Of a stretch of DNA of 64,000 nucleotides, positions 1 through 64,000 are shown piece after piece. The stretch comes from Acetivibrio thermocellus ATCC 27405 (GTDB lineage Bacteria > Bacillota > Clostridia > Acetivibrionales > Acetivibrionaceae): positions 1,736,001 through 1,800,000 of the forward strand of contig NC_009012.1 of assembly GCF_000015865.1 (NCBI RefSeq). The letters are read 5' to 3'. Position 1 is the stretch's first letter. Each line of letters opens with the position of its first letter. Under the pieces are notes generated by a model. That model made no database searches. It was not told the origin of the DNA and worked only from the letters and a program-made list of their open reading frames with translations. The translations under genes were made by a program, and so were the position numbers.

Positions 1-257
1 TAAAAAGTCGGTTCCTGAGGTAAATATCCAACTTTATCCAGATATTTTGTGCCCATTTTTTTTACGTCAGACCCATCCAGTAAAATTGCTCCTTTACTGG
101 CCTCCAAAACCCCAATAATTATATTTATCAGCGTAGTTTTTCCCGCCCCGTTGGGTCCCAGCAATCCATATATGCCTTCCGTAAAAACACCATTAAAATT
201 ATCCAATGCGCACTGTTTTCCATAAAACTTGGTTATATTTTCAAGCTTAAGTTCCAT
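1..257 (-). CDS. ABC transporter ATP-binding protein (N-terminal part only)
   Basis: The minus strand from an ATG at 257 reads an ABC ATPase N-terminus. The Walker A motif GPNGAGKT is visible near residue 37, followed by the Q-loop region (GYLPQEP) close to the window edge. The gene runs off the window, so the signature motif, Walker B and length cannot be seen. ATPases of this type energise ABC exporters of the CcmA/NatA class; the substrate cannot be told from this piece. The ATG lies one base after the stop of the upstream broken gene (TGA-A-ATG), so the two were probably co-transcribed and translationally coupled. Confidence 0.9.
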   Translation of the reverse strand, partial: MELKLENITKFYGKQCALDNFNGVFTEGIYGLLGPNGAGKTTLINIIIGVLEASKGAILLDGSDVKKMGTKYLDKVGYLPQEPTF

Positions 258-258
258 T

Positions 259-2384
259 TCACTCTTCCTTACAATTATATTTACAAGAAATGACTTCTCC
301 GTTGTCTTTCTGAAACAGAATTATACATGTTGACGGTTCATCTCTGGTATATATCTCTATAGGTATGCCCATTTCAGGAGCCACAATTTCTTCATGGACA
401 ATTTTATCGCTTTTTAATTTATACTGCCGTATGCAATGGCTTCCATCAGAATTTGACTTGATTGCAATCAGGTATTTTCCGTCATTTGTAGCTATCGCCA
501 TATTATTTTCTTCTCCATCCAACTGCATTTTAAAATTTTTCTTTGTCTGCAAATCAATACCCAGTAATCTGCCACTGGAGCTTTTCATTGGGTTTCTGTC
601 TTCTTCAAATACAACATACTTTTTCAAATACAACATACTTTTGTGAAACTCTCATTCTTACGCAATTAAAATTCTTCTCAGCAAAAACATTCATCTTTTT
701 GCTTTGAGGTTCAAACGCTCCATAATAAAAAGTACCTTCTTCATTCACCCGTATGCCGTAAAAAACAATATCATCTCCGGCAAACAGCACACTTGAAAAA
801 CATATATTATTACTGGTTTCATTAAGAATCTCGCTTGTTTTGCCTGTCTCTACATCATACATATATAGTTTGGGCGAAGACTCCGCCCATATAATTTTTT
901 TACCATCCCGCGAAACAGTCATTTTTGAAACAATCGTTTGATGATAATTGTTTTTTTGTGGAAATATATCCACAAAGTCAATTTCCTTTTGTAAATTTAA
1001 GTTTTTATCATAAATTTTGACAAGCCTTCGTTTTACATCCTGAGGAAAATCTATAAATTTAAAACCGGATTCTTCTGTAAGTTCCACAGGCCTGTCAGCA
1101 TAAGCTGTGACAATAATATAACCCTTATCAAATTCAAGTGCCTTTTCAATAAAACTGTTTTTTTCAATGGTAATCTGCTTTACCGGTGAAGATTTTCCAT
1201 TTTCCATCAATAGCATATAACCTGATTCATAGTCAACATCAAGGTATCTCGAATAATCCTTGTCCTGAGCAAGAGTACCGGATTTACTTAAATCCAAATA
1301 GTTTTTGTGAGCGCTGTTTTTATTACCTTGAGATTGTGTGCTACTTTTCAAATCATTCACTAAAAGAATGGAATTCGTTTTTATTGGAAAGTATATGTCT
1401 GCAAAATAGCCTTTTCCTGATGGATTTGATATTGCATATATGGTATTTAATCTTTCATAATCACTAATATCCAGCTCCAAATCAAAAGTACACATTTTTC
1501 CTTTTTCAATTTTAGCTGCTAAATAGTCTGAATTCATAATCCGTACAGGTTTATGGTTAACAAAAATAGTAGTGTTGTATTCTATTTCAGGTCCACCATA
1601 TATACGAAATTTAAACTTAACTTTTCCATTTTTAGCATAAATAACATTCTTACTTTTATCGTCATAAATTATTTCCGTCCTGGTCATTGTGTCTATGTCA
1701 TCGAATGCATTTTGCTTCAGACCCGACATTACTTTTCAGTTCTTCAGGAATATCCTCAAGCACGTATTTGGAATATCCACGCAGTTCTTTCTCATTAACA
1801 AATTCAGATTTAAAATATATTTCACTTGGCTTGTTCGCGGCTAGCGAATGATATACACCATACACAGGTCTGTTTTCATCCTCCGGTATAAAGTCAGGTT
1901 TTAAAATGGTTGCCGAAATGACACCAATCCTATCTCCTTTTTTCCCTGCAACAGGTGTAAATACAACATCAAATTCTTCTCTTTCATTATATCCCAAAGA
2001 AAATTTATGCATAAATTGTTCTTCAGTGACTGTACCATTTTTTCGTCTAATTCTATACGGTTGAGGAATCCCATCCACAAAAAACATCAACCCAAAGTCT
2101 GCCTTAACCTTTTCTTCCATACCTTCCACATAATATGGAATACAGACTTCTTTCCCATTGTACTCATAAACTTCACGTTCAGAGAAGTTCTCACTGATAA
2201 ATCCAAAACCAAATTGTGCTATTGTCTGACTCTTAGTATCATTCTCATTAAAAATATCCTCAATATTTTGATTATCTTCCTCCATCAATTCGTCTTTTTG
2301 ATTGTAATTCTTTTCTCTGCTGTTGCATCCAATGCATAGAATAGAGAAGCAAATAACAAACATGGCTAGAATGATTCTCTTCAT
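259..2384 (-). pseudogene. Broken lipoprotein gene, ancestral 702 codons, two frameshifts
   Basis: Three reading-frame pieces (2384-1698, 1729-605, 636-259) join into one lipoprotein. The start at 2384 has a GGGGGAC ribosome-binding site and a signal peptide ending in the lipobox LCIGC. An earlier in-frame start at 2435 lacks such a site. Break 1: the run AAAA at 1710-1713 carries one A too many; with three A the protein reads on as SNVGSEANAFDDIDTMTRTE. Break 2: a perfect 19-bp tandem duplication (604-622 and 623-641) shifts the frame inside KYVVFE. Removing one A and one 19-bp copy leaves 2106 nt, exactly 702 codons. The C-terminal half has beta-propeller-like blades (SRDGKKIIWAES). It sits directly upstream of an ABC ATPase gene, so it may have been an extracytoplasmic partner of that transporter; this is inference. 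The protein family is not recognised. Confidence 0.8.
604..641. repeat. Perfect 19-bp tandem duplication causing a frameshift
   Basis: The unit TTCAAATACAACATACTTT occurs twice with no spacer (604-622, 623-641). Because 19 is not a multiple of three, the second copy shifts the lipoprotein frame and creates a premature stop at 605. Confidence 0.95.
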
Positions 2385-2435
2385 AAGTAGTCCCCCATTA
2401 CACTTTTTTGCTGCTCTTTTAAAATTTTTCAACAT

Positions 2436-2476
2436 AAACTTAGCGGTATAAGTTTATTACTCATACCACTAAGTTT
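2436..2476 (-). promoter_or_regulatory. Hairpin in the leader of the broken lipoprotein gene
   Basis: Arms AAACTTAG-c-GGTAT and ATACC-a-CTAAGTTT pair over 13 bp with one mismatch and a 13-nt loop, about 50 nt upstream of the lipoprotein start. It is not followed by a U-run on the minus strand. The role is unknown. The remaining bases up to 2643 show no gene. Confidence 0.45.
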
Positions 2477-2643
2477 CGCCGTACATCACCTTTATATAGT
2501 TGTATAAGTATGTCTATTTTATTAAATTAATAAAGTCTTTGCCGAAAACCTTACCGTGCAATTATAATTATGTAATTTTTATTTTTTATCTCATATCTGC
2601 AACAAAAATCTATTAATAATTTTTCTTTTAGCTATACAAATTG

Positions 2644-3066
2644 CTAAAATGTTGTGCATGTATATCTCACAATAGCATTCTTTCCTCTTGCTTCATGACA
2701 ACCAAATGCTGCAAACTCATGATGTGGCAATATATTGGATTTAGTTAATGTTTTGGCAGTAGGTGCATTGGTCTTACTATCAATACAAGTATATAACGGT
2801 GTACCTGTTTTATTATCCTGCACCTCAATTTTTACTATAACTGTTGTGCCGGCTGAATACTTAGTAATTGATGTAATACCTTCTACTCTGACATTATAAG
2901 TTCTGGATATAGGATGGGTGACCTCATGCCCCAAACTCCAAGAAAATGTTCCAAATTCAGGTGTTTGCCCACTTCCCTCGTTTGCACCTGCATTTACTAA
3001 AAGACCGGTCATACTTATAGTTACAATTATACAAATAATTAAAGCAGTAACTCTTACTTTTTTCAT
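2644..3066 (-). CDS. Small secreted protein of unknown function
   Basis: 140 residues. The N-terminus (MKKVRVTALIICIIVTISMT) is a typical signal peptide, probably cut near residue 27 (VNA-GANEG), giving a mature protein of about 113 residues with three cysteines. The start is supported by a GGGGTGA site about 10 nt upstream. I recognise no domain; the charge-poor, Thr/Ser-rich, probably beta-strand-rich mature part is consistent with an extracellular protein. It stands alone between the broken lipoprotein gene and mntP, in the same orientation. Confidence 0.75.
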   Translation of the reverse strand: MKKVRVTALIICIIVTISMTGLLVNAGANEGSGQTPEFGTFSWSLGHEVTHPISRTYNVRVEGITSITKYSAGTTVIVKIEVQDNKTGTPLYTCIDSKTNAPTAKTLTKSNILPHHEFAAFGCHEARGKNAIVRYTCTTF

Positions 3067-3176
3067 TATTTCTCGTCACCCCTTTAATTGCTAATTAATG
3101 TTCAATTATTACAAGAGGTGTGTACGAACGATATATATATTGCCATTAAGTAAACTTTATGTCAATATATTCAATT

Positions 3177-3773
3177 TTAATTAAATTTATTTAAAGAATC
3201 AAAAACAAAAGAAATAACTCCGAGATGATCAAAAAGAATTTTGCAACCCATTCCAATCAAAATAAGTCCGCCTACAATTTCAGCTTTTGACTGAAACTTT
3301 ACTCCAAATAAATTGCCAATCTTTACACCCAGAAATGAAAAAGTGAATGTAGTTATCCCTATCATCGTAACTGCCGGAATAATATTTACCTGCAAAAATG
3401 CAAAAGTCACTCCTATTGCCAGAGCGTCAATACTTGTAGCAAAAGCCATCACCGTAAGACTCTTAAGGCTGAATGTGTCATCTTCGTCAGTTATTTCGCA
3501 GGTATTTTTAGATTCCTTTATCATATTAATGCCAATAAGCGAAAGCAGACCAAAAGCAATCCAATGGTCAATTGAAGTTATATAATCTTTAAACTGTGTT
3601 CCCAGAAGATAACCCAAAAGAGGCATTAAAGCCTGAAATCCTCCGAAAAAACAGCCGGTTAAAACCGCATTCCTGTAACTCATTTTTTTCATTGACAAAC
3701 CTTTGCAGATTGCAACCGCAAAAGCATCCATTGAAAGTCCAACCGCAATAATCAGCAGTTCAATACTACTCAT
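3177..3773 (-). CDS. mntP: Manganese efflux pump MntP
   Basis: 198 residues of the MntP (DUF204) family, which exports Mn2+ across the cytoplasmic membrane. Six hydrophobic segments fill the protein. The conserved Asp-bearing segments are visible near the N-terminus ([15 protein letters not shown]) and again in the second half ([15 protein letters not shown]), as expected for the internal repeat of this family. Length is normal (about 190). The leader (3774-3950) shows no recognisable yybP-ykoY manganese aptamer, although mntP is often controlled by one. Monocistronic and divergent from sppA. Confidence 0.9.
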
Positions 3774-4052
3774 TATTTTTTACTCCTTCGTACGTCAATT
3801 TGCCGCGCAACAAGCACTGCATAAACCTCGCCGCGAAATTTCAATAATATTTATACTAACATAATTTTGGCAAATTGCATAGAGAATTTTCACAGCATTT
3901 TATATCAAATTTTATACAATTACTTCAACGTTTATACTAAGCTGTTATACGGTATTTAAATACCTGTCATTCAATTGGCACTTTACTACTAAAATAGAGT
4001 ATGAGATAATTATTTTCGAAAAAATGCAATTTTTTAGAAAAGGGGTCGAACA

Positions 4053-5033
4053 ATGAACAAGAAACAGCTAATCGGTTTAATTGTGGCAGGAGTAGTATTT
4101 GTTTTTGTTTGTTCTTCAAGTGTTTTGGTAAACACCGTTTCAAAAAGACTCGGAACGTCTCTGAACTTAAGCGACAGCGAAAGCAGTCTTCCTCTTACTC
4201 CCTATATAGGTGTTGTAAGTGTTGAAGGCACCATTATGGACAGCAACTCAACCACAAGTTTCTTAAGCAACGGTTACAACCACAAAGAAACGTTGAAGCT
4301 CATTGAGGATATGAAAAATTCAGCAAGCAACAAAGGCATTCTTTTGTATGTGAATTCCCCCGGCGGAGGCGTTTATGAAAGTGATGAATTGTATTTGAAG
4401 TTGAAAGAATACAAAGAAGAAACCGGAAGGCCGGTCTGGACCTATATGTCAAATCAGGCATGTTCCGGTGGCTATTATATTTCTATGGCATCCGACAAAG
4501 TATTTTCAAACCGAAACGCATGGACCGGTTCCATCGGCGTCATCATCTCCCTGACAAACCTCAAAGGCTTGTACGATAACCTTGGAATTAAAGGTATTTA
4601 TATTACAAGCGGCAGAAACAAAGCAATGGGTGCTGCCGATCTGGAATTGACAGATGAGCAGCGTGATATACTTCAAAGCCTTGTGGATGAGGCATATGAG
4701 CAATTTGTTGAAATTGTGGCGGAAGGCAGAAAAATGACAGTGGAAGAAGTAAAAAGAATTGCCGATGGAAGAATTCTTTCCGCAAAACAGGCACTCGAGT
4801 TGAACCTCATTGATGAAATTGCCACGTATGATGAAGTAAAAGAAGCTTTCAGCGCAGAGCTTGGAAATGTTAAAATATATACACCCAAAAAGAAAGACCC
4901 GTTTGGACTTAGCTCTTTGTTCAGCTATATAAACAGCTTGAAACCTCGCTCTGATACTGAAATAATAGCCGAGTTGATAAAGGCTAAAGGAAATGGGGTG
5001 CCGATGTATTATGCAATGCCGGGACAATACTAA
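4053..5033 (+). CDS. sppA: Signal peptide peptidase SppA (S49 family)
   Basis: 326 residues. One N-terminal membrane anchor (residues 6-28) precedes a single S49 protease domain, as in the short Gram-positive SppA. The Ser nucleophile is in ACSGGYY (Ser138) and the Lys general base in SGRNKAMGA (Lys190), the dyad known for Bacillus SppA. The enzyme degrades signal peptides left in the membrane after secretion. The start has a good site (AAAAGGGG). The 3' end overlaps the following RDD-protein gene, so the two are translationally linked. Confidence 0.92.
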   Translation: MNKKQLIGLIVAGVVFVFVCSSSVLVNTVSKRLGTSLNLSDSESSLPLTPYIGVVSVEGTIMDSNSTTSFLSNGYNHKETLKLIEDMKNSASNKGILLYVNSPGGGVYESDELYLKLKEYKEETGRPVWTYMSNQACSGGYYISMASDKVFSNRNAWTGSIGVIISLTNLKGLYDNLGIKGIYITSGRNKAMGAADLELTDEQRDILQSLVDEAYEQFVEIVAEGRKMTVEEVKRIADGRILSAKQALELNLIDEIATYDEVKEAFSAELGNVKIYTPKKKDPFGLSSLFSYINSLKPRSDTEIIAELIKAKGNGVPMYYAMPGQY

Positions 5034-5784
5034 TATTATTTACGCAGGTTTTGGGGCACGACTGGCAGCATATCTTGTTGATTCTCTGCTGGTGGGAATT
5101 GCTCTGCTGGTTGTAAGAATACCGATGTTTATAGCCAATATCATTGGAACTCCGGATTTTATTACAGCACCTATACTTTTTCAATTTAACATCTTCGACA
5201 TTGTCATTTATTTACTGAGTATACTGTACTACACTTTAATGACATACTACTCCGGCTCGACACTGGGAAAAAAATTTCTCAATCTTAAAGTGATAAGTGC
5301 AAACGGTGAGAAACTAACATTTATCAACGTATTATACAGAGAAACAATAGGTAAATACTTGTCCGGAATTGCTATGTTTGTAGGTTATTTCATGATAGCA
5401 GTTGATGAACAAAAGCGGGGACTTCATGACATACTTTGCGACACAAGAGTTATTTACAATTTCAAAGTACCTGTTAAAACAGCGGAAAAATATCCCAGTA
5501 AAAAATACGCGTGGACATGGAGTATAAAAGAGGAATTTTTGAAAGATTTCGTGGAACTGCATTTAAAACCTTCGCCGGAGATGCTCGAAGAGCAAAAGAA
5601 AGCGGGATATAAAAACTCTTCTTTCTTTAACAACGGCAACCAGTTCTTTTTTGTATTTGAATGTGACAACATTGATTATGCCAATAATTATTTATCTTCA
5701 AGTCAAGTCTTCCGGGAGTGGTATGAAACCGTCTCTCCCATGGTGGAGAATCCTTTTGACTTGAAAAATGCCGTAGCTGTTTAA
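5011..5784 (+). CDS. RDD-family membrane protein
   Basis: The first half (about residues 10-140) is an RDD domain with the diagnostic RLAAYLVDSLLVG opening and three membrane segments. The rest is a soluble domain of about 120 residues that I do not recognise. RDD proteins have been implicated in ion transport, but the role here is unknown. An in-frame ATG at 4993 touches the AAAGGA site, so I prefer the ATG at 5011, which still lies inside the sppA end. Overlap with sppA suggests one operon acting at the membrane. Confidence 0.8.
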   Translation: MQCRDNTNIIYAGFGARLAAYLVDSLLVGIALLVVRIPMFIANIIGTPDFITAPILFQFNIFDIVIYLLSILYYTLMTYYSGSTLGKKFLNLKVISANGEKLTFINVLYRETIGKYLSGIAMFVGYFMIAVDEQKRGLHDILCDTRVIYNFKVPVKTAEKYPSKKYAWTWSIKEEFLKDFVELHLKPSPEMLEEQKKAGYKNSSFFNNGNQFFFVFECDNIDYANNYLSSSQVFREWYETVSPMVENPFDLKNAVAV

Positions 5785-5873
5785 AATAAAGCCTTCATTC
5801 ATTTGTTCCATAAACTCTAAAATGAATGAAGGCTGTTTTCCTGCTCCTTTTACTTTATCTTTATTCATATCCT

Positions 5874-6992
5874 TCATTTAACATTCTGCTTTCCGGATCT
5901 TCTTAAAACATCATTTCTAAGCAAAGTGAAAAGAACTGTTGCAATCGGTACCCCAGTCAAAACACCAATCGGGCCCCCGACTCCGGCACCGACAATTGCC
6001 GCCAAAACAACCCATATTCCGGGAAGTCCAAGACTGCTTCCGACAACCCTTGGGTATATTAAATTATTTTCCAACTGTTGCAATACTACCAGGTAAACTA
6101 AAAACCATATAGCTTTAGTGGGCGAAATCATTAAAAGGAGCATGAACGCACAAAATCCGCCTATGTACGCTCCAAAATACGGCACCAATGCGGTAACTGC
6201 AATTAAAACGCTTATGAGAAGTGCATATTCAAACCGAAAAATAACCATCCCAATAAAGCAAAGCGAACCTAAAATGAAAGCCTCCGCCAGCTGTCCATAT
6301 ATATATTTGTTAAACACATCCACCACAACACGATACACATAAGCTCCCTTCTTGTACAGGCACTCGGGAAGATAAGTGCTGAAAACTTTTTTGCATTGTC
6401 CGATAAGTCTTTCTTTTCCCGCCAAAATATATATCGAGAACACCACCGTTATTACCAATGTTGCAAAGAATGACAAAACCCCCGTCGTAATGCTGATAAT
6501 TTTCGGCATCAGCTCGGTCAAGCTGCTTCCCAATCTGTTTGTGTACTCAAGAATCAATTTGTCCAAAGACGACAGGTCAATCCTTTCAAGTCCCAAGAGT
6601 TCGGAAAGCTCATTGGTCAAATCCCTGAAATTATCTATATATGCTCCCATATTGCTTAAAAACACTTGTATACTTTTTATAAGTTCCGGTATTATAAAAC
6701 TTATTATCAGCGTAATCAACAAAAGTACCACTAAATATGTAACAGTAATTGCTATTCCTCTGACAAGTACTTTTAATCGATTTTTGAACAACCTTTTATT
6801 CAAAAACCTCTCAACCGCCATGCATGGCCTGTTTAGGACAAAAGCAACGGCAATTCCCATAAAAAACGGTTTGAATAAAACAATAAACTTCCATACAGCG
6901 CGCATAATCGGTACAAAATTTATGACAATAAGAACCAAAGCCACTGCATAAGTAATAACAATTATGAGATTTCTTGTCATTTTATCACTCAA
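5874..6992 (-). CDS. AI-2E family transporter (YtvI/PerM-like)
   Basis: About 372 residues with the eight-segment layout of the AI-2E exporter (UPF0118) family: two N-terminal segments, a long central helical region (residues 90-200), then five segments ending in the conserved glycine-rich motif VGAGVGGPIGVLTGVPIA. Family members include autoinducer-2 exporters, sodium/proton antiporters and sporulation protein YtvI, so the substrate cannot be assigned. A GAGGAG site is best spaced (9 nt) to a TTG at 6992; the next ATG is at 6980. Converges on the RDD-protein gene. Confidence 0.85.
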   Translation of the reverse strand: MSDKMTRNLIIVITYAVALVLIVINFVPIMRAVWKFIVLFKPFFMGIAVAFVLNRPCMAVERFLNKRLFKNRLKVLVRGIAITVTYLVVLLLITLIISFIIPELIKSIQVFLSNMGAYIDNFRDLTNELSELLGLERIDLSSLDKLILEYTNRLGSSLTELMPKIISITTGVLSFFATLVITVVFSIYILAGKERLIGQCKKVFSTYLPECLYKKGAYVYRVVVDVFNKYIYGQLAEAFILGSLCFIGMVIFRFEYALLISVLIAVTALVPYFGAYIGGFCAFMLLLMISPTKAIWFLVYLVVLQQLENNLIYPRVVGSSLGLPGIWVVLAAIVGAGVGGPIGVLTGVPIATVLFTLLRNDVLRRSGKQNVK

Positions 6993-7323
6993 TAAAATCA
7001 ACTCCTCAAGAAATAAAGCCGGTTATCATATACATTATTCTTATTTATTATATTATGAACAACTCCGGAAGGACAATAAGGATAATATATACTTTTGCAA
7101 TTTTCAAAATTTATTGTAGTAAATGTGGAGAAAATAATCAATAACATATAAATCAATAAAACCTTAAAAATTGTCTGCATCACGGATATTATAAATATTA
7201 TGATTTTATTGTATTATGTCGTAAAATATGTTAGTATAAGCACTGGGTGATTATATGTTATGTCCGTAAAATAGTAATAAACATTGACGCGTTTTTGATG
7301 TTGTTTGTATAAGGAGTGAAAAT

Positions 7324-8265
7324 ATGGAAGAAAATCTGGAGGGTAAAATTGAGAAAAATTCGGAAGCCAATTTAGAGACTCCTGTTGAAATTGAAAGTAC
7401 TGCGGAAACTCCAGGGGAAATTCATTCTCAAAACAACCCGGAAAACAACAGCGTAAGTACTTTTACGAAAGTTCACACCACTGTTTCATTTATTGTAATG
7501 GTTTTGATAAACTTTCTGGCCAATACCATTCCTCTTAATAAAATGACAACCGGAGAAATATCCGATTTATATCCCAATCTTTTCGCACCCGCAGGTATGA
7601 CGTTTTCCATATGGAGAATTATCTATCTTTTGCTTGGAGCATATACAATTTATCAATTCGGCATTTTCAAGAAAAAAGACGGAGTATTCAGCAAAAATTT
7701 AATCGAGCACCTGGGAATATTCTTTTCAATTTCATCCATCGCAAACACGGCATGGATATTTGCATGGCATTACCACGCAATTGGCATGTCTCTTGTATTA
7801 ACCGCTGTTATTCTGGCATGTTTGATTTATATTAATATAAAAATCAGAAAAGCTAATCTTGAGACTCTGGAAAAACTTTTCATAAAACTTCCTTTCAGTA
7901 TTTACTTCGGTTGGATTACAATAACTGCAATCGCCAATACCATTGCATTCCTTTCAAGCATAGGATGGAATAGGTTCGGTATTTCCGAACCGCTGTGGAC
8001 AAGCTTAGTTTTGATTTTTACTCTTTTGATTTGCGGTATTATAACATTCAAAAACCAGGATTTTATCTACGGACTTCCCGTAATATGGGCTTTTATCGGT
8101 ATTTTAATAAGACATACTTCTGAAAATGGCTTTGAAGGCAAATATCCCGGGATTATCATTCTTCTTATTGTAATCATTATCCTTCTGCTCATTACAGATG
8201 TTTATATATTAGTGTCAGACAAAGAAAAGCTAAAAAGTTTTAAGCTGTTTAAGCGACTAAAATGA
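7324..8265 (+). CDS. TspO/MBR-like multi-pass membrane protein
   Basis: 313 residues. The first 50 are acidic, Glu/Asn-rich and probably disordered. The rest carries about nine membrane segments with the pattern FAPAGMTFSIW and WNRFG, like the tryptophan-rich TspO/MBR-related proteins of Firmicutes, which are longer than the classic five-helix TspO. TspO binds tetrapyrroles and sterol-like ligands; the function of this long type is not established. The start is fixed by AAGGAGTGAAAATATG. Confidence 0.7.
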   Translation: MEENLEGKIEKNSEANLETPVEIESTAETPGEIHSQNNPENNSVSTFTKVHTTVSFIVMVLINFLANTIPLNKMTTGEISDLYPNLFAPAGMTFSIWRIIYLLLGAYTIYQFGIFKKKDGVFSKNLIEHLGIFFSISSIANTAWIFAWHYHAIGMSLVLTAVILACLIYINIKIRKANLETLEKLFIKLPFSIYFGWITITAIANTIAFLSSIGWNRFGISEPLWTSLVLIFTLLICGIITFKNQDFIYGLPVIWAFIGILIRHTSENGFEGKYPGIIILLIVIIILLLITDVYILVSDKEKLKSFKLFKRLK

Positions 8266-8319
8266 CGGGAAATAGAAAAAAATAATCGCAGTATTATAAT
8301 TTTTTACAGCCTCTTATGA

Positions 8320-8357
8320 TATAATAGCGAAGGAAAAATATAATAGCGAAGGAAAAA
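8320..8357 (+). repeat. 19-bp tandem duplication containing a TATAAT hexamer
   Basis: TATAATAGCGAAGGAAAAA occurs twice in tandem (8320-8338, 8339-8357). Each copy contains a perfect -10 hexamer (TATAAT), so the event has doubled a candidate promoter element about 300 nt upstream of the pyrophosphatase. No good -35 is seen 16-18 bp upstream of either copy. Confidence 0.85.
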
Positions 8358-8359
8358 AA

Positions 8360-8623
8360 TTTAAATAAACTGCGGACGTTATTTTTAAATTTATCATAAT
8401 TTTAAAGCCATAATAATAAAAAACAGAAGGGAGGTTTATTTTAAAAAAGCAGTTGTAAGGTTGCTTCCGGTATTTAGTCAGGTGCTTAATCAAAAAGCAA
8501 ATTTTATTTTCGTTTCAGCTTTTCATGTTATGTTCATCAAATGAAAAGCCGAAATAAGATTTAAGTTTTATGTAATTGCTGTTTTGATGTAAAAGAATCT
8601 AAGTTCACCAAGGAGGTCTGTAA
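8360..8623 (+). promoter_or_regulatory. Long structured leader of the pyrophosphatase gene
   Basis: A 260-nt non-coding leader. It contains a strong hairpin: arms GCTTTTCAT (8518-8526) and ATGAAAAGC (8541-8549), extended across a bulge by TTTCG (8508-8512) with CGAAA (8550-8554). No U-run follows, so it is not a standard terminator. An SD-like GGGAGGTTT at about 8428 is followed by no sizeable ORF. It does not match a riboswitch class I know. Confidence 0.5.
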
Positions 8624-10708
8624 ATGATTCAGATTACTACCCAAACAATTCAGATTGTTGCGATATTGATATCGCTTCTTTCTCTTGGTGTTGCTGCATG
8701 GCTGTACTCATGGGTGAAATCCCAGCCTTCATCCAATGCCCGTATTGCTGAAATCGGAGGATATATCCGCCAGGGAGCAAATACCTTTTTAAGACGTGAA
8801 TATCTTATTCTCGCCCGTTTTACTGCTATAGCGGCTGTACTGATTCTCATTTTCCTTCCTCATCCTATCTGGTCAGGTAATATTACTCAAAATATCTGGA
8901 TGGCTGTATCATATATTTTTGGTACGGTTCTTTCAGCACTGGCGGGAAAAATAGGTATTCAGATTGCAACTATTGCCAACATTAAGTCTGCCGAAGCAGC
9001 ACAAAAAGGTGTTAAACCGGCCTTTATGACAGGATTCCGCGGAGGCGCTGTAATGGGTATGGCCGTTGTAGGTACCAGCCTCTTGGGAGTTACCCTTGTT
9101 CTATTGATAGTCGGAGATGCCAGCGCAGTCCTTGGTTTCAGTTTTGGTGCAAGTTCACTGGCTCTCTTCGCAAAAGCCGGAGGCGGTATATTTACAAAAA
9201 CTGCTGACATCAGCGCCGACCTGGTAGGTAAGGTGGAGCTCGGTCTTGAAGAAGACGATCCGAGAAATCCCGCAGTTATAGCCGACAACGTCGGAGACAA
9301 CGTAGGTGATGTTGCCGGAATGGGCGCAGACCTCTTCGACTCCAACGTTGCCTCAATGGCCGCTGCACTGGTTATGGCCACTGCTCTCGGAGGACCTGAC
9401 AGCAAAAACGTAGCAATGGTTTTCGCCTATGCGGCAATAGGTCTTTTGTCTTCGGTTATTGGAGTGGCTACGGCACGCATCGGCAAAAACGGTGACCCGG
9501 GAAAAGCTCTCAACAGTTCCACTTATGTGACCACCGCCATTTTTGCCGTACTTACGGCTTTGTCAACCTACATCTTTAACTTCGAATGGCGTATTTGGGG
9601 CGCAACTGCCATAGGTCTGATAGTCGGAACCATTATAGGTCTTACCTCTGACTATTTCACAAACGACGCAAAACCTCCGGTTCGAGCCGTTGCAAATGCT
9701 TCAAAGTCAGGACCTGCTTTTACCATACTTTCAGGTTTTTCCTACGGATTGCTAAGTGCCCTTCCTTCACTGATTGGTATAGCAGTAACTGCTTTAATAT
9801 CCTATTATATTTGTGAACCTCTCGGAAGCGGCTATGGAATGTTCGGTATTTCAATGTCAGCTCTCGGTATGCTTTCAATAGTCGGAATGATTATTTCTAA
9901 CGACGCTTACGGTCCGATTGTTGATAATGCCCGCGGTCTGGCTGAAATGGGCGGCTTTGGTGAAAAGGTTATTGCCATTGCCGACGAACTGGATTCAGCC
10001 GGAAACACTGTCAAGGCGGTAACAAAAGGATTCTCCATAAGTGCCGCAGGTCTTACGGTTATATCCCTTTTGGGTGCTTTCATGAGTGAGGTAAACACTG
10101 CTGCATCCGAATTGGGTGTTCAGGGAATTGCGAACTTCGATATCATGAATCCAACTGTATTCTTCGGACTTATAGTTGGTGTGGCAATCCCGGCAGTATT
10201 CTCTGCAATGTTGATGCTGGGTGTTGACAAAAACGCTCAGAGAATGGTTGCTGAGATTCATCGTCAATGGGATACAATTCCGGGGCTTAAAGAAGGAAAG
10301 GAAAATGCCAAACCGGATTACGACAAGTGTATAGATATCGCTACAACAGGCTCTCTTAAGGAATTGATCCCTGCCGGATTAGTTGCAATATTCTCGACCA
10401 TACTTGTCGGCTTTATCGGCGGTGCATCGGCAATCGGAGGATTTTTGACCGGTAACATTACTTCCGGACTCCTGCTTGCACTTCTGATGTCCAATGCAGG
10501 CGGTCTTTGGGACAACTCCAAAAAGTATGTTGAGGCAGGAAATTGCGGCGGAAAAGGTTCAACAGCACACAAAGCTGCCGTTGTGGGAGATACCGTAGGT
10601 GACCCGTTCAAAGATACTGCCGGTCCTTCCATCAATACGCAGATTACCGTTGTGTCACTGGTTTCTTCGCTGCTTGCATCATTGTTCCTTATGTACTCAA
10701 TTTTCTAA
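8624..10708 (+). CDS. hppA: Membrane-bound ion-pumping pyrophosphatase
   Basis: 694 residues, the usual length for the M-PPase family, about 16 membrane helices. It couples PPi hydrolysis to ion export across the cytoplasmic membrane. The substrate-site loop ADLVGKVELGLEEDDPRNPA is at residues 200-220, followed by DNVGDNVGDVAGMGADLFDS and, near the C-terminus, GDTVGDPFKDTAGPS. In the segment GNTVKAVTKG, a Lys sits where K+-dependent enzymes carry Ala, so this is probably the K+-independent, proton-pumping type; the ion is inferred from family rules. A strong AAGGAGG site fixes the start, and a terminator follows. Confidence 0.95.
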   Translation: MIQITTQTIQIVAILISLLSLGVAAWLYSWVKSQPSSNARIAEIGGYIRQGANTFLRREYLILARFTAIAAVLILIFLPHPIWSGNITQNIWMAVSYIFGTVLSALAGKIGIQIATIANIKSAEAAQKGVKPAFMTGFRGGAVMGMAVVGTSLLGVTLVLLIVGDASAVLGFSFGASSLALFAKAGGGIFTKTADISADLVGKVELGLEEDDPRNPAVIADNVGDNVGDVAGMGADLFDSNVASMAAALVMATALGGPDSKNVAMVFAYAAIGLLSSVIGVATARIGKNGDPGKALNSSTYVTTAIFAVLTALSTYIFNFEWRIWGATAIGLIVGTIIGLTSDYFTNDAKPPVRAVANASKSGPAFTILSGFSYGLLSALPSLIGIAVTALISYYICEPLGSGYGMFGISMSALGMLSIVGMIISNDAYGPIVDNARGLAEMGGFGEKVIAIADELDSAGNTVKAVTKGFSISAAGLTVISLLGAFMSEVNTAASELGVQGIANFDIMNPTVFFGLIVGVAIPAVFSAMLMLGVDKNAQRMVAEIHRQWDTIPGLKEGKENAKPDYDKCIDIATTGSLKELIPAGLVAIFSTILVGFIGGASAIGGFLTGNITSGLLLALLMSNAGGLWDNSKKYVEAGNCGGKGSTAHKAAVVGDTVGDPFKDTAGPSINTQITVVSLVSSLLASLFLMYSIF

Positions 10709-10744
10709 AAAAGCGAAACGGATTTGCTTTAATAAGTGTTGCGT

Positions 10745-10774
10745 AAAAAGCCTTCCTTTCACGGAAGGCTTTTT
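10745..10774 (+). terminator. Terminator of the pyrophosphatase gene
   Basis: Stem AAAAAGCCTTCC / GGAAGGCTTTTT with a 6-nt loop, followed by T-rich sequence. The rest of the 10709-11072 gap holds no gene; a TATAAT at 10997-11002 could serve azlC. Confidence 0.92.
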
Positions 10775-11072
10775 GCGTTTTTTGCTTCTAAGACTAAAAC
10801 AAAACGTTCAATATTTCTTACACTACCGGCGTATAATTTCGACTCAAACTGTTCGAATATATCCTTATATTTGCATAAAATATGAAACAGTCACATCAGC
10901 CTAAACTGCGTGCCCTCAGTGTTTCACTATTTTTACTTCATTTTTTCAATCTGTTTTTCAATCAAAAACACTATAGATATTTTTTCAATTTAGTATTATA
11001 ATGTTCTAATGTTTGATAAGAATATCACATTCAAACTAACTTGAAAATGTTTTTATTGAGGAGTTTTTATTC

Positions 11073-11807
11073 ATGAACAAAAGTCAAACAAAAATAAATG
11101 ATTTTGTCTATGGATTTAAAAAAGGAACACCGATTCTATTAGGATACATACCGGTAGCTTTTACTTTCGGCCTTATGGCTGTCGGCGGCGGACTTCATCC
11201 GTTAATGGCAGTGTTTATTTCCCTGACCAACCTTACCAGCGCAGGGCAGTTTGCCGGTACAAATTTAATTATCCAGGGTGCGGGTTATCTTGAAATTGCC
11301 CTTACCACCTTCGTTATAAATATCAGGTACATGCTGATGTCTCTTTCTCTGTCTCAAAAAATCGATCCAAAGATTACACTTTGGCAGCGTCTTGTCTTCG
11401 GATTTGGAATAACCGACGAAACCTTTTCGGTGGCTTCAATGGAAAAAGGAAGGTTGTCTTATTTCTATATGTTGGGGCTAATCGCAGGACCAATTTTCGG
11501 CTGGAGTTTCGGAACGGCTTTAGGTGCCTTCACCAGTTCCGCATTGCCCGAATCCCTGAGCAATGCAATGGGTATTGCCTTGTTCGCCATGTTTATTGCA
11601 ATAATAGTTCCGCCTGCAAAAAAATCCAGACCGGTTCTGATGATTGTACTTATTTCAGTTGCGATAAATCTGGCTTTAAAATATATCCCTCTCTTTAGCT
11701 TTATTTCAAGCGGTTTTGCTATTATTATTTCCACCGTACTTGGTGCCGGAATCGGTGCCGCCATATGGCCCATAAAAGAAGAAAATCCCGTTTTAAAGGA
11801 GGAGTAA
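11073..11807 (+). CDS. azlC: Branched-chain amino acid exporter, large subunit AzlC
   Basis: 244 residues of the AzlC/YgaZ family, with seven to eight membrane segments. The family hallmark near the N-terminus is present (GTPILLGYIPVAFTFGLMAV), as is the central FGITDETF motif (GFGITDETFSVAS). With AzlD it forms a two-subunit exporter for branched-chain amino acids or analogues. The GAGGAG site is 11 nt from the ATG. azlD starts 4 nt after the stop. Confidence 0.9.
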   Translation: MNKSQTKINDFVYGFKKGTPILLGYIPVAFTFGLMAVGGGLHPLMAVFISLTNLTSAGQFAGTNLIIQGAGYLEIALTTFVINIRYMLMSLSLSQKIDPKITLWQRLVFGFGITDETFSVASMEKGRLSYFYMLGLIAGPIFGWSFGTALGAFTSSALPESLSNAMGIALFAMFIAIIVPPAKKSRPVLMIVLISVAINLALKYIPLFSFISSGFAIIISTVLGAGIGAAIWPIKEENPVLKEE

Positions 11808-11811
11808 AATC

Positions 11812-12114
11812 ATGCCGTATGCACTCATTGCCGCTTTGTTAATGGCGCTTGTTACATATTTGCCCAGGGTACTTCCCATTGCCGTCTTTAGAAAAGAAAT
11901 CAAATCAACTTATATAAAATCTTTTTTACGGTATGTCCCTTATGCAGTATTGGGAGCACTTACGTTTCCGGACATTTTTAGTTCCACCAACAATTACGGC
12001 ACTGCCATCTGCGGCACTGTTGTCGCTTTAATTCTGGCTTATATGGAAAAAAGCCTTTTTATAGTGGCATTGGGAGCAATATTGACCGTATATGTCACCG
12101 GATTGTTTCTATAG
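11812..12114 (+). CDS. azlD: Branched-chain amino acid exporter, small subunit AzlD
   Basis: 100 residues, normal for AzlD/YgaH, with three to four membrane segments and the conserved opening ALLMALVTYLPRVLPIAVF and the FLRYVPYAVLGAL motif. Its GGAGGAG site lies within the end of azlC, so the two are translated as a pair. The 3' end overlaps tail-to-tail by 20 nt with the GH1 gene on the other strand, leaving no room for a conventional terminator. Confidence 0.9.
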   Translation: MPYALIAALLMALVTYLPRVLPIAVFRKEIKSTYIKSFLRYVPYAVLGALTFPDIFSSTNNYGTAICGTVVALILAYMEKSLFIVALGAILTVYVTGLFL

Positions 12115-13423
12115 TAATCCCGCTGTACTTCTTAAAATCCTCAATCATCTCCGCGGTTAATTCTTTTCTTCTGCATATTTGCTCATAAAGCCGGACGCTT
12201 TTTCTCGGTATCCTCTCCTGCGTGCGGAAATTGCAGTCGTAAAGGCCGAAATCCGTTGACTCACCTTCAAGCCATTCGAAGTTATCCATCAGCGTCCAGT
12301 AATAATACCGTTCTATCGGAATCCCTTCTTTTATGGCTTTTGCAATATAAGCAAGATGGCTGGCAATAAAGCTCGGCCGTTTGGTGTCATTTTTATCGCT
12401 TATTCCGTTTTCGGTTATATAAATGGGAAGTTTATATTTCTTATAGTACCTCTTGCATACTTTGTATATGCCTTCCGGATATATGTCCCACCCGAGGTCC
12501 GATTTGGTCAAATCCTTGTCACATACAAGCTCGTGAAAATAAAGGGACGGGTCAAATACGAACTCAACAATATTTCTTGTATAATAATTAATTCCCAAAA
12601 AATCCGCATACCTGCCTTTTTTATGGCTTGAACCCTTTTTGGAAAGAGGAAACATCATGTGCCCTGTCGTCATGCCTTCCATAAACATTTCGTTAAACAG
12701 ATAATCTACAACTTTGGCTATCATTTTTCCGGTAGAACTTATCCCGTCAAAGATGCGAAGGTGCATTGCCGTTCCTACCATTGTCCTGCCTGCAAATTTG
12801 CGCTCTCTTCTTATCCTATGTATCAGCCGGTATAGTTTTACATGGGTGTTTATAAGCTCTGCCGTAACCTTTAACCCTTCAGACAGGCTTCTTTCCCCCG
12901 GAGGGAAAATGCCGATTACATAACCAAAATCAACATAGACATTGGGCTCGTTAAAGGTTACCCAGTCGCTTACAAGGTCACCCAAATTTTCAACCACATA
13001 CTTCACATATTCTATAAAAATATCTGCATTGCCCGTTTTTTTCCATCCCCCCATTTCATGAAACCAAATGGGCTCGGAAAAGTGATGAAGCGTAACCAGA
13101 GGCTTTATGTTGTTCTCCACCAAAAGCTTAATCTCATCTCTGTAATGTTTCATTGCGTCATCGGAAAATTTGCCCCTGGAAGGCTCTATTCTGCTCCACT
13201 CAAGACTCATTCTGTGGGTTTGAACTCCCAAGTTCTTCAACAGCTCCGTATCCTCCTCCACCCTGTTCCAATGGTCACATGCAGTGATACAGCTGCTGGA
13301 GTCCTTGATACGTCCTTCCTGGCACCACTTATACCATGTATTTCCCGTATCCCCACCCTCAATCTGAGTACTTGCGGTAGCGGTTCCAAACATGAATTCA
13401 TCATTAAGCTTAAAAGTAACCAT
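12095..13423 (-). CDS. Glycoside hydrolase family 1 beta-glucosidase
   Basis: 442 residues, full length for GH1. The acid/base Glu is in VTFNEPNVY and the nucleophile Glu in IYITENGIS, both intact, in the order expected for a retaining TIM barrel. There is no signal peptide, so it works in the cytoplasm, probably on cello-oligosaccharides or other beta-glucosides brought in by transporters. A GTG at 13432 overlaps the AAAGGGGG ribosome-binding site, so the ATG at 13423 (8-nt spacing) is the better start. It lies 30 nt downstream of the metallophosphoesterase gene, in the same orientation. Confidence 0.92.
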   Translation of the reverse strand: MVTFKLNDEFMFGTATASTQIEGGDTGNTWYKWCQEGRIKDSSSCITACDHWNRVEEDTELLKNLGVQTHRMSLEWSRIEPSRGKFSDDAMKHYRDEIKLLVENNIKPLVTLHHFSEPIWFHEMGGWKKTGNADIFIEYVKYVVENLGDLVSDWVTFNEPNVYVDFGYVIGIFPPGERSLSEGLKVTAELINTHVKLYRLIHRIRRERKFAGRTMVGTAMHLRIFDGISSTGKMIAKVVDYLFNEMFMEGMTTGHMMFPLSKKGSSHKKGRYADFLGINYYTRNIVEFVFDPSLYFHELVCDKDLTKSDLGWDIYPEGIYKVCKRYYKKYKLPIYITENGISDKNDTKRPSFIASHLAYIAKAIKEGIPIERYYYWTLMDNFEWLEGESTDFGLYDCNFRTQERIPRKSVRLYEQICRRKELTAEMIEDFKKYSGITIETIR

Positions 13424-13453
13424 TATCGCCACCCCCTTTACACGTTTATATGT

Positions 13454-14353
13454 TTATCTGAAGTATTCTTTAAGCTTCACCGGCTTCTCTATTTCATCCC
13501 TGCCGACGTACAAGGTACCGTCATCCTTGGTTTTTACACTCCATTTGACAAGTGCTATCTTTCCATGTACAATCTCTATTCCCGTTATGCCATAAGGATG
13601 GACACAGCAGCCGTCATTAAAATATGGTGGCTGGCCGACCGCCGGAAATACCGCTCTGTGAGTGTGGCCTGCAATAATCATCTGATTGTTGCTCTTGACC
13701 CAGTCTACAATCTTGTTTGCAATAACTGTTTTTTTCCGGTCATTTTTCGATGCACTGTTTGGGTCCCGAATTCCCAACAACTCAAGCGGTCTCCATAAAT
13801 ACCTTACAAAAAATTTGCTGACCCTCCACAATTTGTCGTTTGCAAAATCCGCCTGATGTCCGTGTACAAGAAATATTTTGTCTCCCGTGACCCTGTGCCG
13901 TAAAATCAAACCCTCGTGTACTTTTGTTTTAAAAAATGCGGCTACATTTCTTTTGTCGCCGTCTTCCAAATACTTAAAACTTTTTCTTTCCCTAAGGGTT
14001 CTCAATGCATACTTTTTCTTCTCAATATCATGATTGCCGTAGATAAAGTAAGCCCTGCCTTCATCAATAAACCTGGTCAGCAAGGAAAAGACGTCTCTGT
14101 GTTCACTTATTATGTCACATATATTGTCATTTTCCCACAGCTCGTCTCCATCCCCCAGTTCTATATAAGTAAAATTATTGCGATAGTAATAGGTCAGTGC
14201 AGCATAGTAAATGTTCTTGTTTTTACTGAAATTATCCGCCCAGCTTCCGTCTCCCCTGTGACAATCGCTCATTATGATAATTTTGGAAAAATCATCAAAA
14301 GGAATCTCCTCCGCAGACTCAAAAACTTCCGACAACCTCTTGAATTCATACAT
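13454..14353 (-). CDS. Calcineurin-like metallophosphoesterase
   Basis: About 299 residues. All binding motifs of the two-metal family are present in order: D-x-H in MSDCHRGDG (near residue 35), GDGDE, GNHD (near 113) and GHTH (near 225). No signal peptide or membrane segment, so it is cytoplasmic. Substrate is unknown; relatives act on UDP-diacylglucosamine, nucleotides or phosphoproteins. A GGGGGTG site points to the ATG at 14353 rather than an upstream GTG. It lies close to the DUF4474-like gene upstream and the GH1 gene downstream. Confidence 0.85.
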   Translation of the reverse strand: MYEFKRLSEVFESAEEIPFDDFSKIIIMSDCHRGDGSWADNFSKNKNIYYAALTYYYRNNFTYIELGDGDELWENDNICDIISEHRDVFSLLTRFIDEGRAYFIYGNHDIEKKKYALRTLRERKSFKYLEDGDKRNVAAFFKTKVHEGLILRHRVTGDKIFLVHGHQADFANDKLWRVSKFFVRYLWRPLELLGIRDPNSASKNDRKKTVIANKIVDWVKSNNQMIIAGHTHRAVFPAVGQPPYFNDGCCVHPYGITGIEIVHGKIALVKWSVKTKDDGTLYVGRDEIEKPVKLKEYFR

Positions 14354-14396
14354 TTCAAACACCCCCACAAATACCGCAAAACCTATTCCGGCATGC

Positions 14397-15410
14397 TTAT
14401 TCCGTCAAATGCCTTTGAATCCTTTTATAGGAGCTGTACAACTCTTTTGGTCTTCCCAAACCAAGAATGTGCTGATACAATTCCGGCGCTTTTTCACGGA
14501 TTGCAGCTATCTTTTCTTCCAAAGTAACGCATCCTTTTGTAACTTCATTATATAGGTCACATAAAAGTTTGTTTTTTTTCTGGATGATTTCATCAGTTAC
14601 CTTTGTTCGTGTAAAAGGCTGGGGAGTACGAGGCTTGTCAAATATTACCCTTACGGAATTTCCGTATCTTTTTATCTCCTTGTTTGTATATCCCGCTCTC
14701 TTCAATCCGTCAATAAATGCCGAACACATCACAGCATCTTTTAATGTTATGGTAATCTCCATGGTCAATTCCCACGGCTGGGAGAATTCACCAAGTTTGA
14801 AACCTGTCAACCACCAATGCCGGTCTCCGCGCTCAAAAAGTACTTTTCCATTCTTTTTTAAAGTAAATGACATCCATAAAAACTCATCATCCTTTATACT
14901 GTTATAAAAAGTTCCTTTAAATAACCCCGGAATGTTTATATCCGGTTTGTCGGTTGCATATACCCCCACCTCAGCACCGGTAGGCAAATCATATTGCCCT
15001 TTCCAGAACTGAATTAACCATCTCTTTCCCTTGTACTCAAAATGAATCGGCTCACAATCCACTATCATTCCTAAAGGTGCCGCCGCCTCATCATACAAAC
15101 GGCAATATCCAAATTTTCTTTGCCATGCGTCTTTTGTGGAATAAAAAATGTCCTGCTTTTCGTCATACGCATAACCGGCAATGGCAAAGGATTGGTTGAG
15201 TTTTTGCTTGTCTGCCTTTTTTTTGCCTATTCCTATGAGAAACAAAAGCGCGTCAATATGTTTATTCAAAAACGAAACAAGTTTTATGAAAAGTTTTTTT
15301 CTGACAATCAGGGCAATTAAAACGATTACAACTAAAGCAATTATAGTTCCGGCGATAAGCAATACGTTTGAATTTAACAAAGCCGTTACGTCTCTCACCT
15401 CGTCAAACAT
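14397..15410 (-). CDS. Membrane-anchored protein, DUF4474-like
   Basis: About 337 residues. One N-terminal membrane helix (residues 17-38), then a basic stretch and a soluble domain of about 230 residues that resembles DUF4474 (FAIAGYAYDEKQDIFYS; YCRLYDEAAAPLGMIVDCEP; WLIQFWKGQYDLPTGAEVG). The C-terminal 70 residues are helical and charged. Function is unknown. The GGGGTGGGA site favours the ATG at 15410 over one at 15446. The gene probably leads an operon with the phosphoesterase and GH1 genes. Confidence 0.7.
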   Translation of the reverse strand: MFDEVRDVTALLNSNVLLIAGTIIALVVIVLIALIVRKKLFIKLVSFLNKHIDALLFLIGIGKKKADKQKLNQSFAIAGYAYDEKQDIFYSTKDAWQRKFGYCRLYDEAAAPLGMIVDCEPIHFEYKGKRWLIQFWKGQYDLPTGAEVGVYATDKPDINIPGLFKGTFYNSIKDDEFLWMSFTLKKNGKVLFERGDRHWWLTGFKLGEFSQPWELTMEITITLKDAVMCSAFIDGLKRAGYTNKEIKRYGNSVRVIFDKPRTPQPFTRTKVTDEIIQKKNKLLCDLYNEVTKGCVTLEEKIAAIREKAPELYQHILGLGRPKELYSSYKRIQRHLTE

Positions 15411-15525
15411 AAGAATCCCACCCCAAACATAATTTCTTTGTAACATAATATTCTGAATCGAATGATTATGTTAATAGAATTGAAATTAATATAATTTGAC
15501 AAAAAACTATTATTTTCTTATTTAT

Positions 15526-15536
15526 TGTGATATAAT
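15526..15536 (+). promoter_or_regulatory. Extended -10 promoter for the 651-residue membrane protein
   Basis: TGTGATATAAT contains a TGn-TATAAT extended -10 (hexamer 15531-15536), about 50 nt upstream of the ATG at 15588. A TTGACA at 15496-15501 is 29 bp away, too far to act as its -35. Confidence 0.5.
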
Positions 15537-15587
15537 TTTTTTTGTATTTGCGCAGATAGAAATTTATTTGTCGGGAAGTGGGATGAT

Positions 15588-17543
15588 ATGTTTGTTTTTC
15601 TCTTGATTGCATCATTCTTAACGGGATTTTGCCTGCTTAAAAAATTAACTCAAATAAAATCCCCGATAATGATTATTTCTGGTTCTTTTCTAATAGGGTC
15701 CGTTTTTTCCGGCACACTGCTATACTGGCTTGATATACTTTTCGTTAAAACCCTGAGCAACTACTATCTCAGCAATATAGCATACCTCGTAATATCTTTT
15801 GCTTTTATAGCATACGTATACCGAACAAACAGCAAAATATTCAAAGAGCTTCTTGACACGATAAAAGAGTTCTGCCGTGACAGAGTTGCAATAATTTGCT
15901 TTATCGCTTTTGTTTTATTTTCAACGTGGTTCAATTATGATACCTTCAGTTTGTCAAACGGAAGCATCACCATGTCCGGGGGAGCATGGAGCGATTTAAC
16001 TCTTCACAACGGATTTGTACGTTCCATAAGCATTGGCCAAAACATTCCGGTTGAGCATATCTTTTACGCCAATACTCCGGCAAAATATCACTTTCTGTTT
16101 GACTACTATGTGGGTAAAATAACCCAAACCGGCCTGCATTCGGTTCACGCCTTGAATCTTATGTGTATTTTGAGTCTTTCTTTCCTGCTGTTAATGATAT
16201 TTCAGTTTGGAAGAACAGTATTTAAAAATGATGCCGTGGGAATTCTCGGCGCCCTCTTTTTATTGTTCCACAGCTCAATAAGCGGTTTAAAGTGGGTTGC
16301 CGAAAACTGGGGCTGGGATATATTCAAGAAAATGTATGAAAAAACCGGCTGGCTGGCTTCAACCATGTTTGAAGGCTGGGGGCTTTTTAACCTGAATGTT
16401 TTCGTAAATCAGCGGCACTTTGCCTTCTCCTTGGCATTTCTTGTTTTCATCGTTACATATGTGATTTCTATGTATGAAAATGAAAAAGAGACAAAAAATC
16501 CGGAACCGGGAAGCGGTGAAATAATCCCATTGAACCTGCGTAACGATTATTCATGGCTTTTATCAAGCTGTCTTATAGGAATTGCTGTAGGTATCATGCC
16601 TTACTGGAACTCTGTTGTAAACACGGCTCTGCTTTCATTTTTGGGACTGTATACAATTATAAATATAAGAAAAAAAGATGTCTTTATTCCAATGTTTATC
16701 TCAACCGCCATAGCCGGACTTGTTTCACTGCCGCAGCTTCTGAGATTTAAATCAGGTGCTTCGAGCCTGACAGAATATCCAAAGTTTCATATCGGCTATG
16801 AAGTGGGACGCTTTGACATATTGGATTTAACAGAATTTTACTTCAAAGTCCTGGGATTAAAATTAATTATAATTGTTATAGCATTTTTGATTGTACCCAA
16901 CAGAAAAAAAATACTGTTCCTTATCCTTTCAGTGCCGTTTGTACTGGCCAATTTACTGCAGCTTGGCGTGGTGCTGTATGACAATAACAAACTCATGATT
17001 TCATCACTCATATTTATAAACTGCCTGGCAGCTTACTACTTAGTAGAACTTTTCCGCCAAAAACATGTAATACTTAAATTCATATCCGTTATCCTTTGTC
17101 TCTGCCTTATGATTGCCGGAGTGCTTGACTTAATGTCAGTCAAGAATCTTCCCAAAGTCAATGTGGCAGACAAATCAGACTTCACACAGTGGATTATTGA
17201 AAACACCGAACCGGGCTCAACTTTCCTTACTCTGCCGACCATACAATATAATGACAACGCAGTATCCAACATACTGATGGCAGGCGGTAAAATGTATGTA
17301 CATAATGCAGCCGACTCGGCATACAAGCTCGCCGAACGCTTCAACATTCTAAACACCATATTAAGGGGCGAAGAAAGTTTTGAAAAAATAAAAAGCATTA
17401 TTGAGCAGGAAGGTATTGACTATATCGTGGTCAGTCCGGAACTCAGACAAAGCCAGGAATACCCGGTAAACGAGGAATTTCTCAAACAAAACTTTGTAAC
17501 AAAATATGATTTTAACGGCATTACCGTTTACTCAATTTATTAG
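15588..17543 (+). CDS. Large multi-pass membrane protein, GT-C glycosyltransferase-like
   Basis: 651 residues with about 12-14 membrane segments and a C-terminal soluble domain of about 120 residues (from DKSDFTQWIIENTEPGSTFL). A long extracytoplasmic loop follows the fourth segment (SGGAWSDLTLHNGFVRSIS, with HYHFLFDYY-like aromatic and His residues). This layout resembles GT-C glycosyltransferases that use polyprenyl-linked sugars. The C-terminal GIDYIVVSPELRQS part resembles the end domain of many such proteins. No catalytic residue is assigned; the role in cell-surface glycan synthesis is inference. Confidence 0.6.
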   Translation: MFVFLLIASFLTGFCLLKKLTQIKSPIMIISGSFLIGSVFSGTLLYWLDILFVKTLSNYYLSNIAYLVISFAFIAYVYRTNSKIFKELLDTIKEFCRDRVAIICFIAFVLFSTWFNYDTFSLSNGSITMSGGAWSDLTLHNGFVRSISIGQNIPVEHIFYANTPAKYHFLFDYYVGKITQTGLHSVHALNLMCILSLSFLLLMIFQFGRTVFKNDAVGILGALFLLFHSSISGLKWVAENWGWDIFKKMYEKTGWLASTMFEGWGLFNLNVFVNQRHFAFSLAFLVFIVTYVISMYENEKETKNPEPGSGEIIPLNLRNDYSWLLSSCLIGIAVGIMPYWNSVVNTALLSFLGLYTIINIRKKDVFIPMFISTAIAGLVSLPQLLRFKSGASSLTEYPKFHIGYEVGRFDILDLTEFYFKVLGLKLIIIVIAFLIVPNRKKILFLILSVPFVLANLLQLGVVLYDNNKLMISSLIFINCLAAYYLVELFRQKHVILKFISVILCLCLMIAGVLDLMSVKNLPKVNVADKSDFTQWIIENTEPGSTFLTLPTIQYNDNAVSNILMAGGKMYVHNAADSAYKLAERFNILNTILRGEESFEKIKSIIEQEGIDYIVVSPELRQSQEYPVNEEFLKQNFVTKYDFNGITVYSIY

Positions 17544-17779
17544 TGTTGTGCAGTTGTTTTTGAAGCATCAACAGACGGGCAGAATATCGAACCGGTTAAG
17601 GATGACATGAAGTATGAGGAAAAAATAACTAAAGATACAGAAGAAATAAAAAATATGACCCATGTGAAGATGCCGTTAACATACAGATCATGTTTTTAAA
17701 GGACGGCATTTATTACAATGTCTTTGGAGAACATGTTGAAATTGACGACTTGCCGGATGTTATTGATTCTTTGGAATAA
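17544..17779 (+). pseudogene. Gene remnant, frameshifted, no start
   Basis: Two open pieces in different frames: one reads FEASTDGQNIEPVKDDMKYE onward, the other from about 17680 reads QIMFLKDGIYYNVFGEHVE and ends in a stop at 17779. Both look protein-like, but there is no start codon in the first frame. The parent family is not recognised. The remnant lies between the GT-C-like gene and the IS200-type element. Confidence 0.55.
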
Positions 17780-17797
17780 CTAAAGATAAATAATCAT

Positions 17798-18513
17798 AAC
17801 CACCGGCTCAGCCGATGGTTTGCTCTAGCCCTATAAGGGCATGGTCCTTGCAGCGTCTTAAGACGCGTTGAATGGTTCGCCAACCGCATATTCTTCTCAA
17901 GCCACCACTAAAGTGGTTTTATTTTTTGCTTTTATTTACTCGCTCACCCGTAAACGGGTCTATATACTCATTTAAACTTATCTGGTCGCTTGCTATATCT
18001 TCTTGTAATTGTCTCCTTATATATTGCTCAATTGCTTTTCTGTTCCTTCCTACTGTGTCTACATAGTATCCCCTGCACCAAAAATGTCTGTTCCCATATT
18101 TATACTTTAAATTTGCATGCCTATTAAAAATCATTAACGAGCTTTTTCCTTTCAAATATCCCATAAAACTTGATACACTTATTTTTGGTGGTATACTAAC
18201 TAACATATGTATATGATCGGGACAAAGGCTTGCTTCTATTATTTCTACTCCTTTCATTTCGCATAGCTTTCTTAATATTTGCCCTATGTCTTTCTTTATT
18301 TTACCGTATATTACTTGTCTCCTATATTTTGGTGCAAATACTATATGGTATTTACAATTCCATTGCGTATGTGCTAAACTAGCATTATCACGCATCGTGA
18401 TACCTCCTTTGTTTTTAATGTAGTTGGCAAACCTACATTATTGTAACAAAGGAGGTTACTTTTTTCTACTCATAGACACTGTCTCTTTAGAACCACTGGC
18501 ATAGCCAGTGGTT
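17798..18513 (-). mobile_element. IS200/IS605-type insertion sequence, tnpA only
   Basis: A single Y1 transposase gene lies between two hairpins that share the same outer pairing: AACCACCGGCT/AGCCGATGGTT at 17798-17820 and AACCACTGGC/GCCAGTGGTT at 18491-18513. Further small palindromes (GCCCTataAGGGC, GCGTCTTAAGACGC) lie between the right-hand hairpin and the gene end. These are the subterminal structures expected for single-strand transposition. No tnpB is present. Exact ends are not determined because this family makes no target duplication. Confidence 0.85.
17919..18395 (-). CDS. tnpA: IS200-type TnpA Y1 transposase
   Basis: 158 residues, typical length for the HUH/Y1 transposase of IS200/IS605. 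The HUH metal-binding motif is in CPDHIHMLVSIP (near residue 60), and the Y1 region follows the conserved NRHFWCRGYYVDTVG at residues 104-118, with the probable catalytic Tyr in EQYIRRQ. The protein appears full length. It cuts and joins single-stranded DNA at the hairpin ends. The stop is followed by a CCACtaaaGTGG hairpin. Confidence 0.93.
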   Translation of the reverse strand: MRDNASLAHTQWNCKYHIVFAPKYRRQVIYGKIKKDIGQILRKLCEMKGVEIIEASLCPDHIHMLVSIPPKISVSSFMGYLKGKSSLMIFNRHANLKYKYGNRHFWCRGYYVDTVGRNRKAIEQYIRRQLQEDIASDQISLNEYIDPFTGERVNKSKK

Positions 18514-18524
18514 TTCTTTAAACA

Positions 18525-18578
18525 ATAAACTCCTTCCCGGTAAGAATCATAAACAATAAAAACCGGGAAGGAGTTTAT
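18525..18578 (-). terminator. Large inverted repeat after the SDR gene
   Basis: Perfect 17-bp arms (18525-18541 and 18562-18578, core CTCCTTCCCGG / CCGGGAAGGAG) with a 20-nt loop, directly after the SDR stop on the minus strand. Probably its terminator, although the loop is long and the following T-run is weak. Confidence 0.65.
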
Positions 18579-18584
18579 CCAGTC

Positions 18585-19358
18585 TTATACGCATGTATAC
18601 CCACCGTCTACCGGAATAACAGCGCCCGTAACATAGGAAGATGCATCAGATGCAAGATAGACAGCGGTTGAATCCAACTCTCCTTCTTTTCCGTAGCGTC
18701 CCATAGGAACAGTGGATTTCATGTAATTGGTGAAATATTCAGTGTTAAGAACGTCCTCGGTAAGCTCCGTAACAAAATAACCCGGGCATATTGCATTTAC
18801 CGTAATGCCGTATTTTGCCCACTCTGCCGCCAAAGCTCTTGTAAGATTTATCACACCGCCTTTGGCCGCATGATAAGCAGCGCTTGGATGTGCCATGTTA
18901 CCAACCATGCCGTATATGGAAGAAATATTAATAATTCTTCCATACTTGTTTTTTATCATAATTTTGCCAAATTCCCGGGCAACCATAAAAACTCCGCTGA
19001 GATCGACATTAATTGTATTGCTCCACATTTCATCGCTTGTTTCCTCAGCCGGGGCTATACCACCGCTGCCTGCATTGTTTATTAAAATGTCAACTTTTCC
19101 GAATTCTTTTTCGGCAAGCTCGGCAGCTTTTCTGACCATTTCGATTTTCGTTACATCACACTCTATGGGAAGGCATCTTACTCCAAATTGCCGGATCTCT
19201 TCCGCGACCTTCTCAAGTTTTTCCTTGCGTCTCGCCAAAATAACAATATCAGCTCCCTGGGCTGCAAGAGCTTTGGCCATTTGAACACCAAGTCCCGATG
19301 ATGCTCCCGTGACTACTGCAACTCTGCCTTTTAAGGAAAACAAATCTCTTTTTTGCAT
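18585..19358 (-). CDS. SDR-family NAD(P)-dependent oxidoreductase
   Basis: 257 residues. Classical short-chain dehydrogenase: nucleotide-binding TGASSGLG near residue 17, NNAG near 94, catalytic Ser in INISSIYG, and YHAAK (Tyr and Lys) near 162-166. The closest types are gluconate 5-dehydrogenases and 3-oxoacyl-ACP reductases; the substrate is undetermined. The AGAGGTG site with 6-nt spacing fixes the ATG at 19358; a GTG at 19367 overlaps that site. Stands alone next to the IS200-type element. Confidence 0.85.
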   Translation of the reverse strand: MQKRDLFSLKGRVAVVTGASSGLGVQMAKALAAQGADIVILARRKEKLEKVAEEIRQFGVRCLPIECDVTKIEMVRKAAELAEKEFGKVDILINNAGSGGIAPAEETSDEMWSNTINVDLSGVFMVAREFGKIMIKNKYGRIINISSIYGMVGNMAHPSAAYHAAKGGVINLTRALAAEWAKYGITVNAICPGYFVTELTEDVLNTEYFTNYMKSTVPMGRYGKEGELDSTAVYLASDASSYVTGAVIPVDGGYTCV

Positions 19359-19512
19359 ATTAAACACCTCTTTATTTTTTGATTCATTGAAACTGTGACC
19401 AATATATATAATACCACCATTGAAAAAGTTTAAATAATTTTTTTGTTAAAAATATAACAAAATAAAATAATCCATATTCGTATGGATATTGTAAAATACG
19501 GATATATATTAT

Positions 19513-20103
19513 TTATAAAGCAACGGATAGTTTCTGATTGACATGAATTTTATGACTTCTCAAGCATTTCTTTAACAATCTTGTATTCTTGAGATCGCCT
19601 TTAAATATTATTCGTCCGTTTAATTTTAAAAGACTTTGAGGTCTTACAAGATTTCTTGATATTTTAAAGTCTGCAATACCGCTCTCATTCAAGATATAAT
19701 AGACAAATTCAGAACAGACGAATCTTGAATCGTGACATGCTTCCCTGTTTAGCAAGCCGTTGACAAGTCCCATATAATTGTATTTGTATCGCCCGGCATT
19801 GGAAATAAAACATTGCAGCAGGGCTTTAGCCCTTTGATACTGCTGTTTTGTCACTTCGAGCTCAATTACCGCTCCGGGCAACACTTTACAGTATTTATAC
19901 GTTCCTTTGTTTAAATTTTCATGCTTGAATACACCGATAAACGGATTGAAAGTATATTTTCTTCCGAAACTATACATGTTTGCAAGGTCTCTGTCCAAAG
20001 AAATGGCGGCGTGGGTGAATTCATCTTTCTTGAAAAGTTGTATAAGTCTGGATATTACCGTATTTGTCCTTGTAAGGACTACGTAAACATAAAACTTTTC
20101 CAT
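19513..20103 (-). CDS. Permuted papain-like (YiiX/NlpC-P60 superfamily) protein
   Basis: 196 residues. The layout fits the permuted papain fold: an early His in FTHAAISLD (near residue 31) and a later Cys in SRFVCSEFVYYIL (near 134). In typical members the Cys lies before the His in 3D order but after it in sequence, as here. Enzymes of this type cut peptides, amides or esters, sometimes in the cell wall, yet no signal peptide is seen. A GGGGGAG site supports the ATG at 20103. Confidence 0.7.
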   Translation of the reverse strand: MEKFYVYVVLTRTNTVISRLIQLFKKDEFTHAAISLDRDLANMYSFGRKYTFNPFIGVFKHENLNKGTYKYCKVLPGAVIELEVTKQQYQRAKALLQCFISNAGRYKYNYMGLVNGLLNREACHDSRFVCSEFVYYILNESGIADFKISRNLVRPQSLLKLNGRIIFKGDLKNTRLLKKCLRSHKIHVNQKLSVAL

Positions 20104-20272
20104 TATACTCCCCCATAAACCATCGAATATACACAAACACAATTTTATTCGACATGAGATACTAAAAAAATAATAAAATAATAAACGTTTTTTGAGATTT
20201 TTCAGTTATAAATTAATTATATTCGTTTAAGGAGGCAAAATCAACATATCCCGGATTATCAAACAACTTGCC

Positions 20273-20854
20273 TTATAAAGAGCGCCCTCCGTTTAAAATG
20301 TCTATTTTTGTAATATTTATGCATCTATCTTTTTTAACCTGCATTTTTACAATCCAGGGCATTATCAGCTTCATTCGTTCAAAATCATCATACCCGTAAG
20401 TACTGTCATAGTAATTTATTATGGTGCTCAATGCAGTCCCATGTGTCCCAATTACTATGTTTTTTCCTTCATACATGCGTAAAACCTCGTTTAGTGCTTT
20501 TATATTCCGATTTTGAACTTCTCTCAAACTCTCTCCGTCCGACAGCTTGTAATCAAAATCTTCCCATTGCTTTTTTGCAAAAGAATTAAAGTCCTCTATC
20601 CAAACGTTGCCCACTTTTCGTTCTCTAAAATCGTCAACAATTTTTATATCAAGTCCAACTTCACCGGCAAAATCCTTCACCGTATCAATTGCCCGCAAAT
20701 ACGGGCTTGATATTACCACATGAATATCTTTGTCGCTTAAATACGACGAAACCAATTTGGCATCTTCTTTACCCTTTTTAGTCAACGGTCTGGCAAAATC
20801 ATCCCGGACATTGTAATCCGGTTCCGCATGCCTCACAAAGTATACATTTGTCAT
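20273..20854 (-). CDS. Histidine phosphatase (phosphoglycerate mutase-like)
   Basis: 193 residues. The RHG-type motif is VRHAEPDYN at the N-terminus, where the His is phosphorylated during catalysis. The second conserved His is in VIGTHGTALS near residue 137, with Arg in SPYLRAIDT and Glu in FRERKVG completing the active site. A cytoplasmic phosphatase; substrate unknown, with small phosphorylated metabolites likely. A GGAGAGAG site precedes the ATG. Confidence 0.87.
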   Translation of the reverse strand: MTNVYFVRHAEPDYNVRDDFARPLTKKGKEDAKLVSSYLSDKDIHVVISSPYLRAIDTVKDFAGEVGLDIKIVDDFRERKVGNVWIEDFNSFAKKQWEDFDYKLSDGESLREVQNRNIKALNEVLRMYEGKNIVIGTHGTALSTIINYYDSTYGYDDFERMKLIMPWIVKMQVKKDRCINITKIDILNGGRSL

Positions 20855-20927
20855 AATGCTCTCTCCAGAAAATATTTATTTACATTATATCATATAAAAT
20901 TATTCAGCTCGTATCACCTACACCCTT

Positions 20928-21402
20928 TTATCCGGTTGTATATGTATCTACACGCCACTTTCCGTCATCATCTTTAACAACCACAACAAAAAAAAATTCA
21001 TCCCCCACACGTCGCCGTCGTGAACAAAATTATTATTATGGTTTTCTGTACTTTTCCCAGATACTTGAGCACATTGGCTGAAAAACACGAACTTAAGGGA
21101 GTATTTCCTGAAGCTTTTGCTAAAATATTAAAATCATAATCTACTAAAAGCAAAAGTGAAAATTTTTCGCCTTCTCCGGAATATTTTTCAGTTAACACCC
21201 AGTAACCGCTGCCAAAATCTTTTATGTTATATATTACAAGAGAACCCTCATTAGTCGGATCCGATTTCAGGTAGTATTCGCTTATAACTTTGGTGAGTTT
21301 TTTTCTTTCCTTTGCTGAAATTGTCCCTTCACTGGATTCATTTGTGGCAAAAACAATCGAAGCTGTGAGAACAGCTGCAACCGCAACTATTACAACCCAA
21401 AA
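20928..21402 (-). pseudogene. Relic of a membrane-anchored protein of a BlaR1-type locus
   Basis: Reading pieces in three frames join as FWVVIVAVAAVLTASIVFA (membrane helix), a soluble stretch containing ERKKLTKVISEYYLKSDP and GSGYWVLTEKYSGEGEKFSL, then NFVHDGD and FFVVVVKDDDGKWRVDTYTTG before the stop at 20928. There is no intact start and at least two frameshifts. The membrane helix resembles KRFWVIILSVAIATAV of the 305-residue protein at 58471-59388, and both loci carry the same ATAGAC/GTCTAT operator upstream, which supports common descent. Confidence 0.65.
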
Positions 21403-21456
21403 CTAAGGAAACGGAGAAGAATAATACCGATGGCTACATAGGATGCAATTATTGTA

Positions 21457-21477
21457 ATAGACTTAATTTAAGTCTAT
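21457..21477. promoter_or_regulatory. Perfect palindrome, BlaI-like operator candidate (copy 1)
   Basis: Arms ATAGACTTAA and TTAAGTCTAT around one central base, just upstream of the relic at 20928-21402. The GTCTAT/ATAGAC half-sites recur at 57919-57969 and 59413-59461. Confidence 0.6.
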
Positions 21478-21569
21478 CGTGTTAGACCTCATATATCAAT
21501 AGCAAAAATATAAATTTAAAAACTTTTCAAAGGGTTTTATTGTACTTTCTTATTAACAAAATATATAAA

Positions 21570-21599
21570 AATGAGTTGCCGAATTAGCGGCAACCCATT
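21570..21599 (-). terminator. Terminator of the sigma/anti-sigma operon
   Basis: Stem GGGTTGCCG / CGGCAACTC with a 6-nt loop, followed on the minus strand by ATTTTTATAT, about 40 nt after the rsiV-like stop. Confidence 0.8.
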
Positions 21600-21635
21600 T
21601 CTTAATTATATTGCTTTTTATTTCATTCATTTTAT

Positions 21636-22538
21636 TTACCTGATATACTCATTGCTAACCAAAATATCGGCTATTACTTCGGTTGGAATCTCAAACTCCT
21701 GAATTCCCATGTATCCCGGTCCGACTTCATATTTGTCAAATGAAATTACCAATTTCCCTTCTTCCGTAATATAGAAATTCTGATTTGGAGATATTTTATC
21801 AAACGGCTCGATAAATTCTTCATTCTCATCCACATCCACCCAGTAAATAAAACCGTCATCGGCTTTCATTCTCTCTCTCATTTGATCTTTTATATTTTCA
21901 CTTATGATTTCTATATAACTGTTATCTTTAAACAAACTTGGCAGGGTTATCAAAATTCCTTCCTTCTTGTCAACAGTATCATATTTGAATACCGTTGAAG
22001 AAGAACCTGCGACGGTTAAAACATAGCGGCCTATGGACAATATTCTATCCGTATCAGTTTTCACAACGTATCCGCTGTCTACTCCAAGATAACCGCCTTC
22101 TTCTTTCTTCATATTTTCCATCTCGGCCATAAATTCTTCATACAATTTTTTGTTTTCAGCGAGATATTTTTCGTTCAAGCTATTTTGCAATTCCTTGTTT
22201 TCCAAACCTTCTATAGCAGGCACTTTAATATCTGCTTTAAATCTGTCCTCATTTACAGTATACTCTTTAAAGGTAAGGACTTTTACTATACCTCCCACAA
22301 TCGGAACTTTCTCCAAAGCAGATGCAAAAGCCGGGCTGCTGTTAATTCCAACCGTAAGTACTCCTGCGAAAACAACAATCAAAACCGCTGCCACGCTTGT
22401 TCTTTTTATCAACTTATTTCTTTTCATTCTATGCTCACTCCCGTCTTTTAATGCTTTTTTCACTACAGAATCCAACTCTTCCGGTATGGGTGTGTGTAAA
22501 TATTGCTTTTTAAGAAAATCCAAATTTTTATCTTTCAT
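21636..22538 (-). CDS. RsiV-like anti-sigma factor (DUF4163/DUF3298)
   Basis: 300 residues. A cytoplasmic N-terminus of about 45 residues, one membrane helix (TSVAAVLIVVFAGVLTVGI), then an extracytoplasmic part beginning SSPAFASALEKVPIVGGIVK and ending in a DUF3298-type domain. In Bacillus and Clostridioides, RsiV of this layout holds an ECF sigma factor and binds lysozyme, which triggers its cleavage; whether this one binds lysozyme is inferred only from domain type. The ATG at 22538 lies one base beyond the sigma-factor stop, with a GAGGAGG site inside the sigma gene. Confidence 0.82.
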   Translation of the reverse strand: MKDKNLDFLKKQYLHTPIPEELDSVVKKALKDGSEHRMKRNKLIKRTSVAAVLIVVFAGVLTVGINSSPAFASALEKVPIVGGIVKVLTFKEYTVNEDRFKADIKVPAIEGLENKELQNSLNEKYLAENKKLYEEFMAEMENMKKEEGGYLGVDSGYVVKTDTDRILSIGRYVLTVAGSSSTVFKYDTVDKKEGILITLPSLFKDNSYIEIISENIKDQMRERMKADDGFIYWVDVDENEEFIEPFDKISPNQNFYITEEGKLVISFDKYEVGPGYMGIQEFEIPTEVIADILVSNEYIR

Positions 22539-22539
22539 A

Positions 22540-23043
22540 CTAAACCTCCTCACATTCGCTTAACTTTACACGCAGTATTTCAAGGGACTTGTATAACCGG
22601 GTCTTCACTGTATTAACATTTTCATTGAGGATTTCTGCAATTTCATCTATTTTCAAGTCTTCAAAGTATCTCAGTACAACTATGGTACGATATTTTTCCG
22701 GCAAATTGTCCAATGCTCTTTGCAAGTCAAAATCCCCATAACTGTCAACTGCTCCAAAATCAAAACTTCCCAAAATCTCTTCACCGACAGCAACGTTTCT
22801 TTTTTGCCTGCGAAGAAAGTCCAGTGAGGTATTAACCACTATTCTGTAAAACCATGTTTTTAGGTAATCGGGATTTTTCAATGAATCCATAGATGAAATT
22901 GCCTTGTATACAGATTCCTGAACAATATCCAGAGCATCATCTGCATTTTTTACATAGCTGTATGCCAGCCTGTAAAAATTCTCCTTGTGTTTAACAGCAT
23001 ATTCTGCTATTTGCTCCTCCAGGTATTTATTCTTTAATAACAC
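22540..23043 (-). CDS. ECF RNA polymerase sigma factor (SigV-like)
   Basis: 167 residues, normal for ECF sigma factors. Region 2 is at residues 20-85 (YVKNADDALDIVQESVYKAI; WFYRIVVNTSLDFLRR) and region 4 at 110-160 (LPEKYRTIVVLRYFEDLKID, with helix-turn-helix EIAEILNENVNTVKTRL). It directs RNA polymerase to stress promoters and is presumably held at the membrane by the RsiV-like product of the next gene. A plausible ECF promoter with CGTC lies about 65 nt upstream, consistent with autoregulation. Confidence 0.88.
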   Translation of the reverse strand: MLLKNKYLEEQIAEYAVKHKENFYRLAYSYVKNADDALDIVQESVYKAISSMDSLKNPDYLKTWFYRIVVNTSLDFLRRQKRNVAVGEEILGSFDFGAVDSYGDFDLQRALDNLPEKYRTIVVLRYFEDLKIDEIAEILNENVNTVKTRLYKSLEILRVKLSECEEV

Positions 23044-23071
23044 TTAAGTTGTCATCCCTTCTTTTATTTTG

Positions 23072-23087
23072 GATACGTATACGTATC
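23072..23087. promoter_or_regulatory. 16-bp perfect palindrome in the sigma-gene leader
   Basis: GATACGTATACGTATC, without any spacer, lies between the candidate ECF promoter (23109-23136) and the sigma start (23043). It would be in the 5' leader, possibly an operator or an RNA stem. Confidence 0.5.
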
Positions 23088-23108
23088 TTAACTGCTGTAC
23101 ACTTTATA

Positions 23109-23136
23109 GACGTATGGATACATATAAAAAGTTTTA
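23109..23136 (-). promoter_or_regulatory. Candidate ECF-type promoter of the sigma/anti-sigma operon
   Basis: On the minus strand TAAAACTTTT resembles the TGAAAC-type -35 and CGTCTATA the -10 of SigV/SigW-class promoters, although the AAC-to-CGTC spacing of 18 is one or two longer than usual. Confidence 0.4.
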
Positions 23137-23250
23137 GATTTTTAGCTTTTATTAAAAATTAAAATATATCAAAATATTAAAAAAATTTTTAAAAAAAATA
23201 AATCCCCCTTCGGATTGCATAGGAAAAATGCTGCATATTACCATGTTCCA

Positions 23251-25443
23251 TTATAAAGTTTTATTCTTTTTCTTTTTTCCTTCCTTTTCGGCATCAACAC
23301 GTACTACATCAACACGATGACTGTGACAGCTCAAGCCGGTGCAGCGGTGCAAAAGCTCCATGATTTTTGTCCGTTCACCGGATTCCCGATAGCTTTCCAA
23401 AAGAGTTTCCGCTGCCTGAAGAAAGATATCCTCGCAGCTTAACCTTGTACTTTCCGCCCACAAAGCTTCCATGTCGTCAAGATAACGTCCGGTGTAACGG
23501 TCAACCACTTTTTGAGCATTTTCAGGAGTGGGATTTCTCCGAAATTCGAAGGCCGCCTGCCGGAAGGCGTCATAGTCGCAAACAATTTCCTCCATGTCCA
23601 GAAAGTATATCCCTTTTTTATGCTTAATGGGGTTTTTGGTTCCAAGGCTCTCAAAGGCACGTCAGATTTCACCCCGTCGGGTGTGGAACATGCCGGTGAC
23701 ATCTCCCTCACTGTCCTGCTACAGATCTGCAAAAATCCTCTCTCGGCTTACGTCTTCCCTGTGTTCCAGGAGATAGGCCAGTAGTTCCCTGGATTTCTGC
23801 GTGCGGATTTTGACCCGGGAGCATCGGTCATGAGCCGGAGCAATATAAAAAGCACCCAATGTATTTATGTAAACTTTTTTGGGCTGTGTAACCGCCGTAT
23901 GCAAGCATTTGTTTTCGGCCATGTCAAAGGATATCTTTAACATCGTGCAGAGCCTTATTGGGCCGGATTAAAACCTCGGAAGTCAAGCGCAGTATTTTTG
24001 CAAAGAGTAAATAATCTTCGGTACTGCGGTTTAAGGCAGCATGTTCCTCCGCCATCTCCAGATACCTTCGAAAAGCTAAAAAATCGGCAAAACTCCCCTG
24101 GCTGAGTTTGCGTATTTCCTCGGTCAGGAGAATTTCAGCATATATCAGGTAATTGAGGCTCAGCTCATCATAAAGCCCTAAGCGTCGAAGACGGGAAATC
24201 TCCGATTCCATCAATGGAATGGACCTTTCCTCCTGTCCTGTTAGCTGATAGGTCTTGGCTGCATAGGCCCCCATACAGTGTCGTGAAAGCCAGTCCTGTT
24301 CTTCCTCCGGGAGGGACAGGGATTTTTCGTAATATTGAAGGCACTTTATGTAATCACCCTGATAAAAATAAATAACAGTCAGATAGCACTCGAGCCAAGC
24401 TCTGACCCGTGAGCTGCCCTGTACCGCACATTTCTCTGCCATGGCCTTGGTCAGTACCAAAGCCTCCGACAGGCGAGTAGCTAAAGTCAGGTTATAGATT
24501 TTCTCTATCATCACCATGTACCAATCTTCCATAGAAGCATCCTCCGGCAAAGGCAGAAGGCTGTCGAGCAAACGGCTGCTCTCCTCCAGGGAAACTCCAT
24601 AAGATAACTGTATAATTTCCGATCAGCCTGGGGCAGACAAAGCTTCCCGTTCTCTGCTGCCACCCGGTAGGACTGCAGGACTAGTGCCCATCCCTCTGTG
24701 GCAGTATAGGCAGCCTCGTCAAAAAAACCCCAGAGCTTTTGTGCTTCCTCTCGGCTAAAGCACAGATCAGCCTTGGTGAGTTCGACAATCCGTCCTTCCA
24801 TCTTGAGCCGGAAAAGTCCGCTCCACAGTTCATAGCGGCCGGCCATGACAAGGGTCAGACTTGAAGGACAGCTCTTGACCAATCTGTTTAAAAAGTCCAT
24901 CGTCGCACCGTTTGTAATAACATGGACATCATCCAGAATCAGGGTAAGCTTTCGGCGTCCTATGGCGCAAAGCAATGCCGACAGTGCTCTGGAGACAAAA
25001 GTATCCCTGGCTGCGAAAGGAAGCAGATCGGTGGCGTAAAAATCGAAGCGGGGAAACTTTTTGCGAAAGGCGTCTTCCAAATGGCGCAAAAAGTATGTCA
25101 TATTGCTGTCCCTCTCGTCAAGGGAAAGCCAGACCACATCGTTCCGTTCACCGGCATACTGCATCATGAGGGTGGTTTTGCCATAGCCCGCATCGGCATG
25201 AATATATGTAAGACTGCTGCCGGGAGGAGCAATTTTTTCCGTCAGACGTGGCCTGGGAACTATCGCGCAAGGTACTTTGGGCAAGGAAAAAGCATCCTCT
25301 GGCTTTTCCGCCGTTTCGGGGATTAACCATATTCTGCCGTGACATTCCGCACCTTTTATCTTGCCCTGTTTACACAGAATCTGCACGCGACGCACCGGAA
25401 TTCCCCATTTTTCCGCCACTTCCTTCGGTATCAAATATCTCAT
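23251..25443 (-). pseudogene. Broken MalT/SARP-type transcriptional regulator
   Basis: Open pieces in shifting frames give one large regulator. The first (25443-24511) starts after GGGAGG with a small helix-turn-helix (PKEVAEKWGIPVRRVQILCK), then a STAND-type ATPase with Walker A HADAGYGKTTLM and Walker B LTLILDDVHV. The next (24571-23924) is a tetratricopeptide-like region (SLPEEEQDWLSRHCMGAYAA). The last pieces (23943-23251) look like a SARP-type output domain (TQKSRELLAYLLEHREDVSR) plus a bacterial transcriptional activation domain (YTGRYLDDMEALWAEST). Frame breaks lie near 24595, 23935 and 23650-23730. The region is visibly richer in G+C than its neighbours, which suggests acquisition from elsewhere. 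Confidence 0.8.
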
Positions 25444-25509
25444 AAATCCTCCCACGCATTAACATGAAACTTTAATTTAATCATATACGCTTAAGCGAAC
25501 AATATCAAA

Positions 25510-25550
25510 AAAAATAAAACAGACCCGCGGAACAATCCCACAGGCCGGTT
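25510..25550 (-). terminator. Terminator of the DUF2935 gene
   Basis: A GC-rich stem with wobble pairs (ACCGGCCTGTGG / CCGCGGGTCTGT) followed on the minus strand by TTTTATTTTTTTT, starting about 10 nt after the stop. Confidence 0.8.
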
Positions 25551-25559
25551 ATTGTATTA

Positions 25560-26483
25560 CTATCTTCCTTCAAACATTTTAAGCAATCGCAAATAATGAT
25601 TCGCTTCTCTTAAAACATGATCACCCAGAAGCGGTATGATTATCGATTTTACTTTACATTCAAGAATCGCCTGAGTGCCTTGGGCTTTGAAGTTCCGAAA
25701 ATCCTCGGTTGCTTTTAAGCTTTCGTCAGTAACTTTAGCCATTGGAGAGGTTGCATCCATTGCTGCCTTTGCTTCTGCAGTCAATTGATCAAACTCATTT
25801 CCAAAATCATTGGCCTGGTTAATCAGATCGTTTTCAGTAGGGTCAAGCAACCCTCGGATAAACTTGGCATGTTCCGCCATTTGCCTGTTCCAGAAAAATT
25901 GTAATTCGTAAGCTTCTTTTGCCAAATCTATCTCTTCTCTTCTTTGAAGTCTCCTAAGCTGCAGAAGATACAATTCTGCCTCACGAGTTATGTGCAGGAT
26001 CAATAAGGGATAGTTAAATGTAAACATTTTGCAGTATAAAACATTAGATAAGATATTCTTTTTAAACTGTATTAATGCAGCAGTTGCATTTATTGCCCTT
26101 TGGTTAAGCACGGATACATGTCGTTCAAGCACTGGATTGGCTGTTATTATATCGCTGCCTGCCAGTCTTGCTTCTGCCTGCGTCAGTTGAGTTGGTATCC
26201 GTACCCCTGTAAAATATATGGTTGCCATTTCTGCATTCAAAGTAAAAGGTGTTATTACCTCTCCAGATTGAAGTATCTCGGGATTAACGACACTGTTTGA
26301 AAGAGAAATAGTTTCTCCTAAAATTCCGTCAAATTCCCTGCGAAAAGCATCTGCCTGCTGGATAAAGCCTGAATCTTTCGACGTAAACCCCACTTCAAGG
26401 AAAAATGAGTGCTCTTTCATAATCCTTGCAAAAAACAGATGTAAACCCAGAGACTGTTTTATAAATTCAATACTTGAAAGCAT
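25560..26483 (-). CDS. DUF2935 protein, ferritin-like helical repeat
   Basis: 307 residues, two similar all-helical halves. Each has His/Glu pairs typical of a metal-binding helical bundle: FARIMKEHSFFLEVGF (near residue 20) and LHITREAELYLLQL (near 170) with WNRQMAEHAKFIRGLLDPTE (near 200) and LGDHVLREANHYLRLL at the end. DUF2935 proteins are common in spore-formers; function is not established, though the carboxylate/His pattern suggests a di-metal centre. The GAGG site is 7 nt from the ATG. No signal peptide. Confidence 0.8.
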   Translation of the reverse strand: MLSSIEFIKQSLGLHLFFARIMKEHSFFLEVGFTSKDSGFIQQADAFRREFDGILGETISLSNSVVNPEILQSGEVITPFTLNAEMATIYFTGVRIPTQLTQAEARLAGSDIITANPVLERHVSVLNQRAINATAALIQFKKNILSNVLYCKMFTFNYPLLILHITREAELYLLQLRRLQRREEIDLAKEAYELQFFWNRQMAEHAKFIRGLLDPTENDLINQANDFGNEFDQLTAEAKAAMDATSPMAKVTDESLKATEDFRNFKAQGTQAILECKVKSIIIPLLGDHVLREANHYLRLLKMFEGR

Positions 26484-26865
26484 GGCTTGTTCCTCTGCAT
26501 AAACAGGTCAACTCCTAATATCAGTTTATGTTAACATCCTATGAATTGTTACGGAATATTGCGTTCAATAACAATAGTTACTATAGGCGAAAACCTTAAA
26601 ATTGAAATTCTTTACTTTCTTTTTTCCGGATTTCTCAAGGCCCACAATATGTAGCACTTCTTCAGACCCTACCTTGGATTTAATTAAAGCAGAATAGGCA
26701 ATTATAAGGAATTTATAAGGATTCGCTATTCTCGTAGGAGGTTACTTTTATTAATTGGAATTTGAGTTTTGGATAGAAATAAAACACCGGAATAAAACAA
26801 AAGCCGGAATAACCCTTGATTTTCGGTTTATTCCGGTTAATTTCCAAAGATATATGGAATTTGCC
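26484..26865. other. Intergenic gap with terminator-like repeats
   Basis: 380 nt without a confident gene. The minus strand from about 26690 to 26580 stays open for some 45 codons (KSKVGSEEVLHIVGLEKSGK) with no start or recognised family. The end near 26787-26836 holds the GNAT terminator: CCGGAATAA (26804-26812) pairing with TTATTCCGG (26828-26836), and a second CCGGAATAA at 26787-26795 that could compete for the same partner. Confidence 0.5.
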
Positions 26866-27398
26866 TTACTCGTCAATTACAACACAGGAATATATTAACT
26901 CACCTGCCACTCCTCGTTCATCAGGATACTGTCTCTCGCTTTTACTTTCAAACGAAAGGCCTATTTTCTCCATGAGACGTGCAGAATTAAGATTTCGGCA
27001 ATCACAACGGGCAAGCAGTTTTTTCACTTTTAACTGATTGATTGCAAATGACTTAATTGCAAGCGCAGCTTCAGTAGCAAATCCCCTTCCCCAATATTTC
27101 TTATTGAGAATCCAGCCCAACTCGCCTTCGGTTCTATCCTCATTTAGATATACGCAAACTGCTCCAATATGTACAGAGTCATATACAATAGCAAATTCAT
27201 AATAAGATGGTTCTTTCTTCTGCCATTCCGCACTAACGACCTCTAAAAAGCTATGTATTTCTTCTATACTTTTATGAGGAAAATGAATCATATATATTTC
27301 GTATTTTCTGCATATGACGCATATTCGTATACTGTATGTAAATCTAAAACACTGAACGGACGTAGCAACAATCTTTCATTTCTTAATTCAATATACAT
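26866..27398 (-). pseudogene. GNAT acetyltransferase gene broken by an AT-repeat frameshift
   Basis: The N-terminal part begins at an ATG at 27398 with an AGAAAGG site and reads MYIELRNERLLLRPFSVLDL, the classic RimJ-type GNAT opening. It stops at TGA (27288-27290), directly after an AT repeat. Downstream, another frame carries the rest: IHFPHKSIEEIHSFLEVV, LGWILNKKYWGRGFATEA (acetyl-CoA site) and NLNSARLMEKIGL. Removing one AT from the repeat at 27291-27297 makes the join NTKYMIHFPHKS and leaves 531 nt, exactly 177 codons. RimJ-type enzymes acetylate protein N-termini or small amines. Inactive as written, or switchable if the repeat length varies. Confidence 0.85.
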
Positions 27399-27551
27399 TA
27401 GTTACTTTCCTTTCTTATAAATGCTGTTGTCTTAACGTGACTGAAGTTGATGAATGTCAACGTATTGACTGTTTAAGGTAAAGCATTAATAACGCATTTA
27501 CTGACAACATGAAGACAAAATAATGTCAAGTTGATAATGCACACCCTTCTT

Positions 27552-27797
27552 TTAATTAAAATATTCCTTCCATGCCGGTAACTTGTGCATCATATTTTCT
27601 GCAATTTTCCAGGCAACGTTTTCATCTGCTCCCTGCGTTTTTACTATAAATTTGGTAAGGCTCTCTTTCTTCTCTTCAAAAGACTGCATTTCTCCGTCGG
27701 GACGTGAACAGTAAACACAATAATCTTTGTTGGGATCGTTTGCCGCAAAGTCTGAAATATCCTTCATAGGCATTCCACAAGCAATACACGTTTTCAA
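27552..27797 (-). CDS. Small zinc-ribbon protein (Zn_ribbon_2 type)
   Basis: 81 residues. Two CxxC pairs form a zinc ribbon: CIACGMPM near the N-terminus and YCVYCSRPDGEMQ near residue 26, the pattern of the PF12674 putative zinc-ribbon family. The rest is helical. Such proteins are common in Clostridia; function is unknown. The start is a TTG at 27797, set by GGAGG 7 nt upstream; the nearby ATG is out of frame. Confidence 0.75.
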   Translation of the reverse strand: MKTCIACGMPMKDISDFAANDPNKDYCVYCSRPDGEMQSFEEKKESLTKFIVKTQGADENVAWKIAENMMHKLPAWKEYFN

Positions 27798-27881
27798 TCA
27801 TATTCCTCCTTTTCATTTTTAATTATATACTTTAGGTTTTCATAAATATAATTTTATGTCTTGCCCAAAATATCAGGACAT

Positions 27882-28143
27882 TTACATAGAAAGTTCTGTA
27901 TTGTGAGTAGATAAAAACTTGAAGTTATTAGCCTTTTGAAAGCCTAAGCTATATAGTTCTAGATACGTAGACAGTAATTCCTGTCCGTATCTTTTTATAA
28001 CTGACTCATTAGAATCCGAGAAAAAACCTTATTCATCAGATAATAATGAACCAGACAAGCCATGTATTATACAGCATATGAGTGGGTAGTTTTTTCACTG
28101 TTCCTTTCTCTATTTCCCGTTCTATGACGCTGCTGAAATGGAA
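27882..28143 (-). pseudogene. C-terminal relic of a TetR-family regulator
   Basis: The minus strand from 28143 reads SSVIEREIEKGTVKKLPTHM, which matches the ligand-domain end of TetR regulators, then after a frame break GFFSDSNESVIKRYGQELLS and a stop at 27882. The DNA-binding half is missing. It lies upstream of and opposite to the TIR-protease gene. Confidence 0.6.
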
Positions 28144-28430
28144 ATATACAAATCAATTACGTGCAATCATATGAACAATATAACCGTTGTTTTGCACGAT
28201 ATAACTATTTTACCACAACATGCCTTACATTTAAATTAATTTATCATTTAAGCAATTCATTTAATGTGTGTGTTTCCCCAATTTTAAAAAATTCTTTTCC
28301 AATCAATAGAAACTCTTGTATTTTTAATAATCATACAATATAATTACATTAATATTGTAACAAACTTGTAACATTTAAATTTTCTCAAAATATTAGTAAT
28401 ACTATAACACATAAAGTAAGGGTGATTAAA
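28144..28430. other. Intergenic region upstream of the TIR-protease gene
   Basis: About 290 nt, strongly AT-rich. No gene and no convincing -35/-10 pair was recognised; the promoter of the TIR-protease gene presumably lies here. Confidence 0.4.
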
Positions 28431-30968
28431 TTGATTTATTTTTGTCACGCTCCAAACGACAGAGCTATTGCGGAAAAAATATATTTTTCGCTTAAGCAAA
28501 CGGGTCTTACATGTTGGATTCCGTCACAGGATATTATGGCCGGTCAATACTATGTGGAAGCTATAGCCAACGCAATTGAAAAATCCGACATCGTAGTTTT
28601 TATTTTTTCTTCACACTCAAATACATCCATACAAGTAATTGATGAATTGCAGAAAGCATCATCACTGAATAAAACTATTATTCCTTTCTGCGTTGACAGG
28701 GCAATGCCCTCAGAGCCAATTGAACACTATTTGAGCAGCCCGTACAAAGTCGATGCAACAATCGGTCTTCCAGATGATAATATTGCAAAGCTTCAGAACA
28801 TTATTAAGCAAATATATAACCAATCTTCCGTACATAATGCTAATGACATTAATACTGTTAAAGATACATTTGCGCCATCCAATCCATTAGAAAATAATAC
28901 AAACATCATAAAAGATGCTTCGGATAACAACAGCCAAGAGTCAATCCAATTTAACGGGGTAATTAATTCAGCTAATTCTCAACCTCCACAAAACCCAAAT
29001 TTGCCTCCACAACACCAAATGAATCCTAACTTTAACAACACAGTCAATAATATGGACAGAAATATGAACTACCCAATAAAGCAAAATGTCCGTCCCAATC
29101 CTCAAGTTAAATCCTCCAATAAAATCAAAATTCCCCTTATTATTGGCGGAAGTATTGCAGGAGGAATCATATTATTGTCAATTTTATTCATGCTTGGGAA
29201 AAACCTATTATTTTCGACATTAATAAACTCGCACAGACCGTCTGACAATCCAGTAATAGGTTCAAACATTCGTATTGACGGCAGTAAATATACCGAAGAA
29301 GAAATTATTGAATTTACAAAAAATGCTATTTTAGAGCTGGATAGATTGCAAGCCTCTCGTGAATTTTATGATACCTATGCATATAACGCACCGGAATATG
29401 ATCTAATGCGTATTCAGGAAAACGTATTCTTTTCACTTATGGATTTGGATGTGGTGAGATTTGAGGAAGTAGCTATTTTAGGTAAAAACGAAAAAGAACA
29501 CGGCATAGAATATCTCCTCAAAGTAGATTTTGTCTGCTATGCGGATTATGAATATACGGAGAATAATGAAACTGTTCACCGCAAAGGAGAAGCATTATTG
29601 TACAATAATGTGGTAATACTTGAAACACCAAATGACGGATTAAAATACTTATACATGGAAGGAATATTTGAAGATGAGTTAAATGCAAGAAATGAGAACT
29701 TGGAGTCTTCATATCGTGAAATCGCCGAATCCGGTGATGTAAACACTGAAGACACCATCCAAACCTACTTGCCTGATTCAACCGACGAAGACACCATTAT
29801 GTCCGTAAAAGATATCGTTAAGAAAAATGACCACAAAGTTGTTGCCGTGTACGTTGATGTACCGGGAGGACAATCTCAAGGAAGCGGATTTTTTATAAAA
29901 GACGGTGTAATAGTTACCAATTATCATGTAATCGAGGGCGGAAAAAGTGCAAAAATTCTCCTTTCCAACGGAAATTACGTGGATGTGGAAGGAGTTTTAT
30001 ACACGGATTCTGATGTTGATATTGCTGTATTGAAATTGGTAAATGAAGTCGGCATCGAGCCGGTAACCATAGGTCAGGCCCGCGATTCCGATAAAGGAAG
30101 TATCGCCGTTGCTATTGGATCACCTTTGGGACTGTTTAATACAGTATCCACAGGAATTATATCTAATTTCTGGGAGGCCAATGGAGTTAACTTAATTCAA
30201 ATTTCCATCCCTATTACCCACGGTAACTCCGGAGGTGCCTTATTCAACGAGTCCGGTAAATTAATCGGTATCACATCCTCAGGAATAGGAGAGGCAAATT
30301 TAAACTTCGCAATTTCTTCAACCCATATAATACCTATTTGTGAGGATATAAAAAATATACCCTATAATCAATTAAATGCAGTTCCCCTTAGCAGTGCAGG
30401 CGGCAATATTAATTCCATTACCAGGCAAGCCGGATCTTCCAATAGCAATCAAAGCAGTTCTTCCGGCAAGAGTCTTTTATCTTCAAAATACAGGTTTGTT
30501 AATTCCGATAAACCAATATCCAACGATGCAACATATACCTCTGACTTACAGACAATATATGACCTGGCTTTAAACAAGTATTATGCCAAAGAAGATTTAT
30601 ACAGAGATCTTGATTACGCCTTTGACTATATTTTGGATTACGGCACAAAGTATTATCTGGAATATTTAGAGTATATACTTCATGAAACATATATAAAAGA
30701 AGATGTAGAAAACTTTAATAAGATAAATGAATCTGTTCTGGAAGTGCTTAACACCACAGGTGAATATATAGAATTTACAGCGGATGAAATTGAAATAATA
30801 GGTGCCGGAATAAAAAACGACGGCACTATTGACGGTATTATTGTGAGAGCTTTATTCTATGAAAATTCGGAGCCTTATGTGAGATCAAAATTTTATTTCA
30901 GAGCTAACTATGACGCATGGAGTTATGTTGATGGCTTCTTGTATGTAGGAGAAGTTACAGAAAAGTAA
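28431..30968 (+). CDS. TIR domain - membrane helix - HtrA-like serine protease fusion
   Basis: 845 residues from a TTG start (28431) with GGGTG 6 nt upstream; an in-frame GTG at 28422 has a poorer site. Residues 1-130 are a TIR domain of the type with WIPSQDIMAGQYYVEAIANA and HYLSSPYKVDA. The Glu expected for TIR NADase chemistry is present in QVIDELQKA (Glu72). A Gln/Asn/Pro-rich linker follows, then one membrane helix (about residues 232-255). After an unrecognised domain comes an S1C trypsin-like protease with His499 (TNYHVIEGG), Asp530 (SDVDIAVLK) and Ser600 (THGNSGGALF). There is no PDZ domain; the C-terminal 150 residues are unrecognised and acidic. Topology predicts a cytoplasmic TIR and an extracytoplasmic protease. 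The gene is alone, followed by a terminator. Confidence 0.9.
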   Translation: MIYFCHAPNDRAIAEKIYFSLKQTGLTCWIPSQDIMAGQYYVEAIANAIEKSDIVVFIFSSHSNTSIQVIDELQKASSLNKTIIPFCVDRAMPSEPIEHYLSSPYKVDATIGLPDDNIAKLQNIIKQIYNQSSVHNANDINTVKDTFAPSNPLENNTNIIKDASDNNSQESIQFNGVINSANSQPPQNPNLPPQHQMNPNFNNTVNNMDRNMNYPIKQNVRPNPQVKSSNKIKIPLIIGGSIAGGIILLSILFMLGKNLLFSTLINSHRPSDNPVIGSNIRIDGSKYTEEEIIEFTKNAILELDRLQASREFYDTYAYNAPEYDLMRIQENVFFSLMDLDVVRFEEVAILGKNEKEHGIEYLLKVDFVCYADYEYTENNETVHRKGEALLYNNVVILETPNDGLKYLYMEGIFEDELNARNENLESSYREIAESGDVNTEDTIQTYLPDSTDEDTIMSVKDIVKKNDHKVVAVYVDVPGGQSQGSGFFIKDGVIVTNYHVIEGGKSAKILLSNGNYVDVEGVLYTDSDVDIAVLKLVNEVGIEPVTIGQARDSDKGSIAVAIGSPLGLFNTVSTGIISNFWEANGVNLIQISIPITHGNSGGALFNESGKLIGITSSGIGEANLNFAISSTHIIPICEDIKNIPYNQLNAVPLSSAGGNINSITRQAGSSNSNQSSSSGKSLLSSKYRFVNSDKPISNDATYTSDLQTIYDLALNKYYAKEDLYRDLDYAFDYILDYGTKYYLEYLEYILHETYIKEDVENFNKINESVLEVLNTTGEYIEFTADEIEIIGAGIKNDGTIDGIIVRALFYENSEPYVRSKFYFRANYDAWSYVDGFLYVGEVTEK

Positions 30969-31008
30969 TTATTTTTAAGGGGTACAGAACATGTGAAATC
31001 ATTGGAGG

Positions 31009-31041
31009 GCTTCAGGTGGAGATTTCAACTCCACTTGAGGC
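31009..31041 (+). terminator. Terminator of the TIR-protease gene
   Basis: A 13-bp stem (GCTTCAGGTGGAG / CTCCACTTGAGGC) with two G-U pairs and a 7-nt loop, 40 nt after the stop, followed by AT-rich sequence ending in TTTTTT. The rest up to 31312 shows no supported gene. Confidence 0.7.
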
Positions 31042-31312
31042 TTAAATATTAATTTTTTCCTCCGCTAAATCAAACGGGATATGTAGATGGATTACAATGA
31101 CTTACTGAGTATATACCGTTATTTTTTAAAACCCTGTATACCTCTAAATGAACCTCTTCTTTTGTTCTCACTTTACTTCCCTCACTTTTTTCTGTTATAT
31201 CGACCCGTTATCAATCCAATGCTGATTGCCGACAGAAGGAGTCTCTTCTTTTTTCAGGAGTCCCTTGTAAGTCATTTTACATATATTAAACAGAAGTCTT
31301 ATTTTCCTTCAA

Positions 31313-31858
31313 TCAAGTCTTATCAGCAAGTTTCCAACCCAATTTATCAATATACAGATATACGCGGACATATCCGTCAACCGGTTTTGTAAAAATAAGA
31401 GTTGAAGTTCTTTGCGTATGTGTTTCGCTTACTCCCAAAAGTGCTTTTCTGTAGACGGAATCAAAAATATTGTATTGATAATCGAAATTATCTTTGTTTA
31501 CACCAATTTTTGAATACATTTGAGCTCTAAAATAGTCTTCATCCATTTCTTCAACTGTAATTTTTTTATGCTTATCATAATAAGCAAATATTTCATTTAT
31601 CTTATTTTCAGGAACCGCCAATTCAGCCTCTATACAGTAGTGAAACTCTATATCTTTTTTTATAACAAAGTTCTTGATTAATGACTCATCATTAAGCTTT
31701 GTATGAAAATATTTATTTATCATTCCTTGCTGAGTGCCGGTTATTCTTTCAATATTAAACCCAATTGAGGATTTGTAATAATATAAAATGGGGAAAACGG
31801 CCAATAAAATTATAACTGTCAAGATTATTACAATCCTTTTTATTTTCAAAGTTAACAC
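31313..31858 (-). CDS. Membrane-anchored protein of unknown function
   Basis: 181 residues. An N-terminal membrane helix (IKRIVIILTVIILLAVFPILYY, residues 6-27) anchors a soluble domain of about 150 residues outside the cell. The domain contains KKDIEFHYCIEAELAVPE and ends in VYLYIDKLGWKLADK. I do not recognise the family. It is convergent with the TIR-protease gene. Codon use looks normal and a GGGGG site precedes the start. Confidence 0.65.
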   Translation of the reverse strand: MLTLKIKRIVIILTVIILLAVFPILYYYKSSIGFNIERITGTQQGMINKYFHTKLNDESLIKNFVIKKDIEFHYCIEAELAVPENKINEIFAYYDKHKKITVEEMDEDYFRAQMYSKIGVNKDNFDYQYNIFDSVYRKALLGVSETHTQRTSTLIFTKPVDGYVRVYLYIDKLGWKLADKT

Positions 31859-31977
31859 CCCCCATAAATACTACCGCATGACACAGATTTTAATATGTAT
31901 ATAAATTTATTCGCTCAGAATATATTTATACCAATATACAAGGACTGTAAAAACATTAAAGCATCATTCCGTCTAGT

Positions 31978-32113
31978 TCATCTCATTGTCTGAAATACCC
32001 ATTTTGCGGCATTCATTACATACATAATCTTTTCCGCCTGATTTCCGATATGATACTTTAAAATCTTATCCTTTTGCTTTTCTCAATTTTACTATTTTCT
32101 CAGACAACTTCAT
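31978..32113 (-). pseudogene. Remnant of an XRE-type regulator with a strong start
   Basis: After an excellent GGAGGTGATTAATTATG, the minus strand reads MKLSEKIVKLRKAKG and stops (32066-32068). This is the opening helix of an XRE/Cro-type DNA-binding protein, cut off where the helix-turn-helix should begin. In another frame a zinc-ribbon-like end follows (YRKSGGKDYVCNECRKMGIS) to a stop near 31978. The middle of the gene appears deleted. Confidence 0.55.
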
Positions 32114-32193
32114 AATTAATCACCTCCATATCCTAATACAATAATAACTGATAAAATGGATTATTACCACCAATTTCAAAGTTTAGAATCATA

Positions 32194-33606
32194 TCATTTA
32201 TCAGCTACCTCTCGCCCGGAATCTAATTTTTTAAAATTTAAGGTTATCATGGTAAGAGACAGAAGGCAGGCCATGAAATCTGCTATGGGACCAGCATAAA
32301 GAACACCGGTCAGTCCCAGAAATTGTGGCAGAATCAAAAGCAAAGGAATGAGAAAGAAACCTTGCCTTGATAATGAAAGTATAATTCCCTGCCTCACATT
32401 TCCCGTACCGGTAAAGTAATTGATTGTCACTGGCTGTATACCAAAAACGCATACCATAAACATATAAATTTTCAGATATTTCTCTGCAAACTCAAAGTAC
32501 AGTTCATCTCCATATAGTTCATCTCCGCTTCCGAAAATCCCGGTAATTTGTCTCGGAAAGCATTGAAACAAAATAAAAGCCAGAACACTAATACCTATAG
32601 CGATGGAGACAGCTTTTTTATAAGTTTCCTTCACTCTGGAATAATTTTTCGCCCCCATATTAAAACCTAAAATTGGCTGACATCCTTGTGCCAAACCAAT
32701 GGAAAAGGCAGAAAGAACACTGTTTAATTTTGCAATAATACCGGATACTGCCAATGGAATATCGCTGCCGTAAATGGACATGGCGCCGTAGATTTTCAGG
32801 CTATTATTCAAAACAATGTTTACAAGCATCATAATGGTATGATTAATGAAATTAGAAGTTCCAAGTTTTGCAATCCGTTTTGCATAATACCATTTTATAC
32901 CCAACATTCTTCGGGTTATTTGAAAGGTTCTGAACTTAAAATAGTAGATTGCACAAAGGAGAAAGGATACAATCTGCCCAATCACTGTTGCTGTCGCAGC
33001 ACCTTGAATTCCCCAGCCAAATACAAACATGAACAACCAATCCAGGAACACATTCAATATAGCACCGGTAACATTACAAATCATAGAATATGTGGGGCTA
33101 CCGTCAGCCCGAATCAAACTGCTGCTTGCAGTAGTAAAGAGCTGGAAAGGCAGTCCTATGGCTGTAATGCCGAGATAGGTCATAGCCAGGGGAAGTACAT
33201 TCTCCGTGGCACCACAAAGAAGAAGAATTTGTTTTTTCAGAACAAATACAATACAGAAAATTAACAGTCCGACGGTAGGCATCAGTGTAATACCTGTTCC
33301 GACAAAATGCTTTGCCTCCTTCTCTCTTTTCGCACCCATATTAATATTGAAGTTTGCTGCAGTTCCAACTCCAATCAGCTGGGCAAAAGCCGTTGTAAAG
33401 GTTACAACAGGAAAGGCTACACTGGTAGCTCCATTGCCAAGCATACCAACCAAACGACCGATGAAAATCTGATCTGTAATATTATAGGCTGCTGCAACCA
33501 GCATGCTGATAATAGACGGAATGGCAAACTTGCCAATTAATCCAAGTACAGGTGCATAACCGAGTGGATTGCCACTTGAACTTGTATTTGCAGATATGTC
33601 TTTCAT
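32194..33606 (-). CDS. MATE-family multidrug efflux transporter
   Basis: 470 residues with 12 membrane segments in two similar halves, typical of MATE (NorM/DinF class). The family opening SIISMLVAAAYNITDQIFIG is at residue 33, and the start of the second half reads AMSIYGSDIPLAVSGIIAKL. It would export drugs or cationic toxins by Na+ or H+ antiport. The ATG overlaps the upstream MarR stop by 4 nt (ATGA), so the repressor and pump are translated together, a common arrangement in which MarR represses the operon. Confidence 0.92.
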   Translation of the reverse strand: MKDISANTSSSGNPLGYAPVLGLIGKFAIPSIISMLVAAAYNITDQIFIGRLVGMLGNGATSVAFPVVTFTTAFAQLIGVGTAANFNINMGAKREKEAKHFVGTGITLMPTVGLLIFCIVFVLKKQILLLCGATENVLPLAMTYLGITAIGLPFQLFTTASSSLIRADGSPTYSMICNVTGAILNVFLDWLFMFVFGWGIQGAATATVIGQIVSFLLCAIYYFKFRTFQITRRMLGIKWYYAKRIAKLGTSNFINHTIMMLVNIVLNNSLKIYGAMSIYGSDIPLAVSGIIAKLNSVLSAFSIGLAQGCQPILGFNMGAKNYSRVKETYKKAVSIAIGISVLAFILFQCFPRQITGIFGSGDELYGDELYFEFAEKYLKIYMFMVCVFGIQPVTINYFTGTGNVRQGIILSLSRQGFFLIPLLLILPQFLGLTGVLYAGPIADFMACLLSLTMITLNFKKLDSGREVADK

Positions 33607-34067
33607 TCTTGTTCCTCATTTCCCTGATATATCATTTCTTTAAAAATTTTATTCATATTCTCTTCCATCTGCAGCAATAAAGAATAAAGCCTGTCCAGAT
33701 CTTCCTCTTTTATATTTCGGGTTAAAAGCTTGTTAAACTTCATCAATTCCGTTCTTACTTCCTGCCCGATTTGTTTTGCCTTCTCAGTCGGATAAACCCG
33801 GTTTTGCCTTTTATCCTTTTCATCTTGTATTCGCAAAAGATAGCCTTTTTCTTCCAAAGATCTTACAGCCCGCGCAGTAGCTGCTTTGTCAACACAAACA
33901 ATGGAGGTTAATTCCTCCTGGGTTATTCCCTCACGGTTTTGCAGAGCCATAAAAAACGGCTCTTCTGCTGCCGTAAGATTGTATTGACTGAGAACCTTGC
34001 CAAGATACATCTGACTTTTTCTTGCCAAAAGATTAATTAATCTTCCTATACTTTTATTCAATCTCAT
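33603..34067 (-). CDS. MarR-family transcriptional regulator
   Basis: 154 residues. A winged helix-turn-helix lies at residues 40-105 (LTAAEEPFFMALQNREGITQ, CVDKAATARAVRSLEEKGYL, DKRQNRVYPTEKA), with dimerising helices at both ends, as in MarR. It probably represses the co-transcribed MATE pump and responds to small aromatic ligands. GGAGG is only 2 nt from the ATG at 34067 but 8 nt from a TTG at 34061, so the true start could be the TTG. No obvious palindromic operator was identified upstream. Confidence 0.88.
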   Translation of the reverse strand: MRLNKSIGRLINLLARKSQMYLGKVLSQYNLTAAEEPFFMALQNREGITQEELTSIVCVDKAATARAVRSLEEKGYLLRIQDEKDKRQNRVYPTEKAKQIGQEVRTELMKFNKLLTRNIKEEDLDRLYSLLLQMEENMNKIFKEMIYQGNEEQE

Positions 34068-34179
34068 GACCTCCAAAAGAATTATATTGAAAAATGGTTG
34101 AGCTGTCAACTAATTTTCTTTCCTATGTTGTTGGATATCCATGTGTAAAATAGAGGATTCAACGCAATAAAATACAAAA

Positions 34180-34211
34180 GCGGACATATTATCTTTCTGT
34201 AACATGTCCGC
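34180..34211 (-). terminator. Terminator after the FG-GAP-like protein gene
   Basis: Stem GCGGACAT / ATGTCCGC with a 16-nt loop, followed on the minus strand by TTTTGTATTTT. An AT-rich hairpin (TAAAACAG/CTGTTTTA) lies just after the stop near 34330-34355. Confidence 0.75.
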
Positions 34212-34363
34212 CCATAAAGCTTTAAATTATGGAATACATTTCTGTCTGTTCAGGCTATTTTGCACATCTTTGCATTTTTTCTTCCGGATAATTTTCCCGC
34301 ATTCAAAATACCGGCTTACCTCTTATTATAAAACAGACAACCGTCCCCTGTTTTATGTTTTAT

Positions 34364-35149
34364 TCACCCGAGCATAACCCAAAAATACTCGGGATCTAAA
34401 CCCCAGGACTTACTCTGTCTATCATATTTCCAGTATGTTACCGTATAGCCAAGCCGGTCAGCATGAGAAGTTCCGGCTATATCGTTTTGTGCTTGCAGCT
34501 TATATGGAGCAATACCATCGGTTTTAATGGGATATAGATGGGGTTGATAGATAACGAACCCTTCCAGGGGGCTAATAAGTTTACCTTCGCTGTTATAGAC
34601 CATTCCTTCGTAAAATTCCTTTCTGTCACTTACATCCACCATATAAGACTGGTTAAGCTTGCTGCTTTCAACAAGCACTCTGTAATTGTTCATATATTTA
34701 ACTTCAAGCTTCAGGGTTTGCATAAGATCCGCAGATTGCTCAGGACCAAGCATATATTCGGCATTGTTATTGTAGAACGATATAACATAATAATACGTCA
34801 GTGCTCCGCTTCCTCCAACAGAGAGGCTTACCATTATCTCCTTGGAGCTAAAACCGGTAAAGCTGCCTAAAAACAGCCACGCATCGAAGGCCATACTGTA
34901 ATCAGGATACAGAGGAACAACATACCAATGCAGAGTACTGCCGTCCTGTATCATTAATCTAATGTTTTCATAAAAATTGTTTTGGTTTTTATCGCCTACA
35001 AGATAAACTATATCCGGTACTCCGTCACCGTTTACATCTCCTATTTGCCTGTCAATGGTGTAAGTATTCTGTCTATTGGCATAATTAAACCTGTTATCCG
35101 TATAATTCTCATAATAATTAATCCATGGATTGCTATAATAATTTTGCAT
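34364..35149 (-). CDS. FG-GAP/VCBS-like protein of unknown function
   Basis: 261 residues. The N-terminus is rich in Tyr and Asn (MQNYYSNPWINYYENYTDNR) without a signal peptide. Residues 35-55 contain a calcium-loop pattern of FG-GAP/VCBS repeats (IGDVNGDGVPDIVYLVG). The rest is beta-rich (GSGALTYYYVISFY; YWKYDRQSKSWGLDPEYFWV). Similar proteins occur in spore-forming Firmicutes; the role is not known. The ribosome-binding site GGGAGGTCAAT is good. It stands alone. Confidence 0.65.
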   Translation of the reverse strand: MQNYYSNPWINYYENYTDNRFNYANRQNTYTIDRQIGDVNGDGVPDIVYLVGDKNQNNFYENIRLMIQDGSTLHWYVVPLYPDYSMAFDAWLFLGSFTGFSSKEIMVSLSVGGSGALTYYYVISFYNNNAEYMLGPEQSADLMQTLKLEVKYMNNYRVLVESSKLNQSYMVDVSDRKEFYEGMVYNSEGKLISPLEGFVIYQPHLYPIKTDGIAPYKLQAQNDIAGTSHADRLGYTVTYWKYDRQSKSWGLDPEYFWVMLG

Positions 35150-35222
35150 ATTGACCTCCCATTATATTCTTTATTGCATTATATGAAGGTCAACACATTA
35201 AGGAACCAGATAACAGGTTTCA

Positions 35223-35344
35223 TTATAAATTTAGTCCTCCCAAATATTTCACAGGATCAATAAACCATATAATAGTTGTTACATATCCGGCTACAACAGC
35301 AATATACCATAAGATTGCAGCTAATTTATTAAATTCGCTTAATC
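35223..35344 (-). pseudogene. Short membrane-protein fragment
   Basis: An open stretch reads EFNKLAAILWYIAVVAGYVT onward and ends TTIIWFIDPVKYLGGLNL then stop. It is clearly membrane-like, but no ATG, GTG or TTG start exists in frame after the upstream stop. It could be a decayed small gene or a fragment. It lies after the GNAT gene. Confidence 0.35.
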
Positions 35345-35352
35345 CATTATCT

Positions 35353-35826
35353 TCAATCCTCTACTTTCATAATCATTCGATAATAGTCAATAATTGCACC
35401 GTTTTTGGCATTTTTTTGCCCTTCACCGCAAACTTTAAAACCACATTTCTCATAGCATCGTATCGCTCTCAAGTTATTCCTTCGAACATTTAGCCTTACA
35501 TATCTAAAAGGCATCCTTTGTTTTGAAATCCGTATCGCTTCTCTAATCGCGTAGCTTCCGATACCTCTACCCCTGCTATTCTTTCCGGAAATAAAAATGC
35601 CAAGTATCACAGTATCAGGCTCTTGTGCATCTCTTTCAAGCCATATGGAGCCAATGCAATTTGTGTCTTCTTCAATGATAAACCAGCACACTTTCGAAGT
35701 ATCATAATTAGCTACACTGCTGTTATACGGACAAAACCTGCTCAAATAATCAGTCAAATCCAAATCACTCTGCAAAGCTTGATACATGCTTTCATCAGAG
35801 CCTGCAACATCTCTTAAAACAATCAT
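35353..35826 (-). CDS. GNAT-family N-acetyltransferase
   Basis: 157 residues, one complete GNAT domain. The acetyl-CoA pyrophosphate loop is in ISGKNSRGRGIGSYAIREA (near residue 85), and motif B is NNLRAIRCYEKCGFKVCG (near 122). The N-terminal strand and loop (MIVLRDVAGSDESMYQAL) are intact, unlike the broken GNAT gene at 26866. Substrate unknown. The ATG at 35826 is preferred over an adjacent TTG. Confidence 0.85.
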   Translation of the reverse strand: MIVLRDVAGSDESMYQALQSDLDLTDYLSRFCPYNSSVANYDTSKVCWFIIEEDTNCIGSIWLERDAQEPDTVILGIFISGKNSRGRGIGSYAIREAIRISKQRMPFRYVRLNVRRNNLRAIRCYEKCGFKVCGEGQKNAKNGAIIDYYRMIMKVED

Positions 35827-36109
35827 CAAATCCGTCCTTTTGAATGTATTTGCAACATTATTTTAACTTATTTTTATTCAAAAATGTAGAACAAAGTTTC
35901 CGGCCTGTTGGAAAATATTTACTTAGCATTATTGTACACCTGAGTAAAATTGCCTCCTTTATGTGTAGTTTTCCTTACAAAATATTTATTGCGCCAGTCT
36001 ATGGAATTTCAAACGGGAATCTGATAAAATTGATTTAGATAAAAATTATCATTCACATGAAAGGAGTATCAAAAAAGAAGAAATTCCAAAACACACAATT
36101 CAGTATCCA

Positions 36110-36195
36110 AGCGGAACATTACAAAGGCAAACCCATCAAAAGATGGCGACGCAAAGCTAAAGGGGCTAAAGCATTATGCCATGCCAGCCAGTTGC
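36110..36195 (+). ncRNA. Cyclic di-GMP-I riboswitch (GEMM)
   Basis: The core matches the class I aptamer: GGCAAACC (36126-36133), hairpin CCATC-aaaa-GATGG (36133-36146), the invariant GACGCAAAGC (36148-36157), then a second helix region with GGGGCTAAAGC and GCCAGCC (36161-36190). It lies 116 nt upstream of the WG-repeat protein gene and is followed by a terminator-type hairpin, so c-di-GMP probably controls transcription read-through into that gene. Whether binding switches it on or off is not clear from sequence alone. Confidence 0.88.
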
Positions 36196-36206
36196 AATGC
36201 AATAAT

Positions 36207-36246
36207 ACTTACCCTTTTAGTAAAAAGAGGGTAAGTTTTTTATTTT
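36207..36246 (+). terminator. Expression-platform terminator of the c-di-GMP riboswitch
   Basis: Stem ACTTACCC / GGGTAAGT with extra A-T pairs in the loop side, followed by TTTTTTATTTT. It sits directly between the aptamer and the WG-repeat gene. Confidence 0.8.
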
Positions 36247-36310
36247 GCCTTAACGTTGCAACTGTATTGAAGCACACCATTTTATAATAATTTACAAAGG
36301 AAGTGGAAAT

Positions 36311-37966
36311 ATGAAAAAACATTTGCTAATCATCGTATCAGCACTCGTTTCAGTACTGTCATTGAACCTCATTGCAGTAACGGCAGCTGAGCCCACAGTC
36401 AAAAACATTTACTATGACGATGTGTATTCCTTTTCAGAAGGAATGTCCAGAGTGGTTAAAAACGGCAAGTATGGATTCATGGATCAAACAGGTAACGTTG
36501 CCATCAACCTGGAATACGATTATGTAAGAGATTTTTCCGACGGGTTTGCCGCAGTTTCAAAAGGCGGTACATGGTATGACGAAGAAGGTTATGTTGATGG
36601 AAAATGGGGATTTATTAACAGTACCGGCAAAGTCGTTGTCCCAATTATTTATGACAAAGTGTGTGATTTCAGTGAAAGTCTTGCCGCCGTTGTAAAAGAC
36701 GGTAAGCTGGGATTTGTTGACACAACCGGTAAAGTTGTTATCCCTCTTACATACGACTGTTCAATGTATGAAGAATTTTATTTCAACCATGGTCTTGCAG
36801 TTGTAGCAGCCGGTGACTTTGAAGACCCTGATATCTTTGTTATTGATGAAAACGGCAACACTGCCTTTGATTTCAAATACGATTATGCGAGATTATCCGG
36901 CTACTCTGAAGGGATGTTGGCTGTTGCTGTCGGTGGAGATTGGGGTATCGGCGGTCCGTATTACTGGGCCCGCTCCTACAACTTTGGCAAGTATGGTTTT
37001 ATAGACACCAACGGTAACGAAATTGTTGCACCTGTTTACGATTATGCCAGTGATTTCCGGGAAGGCATTGCAGTGGTATGCAAAGACGGTAAATGGGGAG
37101 CCATTGATGAAAACGGCGATGTTGTTGTTCCAATAATCTACACCGATATCAGTTTTCCAAGCAATGGGCTTCTTTGTGTGTGTAATGATGAGGGAAAATG
37201 GGGATATGTTGACTACACCGGGAAAGTAGTTGCAGATTTCAAGTTCGATTTATGTAATACCTTCCGTGAAGGATATGTCACCAATTCCATTGACGGAAAA
37301 TGGGGTGCTCTGGATACTACAGGTAAAACTGTAATTCCATTCAAATATTATAATTTGTGGAATTTTAGTGAAGGTCTTGTCAGAGTCAGAATGGTTGAAG
37401 ATGGCAAATGGGGTTATATGGACGCCGGTGGAAATATTGCAATTGACCCTGTTTATCAGGCAGCCACTGACTTTTCTGACGGAGTTGCCATTGTTGTGAA
37501 AGATGGTAAATTTGGAATCATTTCTAAAACATCCATTCCTTACACGGCAACCCCAACAACTTCAACCGTGCTTGTGAACGGTTCCCCTGTGGCTTTTGAC
37601 GCTTATCTCATCAACGGCAACAACTACTTTAAGCTTCGGGATCTGGCTTACATATTAAGCGGTACGGACAAGCAGTTTGAAGTAACCTGGGACGATACTC
37701 TTAAAGCAATAAATCTGATATCCGGCAAACCCTATACCGTATCCGGCGGTGAAATGGCAACCGGCAGCAAGAACACTGCCACCGCATACCCTTCAGCTGC
37801 AACTGTTTTCATTAATGGCGTGAGAGTTGAGTTAACAGCTTATACAATTAACGGATTCAATTACTTCAAACTCCGTGACCTCGGTAAAGAATTCGACTTT
37901 GGCGTAATCTGGGACGGCACTGCCAAAACAATACGTATAGACACCTCCAGCAGCTATAGTGAATAA
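36311..37966 (+). CDS. Secreted WG-repeat protein with two stalk domains
   Basis: 551 residues. A signal peptide (cut near residue 26, TAAEP) leads into about nine WG repeats (forms such as KNGKYGFMDQTGNVAINLEY and KDGKWGAIDENGDVVVPIIY) over residues 45-405. Two copies of the copper-amine-oxidase-N-like domain follow (VLVNGSPVAFDAYLINGNNY; VFINGVRVELTAYTINGFNY), a domain often found on clostridial surface proteins. It is probably a surface or extracellular binding protein. The c-di-GMP riboswitch in its leader ties it to motility/attachment decisions. Start fixed by AAAGGAAGTGG; a terminator follows. Confidence 0.88.
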   Translation: MKKHLLIIVSALVSVLSLNLIAVTAAEPTVKNIYYDDVYSFSEGMSRVVKNGKYGFMDQTGNVAINLEYDYVRDFSDGFAAVSKGGTWYDEEGYVDGKWGFINSTGKVVVPIIYDKVCDFSESLAAVVKDGKLGFVDTTGKVVIPLTYDCSMYEEFYFNHGLAVVAAGDFEDPDIFVIDENGNTAFDFKYDYARLSGYSEGMLAVAVGGDWGIGGPYYWARSYNFGKYGFIDTNGNEIVAPVYDYASDFREGIAVVCKDGKWGAIDENGDVVVPIIYTDISFPSNGLLCVCNDEGKWGYVDYTGKVVADFKFDLCNTFREGYVTNSIDGKWGALDTTGKTVIPFKYYNLWNFSEGLVRVRMVEDGKWGYMDAGGNIAIDPVYQAATDFSDGVAIVVKDGKFGIISKTSIPYTATPTTSTVLVNGSPVAFDAYLINGNNYFKLRDLAYILSGTDKQFEVTWDDTLKAINLISGKPYTVSGGEMATGSKNTATAYPSAATVFINGVRVELTAYTINGFNYFKLRDLGKEFDFGVIWDGTAKTIRIDTSSSYSE

Positions 37967-37998
37967 AAACCAAAATAAAAAACGCATATTCCATAAAT

Positions 37999-38037
37999 AA
38001 ACTGCCCCAAGAGTCAAATTTTTCAGGGGCAGTTTTT
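37999..38037 (+). terminator. Terminator of the WG-repeat gene
   Basis: Stem AAACTGCCCC / GGGGCAGTTTTT with a 17-nt loop and a T-run. Confidence 0.9.
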
Positions 38038-38138
38038 ATTTCGCCACCAATATCTCTCTACTCAATGCAAAATACCGGGTTTTGTTTGATAACAAGGAAT
38101 AATCATCTAAAACAAAGAACCATCACATCTTTACTGCT

Positions 38139-38429
38139 TCATACTTGTTCCATTTGCTGCCTGACAATATCTTCAGTATCAGCCATGGCCTGCAGTGTCA
38201 TGGCAAGAAGTTTGTCAAGTTCCTATCCAAGCTGTTCCGCTCCCCGCTCAATGACTTCTCTTGAACAGCCGGCGGCAAAGCCTTTGCTCTTGTATTTTTT
38301 CTTCAGGGATTTCAGCTCCATATCTTTTGTGCTTTTTGAAGGACGCATAAGGACCGCTGCCCAGATAAGTCCCGTCAACTCGTCAACAGCAAAGAGTACT
38401 TTTTCCATTCCGGAGATTTTAAGCAGTGC
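38139..38429 (-). pseudogene. C-terminal relic of an HD-domain phosphohydrolase
   Basis: From 38429 the minus strand reads ALLKISGMEKVLFAVDELTG, then AAVLMRPSKSTKDMELKSLK and FAAGCSREVIERGAEQLG, the end of an HDIG-type hydrolase. An in-frame TAG replaces the Trp/Met expected next, after which ELDKLLAMTLQAMADTEDIV continues to the stop at 38139. The catalytic HD half is missing. Confidence 0.75.
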
Positions 38430-38453
38430 TCAAGTCTGCCTGTTTACCACAGG

Positions 38454-38825
38454 TTACAATCTTTCGCCGCAATAGGGACAATAACTATATTCCACCGGCA
38501 CTTCAGTTCTACAATTTGAGCAGTACTTGAAAGGTGAATAACGGTCAATCCTTTGCAGATTTTCCTCCCTGATTTCTGTGGAAGGATTTTTCTCAAATTC
38601 CTTTCCGACCAAAGGATCCAACTCATAAAGGCAGCCACAGCATGATGTTTTTACAATATATCTAACATCCCATTTAAAAATAGGCAGAAAAAATATATGA
38701 AAATATTTGTAATATTTGTAAACTTCATACATTGACAATCTTCCGCATGACGGACAAACAATATTGTTGCAATTACCAATATGCTTATTTTTATCCTGTA
38801 TGCCAAAGATTGCGAAAAAAAACAT
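38454..38825 (-). CDS. Zinc-ribbon protein of unknown function
   Basis: About 123 residues from the ATG at 38825 (an earlier in-frame ATG at 38843 is also possible). Two zinc-ribbon pairs are visible: CPSCGRLSMYE with TSCCGCLYE in the first half, and FKYCSNCRTE with YCPYCGERL at the C-terminus. Between them is HIFFLPIFKWDVRYIV. Proteins with this layout are widespread in Clostridia as small zinc-ribbon family members, without known function. It is monocistronic. Confidence 0.65.
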   Translation of the reverse strand: MFFFAIFGIQDKNKHIGNCNNIVCPSCGRLSMYEVYKYYKYFHIFFLPIFKWDVRYIVKTSCCGCLYELDPLVGKEFEKNPSTEIREENLQRIDRYSPFKYCSNCRTEVPVEYSYCPYCGERL

Positions 38826-39008
38826 ATAAATCACTCTTCCCATCTGTTGATACCTTATATTTATAATATAACCATTCAAAGAATAATAATCAATTAAAGC
38901 TTAGCGCAAATTTCAAAGCAAATACCATACTTGCACTAAAAAATCTCAACCTTTTCAAACGGAATTTAATCAGACGGTTTAAAGAGTTTTAATCCGGTAT
39001 CTTCCCGT

Positions 39009-39683
39009 TTATCGTAATGTCTTCAGATACGCCTTTTGCTCATCCGTTATACGATAGCTTTCGCAGGCTTTTTGAATCGTCTTTTTATGTACCCAGTCAG
39101 AAAGTCTATGCTCTTCAATATACGGAATCGTCGCATCCCACTGATTTGCCAAAGCCGTGGCATAAAACCATGCGATCATCATTTTCACATAATATTCTTC
39201 ACTGTCAACCTTTTGGGGAAGCTCCAGGTACTCCGGCTTAAAATCCTTATCCAGATAATGCATCATCAGCATACCTATTCCGAAACGGCAAGTGTATGTT
39301 TTATCGGAAGCAATCCAATCTTTGATTCTGGGAAGAAGCTTGTCCTTGTGCTTGCCGAATACTTTCGGTCTGAGCGTATCGCACACCGCCCAGTTATCAA
39401 CATACGGAAGAAAAGCTTCAACTGCGGCAATGCACTCCTCATAGTTCTTCACATTGCTTAGCAAAATGGAATGAAGCATGTTTTCGTCATAATATGCATG
39501 CGGCAAAGTATTCAGAAAATCACGGCATTCCGGCTCTTTTTCAAATTCCCTGGCAATTTTCCTTAACACCGGAACCCGAACACCTATAACCCTCTCCTGC
39601 GGAATATTTGGTATCAGCTTTGCCTGAAACAGGGCATACTGTTTGTCTGCCACCTCAAATAATCTTTTCTGCACTTTGGTCAT
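39009..39683 (-). CDS. DNA alkylation repair protein (AlkD-like)
   Basis: 224 residues, all-helical HEAT-like repeats of the AlkD family. Characteristic stretches are RVPVLRKIAREFEKEP (near residue 35), LPYVDNWAVCDTLRPKVF (near 92, containing the Trp and Asp of the active cleft) and VKMMIAWFYATALANQW (near 165). AlkD excises bulky or cationic alkylated bases without base flipping. Some clostridial relatives lack activity, so repair function is inferred from the family. Good ribosome-binding site (GGAGGATAAATT). Confidence 0.85.
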   Translation of the reverse strand: MTKVQKRLFEVADKQYALFQAKLIPNIPQERVIGVRVPVLRKIAREFEKEPECRDFLNTLPHAYYDENMLHSILLSNVKNYEECIAAVEAFLPYVDNWAVCDTLRPKVFGKHKDKLLPRIKDWIASDKTYTCRFGIGMLMMHYLDKDFKPEYLELPQKVDSEEYYVKMMIAWFYATALANQWDATIPYIEEHRLSDWVHKKTIQKACESYRITDEQKAYLKTLR

Positions 39684-39793
39684 AATTTATCCTCCGTATT
39701 TTATAATTAAAAATTAGTATTAAACACTGCCATAGCAACTTACTCTCTTATAATTATACTTATAAAATTAAATTATAGGTTAAAAAATTAAAA

Positions 39794-39818
39794 GACGTGA
39801 AAGTATTTCCTTCACGTC
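39794..39818 (-). terminator. Terminator of the amino-acid ABC transporter operon
   Basis: Stem GACGTGAA / TTCACGTC with a 9-nt loop, followed on the minus strand by TTTTAATTTTTT. Confidence 0.85.
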
Positions 39819-39861
39819 AATAATCCATACTTAGCAATTCATCAATCTTTAGGCTGTTACT

Positions 39862-40647
39862 TTAATGTTTCTTATACCGCGCCAAAAACTGCCTGGTTCT
39901 CTCTTCTTTAGGATTCCCAAACACTTCCTGCGGAGAACCCTGTTCGACAATCACGCCGGCATCCATAAAAATAACACGGTTTGCCACATCTCTGGCAAAA
40001 TCCATTTCATGGGTCACAATAATCATTGTGGTGTTGCGTTCCGCCAAACCCTTGATAACTTTCAGCACTTCCCCGGTAAGCTCAGGGTCTAAGGCAGATG
40101 TCGGTTCGTCAAAACACAGAATGTCCGGGTCCAAAGCCAGGGCGCGGGCAATAGCTACGCGCTGCTGCTGTCCGCCGGATATCATATGGGGATAGCAATC
40201 CAACTTATCCGACAGGCCAACCTGGGACAAAAGCATTTTGCCCCGGTCCTGAATCTCTTTCAAAATAGCTTTTTTATTCTGCTTATAGTCCGGGCGTTCT
40301 TTTGCCAGCAGCTCAGCCGCCAATGTAACGTTTTTCAGAACCGTATACTGGGGAAAAAGATTAAAATTTTGAAAAACCAGGCCGAAATGCAGCCGTTTTT
40401 TGCGCACTTCGCTTTCCCGTTGAGTGGAAGGGTCCATTGCATCAAAAATTACCTCATTATTTACGATGATACTTCCTTTATCGGGCCGCTCCAGGAAATT
40501 AAGGCAACGCAGCAATGTAGTCTTTCCGCTTCCGGAAGGACCTATAATCGCAATTACCTCTCCTTTTTCCAATGAAAAATCAATCTTTTTCAAAACCTTG
40601 ACGGTTCCAAAACTTTTTTCAATACCCTTTACTTCTAAAAATGCCAT
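39862..40647 (-). CDS. Polar amino acid ABC transporter, ATP-binding protein
   Basis: 261 residues, GlnQ/HisP type. Walker [10 protein letters not shown] (near residue 35), signature SGGQQQR (near 150), Walker [13 protein letters not shown] and the switch His in [12 protein letters not shown] are intact. It powers the permease encoded 14 nt upstream, with the binding protein supplied by the first gene of the cluster. The GAAGGGGATT site and domain start favour the ATG at 40647 over an earlier in-frame codon at 40698, which would lie within the permease. Confidence 0.93.
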
Positions 40648-40661
40648 GGAATCCCCTTCTT

Positions 40662-41324
40662 TCAAACACGGAAATAACCAAGTTTCTTTTCCACCCAATT
40701 AAGCAGGATGGTCAAACCCCCGACAAAAACAAGGAAATATATGCCTGTGGCAAAAAGAGGCCAAATAAGCCCTTTATTGCTGTACTCTCCGGCCATCATA
40801 ATAATCTCCTTATTTGCAATGATGCGGGCAAGAGATGTATCCTTCACCAGGGTAATCACTTCATTGCCAATTGGAGGAACAATACGTTTTATTACTTGGA
40901 GCAGGGTTACATGGAAGAAAATCTGTGTCTTTGTCATTCCCAAAACCTGTCCCGCTTCATATTGCCCTACCGGAATGCTTTCAATACCGCCCCGGTAGAT
41001 CTCCGAAAAATAACAGGCATAGTTGATAACAAAAGCAACGGTTGCTGCAACAAAACGTCCTGATTCACCGCTCGGCCAGGAAAAAGGCATATTTAAAAGA
41101 CCCGGGCCAAAAAAAATTATTATAAGCTGCAGCATCAGGGGCGTTCCCCGGATTACCCAGACAAAAGTCCGCACCAACCACCGAAGAGGATAAAAACGGC
41201 TCATCGAACCAAAAGCAATTATCATCCCCAAAGGCAGTGCAAACAAAAGCGTTAATATAAAAAGTTTGCAGTTGAGTATAAAACTCTCGGACAGTCGACC
41301 GACAATTACAAGAACCTCATTCAT
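40662..41324 (-). CDS. Polar amino acid ABC transporter, permease
   Basis: 220 residues with five membrane segments, HisM/GlnP type. The conserved EAA loop is visible ([20 protein letters not shown]) near residue 125, followed by [20 protein letters not shown]. One permease gene is present, so the channel is presumably a homodimer. The hairpin between this gene and the binding-protein gene may adjust expression of the two parts. Confidence 0.92.
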
Positions 41325-41345
41325 ATCCCTTTTACCTCAATATAC

Positions 41346-41386
41346 AAGCGGATAGACGAAAGACCTGCCTTCCGCCATCCGCTCTT
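41346..41386. terminator. Hairpin between binding-protein and permease genes
   Basis: AAGCGGAT and ATCCGCT pair around a 25-nt loop. The T-run lies on the plus strand only, so on the operon strand it is more likely a partial terminator or RNA-stability stem that gives more binding protein than permease. Confidence 0.5.
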
Positions 41387-41407
41387 TTTTTATGTATTAT
41401 ACACTAA

Positions 41408-42217
41408 TTATTCAGCCAGCTCCAGTCCGTATTTTTCAGCCAATGCAGCCATTGTACCGTCCGCCAAAAAATCGTCGAAAATCTTGTTGACTTCCGCACA
41501 AATATCAGAACCCTTGCGGAAAGCAACCCCATAATTTTCTTCTGCCAGGTAATCTACAATCACGATATCCTCATAGCTGGTGCCTTCACCGGTCATTGTT
41601 TTTGCCAAAGTCAAATCCAATACGGCTGCGTCGGCGGTACCGGATTTCAATTCCATCAGACAGTCTGTCTGCAAAGTCTTTGGAACATAGTTTGCCTTCT
41701 TTAAATTCTCATCAGCCATGATGGTTTTTTCTCCGGCAGAACTCTGCTCGGCCACCACGGTCTTTCCTATCAAGGATTCCGTTCCGTTATACTCAGTACC
41801 TTCCTTCACCAAAACCACCTGAGCGTTCTTCACATAAGGCTGTGTAATTTCCATTTTCGCCTTGCGATCGTCATCAATTGTCAATCCATTCCAAATACAG
41901 TCAATGGATTTTGCATTCAGTTCCACTTCTTTGGTATCCCAGTTAATTTCAACAAATTCAGGTTCAACTCCCAGTTTCTCACACGTTAGAATTGCCAACT
42001 CTGTGTCAAAGCCGGTAAAAACGCCGTTTTCATCTGTATAATTCATAGGAGCATAATTTGTGTAGCCAATGATAAGTTTGCCTTTACTTTTAACGTAATT
42101 CAAATCACTTTCATCCTGTGATTTACCGGTTTCTTTTGCGCCACAGGCAGTTAATGCAAGAATCATGGTCAGTGTCAATAGCAATGAAATTAATTTTTTC
42201 ATTTTTAATTTTTTCAT
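41408..42217 (-). CDS. Polar amino acid ABC transporter, substrate-binding lipoprotein
   Basis: 269 residues. A lipoprotein signal (lipobox LALTACGA) is followed by a family-3 solute-binding domain with KLIIGYTNYAPMNYTDENGV at the ligand-site opening and SIDCIWNGLTIDDDRKAKM. Family 3 proteins bind amino acids such as cystine, glutamine or arginine; the ligand here is not determined. The GGGGGAAGT site supports the ATG at 42217. A perfect 15-bp tandem repeat spans the start, giving the N-terminus MKKLKMKKLIS and a second possible ATG at 42202. Confidence 0.92.
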   Translation of the reverse strand: MKKLKMKKLISLLLTLTMILALTACGAKETGKSQDESDLNYVKSKGKLIIGYTNYAPMNYTDENGVFTGFDTELAILTCEKLGVEPEFVEINWDTKEVELNAKSIDCIWNGLTIDDDRKAKMEITQPYVKNAQVVLVKEGTEYNGTESLIGKTVVAEQSSAGEKTIMADENLKKANYVPKTLQTDCLMELKSGTADAAVLDLTLAKTMTGEGTSYEDIVIVDYLAEENYGVAFRKGSDICAEVNKIFDDFLADGTMAALAEKYGLELAE

Positions 42218-42220
42218 TTT
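42191..42220. repeat. 15-bp tandem duplication at the lipoprotein start
   Basis: TAATTTTTTCATTTT occurs twice without spacer (42191-42205, 42206-42220). It is in frame and duplicates the start codon and the first basic residues of the signal peptide. Confidence 0.9.
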
Positions 42221-42254
42221 AACTTCCCCCAATTTCAATCAAAAAATACTTTAT

Positions 42255-42282
42255 CATTATATCATGTTAACATAATAAAGCA
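42255..42282 (-). promoter_or_regulatory. Promoter of the amino-acid ABC transporter operon
   Basis: On the minus strand TTGCTT (42282-42277), 16-bp spacer, TATAAT (42260-42255), about 38 nt upstream of the start. Confidence 0.6.
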
Positions 42283-42416
42283 AAGTCCTTTTTATCTGAT
42301 ATATTTTTTGTAATTTTACTCCAATTTTTTATGTTTATTCATAAATATATAATCAGACAGGTTGGCTGATATAAAAAACATATAGGCAAAACCGGTATAT
42401 TTCATAAAATAAAGTT

Positions 42417-43940
42417 TCATTCCGGAGTAATGTTAAGTAACTCTCTCATATTATCTTTAGTATCAGCGTTAACTTCAATATCCACAATTTTTTTTAATGT
42501 CGAAAACAAATCAGGTGAAATGGTTTGCAAGTCTTGATTCAGTATCCTGCACCATTCCTTCATAACAATACATGCACCGTTTCGTTCTCTTATAACAGGT
42601 GACTTAAGTGCAGTCCGTACCAACTTTTCACCCATTTTAGGATAGTTTTTAAGCTCCTCAAGCACAAAAACCATACACAAATGTTCCTCTGTCAAACTTT
42701 CTGCAAATATAAAATCGCCCATTCCTGTCGCCATCTCGTCAAGGGGTAGGATTTCTTCATATATTTTTGTTAATTCATTAGCATATTCAGGATTTTTATA
42801 AACAATAGAAAGATAACCACAACGTTTAACAGGATTTCGCTTAACAGCCTTAAAAATCAGTTCCGATATATCCATATTCAGTCTCTTTGCTGCATCATAT
42901 GCATAGAAAAACCGTTCGTCATCAGAGCTGTTAAGAATTTTTAAAATCATTTCCCTCCACGACTCTTTATTAATAATATTGCCACACATCTTTAGCAATT
43001 CATCTCTGCCTGCTATTTGGGCATTTATCAGCCAATCCTGCAAATTAAGAATGCGCCAAAATTGTGTTATTGTTACTGCATGTTCAGATGCAATCTGCAA
43101 ATAAAGCCGCAACGCTTCTTCAGCATATTCATAAACGCTAATTCCTTCAACAGGTCCCTCATCTAAAAGAGCATCAATTATAACACTGATACCTTCAAAA
43201 AGTTCGTCATCTATAGAACCGTGGCGTAATGCACCAATCAAATTACCTTTATTGCCACATTCCAGTCCAAGATAAGCATCCATAATTTCATTTGCACATC
43301 CTTTGCGCAAAATCCATTCCCGGATTTCATCAGAGGTAGGTTCCAAACGCTCCACTGCATGGATTTTGCCCCACCCATCAACTTTCTGCGCAATTCTAAA
43401 CACAATATCATTCCCATTTGGGTATTTTAAAACTGCTACAATTACGTAAAGTGTAAACTCTTCATACAATGCAAGAACAAGAAGTTTGTCAATAATCTTA
43501 TCATCATTACTTAGATCAAACAAACCGAGCAAACCTATGCCCAATTTGACGAGCTCCTCGTCCGTAGACTGAAAAGCAAACTAGCAAGCATAGTCAAACA
43601 AATTTTCAATATCAAACTTTTTTTGTTCTTTTCGAATAGAATCCAGAATGGGATCGATAACTGCCAAAGTGCCGCATTCATTCAGAAGTTCCGCAATTTC
43701 ATTTTGTGAGCTGATACTACCCTTTTTACAGTCACTTTTTAAAAGTTTTACTATTTTCTTAGATACTTTTTCCGAACTTTTTGCTCCAAAGTGAAATATA
43801 CCTATTCCGTCTTTTGCTCCGGGCATAAACTTAAGTTCATTTGGAAAAGTCTTTTTAAATGGAAGAGTAAAATCTTTTGGAAGCTTCCCTTCCGAATTTA
43901 TACCTTCATAAATAACACTGTATATACTTTGTGCACTCAT
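42417..43940 (-). pseudogene. HEAT-like helical protein gene split by one in-frame TAG
   Basis: The ATG at 43940 (site GAAGGGAG) opens a frame that reads 119 codons to TAG at 43581-43583, and the same frame then continues without interruption (FAFQSTDEELVKLGIGLLGL) to the stop at 42417. The total is 508 codons with one internal amber. The protein is helical and repeat-like in its C-terminal two-thirds (repeats with NPVKRCGYLSIVYKNPEYAN and FLFAESLTEEHLC-type helices), consistent with HEAT-like repeats; no family recognised. The amber lies where a Trp or Gln codon could have mutated. Either a recent nonsense mutation, or two separate polypeptides if translation restarts at 43544. Confidence 0.8.
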
Positions 43941-44354
43941 TGAAAATCTCCCTTCAATTTACCGATTATTGTTTATTCAATTGATCGATCTCTTGTTCAA
44001 ATATTTACCTTTTCATATGTATGAACAATTAAGCGTAAAGGTTTTGCTGAAGAAAATTATAAAAAAATAAAATGAAATCCATGTTACCAATAAACACCAT
44101 TATTCTTATTACTACAATGATATCACAATTCTCTAATTTTTTCCACCAATGTATAGACCTGATTTCCATTTCAGCAAAGATATGTTCAGCATTAGCCAAA
44201 TCTTTGCTCCCTCTTTAATTTTGACCGGCTGTATATTCCTTCAGTAAAGTCTCCACATGCCCTAAAAACTTAAAATGGATATTTCAGCACTTGCCTGCAA
44301 AGAATAAATGTTGTTATGGATTGCATATATTCTGGATTATCGGAGGGAGCTTTT
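43941..44354. other. Intergenic gap, possible decayed coding relic
   Basis: About 410 nt. On the minus strand, short protein-like stretches appear in different frames (FLGHVETLLKEYTAGQ near 44270-44225, SKDLANAEHIFAEMEIRSIH near 44205-44140), but with no start or family match. No promoter was identified with confidence. Confidence 0.3.
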
Positions 44355-45920
44355 ATGAGCATAGAGCAACAAAAAATTTTTGCCAAACCGCCCCAGTCAT
44401 ATTGGATGGCTTCTACCCCTAAAGCCAATTATCCAACCCTGGAAGAAGACATAAAAGTTGATGTTGCAATTATCGGAGGGGGTATCACCGGTATCGCCAC
44501 TTCCTACATGCTTGGCAAAGCCGGCGTAAAAGTGGCTGTTATTGAAGCCGACCGCATTTTACAAGGCACAACCGGCCATACCACGGCAAAAATAACATCC
44601 CAGCATGACCTGATATACAGTAAAATATACAGCCAAATGGGCAGGGAATTGGCACAGCAATATGCCGATGCAAACGAATCTGCCATTCGGATGATTGAAA
44701 AAATAGCAACTGAAAATGGCATCGAATGCGATTTCGTTCCCCAATCCGCATATGTGTATACAATGCAAGACAAGTATATCGACAAAATAAAAGATGAAGC
44801 CGTGATTGCCGAATTCCTCGGTATAAAAGCCACATACCTTGAAGAAATACCTTTGCCCTTCCCAATTAAAGCCGCGGTCCGCTTTGACAACCAGGCCCAG
44901 TTCCATCCCCGAAAATTTCTGCTGCGCCTAGCAGAGGAAATTGTTAAAAGCGGCAATCAAATATTCGAGCAAAGCAGAATTGTGGACATTGAAGATGATA
45001 ACAACTATGTTTTAATTACAAATCAAGGCAAAAAGGTAACTGCGGAAAAGCTTATTATCGCTTCCCATTACCCATGTTACAATAAAGCCGGGCTATACTT
45101 TACAAGACTATATCCGGAACGGTCATATGTTGTTGCCATAAAAGCAAAAGAAAGTTATCCCGGCGGAATGTATATAAACATGGAAGAGCCAAAGCGCTCA
45201 CTCCGCAGCCAAAGGTCAGATGACGGCGAACTGATACTGGTCGGCGGTGAAAGTCACAAAACCGGACAAGGTGAGGATACAATCAAGCATTATGAAGCGT
45301 TGATAGATTATGCCACTAAAACTTTTACGGTAGAAGATATTCCTTACCGGTGGTCCACCCAGGATTGCATGACCTTGGACGGACTGCCTTATGTGGGGCA
45401 TTTCACATCAAACACTCCAAATATGTACATCGCAACCGGTTACGGCAAGTGGGGAATGACCAACAGCATAGCTTCCGCGATGATATTAAGGGATTTGATA
45501 ATTGAGGGAAAAAGTCCCTGGCAGGATGTTTACAACCCGTCACGCAAAACAGTGTTGGCCTCCGCTAAAAACTTTATTGTTGAAAATCTTAACGTCGCAG
45601 AAAAACTAATTGAAGGAAAAATCTTGCCCATGGCGGACAATACCGATATTAAAGCCGGAGAAGGAAAAATTATCAACGTGAACGGTCAGAGACTCGGAGC
45701 ATACAGAGACCAACAAGGTACTCTGCACGTCGTAGACACAACATGTACGCATATGGGTTGTGAATTATACTGGAACTCTGCCGAAAAATCCTGGGATTGT
45801 CCCTGCCATGGCTCAAGGTTTACCTATGAGGGCGATATAATTGAAGGACCGGCAGTTACGCCTTTAAATGTACACCGTGATGTGAACACAATTGAAAAAC
45901 TTTTTAAAGACAATTTTTAA
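44355..45920 (+). CDS. FAD-dependent oxidoreductase with C-terminal Rieske domain
   Basis: 521 residues. The N-terminal DAO-type flavoprotein has the FAD-binding GGGITGIATSYMLGKAGVKV and ends at about residue 400 (ATGYGKWGMTNSIAS). The last 90 residues are a Rieske [2Fe-2S] domain with both motifs, CTHMGC and CPCHGSRF. This fusion is widespread in Firmicutes and cyanobacteria; the substrate is not known. No signal peptide. GGAGGGAG 8 nt upstream supports the ATG at 44355 over an earlier one at 44316. Monocistronic, with a terminator directly after. Confidence 0.92.
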   Translation: MSIEQQKIFAKPPQSYWMASTPKANYPTLEEDIKVDVAIIGGGITGIATSYMLGKAGVKVAVIEADRILQGTTGHTTAKITSQHDLIYSKIYSQMGRELAQQYADANESAIRMIEKIATENGIECDFVPQSAYVYTMQDKYIDKIKDEAVIAEFLGIKATYLEEIPLPFPIKAAVRFDNQAQFHPRKFLLRLAEEIVKSGNQIFEQSRIVDIEDDNNYVLITNQGKKVTAEKLIIASHYPCYNKAGLYFTRLYPERSYVVAIKAKESYPGGMYINMEEPKRSLRSQRSDDGELILVGGESHKTGQGEDTIKHYEALIDYATKTFTVEDIPYRWSTQDCMTLDGLPYVGHFTSNTPNMYIATGYGKWGMTNSIASAMILRDLIIEGKSPWQDVYNPSRKTVLASAKNFIVENLNVAEKLIEGKILPMADNTDIKAGEGKIINVNGQRLGAYRDQQGTLHVVDTTCTHMGCELYWNSAEKSWDCPCHGSRFTYEGDIIEGPAVTPLNVHRDVNTIEKLFKDNF

Positions 45921-45922
45921 CA

Positions 45923-45963
45923 AATCGGCAGAGAAAGGTTGTTAATACCTTTTTCTGCCGATT
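45923..45963 (+). terminator. Terminator of the FAD/Rieske gene
   Basis: Stem AATCGGCAGA / TCTGCCGATT extended by AAAGG / CCTTT, followed by a T-rich stretch. Confidence 0.85.
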
Positions 45964-46128
45964 GTATTCTTATTCATTATTTTATCGTCCAAAAGCAGCA
46001 ACGGTATTAATAATATTTTATATAAATAATTTTGCTCATATTATGACATCTTGAGTTTGTTATTGACTAATATTTTTTTATTTATAATAATATATAATTT
46101 TTTGCATATAATATATAAGTATAAAAAA

Positions 46129-46159
46129 GAGAATGCCTTATATTAAAAACGACATTCTC
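46129..46159 (-). terminator. Terminator of the HigBA operon
   Basis: Stem GAGAATG / CATTCTC with a 17-nt loop, followed on the minus strand by TTTTTTATAC, about 50 nt after the antitoxin stop. Confidence 0.75.
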
Positions 46160-46207
46160 TCGTTGCTGCCCAATCTTAAAACTGCTCAAATTGCGCGGTA
46201 TAGCCAT

Positions 46208-46522
46208 CTACATTTTACTGTACTCAACATCGGTATTCTTTTTCTCAAGTTTTATTTCCAAACCCAAACTGTCTACATACTTTATAAAGTTTCTTAGAGT
46301 AGGAGAGTTTCCTACGGTTTCAATCCGGGAAACCATTTGCTGTGTTAATCCGGATTTTTTTGCAACATCACTTTGAGAAAAGCCCATTTCCTTTCTCATT
46401 TTAACAAGCTGCTTAAGCACTTCATACTCAAGTTGTGCACAGTCATAAGCTTTTTTAAGCTCCGCATCATTTTCCAATCTTTTATTAATTTCATCTTTCA
46501 CGTTAACCTTTTTAAACGGCAT
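46208..46522 (-). CDS. higA: HigA-type antitoxin (XRE helix-turn-helix)
   Basis: 104 residues. The helix-turn-helix is central (MGFSQSDVAKKSGLTQQMVS, residues 47-66), followed by a short C-terminal strand (LGLEIKLEKK). It should bind and neutralise the RelE-fold toxin encoded just upstream and repress the operon at the palindromes at 46921-46970. Order toxin-then-antitoxin is typical of higBA. AGAGGTG precedes the ATG. Confidence 0.87.
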   Translation of the reverse strand: MPFKKVNVKDEINKRLENDAELKKAYDCAQLEYEVLKQLVKMRKEMGFSQSDVAKKSGLTQQMVSRIETVGNSPTLRNFIKYVDSLGLEIKLEKKNTDVEYSKM

Positions 46523-46547
46523 ATATATTCACCTCTTATTTCATTCA

Positions 46548-46895
46548 TCAAATAAATTTTTTACCTAGTTCTTTTTCAAGCTCTTTAACTCTCTTTATTG
46601 CCGTATCCAACTCAAACTTCTCAGCTTTACCTTTTTGTTTCTTACAAGCATGCACTAAATATATATTATCTTCATCTGCTACAACGTACATTATGCGGTT
46701 AGAACGATAAAACTTGATTTCCCAGAGCTTTCCTCTCAGTTGTCTTGTGTTCAGTACCTCAAGTGCTTCCAGTCCTTCCTTTTCAAGTTTCTCAAGGATT
46801 GTTAATCCTTCTGCTTTTTCATTCTTCGGAAGCCCATCAATATACTCAAGGATTAAATCTTTGCCTCCACTTGTTTCATAATGGTATACATTCAT
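46548..46895 (-). CDS. higB: HigB/RelE-type toxin (phage Gp49-like)
   Basis: 115 residues of the Gp49-like HigB family, RelE fold. Conserved features are LRGKLWEIKFYRSNRIMYVV (residues 49-68, basic residues that contact mRNA) and YLVHACKKQKGKAEKFEL (His and Lys near residues 79-83). Such toxins cut mRNA on the ribosome. The gene is first in the operon, 25 nt before the antitoxin gene. Confidence 0.87.
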   Translation of the reverse strand: MNVYHYETSGGKDLILEYIDGLPKNEKAEGLTILEKLEKEGLEALEVLNTRQLRGKLWEIKFYRSNRIMYVVADEDNIYLVHACKKQKGKAEKFELDTAIKRVKELEKELGKKFI

Positions 46896-46917
46896 GTCAT
46901 TTCTCCTACTTTATAGG

Positions 46918-46970
46918 TTTATACATCATATTCGATGTATTTGCAATTATATTTTACATCAAATATGGTG
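46918..46970 (-). promoter_or_regulatory. HigBA promoter with two operator palindromes
   Basis: Minus-strand promoter TTGCAA (46946-46941), 17 bp, TATAAA (46923-46918). Palindrome 1 (ATACATC-6 nt-GATGTAT, 46921-46940) fills the spacer and enters the -10. Palindrome 2 (ACATCAAATATGGTGT, 46955-46970) lies just upstream of the -35. This fits autorepression by the antitoxin. Confidence 0.7.
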
Positions 46971-47006
46971 TGAAATCAATCTATTTTGCCACTTGCATCA
47001 GCTTTT

Positions 47007-47424
47007 TCAATCTTCCTTTTCTTCCACTACGGCAATGGCATCAATTTCAATCAAACACAAAGGATTGGCAAGACCTGCAACCTCGAGAACCGTTATCAAA
47101 GGAGGCTTTTCAAGCTTGCCAACCGTTTCCATAAATGCTTTAAACCCTATAGCCGGGTCACACCCGTCCACCATGTAAATATTGAGCTTTATAACATCAT
47201 TAAAAGTTGCATTTTCAGAAGCCAAAGCAATTTTAATATTCTCCAAAGCTTGTTTTGTTTGAAGCTCAAAATTGTCCCCTCCTACCAATTGGCCTTCGGA
47301 ATTGATAGCATTTTGTCCACCGATATAAATCGTCTTCCCATTACCGCTGACTGTAACAACCTGGCTGTAAGCCTTTATTAAATAATCCTTCCGGATTGCT
47401 ATGTTTCACCGTTAACTTGCCCAT
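47007..47424 (-). pseudogene. RidA-family deaminase gene with a one-base frameshift
   Basis: The ATG at 47424 reads MGKLTVKHSNPEGLFNK, then the frame breaks at an extra G in AATAAAGGC (47372-47373). In the next frame the RidA protein continues as AYSQVVTVSGNGKTIYIGGQ through NAINSEGQLVGGDNFELQ and ends in CLIEIDAIAVVEEKED. Removing one G leaves 417 nt, exactly 139 codons. RidA hydrolyses reactive enamine/imine intermediates. As written only an internal ATG at 47288 could give a truncated, probably inactive protein. Confidence 0.85.
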
Positions 47425-47495
47425 CAGACAATTTACATCCAATTATTTTTTAGTAGATATCAATTAGCTTTCTATCAACCAACAAAATAATCTTT

Positions 47496-47948
47496 TTATA
47501 ACTCAGCCAGCATTCTCTCGGCATCATCTTCGGCCTTTACTTTATCGTTTGCCTTGACAATAATCCCCTCTTCATCTATAAGATATGTGGTCCTGACAAC
47601 GCCCATACAAACTTTTCCGCAAACCTTCTTTTCCTTCCATACGTCATAAGCCTCAATCGCTTTACATTCCGGGTCTGAAAGAAGCGTAATCGCCAGCCCA
47701 TGTTTTTCTTCGAATTTCTTATGAGAAGCCACAGTATCCTTGCTCACACCAAGAACTACCGCACCCTTTTCTACAAACTGAGGATATCTCTCCGAATAAC
47801 CGCATGCCTGCTTGGTACATCCTGCAGTGTTATCCTTGGAATAAAAATAAAGAATTACTTTCTTGCCTCTATAATCTGATAATTTGTGCATTTTACCGTT
47901 CTGATCCGGCAATTCAAAATCCGGTGCTTTTGTTCCTACTTCCAACAT
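47496..47948 (-). CDS. bcp: Thioredoxin-dependent peroxiredoxin (Bcp/PrxQ)
   Basis: 150 residues, full length for the Bcp/PrxQ group. The peroxidatic Cys is in NTAGCTKQACGYS with the second, resolving Cys five residues later, as in alpha2-type PrxQ. The catalytic Thr and Arg environment (YSKDNTAGCT; VVRTTYLIDEEG) is present. It reduces hydroperoxides in the cytoplasm. GGGAGGATAAAAT precedes the ATG. Confidence 0.92.
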   Translation of the reverse strand: MLEVGTKAPDFELPDQNGKMHKLSDYRGKKVILYFYSKDNTAGCTKQACGYSERYPQFVEKGAVVLGVSKDTVASHKKFEEKHGLAITLLSDPECKAIEAYDVWKEKKVCGKVCMGVVRTTYLIDEEGIIVKANDKVKAEDDAERMLAEL

Positions 47949-48208
47949 ATTTTATCCTCCCTTTATTTTAAAAATGGTATACTTTTGTTAATTACCTTTC
48001 AAAACAAAAATATACCACCAAAAATGTATAACATAACTCTAAATCAGATTTACGTTCAAACCCATGTATCAACTGTATATTTTCGATATATGAGCTTTTT
48101 TGCTTGATCCACAATCCATATCATTTTAAAACTGCGTGGCAGTCCCTTTGGAATGCTTTACTGATATGCCGAATACAGAATCCTTGCTTCTTAAAGCTCC
48201 CTTCCCTG

Positions 48209-48754
48209 TCATGAACGGGAACGCAGCTTTTTTATCTGCCGTTTTATCTTTTTAATCGCCCAGTCGTAATGGCTGCTTGTTGCGCTGACACAGTAACTGC
48301 CAAGACTTGTCGTTCCTGTCCATTTAAAATACTGTTTTTCAAACAGCTCCTCGTTGGAAAACCCCTCGATAAGTGCAAGCACTTCCTTATGGCTTTGCAA
48401 AAGCATTTTCTTTGCATCTTCATACGGTGTGGATTGATGTTTCACCCAAAATTTCATGTTCAGATCGCCATATGTTTTCCAAGTATACGGTTCAGGCAAA
48501 AAAGGGACGGAATTACCCTTCCGGTTGGAAGTAACCCAATTTAACAAAAGCTGATGCCACTCATATAGGTGAATGAGAATATCCCGCAGATTTTTATCAC
48601 GTTTCCAGTGAGCCTCCTTGTCTTTCGGATCATCACCAAAATCAAAGGGCATGGCCAGCTCTTCCTCCGTCATACTGTCGATAAGTGCCCACATCTTGTC
48701 AAATTGCTCGTTTGCGGCAGTAATTAAATCTTCTTTCGTTGCAGGTCTTGGCAT
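48209..48754 (-). CDS. ClbS/DfsB-family four-helix bundle protein
   Basis: 181 residues of the DUF1706 (ClbS/DfsB) family, DinB-like fold. It has the family opening MPRPATKEDLITAANEQFDK, the LRDILIHLYEWHQLLLNWV helix (His and Glu) and the C-terminal SHYDWAIKKIKRQIK. ClbS protects Escherichia coli from its own colibactin by hydrolysing it; the role in this organism is unknown. A hairpin at about 48194-48231 overlaps the stop and may terminate transcription. Confidence 0.85.
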   Translation of the reverse strand: MPRPATKEDLITAANEQFDKMWALIDSMTEEELAMPFDFGDDPKDKEAHWKRDKNLRDILIHLYEWHQLLLNWVTSNRKGNSVPFLPEPYTWKTYGDLNMKFWVKHQSTPYEDAKKMLLQSHKEVLALIEGFSNEELFEKQYFKWTGTTSLGSYCVSATSSHYDWAIKKIKRQIKKLRSRS

Positions 48755-48872
48755 ATTATTTCACACTCCTCCCATTTCTGTCGTTTGCCCGCGCTATACA
48801 GTCCTGCCATTGTGTTCTCAATAGCTTTCTTCTTATATAATAACATCGGAAAGATGACAACAGTGTGTCATA

Positions 48873-49130
48873 TTATAATGTTTTTATATCTTCTTGTTTA
48901 AATTTTTCTTTTAAGTGCTCCGGACTTATAATACAAACATCTTTTCCCAATGACCTTAAAAAGCTGTATAACCAGTTATCCTCCGCCACTTTTGCCGTTA
49001 CACGAAACCATCCGTTATCGCATTTTTCAATGCAGCTTTCATCAAATTCATCATAAGCCCGACAGGTAACCTGGGGAGGTAAAACAATGACAAGTTCCAT
49101 AAGTGAATCCGGTTTTACTTGTTAATTTTG
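48873..49130 (-). pseudogene. C-terminal relic of a WYL-domain regulator
   Basis: The minus strand reads QVKPDSLMELVIVLPPQVTC, then RAYDEFDESCIEKCDNGWFR and WLYSFLRSLGKDVCIISPEH, which match the C-terminal extension of HTH-WYL regulators (YafY type). The DNA-binding domain and most of the WYL domain are missing; a stop lies just upstream. Confidence 0.7.
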
Positions 49131-49199
49131 TTCTCTCTTGAAACAGAGCCCGTCTTTTATTATAATGTTTATGTCATTTTTTATTTTGGAGGGGTTAAA

Positions 49200-49388
49200 A
49201 TGGCCTGCGATAATACTATCAATTGCACTTGCACATATACATCATGTTCGCGCCATGGTAAATGCTGTCAATGTGTTGCATATCACCGCAGAATGGGGGA
49301 AGTACCGGGATGTTTCTTCTCCAAAGCCGGGGAAAAAACTTATGACAGGTCAATTGAAAATCTCTACGCAGATTATAAAAAGGCATGA
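49200..49388 (+). CDS. Small cysteine-rich protein (DUF6485-like)
   Basis: 62 residues from the ATG at 49200 with GGAGGGG 7 nt upstream. Seven Cys residues and two His occur in the pattern CTCTYTSCSRHGKCCQCVAY, followed by HRRMGEVPGCFFSK. This matches a family of small, probably metal-binding proteins common in anaerobes; function is unknown. A terminator follows directly. Confidence 0.8.
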   Translation: MACDNTINCTCTYTSCSRHGKCCQCVAYHRRMGEVPGCFFSKAGEKTYDRSIENLYADYKKA

Positions 49389-49422
49389 AAAAGCATAAAT
49401 CCAATCAAGGATTTATGCTTTT
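49389..49422 (+). terminator. Terminator of the cysteine-rich protein gene
   Basis: Perfect stem AAAAGCATAAATCC / GGATTTATGCTTTT with a 6-nt loop. From 49423 to 49664 no gene is seen. Confidence 0.92.
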
Positions 49423-49664
49423 ATATATTTTTCAACTTTAACAAATTAATTCTCCACGGAAATAGCACTCGTATATCTTTATTTCGCAATTTTTCAGAAA
49501 AAAATCATTATCATCACCTCAAAATAATTATACTATAGCCCGGTCACAGTACACATAACCCAGAAATTGCAATTATGCTACCTTTGTTATACACATTCCG
49601 GCAAAAGCATAATTATTTTGAGACCTGAAAATCTGTACCAACGTCAACAGATTGCAAAACATAC

Positions 49665-49686
49665 ATTGAATACTCGAATTTTCTTT
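49665..49686 (+). repeat. 22-bp direct repeat, left copy (flanks IS30)
   Basis: ATTGAATACTCG followed by AATTTTCTTT. It matches 51038-51059 at 21 of 22 positions. A further shared TACTCCAAATA follows at 49721-49731 and 51082-51092, with different spacing. Confidence 0.8.
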
Positions 49687-49758
49687 ATTAATTATAATCA
49701 CTAATCATAATCACTCTTTTTACTCCAAATACCATTTCTCTCTCTAATAAATCACGGG

Positions 49759-50976
49759 AAGTTGTAAAATAAAATGCCGTAATATATAGAAAACTCATGG
49801 TAATCCATTGTAAAATGTTTAATAACCAAAGAAAAACATTAGCAAAGGAGTACCATGAGTTATATATGAATAATAACACAGAAACAAGAAAAAACAAACA
49901 CCTAAATGAAAGAGAAAGATACGCCATAGAGTTGTACCTAAAAGAAAAGTATACAGTAACGGAAATAGCAAAGAGGTTGGGCAGGCACAGAAGGACAATA
50001 GAAAGAGAAATAACCCGTGGGACAATATATTTACAAAATAGTGATTTAACATACAGAAAAGAGTATTGTGCAGATGTAGCCCAAAGGAGATATGTAGAGA
50101 ACGGGAAGAATAAAGGTCCACGGTTAAAGATAGGAAATGACCATGAATTAGTGAGGTATATAGAATCAAAGATAATAAATGAAAAATATTCTCCTGATGC
50201 TGTTATTGGACAAATAAAAGCAAAGGGACTGAAGTTTAAAACGAGTATCTGCACGAAAACACTATATAACTACATTGATAGAGGGGATGTATTTTTAAGA
50301 CTAACGAATAAATATTTGCCAGTGAAAAAGGATGGTAAAAAACGCATATATCAAAGGGTAAAGAAGATAGCACTGAAAAATCTTAAGGGAAGCAGCATAG
50401 AGGAAAGGCCGAAAGAAGTTAACGATAGGAAGGAATATGGACACTGGGAGATGGACTGTGTAGTAGGCAGAAAAAATAGCGCAGCAGTATTACTGGTATT
50501 AAGTGAACGAAAGACAAGAGAAGAAATAATTCTTAAACTACCAGACAAAACGCAGGAATCAGTAATCAAAGCAATAGATGAATTAGAAAGGAAGTATAGA
50601 AGGAAATTTAGGGAGAAGTTTAAAACGATAACAGTAGATAACGGGACAGAGTTTTTGGACTATAGAGGGATAGAGAAATCAAAAACAGAGCCAGGCAAGG
50701 ACAGGACGAAAGTGTATTATGCTCATCCTTATAGTTCTTGGGAAAGAGGAACGAACGAAAATATTAATAAACTGATAAGAAGATTTATACCAAAAGGAAC
50801 AGATATATCAAAAGTAAGTAAAGCAAAAATAAAAAGTATAGAGAGATGGATTAATGAATATCCAAGAAGAATGTTTGGTTATAGGTCAGCCATAGAAATG
50901 GCGGTATGATGTATAGAATTTATTCCAGTAAGCAATGGATTTACCAAATTTTGCACGGCATTTAATATTGCAATTT
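49759..50976 (+). mobile_element. IS30-family insertion sequence
   Basis: About 1.2 kb with one transposase gene. Imperfect terminal inverted repeats of 22 bp match at 18 positions: left 49759-49780 (AAGTTGTAAAATAAAATGCC...), right 50955-50976 read in reverse (AAATTGCAATATTAAATGCC...). The element lies in the upstream region of the Sig24C-like gene. No clear 2-3 bp target duplication could be read, so the exact ends may be off by a few bases. Confidence 0.85.
49866..50909 (+). CDS. IS30-family transposase
   Basis: 347 residues. An N-terminal helix-turn-helix (YTVTEIAKRLGRHRRTIERE) and a DDE catalytic domain: first Asp in YGHWEMDCVVG, second Asp in TVDNGTEF, Glu in SSWERGTNENINKLIRRFIP. It looks intact. 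A ribosome-binding site (AAAGGAG) serves a four-codon mini-ORF (ATG at 49855), whose TGA overlaps the transposase ATG (ATGA), suggesting coupled, limiting translation. The only obstacle to activity is unknown context. Confidence 0.93.
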   Translation: MNNNTETRKNKHLNERERYAIELYLKEKYTVTEIAKRLGRHRRTIEREITRGTIYLQNSDLTYRKEYCADVAQRRYVENGKNKGPRLKIGNDHELVRYIESKIINEKYSPDAVIGQIKAKGLKFKTSICTKTLYNYIDRGDVFLRLTNKYLPVKKDGKKRIYQRVKKIALKNLKGSSIEERPKEVNDRKEYGHWEMDCVVGRKNSAAVLLVLSERKTREEIILKLPDKTQESVIKAIDELERKYRRKFREKFKTITVDNGTEFLDYRGIEKSKTEPGKDRTKVYYAHPYSSWERGTNENINKLIRRFIPKGTDISKVSKAKIKSIERWINEYPRRMFGYRSAIEMAV

Positions 50977-51005
50977 ATAATTTTTTTGCCACATATACAG
51001 AGAAT

Positions 51006-51034
51006 TTGATTTATCCATATTTTAATGATATAAT
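51006..51034 (+). promoter_or_regulatory. Housekeeping-type promoter of the sigma/anti-sigma operon
   Basis: TTGATT (51006-51011), 17-bp spacer, TATAAT (51029-51034), just downstream of the IS30 end. Transcription would start near 51041, within the right copy of the 22-bp repeat. Confidence 0.65.
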
Positions 51035-51037
51035 CAG

Positions 51038-51059
51038 ATTGGATACTCGAATTTTCTTT
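51038..51059 (+). repeat. 22-bp direct repeat, right copy
   Basis: ATTGGATACTCG followed by AATTTTCTTT, immediately downstream of the TATAAT at 51029-51034; one mismatch to 49665-49686. Confidence 0.8.
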
Positions 51060-51163
51060 TGTAAGTTACTCTGTTATTTTCTACTCCAAATATTTGCCTG
51101 TTTTCCCATATGTTATTAATTAAATTGAGTTTTGTACTTTTTCTTTACAAGGGAGTTGATAAA

Positions 51164-51727
51164 TTGCTGGATGAGAGCACTTTAATATCCAACACATTAA
51201 ACGGTGACATACAGTCGTTTGCTTTGCTTGTACAAGCCTATCAGGGACAACTGTACAACTTTATATATAAAATGACAAAATCAAAAGAAGACACGGAAGA
51301 CATCCTGCAAGATGTATTTGTAAAAGTATACAACAACTTGTACAAATATAATAATAATTACCGCTTTTCCACGTGGATTTACAGCATTACTCTCAATACA
51401 ATAAAATCATCATTGAAAAAAAAGAAACTCAGGCCTTCCGGCTGTAACATAGATGATTTCATTGAAGAAATCCCAAGCTTTGACGACAGTCCGGAACTAC
51501 TGATAGAAGTCAAGGAACATTACAAAGAAATAATTGAGATTATCGATAGTCTGAAAGAAAAACAAAAAACGGCTTTTATATTAAGATACATAAGGGACTT
51601 TTCCTATAAAGAAATCGGAAAAATTATGGGTATCTCCCAGGAAGCCGCCAAAATGAAAGTTCACAGGGCAAAATCCATACTTGCCAAAAAGATCGCGGGC
51701 ATGAGAAAGGAAGGTGATTTCGAATGA
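51164..51727 (+). CDS. sig24C: ECF sigma factor (matches Sig24C of C. thermocellum)
   Basis: 187 residues from a TTG start (51164) set by GGGAG 8 nt upstream; the upstream ATG at 51110 has no such site and would add a hydrophobic leader not seen in sigma factors. Region 2 is at residues 20-90 (EDTEDILQDVFVKVYNNLYK; FSTWIYSITLNTIKSSLKKK) and region 4 at 125-180 (SLKEKQKTAFILRYIRDFSY, EIGKIMGISQEAAKMKVHRA). The gene overlaps the anti-sigma gene by 4 nt (ATGA). The name follows the reported neighbour pair Sig24C/Rsi24C-GH5; assignment rests on domain match and the celH neighbour. Confidence 0.88.
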   Translation: MLDESTLISNTLNGDIQSFALLVQAYQGQLYNFIYKMTKSKEDTEDILQDVFVKVYNNLYKYNNNYRFSTWIYSITLNTIKSSLKKKKLRPSGCNIDDFIEEIPSFDDSPELLIEVKEHYKEIIEIIDSLKEKQKTAFILRYIRDFSYKEIGKIMGISQEAAKMKVHRAKSILAKKIAGMRKEGDFE

Positions 51728-53409
51728 AATGCAGATATATGGATTATTTAATAAACTGTGAGTTGGACTCTTTGCCTAATGAAAAATCCGAAAAAATAAA
51801 CAAACATATAAGCACCTGCATGGACTGCAGAAATTATCTGGGTGCACTTATGATATCCAAAAAATATATTGCCAAAGAACCGGAAATGGATAAATATTTT
51901 TACATGCGGGTTATCAATGCCATAGACCCTGACAGATACAAGAAATCGAAACTGACTTTTAAGATTCTGTCTTCATTGGAAAGGCTAAAGCCTGCTTTTA
52001 AAGCGTCTTTGGGAACTTTGGCAATCTTTGTGGCAGTAGCTTTGTTAATAACCGGCGGAATTTTTGACAATCTCGGCAACTGGATTGCCAAAAGCAGCAA
52101 TAACCGCTCCAATACCGGTGAAACAACAAACCTGACCTTTTTGCGTACAGACGGTCAGAATATTGTTACCGGTACCGGTGAAATCTTCCACATAAGAGGT
52201 GTTACCCTTACAAACAACTTTTGGGGCAACTGGGTCAACGGAGAATCGGAAAAATTGCAAAGTCAAGGTATGGACCCTATTATACGCCCTCTTGTACAGG
52301 ATGCCTGGGTGCTCACTGATGATGATTTTGAGCGTATTAAAGACCTGGGCTGCAACACGGTTTTATATGATATCAATTACCAGCTTTTTGCAGAAGACAA
52401 TCCAAACAGGGAAGAAAATCTCAAAAAGCTCAAAGAACATATAAGGCGTTTTTCCTCAATGGACATATATACGGCTGTTATGCTAATGGCTCCTCCGGGA
52501 CTGGATTCGATCAATGACGCCTACGAAAAGTACAAACACGGCTCAGAACGTATAAAATCTGTGTTTGAGGATGATACCTACTACGAACAGTGGGTTGAGA
52601 TGTGGAAGTATTTGGCCGAAGAACTTAAAGACTTTAAAGGTGTGGCAGGATATGGACTTATAAACCAGCCAAGAGCCCCGAGTGAAAGTGAAGGTGGAAT
52701 CGGGATATTCAGGGAACGCCTGAACAATGTATGCAGAGAAATACGTAAAATTGACAAAAATCATATCATATTTGTTCCCGAATATAACAGCAGAGAGGCC
52801 AATCCCGGCGAATCCTACTGGAACGAAAAAACAAATAGTTATGTAATAGACAACGGTGAGCAAGGTATTATCTGGGAAAGAGGTTTGGTAAAAGTTGATT
52901 CATCAAACGTAGTATACTTGTTCCACTTTTTCGAACCATACAACTTTGTCAATGACGGTGTCGGAGATTTTGATGCCGAAAGCCTTGAAGCTCAAGTCAG
53001 AAAACGTTATGAATGGGCTAAAAATGTCGGCAGGGCTCCGCTTCTTACCGAATACGGAATCTCCCGGGTAAACAGCGTAGACAAACGTGTACAATGGCTT
53101 GAAACCGTTCACGACATCTTTGATAAATACGGTATCTCGGCTTCATACTTCCAATATAAAAATGCCGTAGGTGCTTTTATAAATGTGAAAACCGGTTTTA
53201 ACGCTTTATACGGAGAATATGTCAGCTGGGATAGTGAAATCGGCCTGAATCCCTTTTACTTTGTAAATGAACACGTTGCCACATCCGCAAAAGAAAATCA
53301 TTTTGATGAAGCACTTAAAGAGTATTACCTTAAAGGTAAAAACCTGAAAAAAATTTCAATACTGGACAATCAGCCCATTCTTGAAACATTGCAAAATTTT
53401 TGGAAATAG
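51724..53409 (+). CDS. Anti-sigma factor with extracellular GH5 domain (Rsi24C-GH5)
   Basis: 561 residues. Residues 1-45 form a zinc-finger anti-sigma domain (HISTCMDC). One membrane helix follows (ASLGTLAIFVAVALLITGGI, near residues 99-118). From residue about 140 to the end is a GH5 glycosidase-like domain outside the cell. The nucleophile Glu is present (APLLTEYGIS, Glu443), but the acid/base motif NEP reads NQP (GYGLINQPRAP, Gln315). The domain therefore probably binds but does not cleave beta-glucans, fitting a sensor that releases the sigma factor when polysaccharide is bound. Co-translated with the sigma gene. Confidence 0.93.
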   Translation: MKCRYMDYLINCELDSLPNEKSEKINKHISTCMDCRNYLGALMISKKYIAKEPEMDKYFYMRVINAIDPDRYKKSKLTFKILSSLERLKPAFKASLGTLAIFVAVALLITGGIFDNLGNWIAKSSNNRSNTGETTNLTFLRTDGQNIVTGTGEIFHIRGVTLTNNFWGNWVNGESEKLQSQGMDPIIRPLVQDAWVLTDDDFERIKDLGCNTVLYDINYQLFAEDNPNREENLKKLKEHIRRFSSMDIYTAVMLMAPPGLDSINDAYEKYKHGSERIKSVFEDDTYYEQWVEMWKYLAEELKDFKGVAGYGLINQPRAPSESEGGIGIFRERLNNVCREIRKIDKNHIIFVPEYNSREANPGESYWNEKTNSYVIDNGEQGIIWERGLVKVDSSNVVYLFHFFEPYNFVNDGVGDFDAESLEAQVRKRYEWAKNVGRAPLLTEYGISRVNSVDKRVQWLETVHDIFDKYGISASYFQYKNAVGAFINVKTGFNALYGEYVSWDSEIGLNPFYFVNEHVATSAKENHFDEALKEYYLKGKNLKKISILDNQPILETLQNFWK

Positions 53410-53432
53410 AAAAGCATTATTGATTTTCTCCT

Positions 53433-53463
53433 GCCGGTTATTTAAAAATATCCGGCATTTTTG
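53433..53463 (+). terminator. Terminator after the anti-sigma gene
   Basis: TGCCGG / CCGGCA stem with an AT-rich loop, followed by TTTTTGTTTTT. Confidence 0.85.
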
Positions 53464-53470
53464 TTTTTAT

Positions 53471-53518
53471 AAAATGTTACTTTCTACAAAACGTTACCTT
53501 TATACTTTCAGAAAGTAT
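53471..53518 (+). promoter_or_regulatory. Upstream elements of celH: 17-bp-spaced direct repeat and inverted repeat
   Basis: AAAATGTTACTTT (53471) and AAAACGTTACCTTT (53488) repeat with a 17-bp period. Next comes the inverted repeat ATACTTTC-a-GAAAGTAT (53502-53518). They lie 160-210 nt upstream of the celH start. The GTTAC elements could be promoter or activator boxes for an alternative sigma factor; this is inference. Confidence 0.4.
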
Positions 53519-53678
53519 TAATTAGTAGAGGGGAAAATTATTTAAACCCAAAATTTAAAATGCCATTTTTGACAAAATACCATTGGGAAAGGAGGATATA
53601 CTTTAACAACCGGCATTTAAGAACAATTTAAATTAATTAAAATTTTGCTTTTTAAAGTTTTCTAAAGGGAGGGACATT

Positions 53679-56381
53679 ATGAAAAAAAGGCTTTTAGTTT
53701 CTTTTTTGGTGTTAAGCATAATTGTAGGATTACTTTCTTTTCAGTCGCTTGGTAATTACAACAGTGGTTTAAAAATCGGTGCTTGGGTGGGAACCCAGCC
53801 GTCAGAATCAGCAATTAAGAGTTTTCAGGAACTTCAGGGTAGAAAGCTTGATATTGTCCACCAGTTTATTAACTGGTCAACTGATTTTTCCTGGGTAAGA
53901 CCTTATGCCGACGCTGTTTATAATAACGGCTCAATATTAATGATTACCTGGGAACCTTGGGAATACAACACTGTAGATATCAAAAACGGTAAAGCGGATG
54001 CTTACATAACCAGAATGGCGCAAGATATGAAAGCCTATGGCAAGGAAATTTGGTTAAGACCTCTTCATGAAGCCAACGGAGACTGGTATCCATGGGCCAT
54101 AGGATATTCTTCAAGAGTAAACACAAACGAAACTTACATAGCCGCTTTCAGACATATTGTCGATATTTTCCGTGCCAACGGAGCCACCAACGTCAAATGG
54201 GTGTTTAATGTAAACTGCGACAATGTAGGTAACGGCACAAGTTATCTGGGTCATTATCCCGGAGATAATTATGTAGACTACACCTCAATTGACGGATACA
54301 ACTGGGGTACCACTCAAAGCTGGGGAAGCCAATGGCAAAGCTTTGATCAGGTTTTCTCCAGAGCCTACCAAGCTTTGGCATCAATAAACAAACCCATCAT
54401 TATAGCAGAGTTTGCATCAGCTGAAATAGGCGGAAACAAGGCAAGATGGATTACAGAAGCATATAACTCTATAAGAACATCCTACAACAAGGTAATTGCT
54501 GCAGTATGGTTTCACGAGAACAAAGAAACCGACTGGAGAATCAACTCAAGTCCTGAAGCCCTTGCAGCATACAGGGAGGCAATAGGAGCCGGTTCATCAA
54601 ATCCTACCCCTACTCCAACTTGGACCTCTACTCCACCATCAAGCTCACCAAAGGCTGTCGACCCCTTTGAAATGGTTAGAAAAATGGGTATGGGAACAAA
54701 CCTCGGAAACACTCTCGAAGCTCCCTATGAAGGCTCCTGGTCCAAGTCTGCCATGGAATATTATTTTGATGATTTTAAAGCTGCAGGATATAAAAACGTA
54801 AGAATCCCTGTAAGATGGGACAACCATACAATGAGGACATACCCGTATACCATTGACAAAGCCTTTTTGGACAGGGTTGAGCAAGTGGTTGACTGGTCAC
54901 TTTCAAGAGGTTTTGTTACAATTATAAATTCTCACCATGATGACTGGATCAAGGAAGACTATAACGGAAACATAGAACGGTTTGAAAAGATATGGGAACA
55001 GATTGCGGAAAGGTTTAAAAACAAATCCGAAAATCTTCTGTTTGAAATCATGAATGAGCCTTTCGGTAACATTACAGACGAACAAATAGACGACATGAAC
55101 AGCAGAATATTAAAAATAATCAGAAAGACCAATCCAACCCGTATTGTTATAATAGGCGGAGGTTATTGGAACAGTTATAATACGCTTGTAAACATTAAAA
55201 TTCCTGATGACCCATACTTAATCGGAACTTTCCATTACTATGACCCATATGAATTTACTCACAAGTGGAGAGGTACATGGGGTACTCAGGAAGACATGGA
55301 TACTGTAGTAAGAGTATTTGATTTTGTTAAGAGTTGGTCTGACAGAAACAATATCCCGGTATATTTTGGAGAATTTGCCGTAATGGCTTATGCCGACAGA
55401 ACTTCCCGTGTAAAATGGTATGATTTTATAAGTGATGCGGCCCTGGAGCGCGGTTTTGCATGTTCCGTATGGGATAACGGCGTTTTTGGTTCATTGGATA
55501 ATGACATGGCTATTTACAACAGAGATACCCGTACCTTTGACACTGAAATCCTCAATGCACTATTTAATCCCGGAACATATCCGTCTTATTCTCCGAAACC
55601 TTCACCAACTCCAAGACCGACCAAACCGCCCGTAACACCGGCTGTCGGTGAAAAAATGCTGGATGATTTTGAGGGTGTGTTAAATTGGGGTTCATACTCC
55701 GGTGAAGGTGCAAAAGTTTCAACAAAAATTGTGTCCGGAAAAACAGGAAACGGCATGGAAGTCAGCTACACCGGGACAACGGACGGCTACTGGGGAACAG
55801 TATACAGTTTACCGGACGGCGATTGGTCAAAATGGCTTAAAATCTCTTTTGACATTAAGTCCGTTGACGGTTCTGCCAATGAAATCAGATTTATGATTGC
55901 TGAAAAAAGCATAAACGGTGTGGGAGACGGAGAACACTGGGTTTACTCAATAACTCCCGACAGTTCGTGGAAAACTATAGAAATACCGTTCTCCAGCTTT
56001 AGAAGAAGACTTGATTATCAGCCGCCTGGACAGGATATGAGCGGTACTTTGGATCTTGACAATATAGATTCAATTCACTTCATGTATGCCAACAACAAGT
56101 CGGGAAAATTTGTCGTAGACAATATCAAGCTGATTGGTGCTACTTCCGATCCGACTCCTTCAATAAAACACGGAGATTTGAACTTCGATAATGCAGTGAA
56201 TTCTACAGACTTGTTAATGCTTAAAAGGTATATCCTCAAATCTTTGGAACTCGGTACATCTGAGCAGGAGGAAAAATTCAAAAAAGCGGCAGATTTAAAC
56301 AGGGACAACAAGGTCGACTCCACTGACTTGACAATTTTGAAAAGATACTTGCTGAAAGCCATCAGTGAAATACCCATATAA
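53679..56381 (+). CDS. celH: Cellulosomal bifunctional glucanase CelH
   Basis: 900 residues. A signal peptide (residues 1-25) is followed by a GH26 domain (about 30-300; acid/base in [10 protein letters not shown] near residue 132, nucleophile in IIAEFASAE near 243), a Pro/Thr linker, a GH5 domain (about 325-630; [10 protein letters not shown] near 458 and [10 protein letters not shown] near 563), a second linker, a CBM11 domain (about 655-820) and a C-terminal type I dockerin (two DLNxDxxVxSTD repeats). Length and order match CelH of C. thermocellum, reported to act on beta-1,3-1,4-glucan and cellulose. The dockerin Ser-Thr pairs are those that bind CipA cohesins. All catalytic residues are present. 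A GGGAGGG site fixes the start. Confidence 0.97.
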
Positions 56382-56428
56382 ATTTCAGGCATAAATTTTC
56401 AGGCAAAATTTAATTTATTATAAAATAC

Positions 56429-56494
56429 TGTGGGCATGCTGCAAATAGGATTAGAATCACCACCCTCAAAAATCCTGTAAAAAGCATGCCCACA
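56429..56494 (+). terminator. Long nested hairpin downstream of celH
   Basis: Outer arms TGTGGGCATGCT (56429-56440) and AGCATGCCCACA (56483-56494) are perfect, and inner arms AGGATT / AATCCT pair within the 42-nt loop. TAAATTTTATTT follows. Probably the celH terminator, but the long structured loop is unusual. Confidence 0.6.
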
Positions 56495-56596
56495 ATAAAT
56501 TTTATTTCATTCGAAAAATGTAAAATTCTATATTTTGAATATAAAAACAGTAGAGAAAATAAAAAAGAAAGGGGACAACATACAGGCAATCCTGCT

Positions 56597-57160
56597 TTAT
56601 AAGCATTTTGCCTGTATGAAATTCACAAAAGCTTTTGCCTGTTTTTCCAAATGGGGATAGATCGATTCCATTATGAGTTTGCCTTGATCGTCAACATACT
56701 GCCAGGCGTTGGGTACGGTAACCCTTGGAACGTTCATAACTTTCATGTCCAAAAAACTAATAAGCGTAACCAGATGGTCCTGTGCAATAGCCGTTCCTGA
56801 CATACCCAGGGAAATTCCGCTTATTGCAGCGGGCTTTCCTGCAAGAACCTGGGGCTCATTCTCACTAACCGGACGGGACAACCAGTCAATAAGGTTTTTC
56901 AAGACTCCCGGGAAAAAGTGATTGTATTCCGGCGTAAAAAACCAAATTCCATCCGCCGCCTTTACTTCTTCACGAACACGCTTTACAGCGTCAGGTGCGG
57001 GATATTCAATATCCTCATTCATTAAAGGTACGTCTTGATAGTCAAGCAGTGTAAAATCAGCCGTATCCTTTACTATTTCTTTTGCTGCCAAAGCCAACTG
57101 CCGGTTGTAGGATCCTTTCCTCAGGGAACCGACAATGGCCAGTATTTTTACTTTGTTCAT
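56597..57160 (-). CDS. NADPH-dependent FMN reductase family protein
   Basis: 187 residues of the flavodoxin-like FMN reductase (ChrR/YieF) family. The phosphate-binding loop is GSLRKGSYNRQLA near residue 11, and the conserved FFTPEYNHFFPGVLKNLIDW is near residue 73, with ISGISLGMSGTAIAQDHL near 113. It transfers electrons from NAD(P)H to FMN, quinones or other acceptors in the cytoplasm. AAGGAGTG precedes the ATG. Convergent with celH. Confidence 0.9.
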   Translation of the reverse strand: MNKVKILAIVGSLRKGSYNRQLALAAKEIVKDTADFTLLDYQDVPLMNEDIEYPAPDAVKRVREEVKAADGIWFFTPEYNHFFPGVLKNLIDWLSRPVSENEPQVLAGKPAAISGISLGMSGTAIAQDHLVTLISFLDMKVMNVPRVTVPNAWQYVDDQGKLIMESIYPHLEKQAKAFVNFIQAKCL

Positions 57161-57419
57161 CCTAATACACTCCTTAATCAGTCACAACAACTCAAACAAC
57201 TTTCGATTGTTATTTGTTATTATCAATTTTACCACTTTTTTAATGTTTATAAAACTGAATATCCGTAAAAATATTCTTAACAACATATTTTCTCTCTATT
57301 TATGTTTGTTTTCATCAGAATTTTACCTTAAAAATTTTTTTGATATTTAGTCAAGTCAAAGAATCTTCTGTTTTCAGAACCATTGGCCCTATAACCGAAA
57401 GTGTGCAAAAGACCTGGGA

Positions 57420-57805
57420 TTAAAGCAATGCAATTATACCAAAAGCCCGGATGTATGATCCTTTTTTTACATAAATCTGAAGGCGGTTCACACTTGCTTC
57501 TACAGCCGGTGCAGGAAGGGAATTGTTTACAAAGGAATCAACTGCTTCTATCCCGCTGTTTATTTTCAGACTTTGCTGATAAATTATATCAGGGGGAATA
57601 GGACAGGATTTGTATTTCCAGGCATAAGGCTAAACATGCTTTCAAAAGAAAAAGGAATTATAAGCCTAAATGCCACCACTCCCCAAAGAGCATAGGAGAT
57701 AAATTTGGGAGCTTTTTTAAGCAGCAGTCTTACAATTATCACAAAAAGGATCACATAGCTTGCAGTAAGGCTCATATTCAGAACAGTAAGAAACAGTTTA
57801 CTCAT
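57420..57805 (-). pseudogene. N-terminal relic of a BlaR1-type M56 metallopeptidase
   Basis: From ATG 57805 (AAGGAGTAGTA) it reads MSKLFLTVLNMSLTASYVIL and SYALWGVVAFRLIIPFSFES, the membrane start of M56/BlaR1 proteins. A one-base slip near 57595 breaks the frame; the next frame continues DIIYQQSLKINSGIEAVDSF and NNSLPAPAVEASVN, also typical of BlaR1, then ends at 57420. The zinc-protease and sensor parts are missing. Confidence 0.8.
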
Positions 57806-57918
57806 TACTACTCCTTCCATGCCCCTCAATCAATATCTACAGTCTTACACTTGCTCAATTTTGGCTGCCGATAAAAGCTTTTAAAAGTAAGTTTATATTC
57901 TATTAATGACAATACTCC

Positions 57919-57969
57919 TTGGTCTATACAACATCGACCTACACTATAAGCTTACACCGCATAGACCAA
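57919..57969. promoter_or_regulatory. BlaI-like operator candidate upstream of the M56 relic (copy 2)
   Basis: Inverted half-sites TTGGTCTAT (57919-57927) and ATAGACCAA (57961-57969), 33 bp apart, in the upstream region of the M56 relic. Same GTCTAT/ATAGAC core as at 21457 and 59413-59461. Confidence 0.55.
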
Positions 57970-57984
57970 ATTACCAATAGATAT

Positions 57985-58375
57985 TTATATATTAATAATG
58001 TAACTATATAGAATTTCACTAAATACACTCCGGAAAAATGGCGCAAAGTATCTTCGTCTCTGCCCCGTTCCTATGAAACGATATATGAGAATAGTAAAAT
58101 GATAGTTTATAAATTCGACCAATAATTCTCTGGTGATGGGTCTACTAAATCCAAACGCTCTGCCAAATCCCTTGCAAAGCATCTCTTCAATCTTGGATAA
58201 TGTAACTTTTGCGTTTCTAAGGAATGGTCGTGCAATTTCTGGTACAGAAGAAAAATATTCAGTTAAATCAGTATAGTAACCTCCCTGAGTAACTGCTTCG
58301 TCCATAAGACCTGTTTGAATATTTATGGCCATGATGATATTTTTTAAGTAATTTTAGAGCTTTTTCATCCATCAT
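57985..58375 (-). pseudogene. Unknown gene with a one-base frameshift in an A6 run
   Basis: ATG at 58375 with AGGAGTTTGG upstream reads MMDEKALKLLK, then shifts frame at AAAAAA (58340-58345). With five A the protein reads on as NIIMAINIQTGLMDEAVTQG, through VTLSKIEEMLCKGFGRAFGF, to the stop at 57985. Removing one A leaves 390 nt, exactly 130 codons. The family is not recognised. Without repair, an internal ATG at 58332 could give a 115-residue product. Confidence 0.7.
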
Positions 58376-58470
58376 AATTATTCTTCCAAACTCCTATAGA
58401 TAATGCTTTATGTTTATATTATATGTGTGATTTTTTCCTCCTTCAATATAGCTATTTACTTTTTGGAGTA

Positions 58471-59388
58471 CTATGGAAGGATAGCTTTGTCACCGAATGG
58501 TACATTATAACTGATTTTCTCATATATCATGTTAAGTATCTCCGAATCAATGCTGAAGACACGTCCTTCTATTGCAATATACGGGCATCCATCCCCTGTC
58601 AGAAATCCACAATATTCTCTGCTATCTTTATTTTTAAATACAATCTTTATATTATAGCCACAATTACCTGCATCTTTTCTTGTTGAATTCCGGATTATGG
58701 AGTTTGTTATATATTCAGCATCCGCTCCGGAGATAATTGTAACATTATCGCTTTTTTCAATTCCTGATACAACTTGCACACATATCTCATCAGTGCCGGA
58801 AAGGTTTTGGATATCAAACTCCTTCCATCCTATGATTGATTTAATAAAAGCAACCAGTTCCGCAGATTCTATATATCCGGTGCTGTTTTCAATAAAACTC
58901 TCTTCTTCTGTACTACTAATTTCAAAATAAAGAGTCTTATCATCATTAAAGCCAATAAGTTCTATATCACAAGACAGACCGTCTTCAGATTCATATTCAA
59001 GTAAAAGTTCATACCCTTCTATAAAAGACTTCGGAGGGTTCACTTTGCCGGCCTCGGATATAAGTGAAAACAGCTTTTCAAAGGTATCTTTGCTAATAGA
59101 CAAGTTCCTGGCTTTAGTTTCATATTGCATTCTATAACTGACATTTTTTAAATACCCCGGGAAAGGAATTATCTTGTTGTTACTGGCTTTTTCCCAAAAG
59201 TAGTTGTTTTCAATTTGCGGCGAAAATAAAGTATCATCTTGTTGCGCAAAATTATAAGTTTGACCGGATTCACCAAATTCGTCGGCTTTCGAATTTGCCA
59301 TTAATCCAATACTAACTGCTGTCGCAATGGCAACTGATAAAATAATTACCCAAAACCTTTTTAAAACAGTGAGAAACAGCCTTCCCAT
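58471..59388 (-). CDS. Membrane-anchored protein, apparent BlaR1-derived chimera
   Basis: 305 residues. The first eight residues (MGRLFLTV) match the start of M56/BlaR1 proteins such as the relic next door; the following KRFWVIILSVAIATAVSIGL MANS segment resembles the membrane helix that precedes the extracytoplasmic sensor tail in BlaR1-like proteins. So the gene looks like a BlaR1 gene whose protease core has been deleted in frame. The rest (about 270 residues, e.g. FEKLFSLISEAGKVNPPKSF) is an unrecognised extracytoplasmic domain. A GGAGG site and a promoter with operator precede it, suggesting it is expressed. Confidence 0.7.
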   Translation of the reverse strand: MGRLFLTVLKRFWVIILSVAIATAVSIGLMANSKADEFGESGQTYNFAQQDDTLFSPQIENNYFWEKASNNKIIPFPGYLKNVSYRMQYETKARNLSISKDTFEKLFSLISEAGKVNPPKSFIEGYELLLEYESEDGLSCDIELIGFNDDKTLYFEISSTEEESFIENSTGYIESAELVAFIKSIIGWKEFDIQNLSGTDEICVQVVSGIEKSDNVTIISGADAEYITNSIIRNSTRKDAGNCGYNIKIVFKNKDSREYCGFLTGDGCPYIAIEGRVFSIDSEILNMIYEKISYNVPFGDKAILP

Positions 59389-59412
59389 CTCTGCGCCTCC
59401 TTTTACTCTCTG

Positions 59413-59469
59413 GTCTATGCGTTATAGACTTCACAACATTAGTCTATATCATATAGACTAATTTGTCAA
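59413..59469 (-). promoter_or_regulatory. Promoter with two BlaI-like operators (copy 3)
   Basis: TTGACA on the minus strand (59469-59464) is followed by the perfect palindrome TTAGTCTATAT-c-ATATAGACTAA (59439-59461) across the spacer and -10 region (TAGACT at 17 bp). A second site, GTCTATGCGTTATAGAC (59414-59430), lies just downstream. This fits repression of the 305-residue gene by a BlaI/MecI-type protein encoded elsewhere. Confidence 0.6.
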
Positions 59470-59795
59470 TTATGATTTAATTTCAGATACTTTGCAATTT
59501 GAAGAATTTTTTCCCGTCTGTCATTTGAAAGTCGGTTCATATAATTTTTTAAATACCAGCTTGAATATTCGATTCAAAAGAATGCCTTTTAATAATTGCC
59601 GCAAGCTCAACATCTCCGAGAGTATTAAGCAGTAAAGTAAATTCTTCTTCATTTAATTGTGCGTCAAGCAATATATCATCAAGGTCATCAAAAGATTTTA
59701 CCTTGTCCTTTATAAGCTTCAACTTGTTGAATATTTTCCAAATCAGAGTCACTTAAAAGGCCGCAGGAATAAGCCAATGCTTCATTTGACTTCAT
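59466..59795 (-). pseudogene. Small gene after dcd with two compensating frameshifts
   Basis: ATG at 59795, inside the dcd end, reads [20 protein letters not shown] and breaks at AAAA (59696-59699). With three A it continues SFDDLDDILLDAQLNEEEFT and LLLNTLGDVELAAIIKRHSF, then a lost base near 59580 shifts to EYSSWYLKNYMNRLSNDRRE before the stop at 59466. The total of 330 nt (110 codons) fits one insertion plus one deletion. The family is unknown. Position suggests an operon with dcd. Confidence 0.6.
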
Positions 59796-60318
59796 AATCC
59801 AGGAAAACTCTTGAACCCGTAGCACCTTTTTGACCTTGATATTTTCCTTTATACGGATTTAAAGCGGTATCATCCATTTTAGCAAAAACAAGTTGACCGA
59901 CTCTTCTTCCTGCTTTAAGTTCAATAGCGCAGCGATTGGCATTAAAAAGCTCAAGAGTTATTTCTCCTTTAAAACCCGGGTCAACCCATCCTGCATTCTG
60001 TATAAACAAACCCAATCTTCCCAGTGAGCTCCGCCCCTCAACAAAAGCCGTCAAATTGTTTGGCAGCTCAAAGTATTCCATTGTTGTTGCAAGAACAAAT
60101 TGATTTGGCAAAAGTATATATGTGTCGCTTGTGATCGTTTTATACTTTACTTCTTTTTCTAAATTTATTATGCCGGTACACGAATCTTCAACAATACTGA
60201 AAGTGTTCCCCAAACGAATATCTACGCTTGCAGGCTGAATCTGCTCTTTCTCTAACGGCTCTATAATTAAAGTTTTTTCTGCCAACATTTTAAGTATTGT
60301 TTTATCTGATAATATCAT
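59782..60318 (-). CDS. dcd: dCTP deaminase
   Basis: 178 residues, full length for Dcd. The trimeric dCTP-deaminase signature is visible: [14 protein letters not shown] near residue 32, [20 protein letters not shown]-like motif as [19 protein letters not shown] near 103-121, and [19 protein letters not shown] containing the catalytic Glu. It makes dUTP (or dUMP if bifunctional) for thymidylate synthesis. GGAAGGAG precedes the ATG at 60318; an upstream in-frame ATG at 60366 has no site. Confidence 0.93.
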
Positions 60319-60362
60319 TGGTAATCTCCTTCCTGTTATATAATTGAACTTCTTCAACTTAA

Positions 60363-60520
60363 ACACTAAAGCATTCTGAATTGGTTGTATTTACTGCAAA
60401 TCTGTCTGTCGGGATAATTTTTCCGGATAAATAGCCTGATTTTAGCTTATTAGGGTTTTCTGTTTTCTCATGACCGGACAAAACACAAAAAGAAGTGATG
60501 CTTAAGTCAATGCCAATTTT
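60363..60520 (-). pseudogene. Relic of an IS605-type TnpB (RuvC-I segment)
   Basis: The minus strand from 60520 reads KIGIDLSITSFCVLSGHEKT then ENPNKLKSGYLSGK. This matches the RuvC-I motif of TnpB (GIDLG...FAVLS...ENPK), with the catalytic Asp kept, but the protein is only about 50 residues long and lacks start and both flanks. No TnpA or hairpin ends are seen near it. Confidence 0.7.
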
Positions 60521-60641
60521 ATTTTACTTTGGGTATGCGCTTTAAGCAAAACACCTCTACCTTCATAACAGAACTCATGTTTGTATTATATTACTAACAG
60601 CAACTATTTTCAACTCTGACAAAAGCATTTGATAAATAATA

Positions 60642-60670
60642 TTGCAAAAATAAAAATAGTGCAGTATAAT
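60642..60670 (+). promoter_or_regulatory. Promoter of the TetR gene
   Basis: TTGCAA (60642-60647), 17-bp spacer, TATAAT (60665-60670), about 96 nt upstream of the TetR start. From 60521 to 60641 no other feature is seen. Confidence 0.65.
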
Positions 60671-60765
60671 ACCGATATTCTAAAATGCCGGAAATGCTTA
60701 TACAAGTACAAAATTACAGACTTGATGATATCGCGGAAATACACACCCCCAAAGAGGTGAGGTAA

Positions 60766-61326
60766 ATGGCGAATTTTACAAAAAAAGCAATCAAGGATAC
60801 TTTTATAGAATTATTGAACGAACGCCCGCTCTCTCAGATTACAGTCAAAGACATTGTTGAAAAATGCGGCATTAACCGAAATTCGTTTTATTATCATTTT
60901 CACGATATTCCATCTCTCATTGAGGAAATTGTAACAGAAGAGGCAGACCGCATTGTTGCCGAATACCGAAATCTTGACTCTCTTGAAATGAGTTTTAACG
61001 CGGCAATCGATTTTGCCAAAAAGAACCGCCGCGCAATACTGAATATTTTCAAATCCGTAAATCGTGACATTTTTGAGCAATATCTTTGGAAGGTCTGCGA
61101 TTATATTGTGGTTTCATTCTGCAAAACCGTATTTGCAGAGCATCCCGTTTCAGAAGAAGACCGTGATATAATAATACAGTTTTACAAAGCACAGTGTTTC
61201 GGAATGGTCATTGACTGGCTCAGAAGCGGAATGAAAGACGATGTTCACGATAAAATTCACCGCATATGCGAATTGCAGAAGGGTATGCTTGAAGAAATGA
61301 TTCGCAGATGTATCGAAAACAAATAA
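60766..61326 (+). CDS. TetR-family transcriptional regulator
   Basis: 186 residues. The N-terminal helix-turn-helix is intact (LSQITVKDIVEKCGINRNSF, YYHFHDIPSLIEEIV). The C-terminal half is a TetR ligand domain of the DhaS/TetR_C_8 kind (FYKAQCFGMVIDWLRSGMKD). It probably controls the adjacent hdeD-like/MMPL operon, with the palindromes at 61352-61370 as candidate operators. AGAGGTGAGG precedes the ATG. Confidence 0.88.
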   Translation: MANFTKKAIKDTFIELLNERPLSQITVKDIVEKCGINRNSFYYHFHDIPSLIEEIVTEEADRIVAEYRNLDSLEMSFNAAIDFAKKNRRAILNIFKSVNRDIFEQYLWKVCDYIVVSFCKTVFAEHPVSEEDRDIIIQFYKAQCFGMVIDWLRSGMKDDVHDKIHRICELQKGMLEEMIRRCIENK

Positions 61327-61351
61327 CATATATCCCAACACCGACCCTGAT

Positions 61352-61370
61352 ATGCCTAAATTTTAGGCAT
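61352..61370. promoter_or_regulatory. Palindrome between TetR and HdeD/MMPL genes
   Basis: ATGCCTAAA-t-TTTAGGCAT is a perfect 19-bp palindrome. A second TTTTTTAGGCA half-site follows within the hairpin CGTGCC...GGCACG at about 61410-61436, which also has a T-run and may terminate the TetR transcript. Confidence 0.55.
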
Positions 61371-61409
61371 TTTGCCGTCGGTGTCTGATTTTTAGTCAAA
61401 AATTTTGTC

Positions 61410-61440
61410 CGTGCCCATTTTTTAGGCACGGGCATTTTTT
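61410..61440 (+). terminator. Terminator between TetR and HdeD genes
   Basis: Stem CCGTGCC / GGCACGG followed by GCATTTTTTTG. Confidence 0.75.
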
Positions 61441-61446
61441 TGTCTG

Positions 61447-61476
61447 TTGTTGCGGACATGAAGCATAACCTATAAT
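61447..61476 (+). promoter_or_regulatory. Promoter of the HdeD/MMPL operon
   Basis: TTGTTG (61447-61452), 18-bp spacer, TATAAT (61471-61476), 31 nt upstream of the HdeD-like start. Confidence 0.5.
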
Positions 61477-61507
61477 TCCAATAAGACCACAAATGGAGGG
61501 TTGGGCT

Positions 61508-62116
61508 ATGAAGGTACGTTCCGTTATACCGATGCGAATAGCAAAAACAGGCTACATCGTTATATCGGTTGTTCTTCTTTCATTAGGCATATTATTTATA
61601 ATCCTGCCGGACATATCGATGCGAACAATCGGAAAAATGCTCGGAGCAGTCATGGTTTTGTTTGGCTGTATCAAGCTTACAGGCTATTTTTCAAAGGACT
61701 TGTTCCGTTTGGCGTTTCAATATGACCTGCAATTTGGAATACTTGTTTTGGTTGTGGGGCTTATTGTTCTTCTCAAGCCATCGGATGCAATCAGCCTGCT
61801 GTTTGCGGCTATGGGCATAGCTTTGCTGGCCGACAGTCTTTTCAAAATTCAGATTGCATTTGATTCCCGAAAGTTCGGCATTAAAAAATGGTGGGGAATT
61901 CTCGCCCTGGCAATCATGAGTGCAATTGTTACAGCCGTTCTTGTTTTCAAGCCGTCCGAAAGTGCCAGGGTCCTGACAATCCTTCTTGGTGCAACGCTTA
62001 TCACAGAAGGAATTCTGAATCTGTTTGTGGCGGTTACAACGGTAAAAATCATAAAACATCAATACCCTGACTTTATTGAAGAAGATTACTTTGAAACGGA
62101 GGGCGAAAATAAATGA
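61508..62116 (+). CDS. HdeD/DUF308-family membrane protein
   Basis: 202 residues with six membrane segments arranged in pairs, as in the HdeD (DUF308) family. Repeated motifs such as GKMLGAVMVLFGCIKLTGYF and ARVLTILLGATLITEGILNL are typical. HdeD is linked to acid resistance in enterobacteria; the role here is unknown. The GGAGGGTTGG site and spacing support the ATG at 61508. Its TGA overlaps the ATG of the MMPL gene, so the two are co-translated. Confidence 0.85.
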   Translation: MKVRSVIPMRIAKTGYIVISVVLLSLGILFIILPDISMRTIGKMLGAVMVLFGCIKLTGYFSKDLFRLAFQYDLQFGILVLVVGLIVLLKPSDAISLLFAAMGIALLADSLFKIQIAFDSRKFGIKKWWGILALAIMSAIVTAVLVFKPSESARVLTILLGATLITEGILNLFVAVTTVKIIKHQYPDFIEEDYFETEGENK

Positions 62117-64000
62117 AATTCGGAAAAGCAGTGGTAAAATTCCGTGTGCCGATTCTGATATTGACGCTGCTTTTAATGATTCCGTCCATATTGGGATATA
62201 TCGGCACAAGAGTAAACTACGACATGCTTGAATATCTGCCGGAGGATATGGAAACAGTTATCGGTCAGAATGAACTGATGAATGATTTCGGCAAAGGTGC
62301 TTTTTCCCTCGTTATCGTGGAGGATATGCCTGCCAAAGATGTTGCGGCATTGAAAGAAAAGATTTCCAAAGTTGAGCATGTAGACACAGTTATTTGGTAT
62401 GATTCCATTGCAGATTTGTCAATACCAATGGAGATGCTGCCAAATAAACTCTATTCTGCATTTAACACTGAAAATGCAACGCTAATGGCAGTATTCTTCG
62501 ATTCTTCAACCTCTGCCGATGTCACAATGGATGCAATAAGAGAAATTCGTTCTATCTGCGGCAAACAATGCTTTGTATCCGGTTTGTCGGCTCTTGTAAC
62601 CGATTTGAAGGAACTTTGCGAACGTGAAGAACCGATTTATGTTACAATAGCCGTAATCCTGGCCTGTATTGCAATGTTTTTGTTCCTTGACAGCTGGCTT
62701 GTTCCTTTGGTGTTCCTTGCATCTATCGGTATGATGATTTTGCTCAATCTCGGAAGCAACTTTTTCTTAGGTGAAATATCATACATCACAAAAGCACTTT
62801 CCGCAGTTTTGCAGCTTGCCGTTACAATGGATTACTCCATTTTCCTGTGGCACAGTTACAACGAACAATGCGAAACCTACACCGACAAAGAAGATGCAAT
62901 GGCGGTTGCAATCAACAAAACACTGGCAAGTGTTATAGGAAGTTCGGCCACCACCATAGCAGGCTTTATTGCCCTTTGCTTCATGTCTTTCACGATGGGG
63001 CTGGACCTTGGTATTGTAATGGCAAAAGGAGTGCTTCTCGGTGTTATAGGAGCTGTAACAGTGCTTCCCTCTCTCATTCTCATACTCGACAAACCGCTGC
63101 AAAAAACAAAACACCGCTCCTTAATTCCCAACATGGAAAAGGCAGCAAAAGGCATAGTAAAAGTATTTCCCCTGTTTCTTATAATTTTTGCGCTTCTTAT
63201 CGCACCGGCATATTACGGTTACAGCAAAACAAACAGTGAAGTCTATTATGATATGGGGGAATGTCTGCCGGAGGATATTCAATATGTAATTGCCAATTCC
63301 AAGCTTCGGGAAAACTTTAACATTGCCTCTACACACATGCTTCTTGTGGATACCTCCGTACCGTCCAAAGACGTTCGCTCCATGATAAAAGAAATGGAAC
63401 AGGTGGACGGAGTTAAATATGTAATAAGCCTTGAGTCGGTTATTGGTTCCCGCGTACCGGAAGAAATTCTGCCGGAGTCGATTACATCAATTGTAAAAAG
63501 TGATAAATGGAGACTTATGCTCATAAGTTCTGAATACAAGGTTGCCAGCGACAGCGTAAACAAGCAGATTGACGAGTTAAACACCATACTGAAAAAGTAT
63601 GACAAAAACGGAATGCTCATCGGAGAAGCTCCCTGCATGAAGGATATAATTGAAATCACTGACCAGGATTTCAAAGTCGTCAATACGGTGTCAATTTTTG
63701 CAATCTTCGTTATCATCGCATTGGTTTTAAGGAGCATTTCCCTGCCGTTTATTCTGATTGCCGTAATTGAACTTGCAATATTCATCAATCTCGGGCTGCC
63801 GCATTATTTCGGTCAAAGTCTGCCGTTTATCGCGCCTATCTGTATCAGCACCATCCAGCTGGGCGCCACAGTGGACTATGCGATTTTGATGACCACAAGA
63901 TACAAGTCGGAACGTATTGAGGGAAATGACAAAACAACATCAGTACAAACAGCACTTGCCACATCAATTCCGTCAGTAATTGTGTCCGGTATGGAATTGT
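62113..64000 (+). CDS. MMPL/RND-family transporter (partial, runs off window)
   Basis: At least 629 residues are inside the window. The layout is RND-like: an N-terminal helix, an extracytoplasmic domain of about 150 residues (NYDMLEYLPEDMETVIGQNE), a block of five to six helices with LQLAVTMDYSIFLWHSYNEQ, then the second half repeating this (YDMGECLPEDIQYVIANSKL; STIQLGATVDYAILMTTRYK). The Asp-Tyr in MDYSIF and VDYAIL are the proton-relay sites of MMPL proteins, which export lipids or lipophilic compounds. It follows the HdeD-like gene with a 4-nt overlap and is probably under TetR control. Confidence 0.9.
   Translation, partial: MKFGKAVVKFRVPILILTLLLMIPSILGYIGTRVNYDMLEYLPEDMETVIGQNELMNDFGKGAFSLVIVEDMPAKDVAALKEKISKVEHVDTVIWYDSIADLSIPMEMLPNKLYSAFNTENATLMAVFFDSSTSADVTMDAIREIRSICGKQCFVSGLSALVTDLKELCEREEPIYVTIAVILACIAMFLFLDSWLVPLVFLASIGMMILLNLGSNFFLGEISYITKALSAVLQLAVTMDYSIFLWHSYNEQCETYTDKEDAMAVAINKTLASVIGSSATTIAGFIALCFMSFTMGLDLGIVMAKGVLLGVIGAVTVLPSLILILDKPLQKTKHRSLIPNMEKAAKGIVKVFPLFLIIFALLIAPAYYGYSKTNSEVYYDMGECLPEDIQYVIANSKLRENFNIASTHMLLVDTSVPSKDVRSMIKEMEQVDGVKYVISLESVIGSRVPEEILPESITSIVKSDKWRLMLISSEYKVASDSVNKQIDELNTILKKYDKNGMLIGEAPCMKDIIEITDQDFKVVNTVSIFAIFVIIALVLRSISLPFILIAVIELAIFINLGLPHYFGQSLPFIAPICISTIQLGATVDYAILMTTRYKSERIEGNDKTTSVQTALATSIPSVIVSGMEL

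Follow-up and report, generated by a model that had tools for sequence, protein, structure and literature searches.

A Predicted Single-Pass TIR Protein with an Outer S1C Protease Domain in Acetivibrio thermocellus and Its Clostridial Relatives

Gene and Domain Organization

The window, the whole 64,000-nucleotide stretch of Acetivibrio thermocellus ATCC 27405 DNA that was analysed, carries on its forward strand a gene (28431..30968) encoding, in this order, a TIR domain, a linker, a membrane helix, and an S1C protease domain with one unrecognised domain on either side, as judged from the reading frame, Pfam, and the orthologues. All features described below lie on the same strand unless stated otherwise. 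The stop codon ends at 30968, and two start codons are available, GTG 28422 and TTG 28431. The TTG is the likely start, with the sequence AAGGG (28418..28422), its likely ribosome-binding site, eight bases upstream. Residues are numbered throughout from GTG 28422, which gives 848 codons. A chance open reading frame has been ruled out by the Pfam domains, the orthologues, and dN/dS values below 1.

The TIR_2 domain covers residues 5–120 (28434..28781) with E 5.6e-19 and 69.3 bits against a curated cut-off of 28. It has the TIR (flavodoxin-like) fold and contains the conserved Glu75 (codon 28644-28646). A polar, fast-evolving linker rich in Asn, Pro, and Gln follows (residues 135–238, 28824..29135; dN/dS 0.34–0.68 over residues 135–235). 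By a strict hydropathy test, the protein has a single helix, at about residues 239–260 (29136..29201), and the net charge is +4 in the 15 residues before it and +2 after it. When the positive-inside rule is applied to these flanking charges, the TIR domain is predicted to be cytosolic and the S1C domain to be outside.

The S1C trypsin-like protease domain spans residues 456–648 (29787..30365). Within it, Trypsin_2 matches residues 487–617 (E 3.8e-26, 93 bits against a cut-off of 27.6) and includes a complete catalytic triad of His502 (29925-29927), Asp533 (30018-30020), and Ser603 (30228-30230). Neither a PDZ nor an RsgI domain is matched by Pfam at E up to 1 in the whole protein, and no LRR is found by Pfam. 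NCBIfam HtrA-type models all score under their cut-offs among the matches listed (for example, 111.9 against 416.2 bits). The protease is flanked by a juxtamembrane domain (residues about 280–436, 29259..29729) and a C-terminal domain (residues 685–848, 30474..30965), which, searched alone, match no Pfam family at E up to 10 and no PDB chain. The structure model of the protein (mean pLDDT 38.6, pTM 0.26) is usable at most for the TIR domain and not for the ectodomain; with this low confidence, it suggests that both flanking domains may consist of helices followed by strands.

Downstream of the gene, a stem-loop (31008..31041) is a likely terminator on the basis of RNA folding: the segment 31000-31062 folds with −23.8 kcal/mol and a z of −5.1. 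This stem-loop is not among the output of a terminator pattern scan.

The first-pass annotation of this DNA had described a complete TIR domain with its Glu, one membrane helix, an S1C triad without a PDZ domain, and two unrecognised flanking domains, and each of these is borne out by the searches above, the Glu72 counted from TTG being Glu75 counted from GTG. It had also drawn a parallel to the topology of Toll receptors, which now stands as a prediction, from hydropathy and charge only, of a cytosolic TIR and an external protease. Its further idea, that a stimulus or a cut on the outside could switch on a TIR NADase, possibly for defence or cell death, is kept here as a proposal.

Orthologues and Selection

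Orthologues have been found in three of the five other genomes of the genus examined. Those of G010 (L005, L007) and G011 (L006, L009) are full length, with 84% and 57% identity to the window protein, and that of G009 (L008) has 67% identity and is cut near its end. L005 and L006 are metagenome-assembled records. A genome from another genus of the same family (G006) has a C-terminal piece with 52% identity, located at a contig end. The combination of protease and TIR is seen only in this genus, plus the C-terminal piece in the neighbouring genus. An S1C profile run over the 99 TIR frames described below finds only the window protein and three orthologues, and it finds none among 29 further frames. 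The juxtamembrane and C-terminal domains, each searched in 291 genomes of the class, give convincing matches only in G000, G009, and G010; matches at E 6e-4 to 8e-3 in 5 and 3 further genomes, respectively, were taken as chance.

Glu75, His502, Asp533, and Ser603, together with Trp32, Asp37, and Ser63, do not vary between the window protein and its three orthologues. The first-pass annotation had considered that homologues might lack the TIR Glu or the triad and that the domain order might be an assembly artefact. Neither is the case: the Glu and the triad are kept in all four proteins, and an artefact is ruled out by the same domain order in two full-length orthologues of the genus, joined by the one cut near its end.

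Every domain is under purifying selection (dN/dS < 1), the protease most. In comparisons of the window protein with L005, L006, and L008, respectively, the identity is 96, 69, and 82% for the S1C domain, 75, 61, and 68% for the TIR domain, 88, 52, and 71% for the juxtamembrane domain, and 77, 54, and 63% for the C-terminal domain. In the same order, dN/dS is 0.07, 0.20, and 0.14 for S1C, 0.44, 0.29, and 0.32 for the TIR, 0.22, 0.28, and 0.22 for the juxtamembrane domain, 0.43, 0.41, and 0.47 for the C-terminal domain, and 0.68, 0.34, and 0.59 for the first linker, some of the L006 values being rough since their dS is 1.2–1.4. The strong constraint on S1C favours the view that proteolysis or binding is a conserved function and argues against the protease core being a fast-changing sensor part.

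A TIR-only copy, L068, is present in G011 (contig C22). Its TIR is 70% identical over 131 residues and is followed by a stop, with no helix or ectodomain. The DNA of L068 matches the window with 77.8% identity over 527 bases, which comprise the TIR together with some 130 bases before it, and with 89.7% identity over a further 107 bases at window 31195-31301, downstream of the gene. Because the upstream and downstream DNA both match, L068 occupies the same genomic place as the window gene. It has AAGGGTGGTTAAATTG at the position matching the AAGGG site, and its stop is followed by a stem-loop resembling the one after the window gene. G011 also carries the full-length gene on a different contig, and since that contig is a metagenome-assembled record, a binning error is possible for the pair. 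A genuine L068 would suggest that the TIR is tolerated on its own.

Genomic Neighbourhood

The opposite-strand neighbour of the window gene (31313-31858) also adjoins the G010 copy, and the contigs of G009 and of the full-length G011 gene end within about 650 bases of the gene. An operon partner has been rejected, as no partner gene is kept in the contigs examined, some of which end close to the gene. Among 10 loci of related TIR genes with DUF6273 or LRR outer parts, the TIR gene is the only family common to more than three loci; the families common to three either stem from a single genus, represented by three genomes, or are frames read antisense to the TIR gene. As far as the contigs reach, the window gene reads as a single-gene system.

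None of the 10 neighbours scanned with PADLOC matches a defence system, and the window protein itself gives domain-level matches only, the best being RT-Protease_XI over the protease part. A known anti-phage system has been rejected on these grounds, there being no whole-protein match and none among the neighbours. In Thoeris, the ThsA-type effector carries a STALD domain; a search for STALD-domain effectors gave no match in the own genome, and the control set was equally silent. A phage or plasmid gene has also been rejected, as no phage or plasmid record has one place covering at least 80% of the query, and no relative was found among 11 stretches of viral contigs matching six peptide patterns. 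The protein may have an anti-phage function, but phage defence is one possible purpose that the scanned neighbours do not support; envelope stress and polysaccharide sensing are equally possible.

TIR Relatives and Their Outer Parts

The first-pass annotation had proposed a search for homologues with the same domain order. This order is found in the orthologues of the genus, and the TIRs of more distant kin carry other ectodomains. A TIR-only query, with a threshold of E 1e-3, finds matches in 22 of 391 genomes of Clostridia, three of them from this genus. Nine of the ten best matches outside the genus have the same plan, with an outer part of DUF6273 (six proteins, of which three have been tested by Pfam and L040–L042 named by likeness) or LRR (three); the tenth (G088, L043) has no helix.

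TIR_2 is found in 114 of the 391 genomes at E 1e-6 or better. Eighty stretches around listed TIR_2 matches were sampled, non-exhaustively and with a preference for long frames. Together with other loci, they gave 99 distinct TIR frames, found by our own profile built from up to 15 seeds. The single-helix plan (TIR, one helix, and at least 100 residues) is present in 41 of these frames, the window protein and its three orthologues included. The remaining 58 comprise 53 without a helix by the strict test, three with a helix near the end, one with an N-terminal helix, and one with several. The charge before the helix is net positive in all 41 and more positive than the charge after it in 35. When counted by the position of the Pfam match, the plan is present in 34 of the 80 stretches. 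Of the 80 Pfam-placed frames, 29 are outside the 99 (two duplicates and 27 additional frames), and 11 of the additional frames have the plan; these 27 are outside both TIR trees and the Glu count given below. Combined, 52 of 126 TIR frames have the TIR followed by a single helix and a long outer part, and these 52 come from no fewer than 37 of the 391 genomes. The proportion is not a frequency because the sampling favoured long frames, and helices scoring 1.8–2.0 are weak.

Pfam searches of 20 of these proteins show DUF6273 in five, LRR in three, RCC1 in one, PASTA with Lectin_C in one (PASTA just below the cut-off), and PQQ/BamB-type or other propeller repeats in four (L164 only below the cut-off); six have no outer-domain match.

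A quick maximum-likelihood tree was built from 95 of the 99 TIRs (131 columns, four short ones excluded), with many forks unresolved. It places the window TIR with 13 others in one clade (SH-aLRT 97), whose 14 members all have a helix: four S1C, seven DUF6273 (four tested by Pfam), and three LRR proteins. A careful tree was built from 42 selected rows, including three TIRs new to the set; it gives the same clade plus L186, a TIR–zinc ribbon–helix–Sel1 protein (named by eye), with a support of 90 (bootstrap) and 92 (SH-aLRT). This support is moderate, as the bootstrap is under the usual 95, and the S1C branch is long within the clade. L189 and L190, other close TIRs from the phylum in the careful tree, have no helix by hydropathy. 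Our reading of TIR plus helix as a common stem, on which the outer part is swapped, draws mainly on the tree. The TIR-helix-DUF6273 and TIR-helix-LRR proteins of Clostridia thus share with the window protein a sister TIR, a single helix, and a large C-terminal outer part, but differ in having DUF6273 or LRR where the window protein has a protease. The TIRs differ as well: S1C-type TIRs have CHAP/CHTP/CHSP, PSQD/PSND/SSND, and YK, whereas most DUF6273 and LRR sisters have FISYS, APRD, and HW. The YK is present in all four S1C-type TIRs, and the sisters have HW (seven of eight) or QW (one of eight) at that place.

The TIR Pocket and Comparison with Known Systems

Cat1, ThsB, and SPARTA-type TIR NADases are cytosolic and have nucleic-acid, nucleotide, or other inner sensors. 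To our knowledge, bacterial TIR proteins of known function sense inside the cell. The window protein shares the TIR fold with Cat1, Thoeris ThsB, SPARTA, and other bacterial TIR NADases, and its Glu aligns with that of Cat1, but no nucleic-acid, nucleotide, or other inner sensor has been found in it. According to PMC12162218, residues of the NAD pocket of Cat1 include S7, H8, N9, N10, D33, S68, E74, and K121/Y122. In an ungapped alignment, E75 of the window TIR aligns with the catalytic E74, and H9, S69, and E75 are kept; S7, N9, N10, and D33 correspond to C8, A10, P11, and P34, and K121/Y122 fall outside the alignment. The Glu is present in 94 of 95 aligned TIRs and, being nearly universal, says little about activity. 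Structure matches of the TIR model, which cover model residues 1–140 at most, include NAD-bound TIRs. The window TIR may cleave NAD.

Like animal Toll-like receptors, the window protein has, by prediction, a TIR inside, a helix, and an outer sensing part. In the animal receptors, the LRR is N-terminal and the TIR C-terminal, whereas the order is reversed in the window protein, which has no LRR, and homology of the whole plan is not claimed. The likeness is strengthened by the LRR and DUF6273 ectodomains that the same TIR clade bears on the same plan.

Among S1C proteases, DegS is membrane-anchored. The trypsin-like core with His, Asp, and Ser is common to HtrA, DegP, DegS, and the window protein, but the latter has a TIR in front and lacks the C-terminal PDZ domain of the HtrA/Do (DegP, DegS, DegQ) subfamily. 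Searched against the PDB, the protease part finds its best match (E 3e-25) in 7sjy, the anti-sigma-I factor RsgI9, which is encoded in the same genome (L002; one residue different from the solved domain in the aligned part, by eye) and whose S1C is 33% identical to that of the window protein. RsgI9 likewise has an N-terminal signalling part, one helix, and an outer S1C domain; its ectodomain of S1C and NTF2 is said to bind polysaccharide, and RsgI anti-sigma factors signal by regulated proteolysis, with a cut by RseP and then ClpXP (PMC12203970, available part). RsgI9 differs in having an RsgI domain instead of a TIR, a Thr at the catalytic Ser position in L002, where the window protein keeps Ser, and an NTF2 domain. 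Beside the window S1C, an NTF2 domain is undetected: shallow profiles link the flanking domains neither to the NTF2 region of RsgI9 nor to each other, and the low-confidence model gives helices then strands. By analogy, RsgI9 offers a precedent in the same organism for S1C as a sensing module, although its catalytic Ser is lost.

TIR and trypsin domains have been reported in conflict systems in other arrangements (PMC8195603 and PMC7159879, available parts). Bacterial TIR proteins have diverse architectures according to a survey (PMC7075850), whose available text contains neither ‘trypsin’ nor ‘clostridi’. In the titles and abstract openings of the open-access literature, among the matches listed, neither a TIR-S1C protein nor a bacterial TIR receptor combining a membrane helix with an outer domain was found, which is weak evidence since most subscription papers fall outside this scope. 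What is new is apparently the combination of known domains on a known type of plan, and the surrounding family is apparently undescribed.

Proposed Function and Alternatives

The best reading, to which we give a probability of roughly 0.5, is that of a stand-alone single-pass membrane TIR sensor whose outer module, a protease in this case, is exchangeable. The N-terminal TIR would lie in the cytosol, with the S1C protease and its two companion domains outside. An envelope event, in which a ligand is bound or cut by the protease module, perhaps followed by a self-cut of the ectodomain, would cluster the protein and bring the TIR domains together. The TIR output, most likely NAD+ hydrolysis or an ADP-ribose signal, would then be switched on and lead to growth arrest or to a defence or stress response. 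We infer the protease activity, the clustering, and the biological purpose of the protein. The changes at S7, N9, N10, and D33, the YK change, the absence of defence matches among the 10 neighbours, the fast evolution of the TIR, and the 58 of 99 frames built otherwise have been counted against this reading.

A wider proposal, which we regard as tentative, is that Clostridia have a family of Toll-type surface receptors, in which one TIR-helix stem inherited as a clade would carry an exchanged outer sensor (LRR, DUF6273, Sel1, or, here, an active S1C protease) and feed a common TIR NAD output. The window protease would be both sensor and trigger: by acting on its own ectodomain or on a substrate from the envelope or a phage, it would switch on the cytosolic TIR.

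It is also possible, if somewhat unlikely, that the TIR is a scaffold and not an enzyme, self-associating or recruiting a cytosolic TIR partner while the protein passes on a signal from the envelope or gives the protease its location. The keeping of Glu75, His9, and Ser69 and the NAD-bound TIRs among the fold matches speak against a scaffold, but the four Cat1 pocket residues that are not kept and the change from HW/QW to YK in S1C-type TIRs speak for one, as do a TIR dN/dS that is 6.2, 1.4, and 2.3 times that of S1C (L005, L006, and L008) and the persistence of the TIR-only copy L068 in G011.

Because the TIR evolves faster than the protease, the protease may instead be the main business of the protein. 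It would then be primarily an envelope quality-control or surface protease, which the cytosolic TIR regulates or positions from the inside out, in line with its complete triad and with S1C being the most constrained part (96/69/82% identity, dN/dS 0.07–0.20). We consider this doubtful: there is no PDZ domain, and the nearest TIRs bear non-protease ectodomains on the same plan, so that TIR and helix look like a shared signalling stem. Least probable is an RsgI9-like polysaccharide or biomass sensor, in which the S1C fold would serve for binding and regulated intramembrane proteolysis would free a TIR fragment, as the 33% S1C identity to RsgI9, the polysaccharide binding ascribed to its S1C and NTF2 ectodomain, and the RseP and ClpXP cutting of RsgI proteins (PMC12203970, available part) would allow, but the window protein keeps the Ser that is Thr in L002, has no RsgI domain, and has flanking domains without a profile match to the NTF2 region.

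If the reading as a membrane TIR sensor is true, bacteria would have TIR signalling that works through receptors at the cell surface, a likeness to Toll receptors that lends itself to testing. A direct test is feasible, as one gene with clear point mutants (E75 and S603) is involved, in what is probably a non-pathogenic, cellulose-degrading thermophile. The related clostridial TIR proteins with their differing outer parts suggest a bacterial family of Toll-like surface sensors.

A Probable Gene Remnant and Gene Ends

A TIR-only gene (L068, 5881-6279, + strand) has been observed in G011, a genome of the same genus, and is syntenic with the window gene. The stem-loop that follows it resembles that of the window gene. 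Positions 31195-31301 (+) of the window are 90% identical to the terminal part of a long L068 frame. This frame appears FMN reductase-like when judged by eye. The window segment is likely a remnant of such a gene.

The orthologue of the window gene in G009, also of the same genus (L065, 122-2563, - strand), has a TAG stop near its end, and its last 31 residues have been matched on a separate contig (G009:C15:57851-57943). The split end may be due either to an interrupting element or to an assembly break, and the two pieces have been kept unjoined.

In the anti-sigma-I factor RsgI9, the catalytic Ser position is occupied by Thr in the copy of the window's genome (L002, 277-2400, +; KESTGG), whereas the G013 copy (L021, 1198-3210, -; KESSGG) has Ser.

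Other TIR Proteins

Three Clostridia proteins have an N-terminal TIR followed by one helix and LRR_4 repeats (L069, 2027-4876, +; L048, 217-1908, -; L070, 1-2133, -), an order that is the reverse of the Toll-like receptor plan. Another protein carries a PASTA-like region and a C-type lectin domain after the TIR and helix (L084, 1441-2946, +). In four other TIR-helix proteins, the ~800 residues after the helix give propeller-like matches of PQQ/BamB type (L125, 626-3823, -; L155, 701-3877, -; L171, 3380-6487, +; and, below the cut-off, L164, 701-3820, -). In the TIR tree, the TIRs of these four form a branch separate from that of the window protein.

The window's own genome has a second TIR_2 gene of 335 codons (L193, 1899-2903, -), located directly downstream of a gene with repeats that is protein-kinase-like by eye (2953-4446, -).

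A 627-residue frame (L051, 7-1887, +; the gene is also in L072) has a hydrophobic, signal peptide-like N-terminus. After this putative signal peptide come an extended central region and a helix, with the TIR at the C-terminus; animal Toll receptors have their parts in this order.
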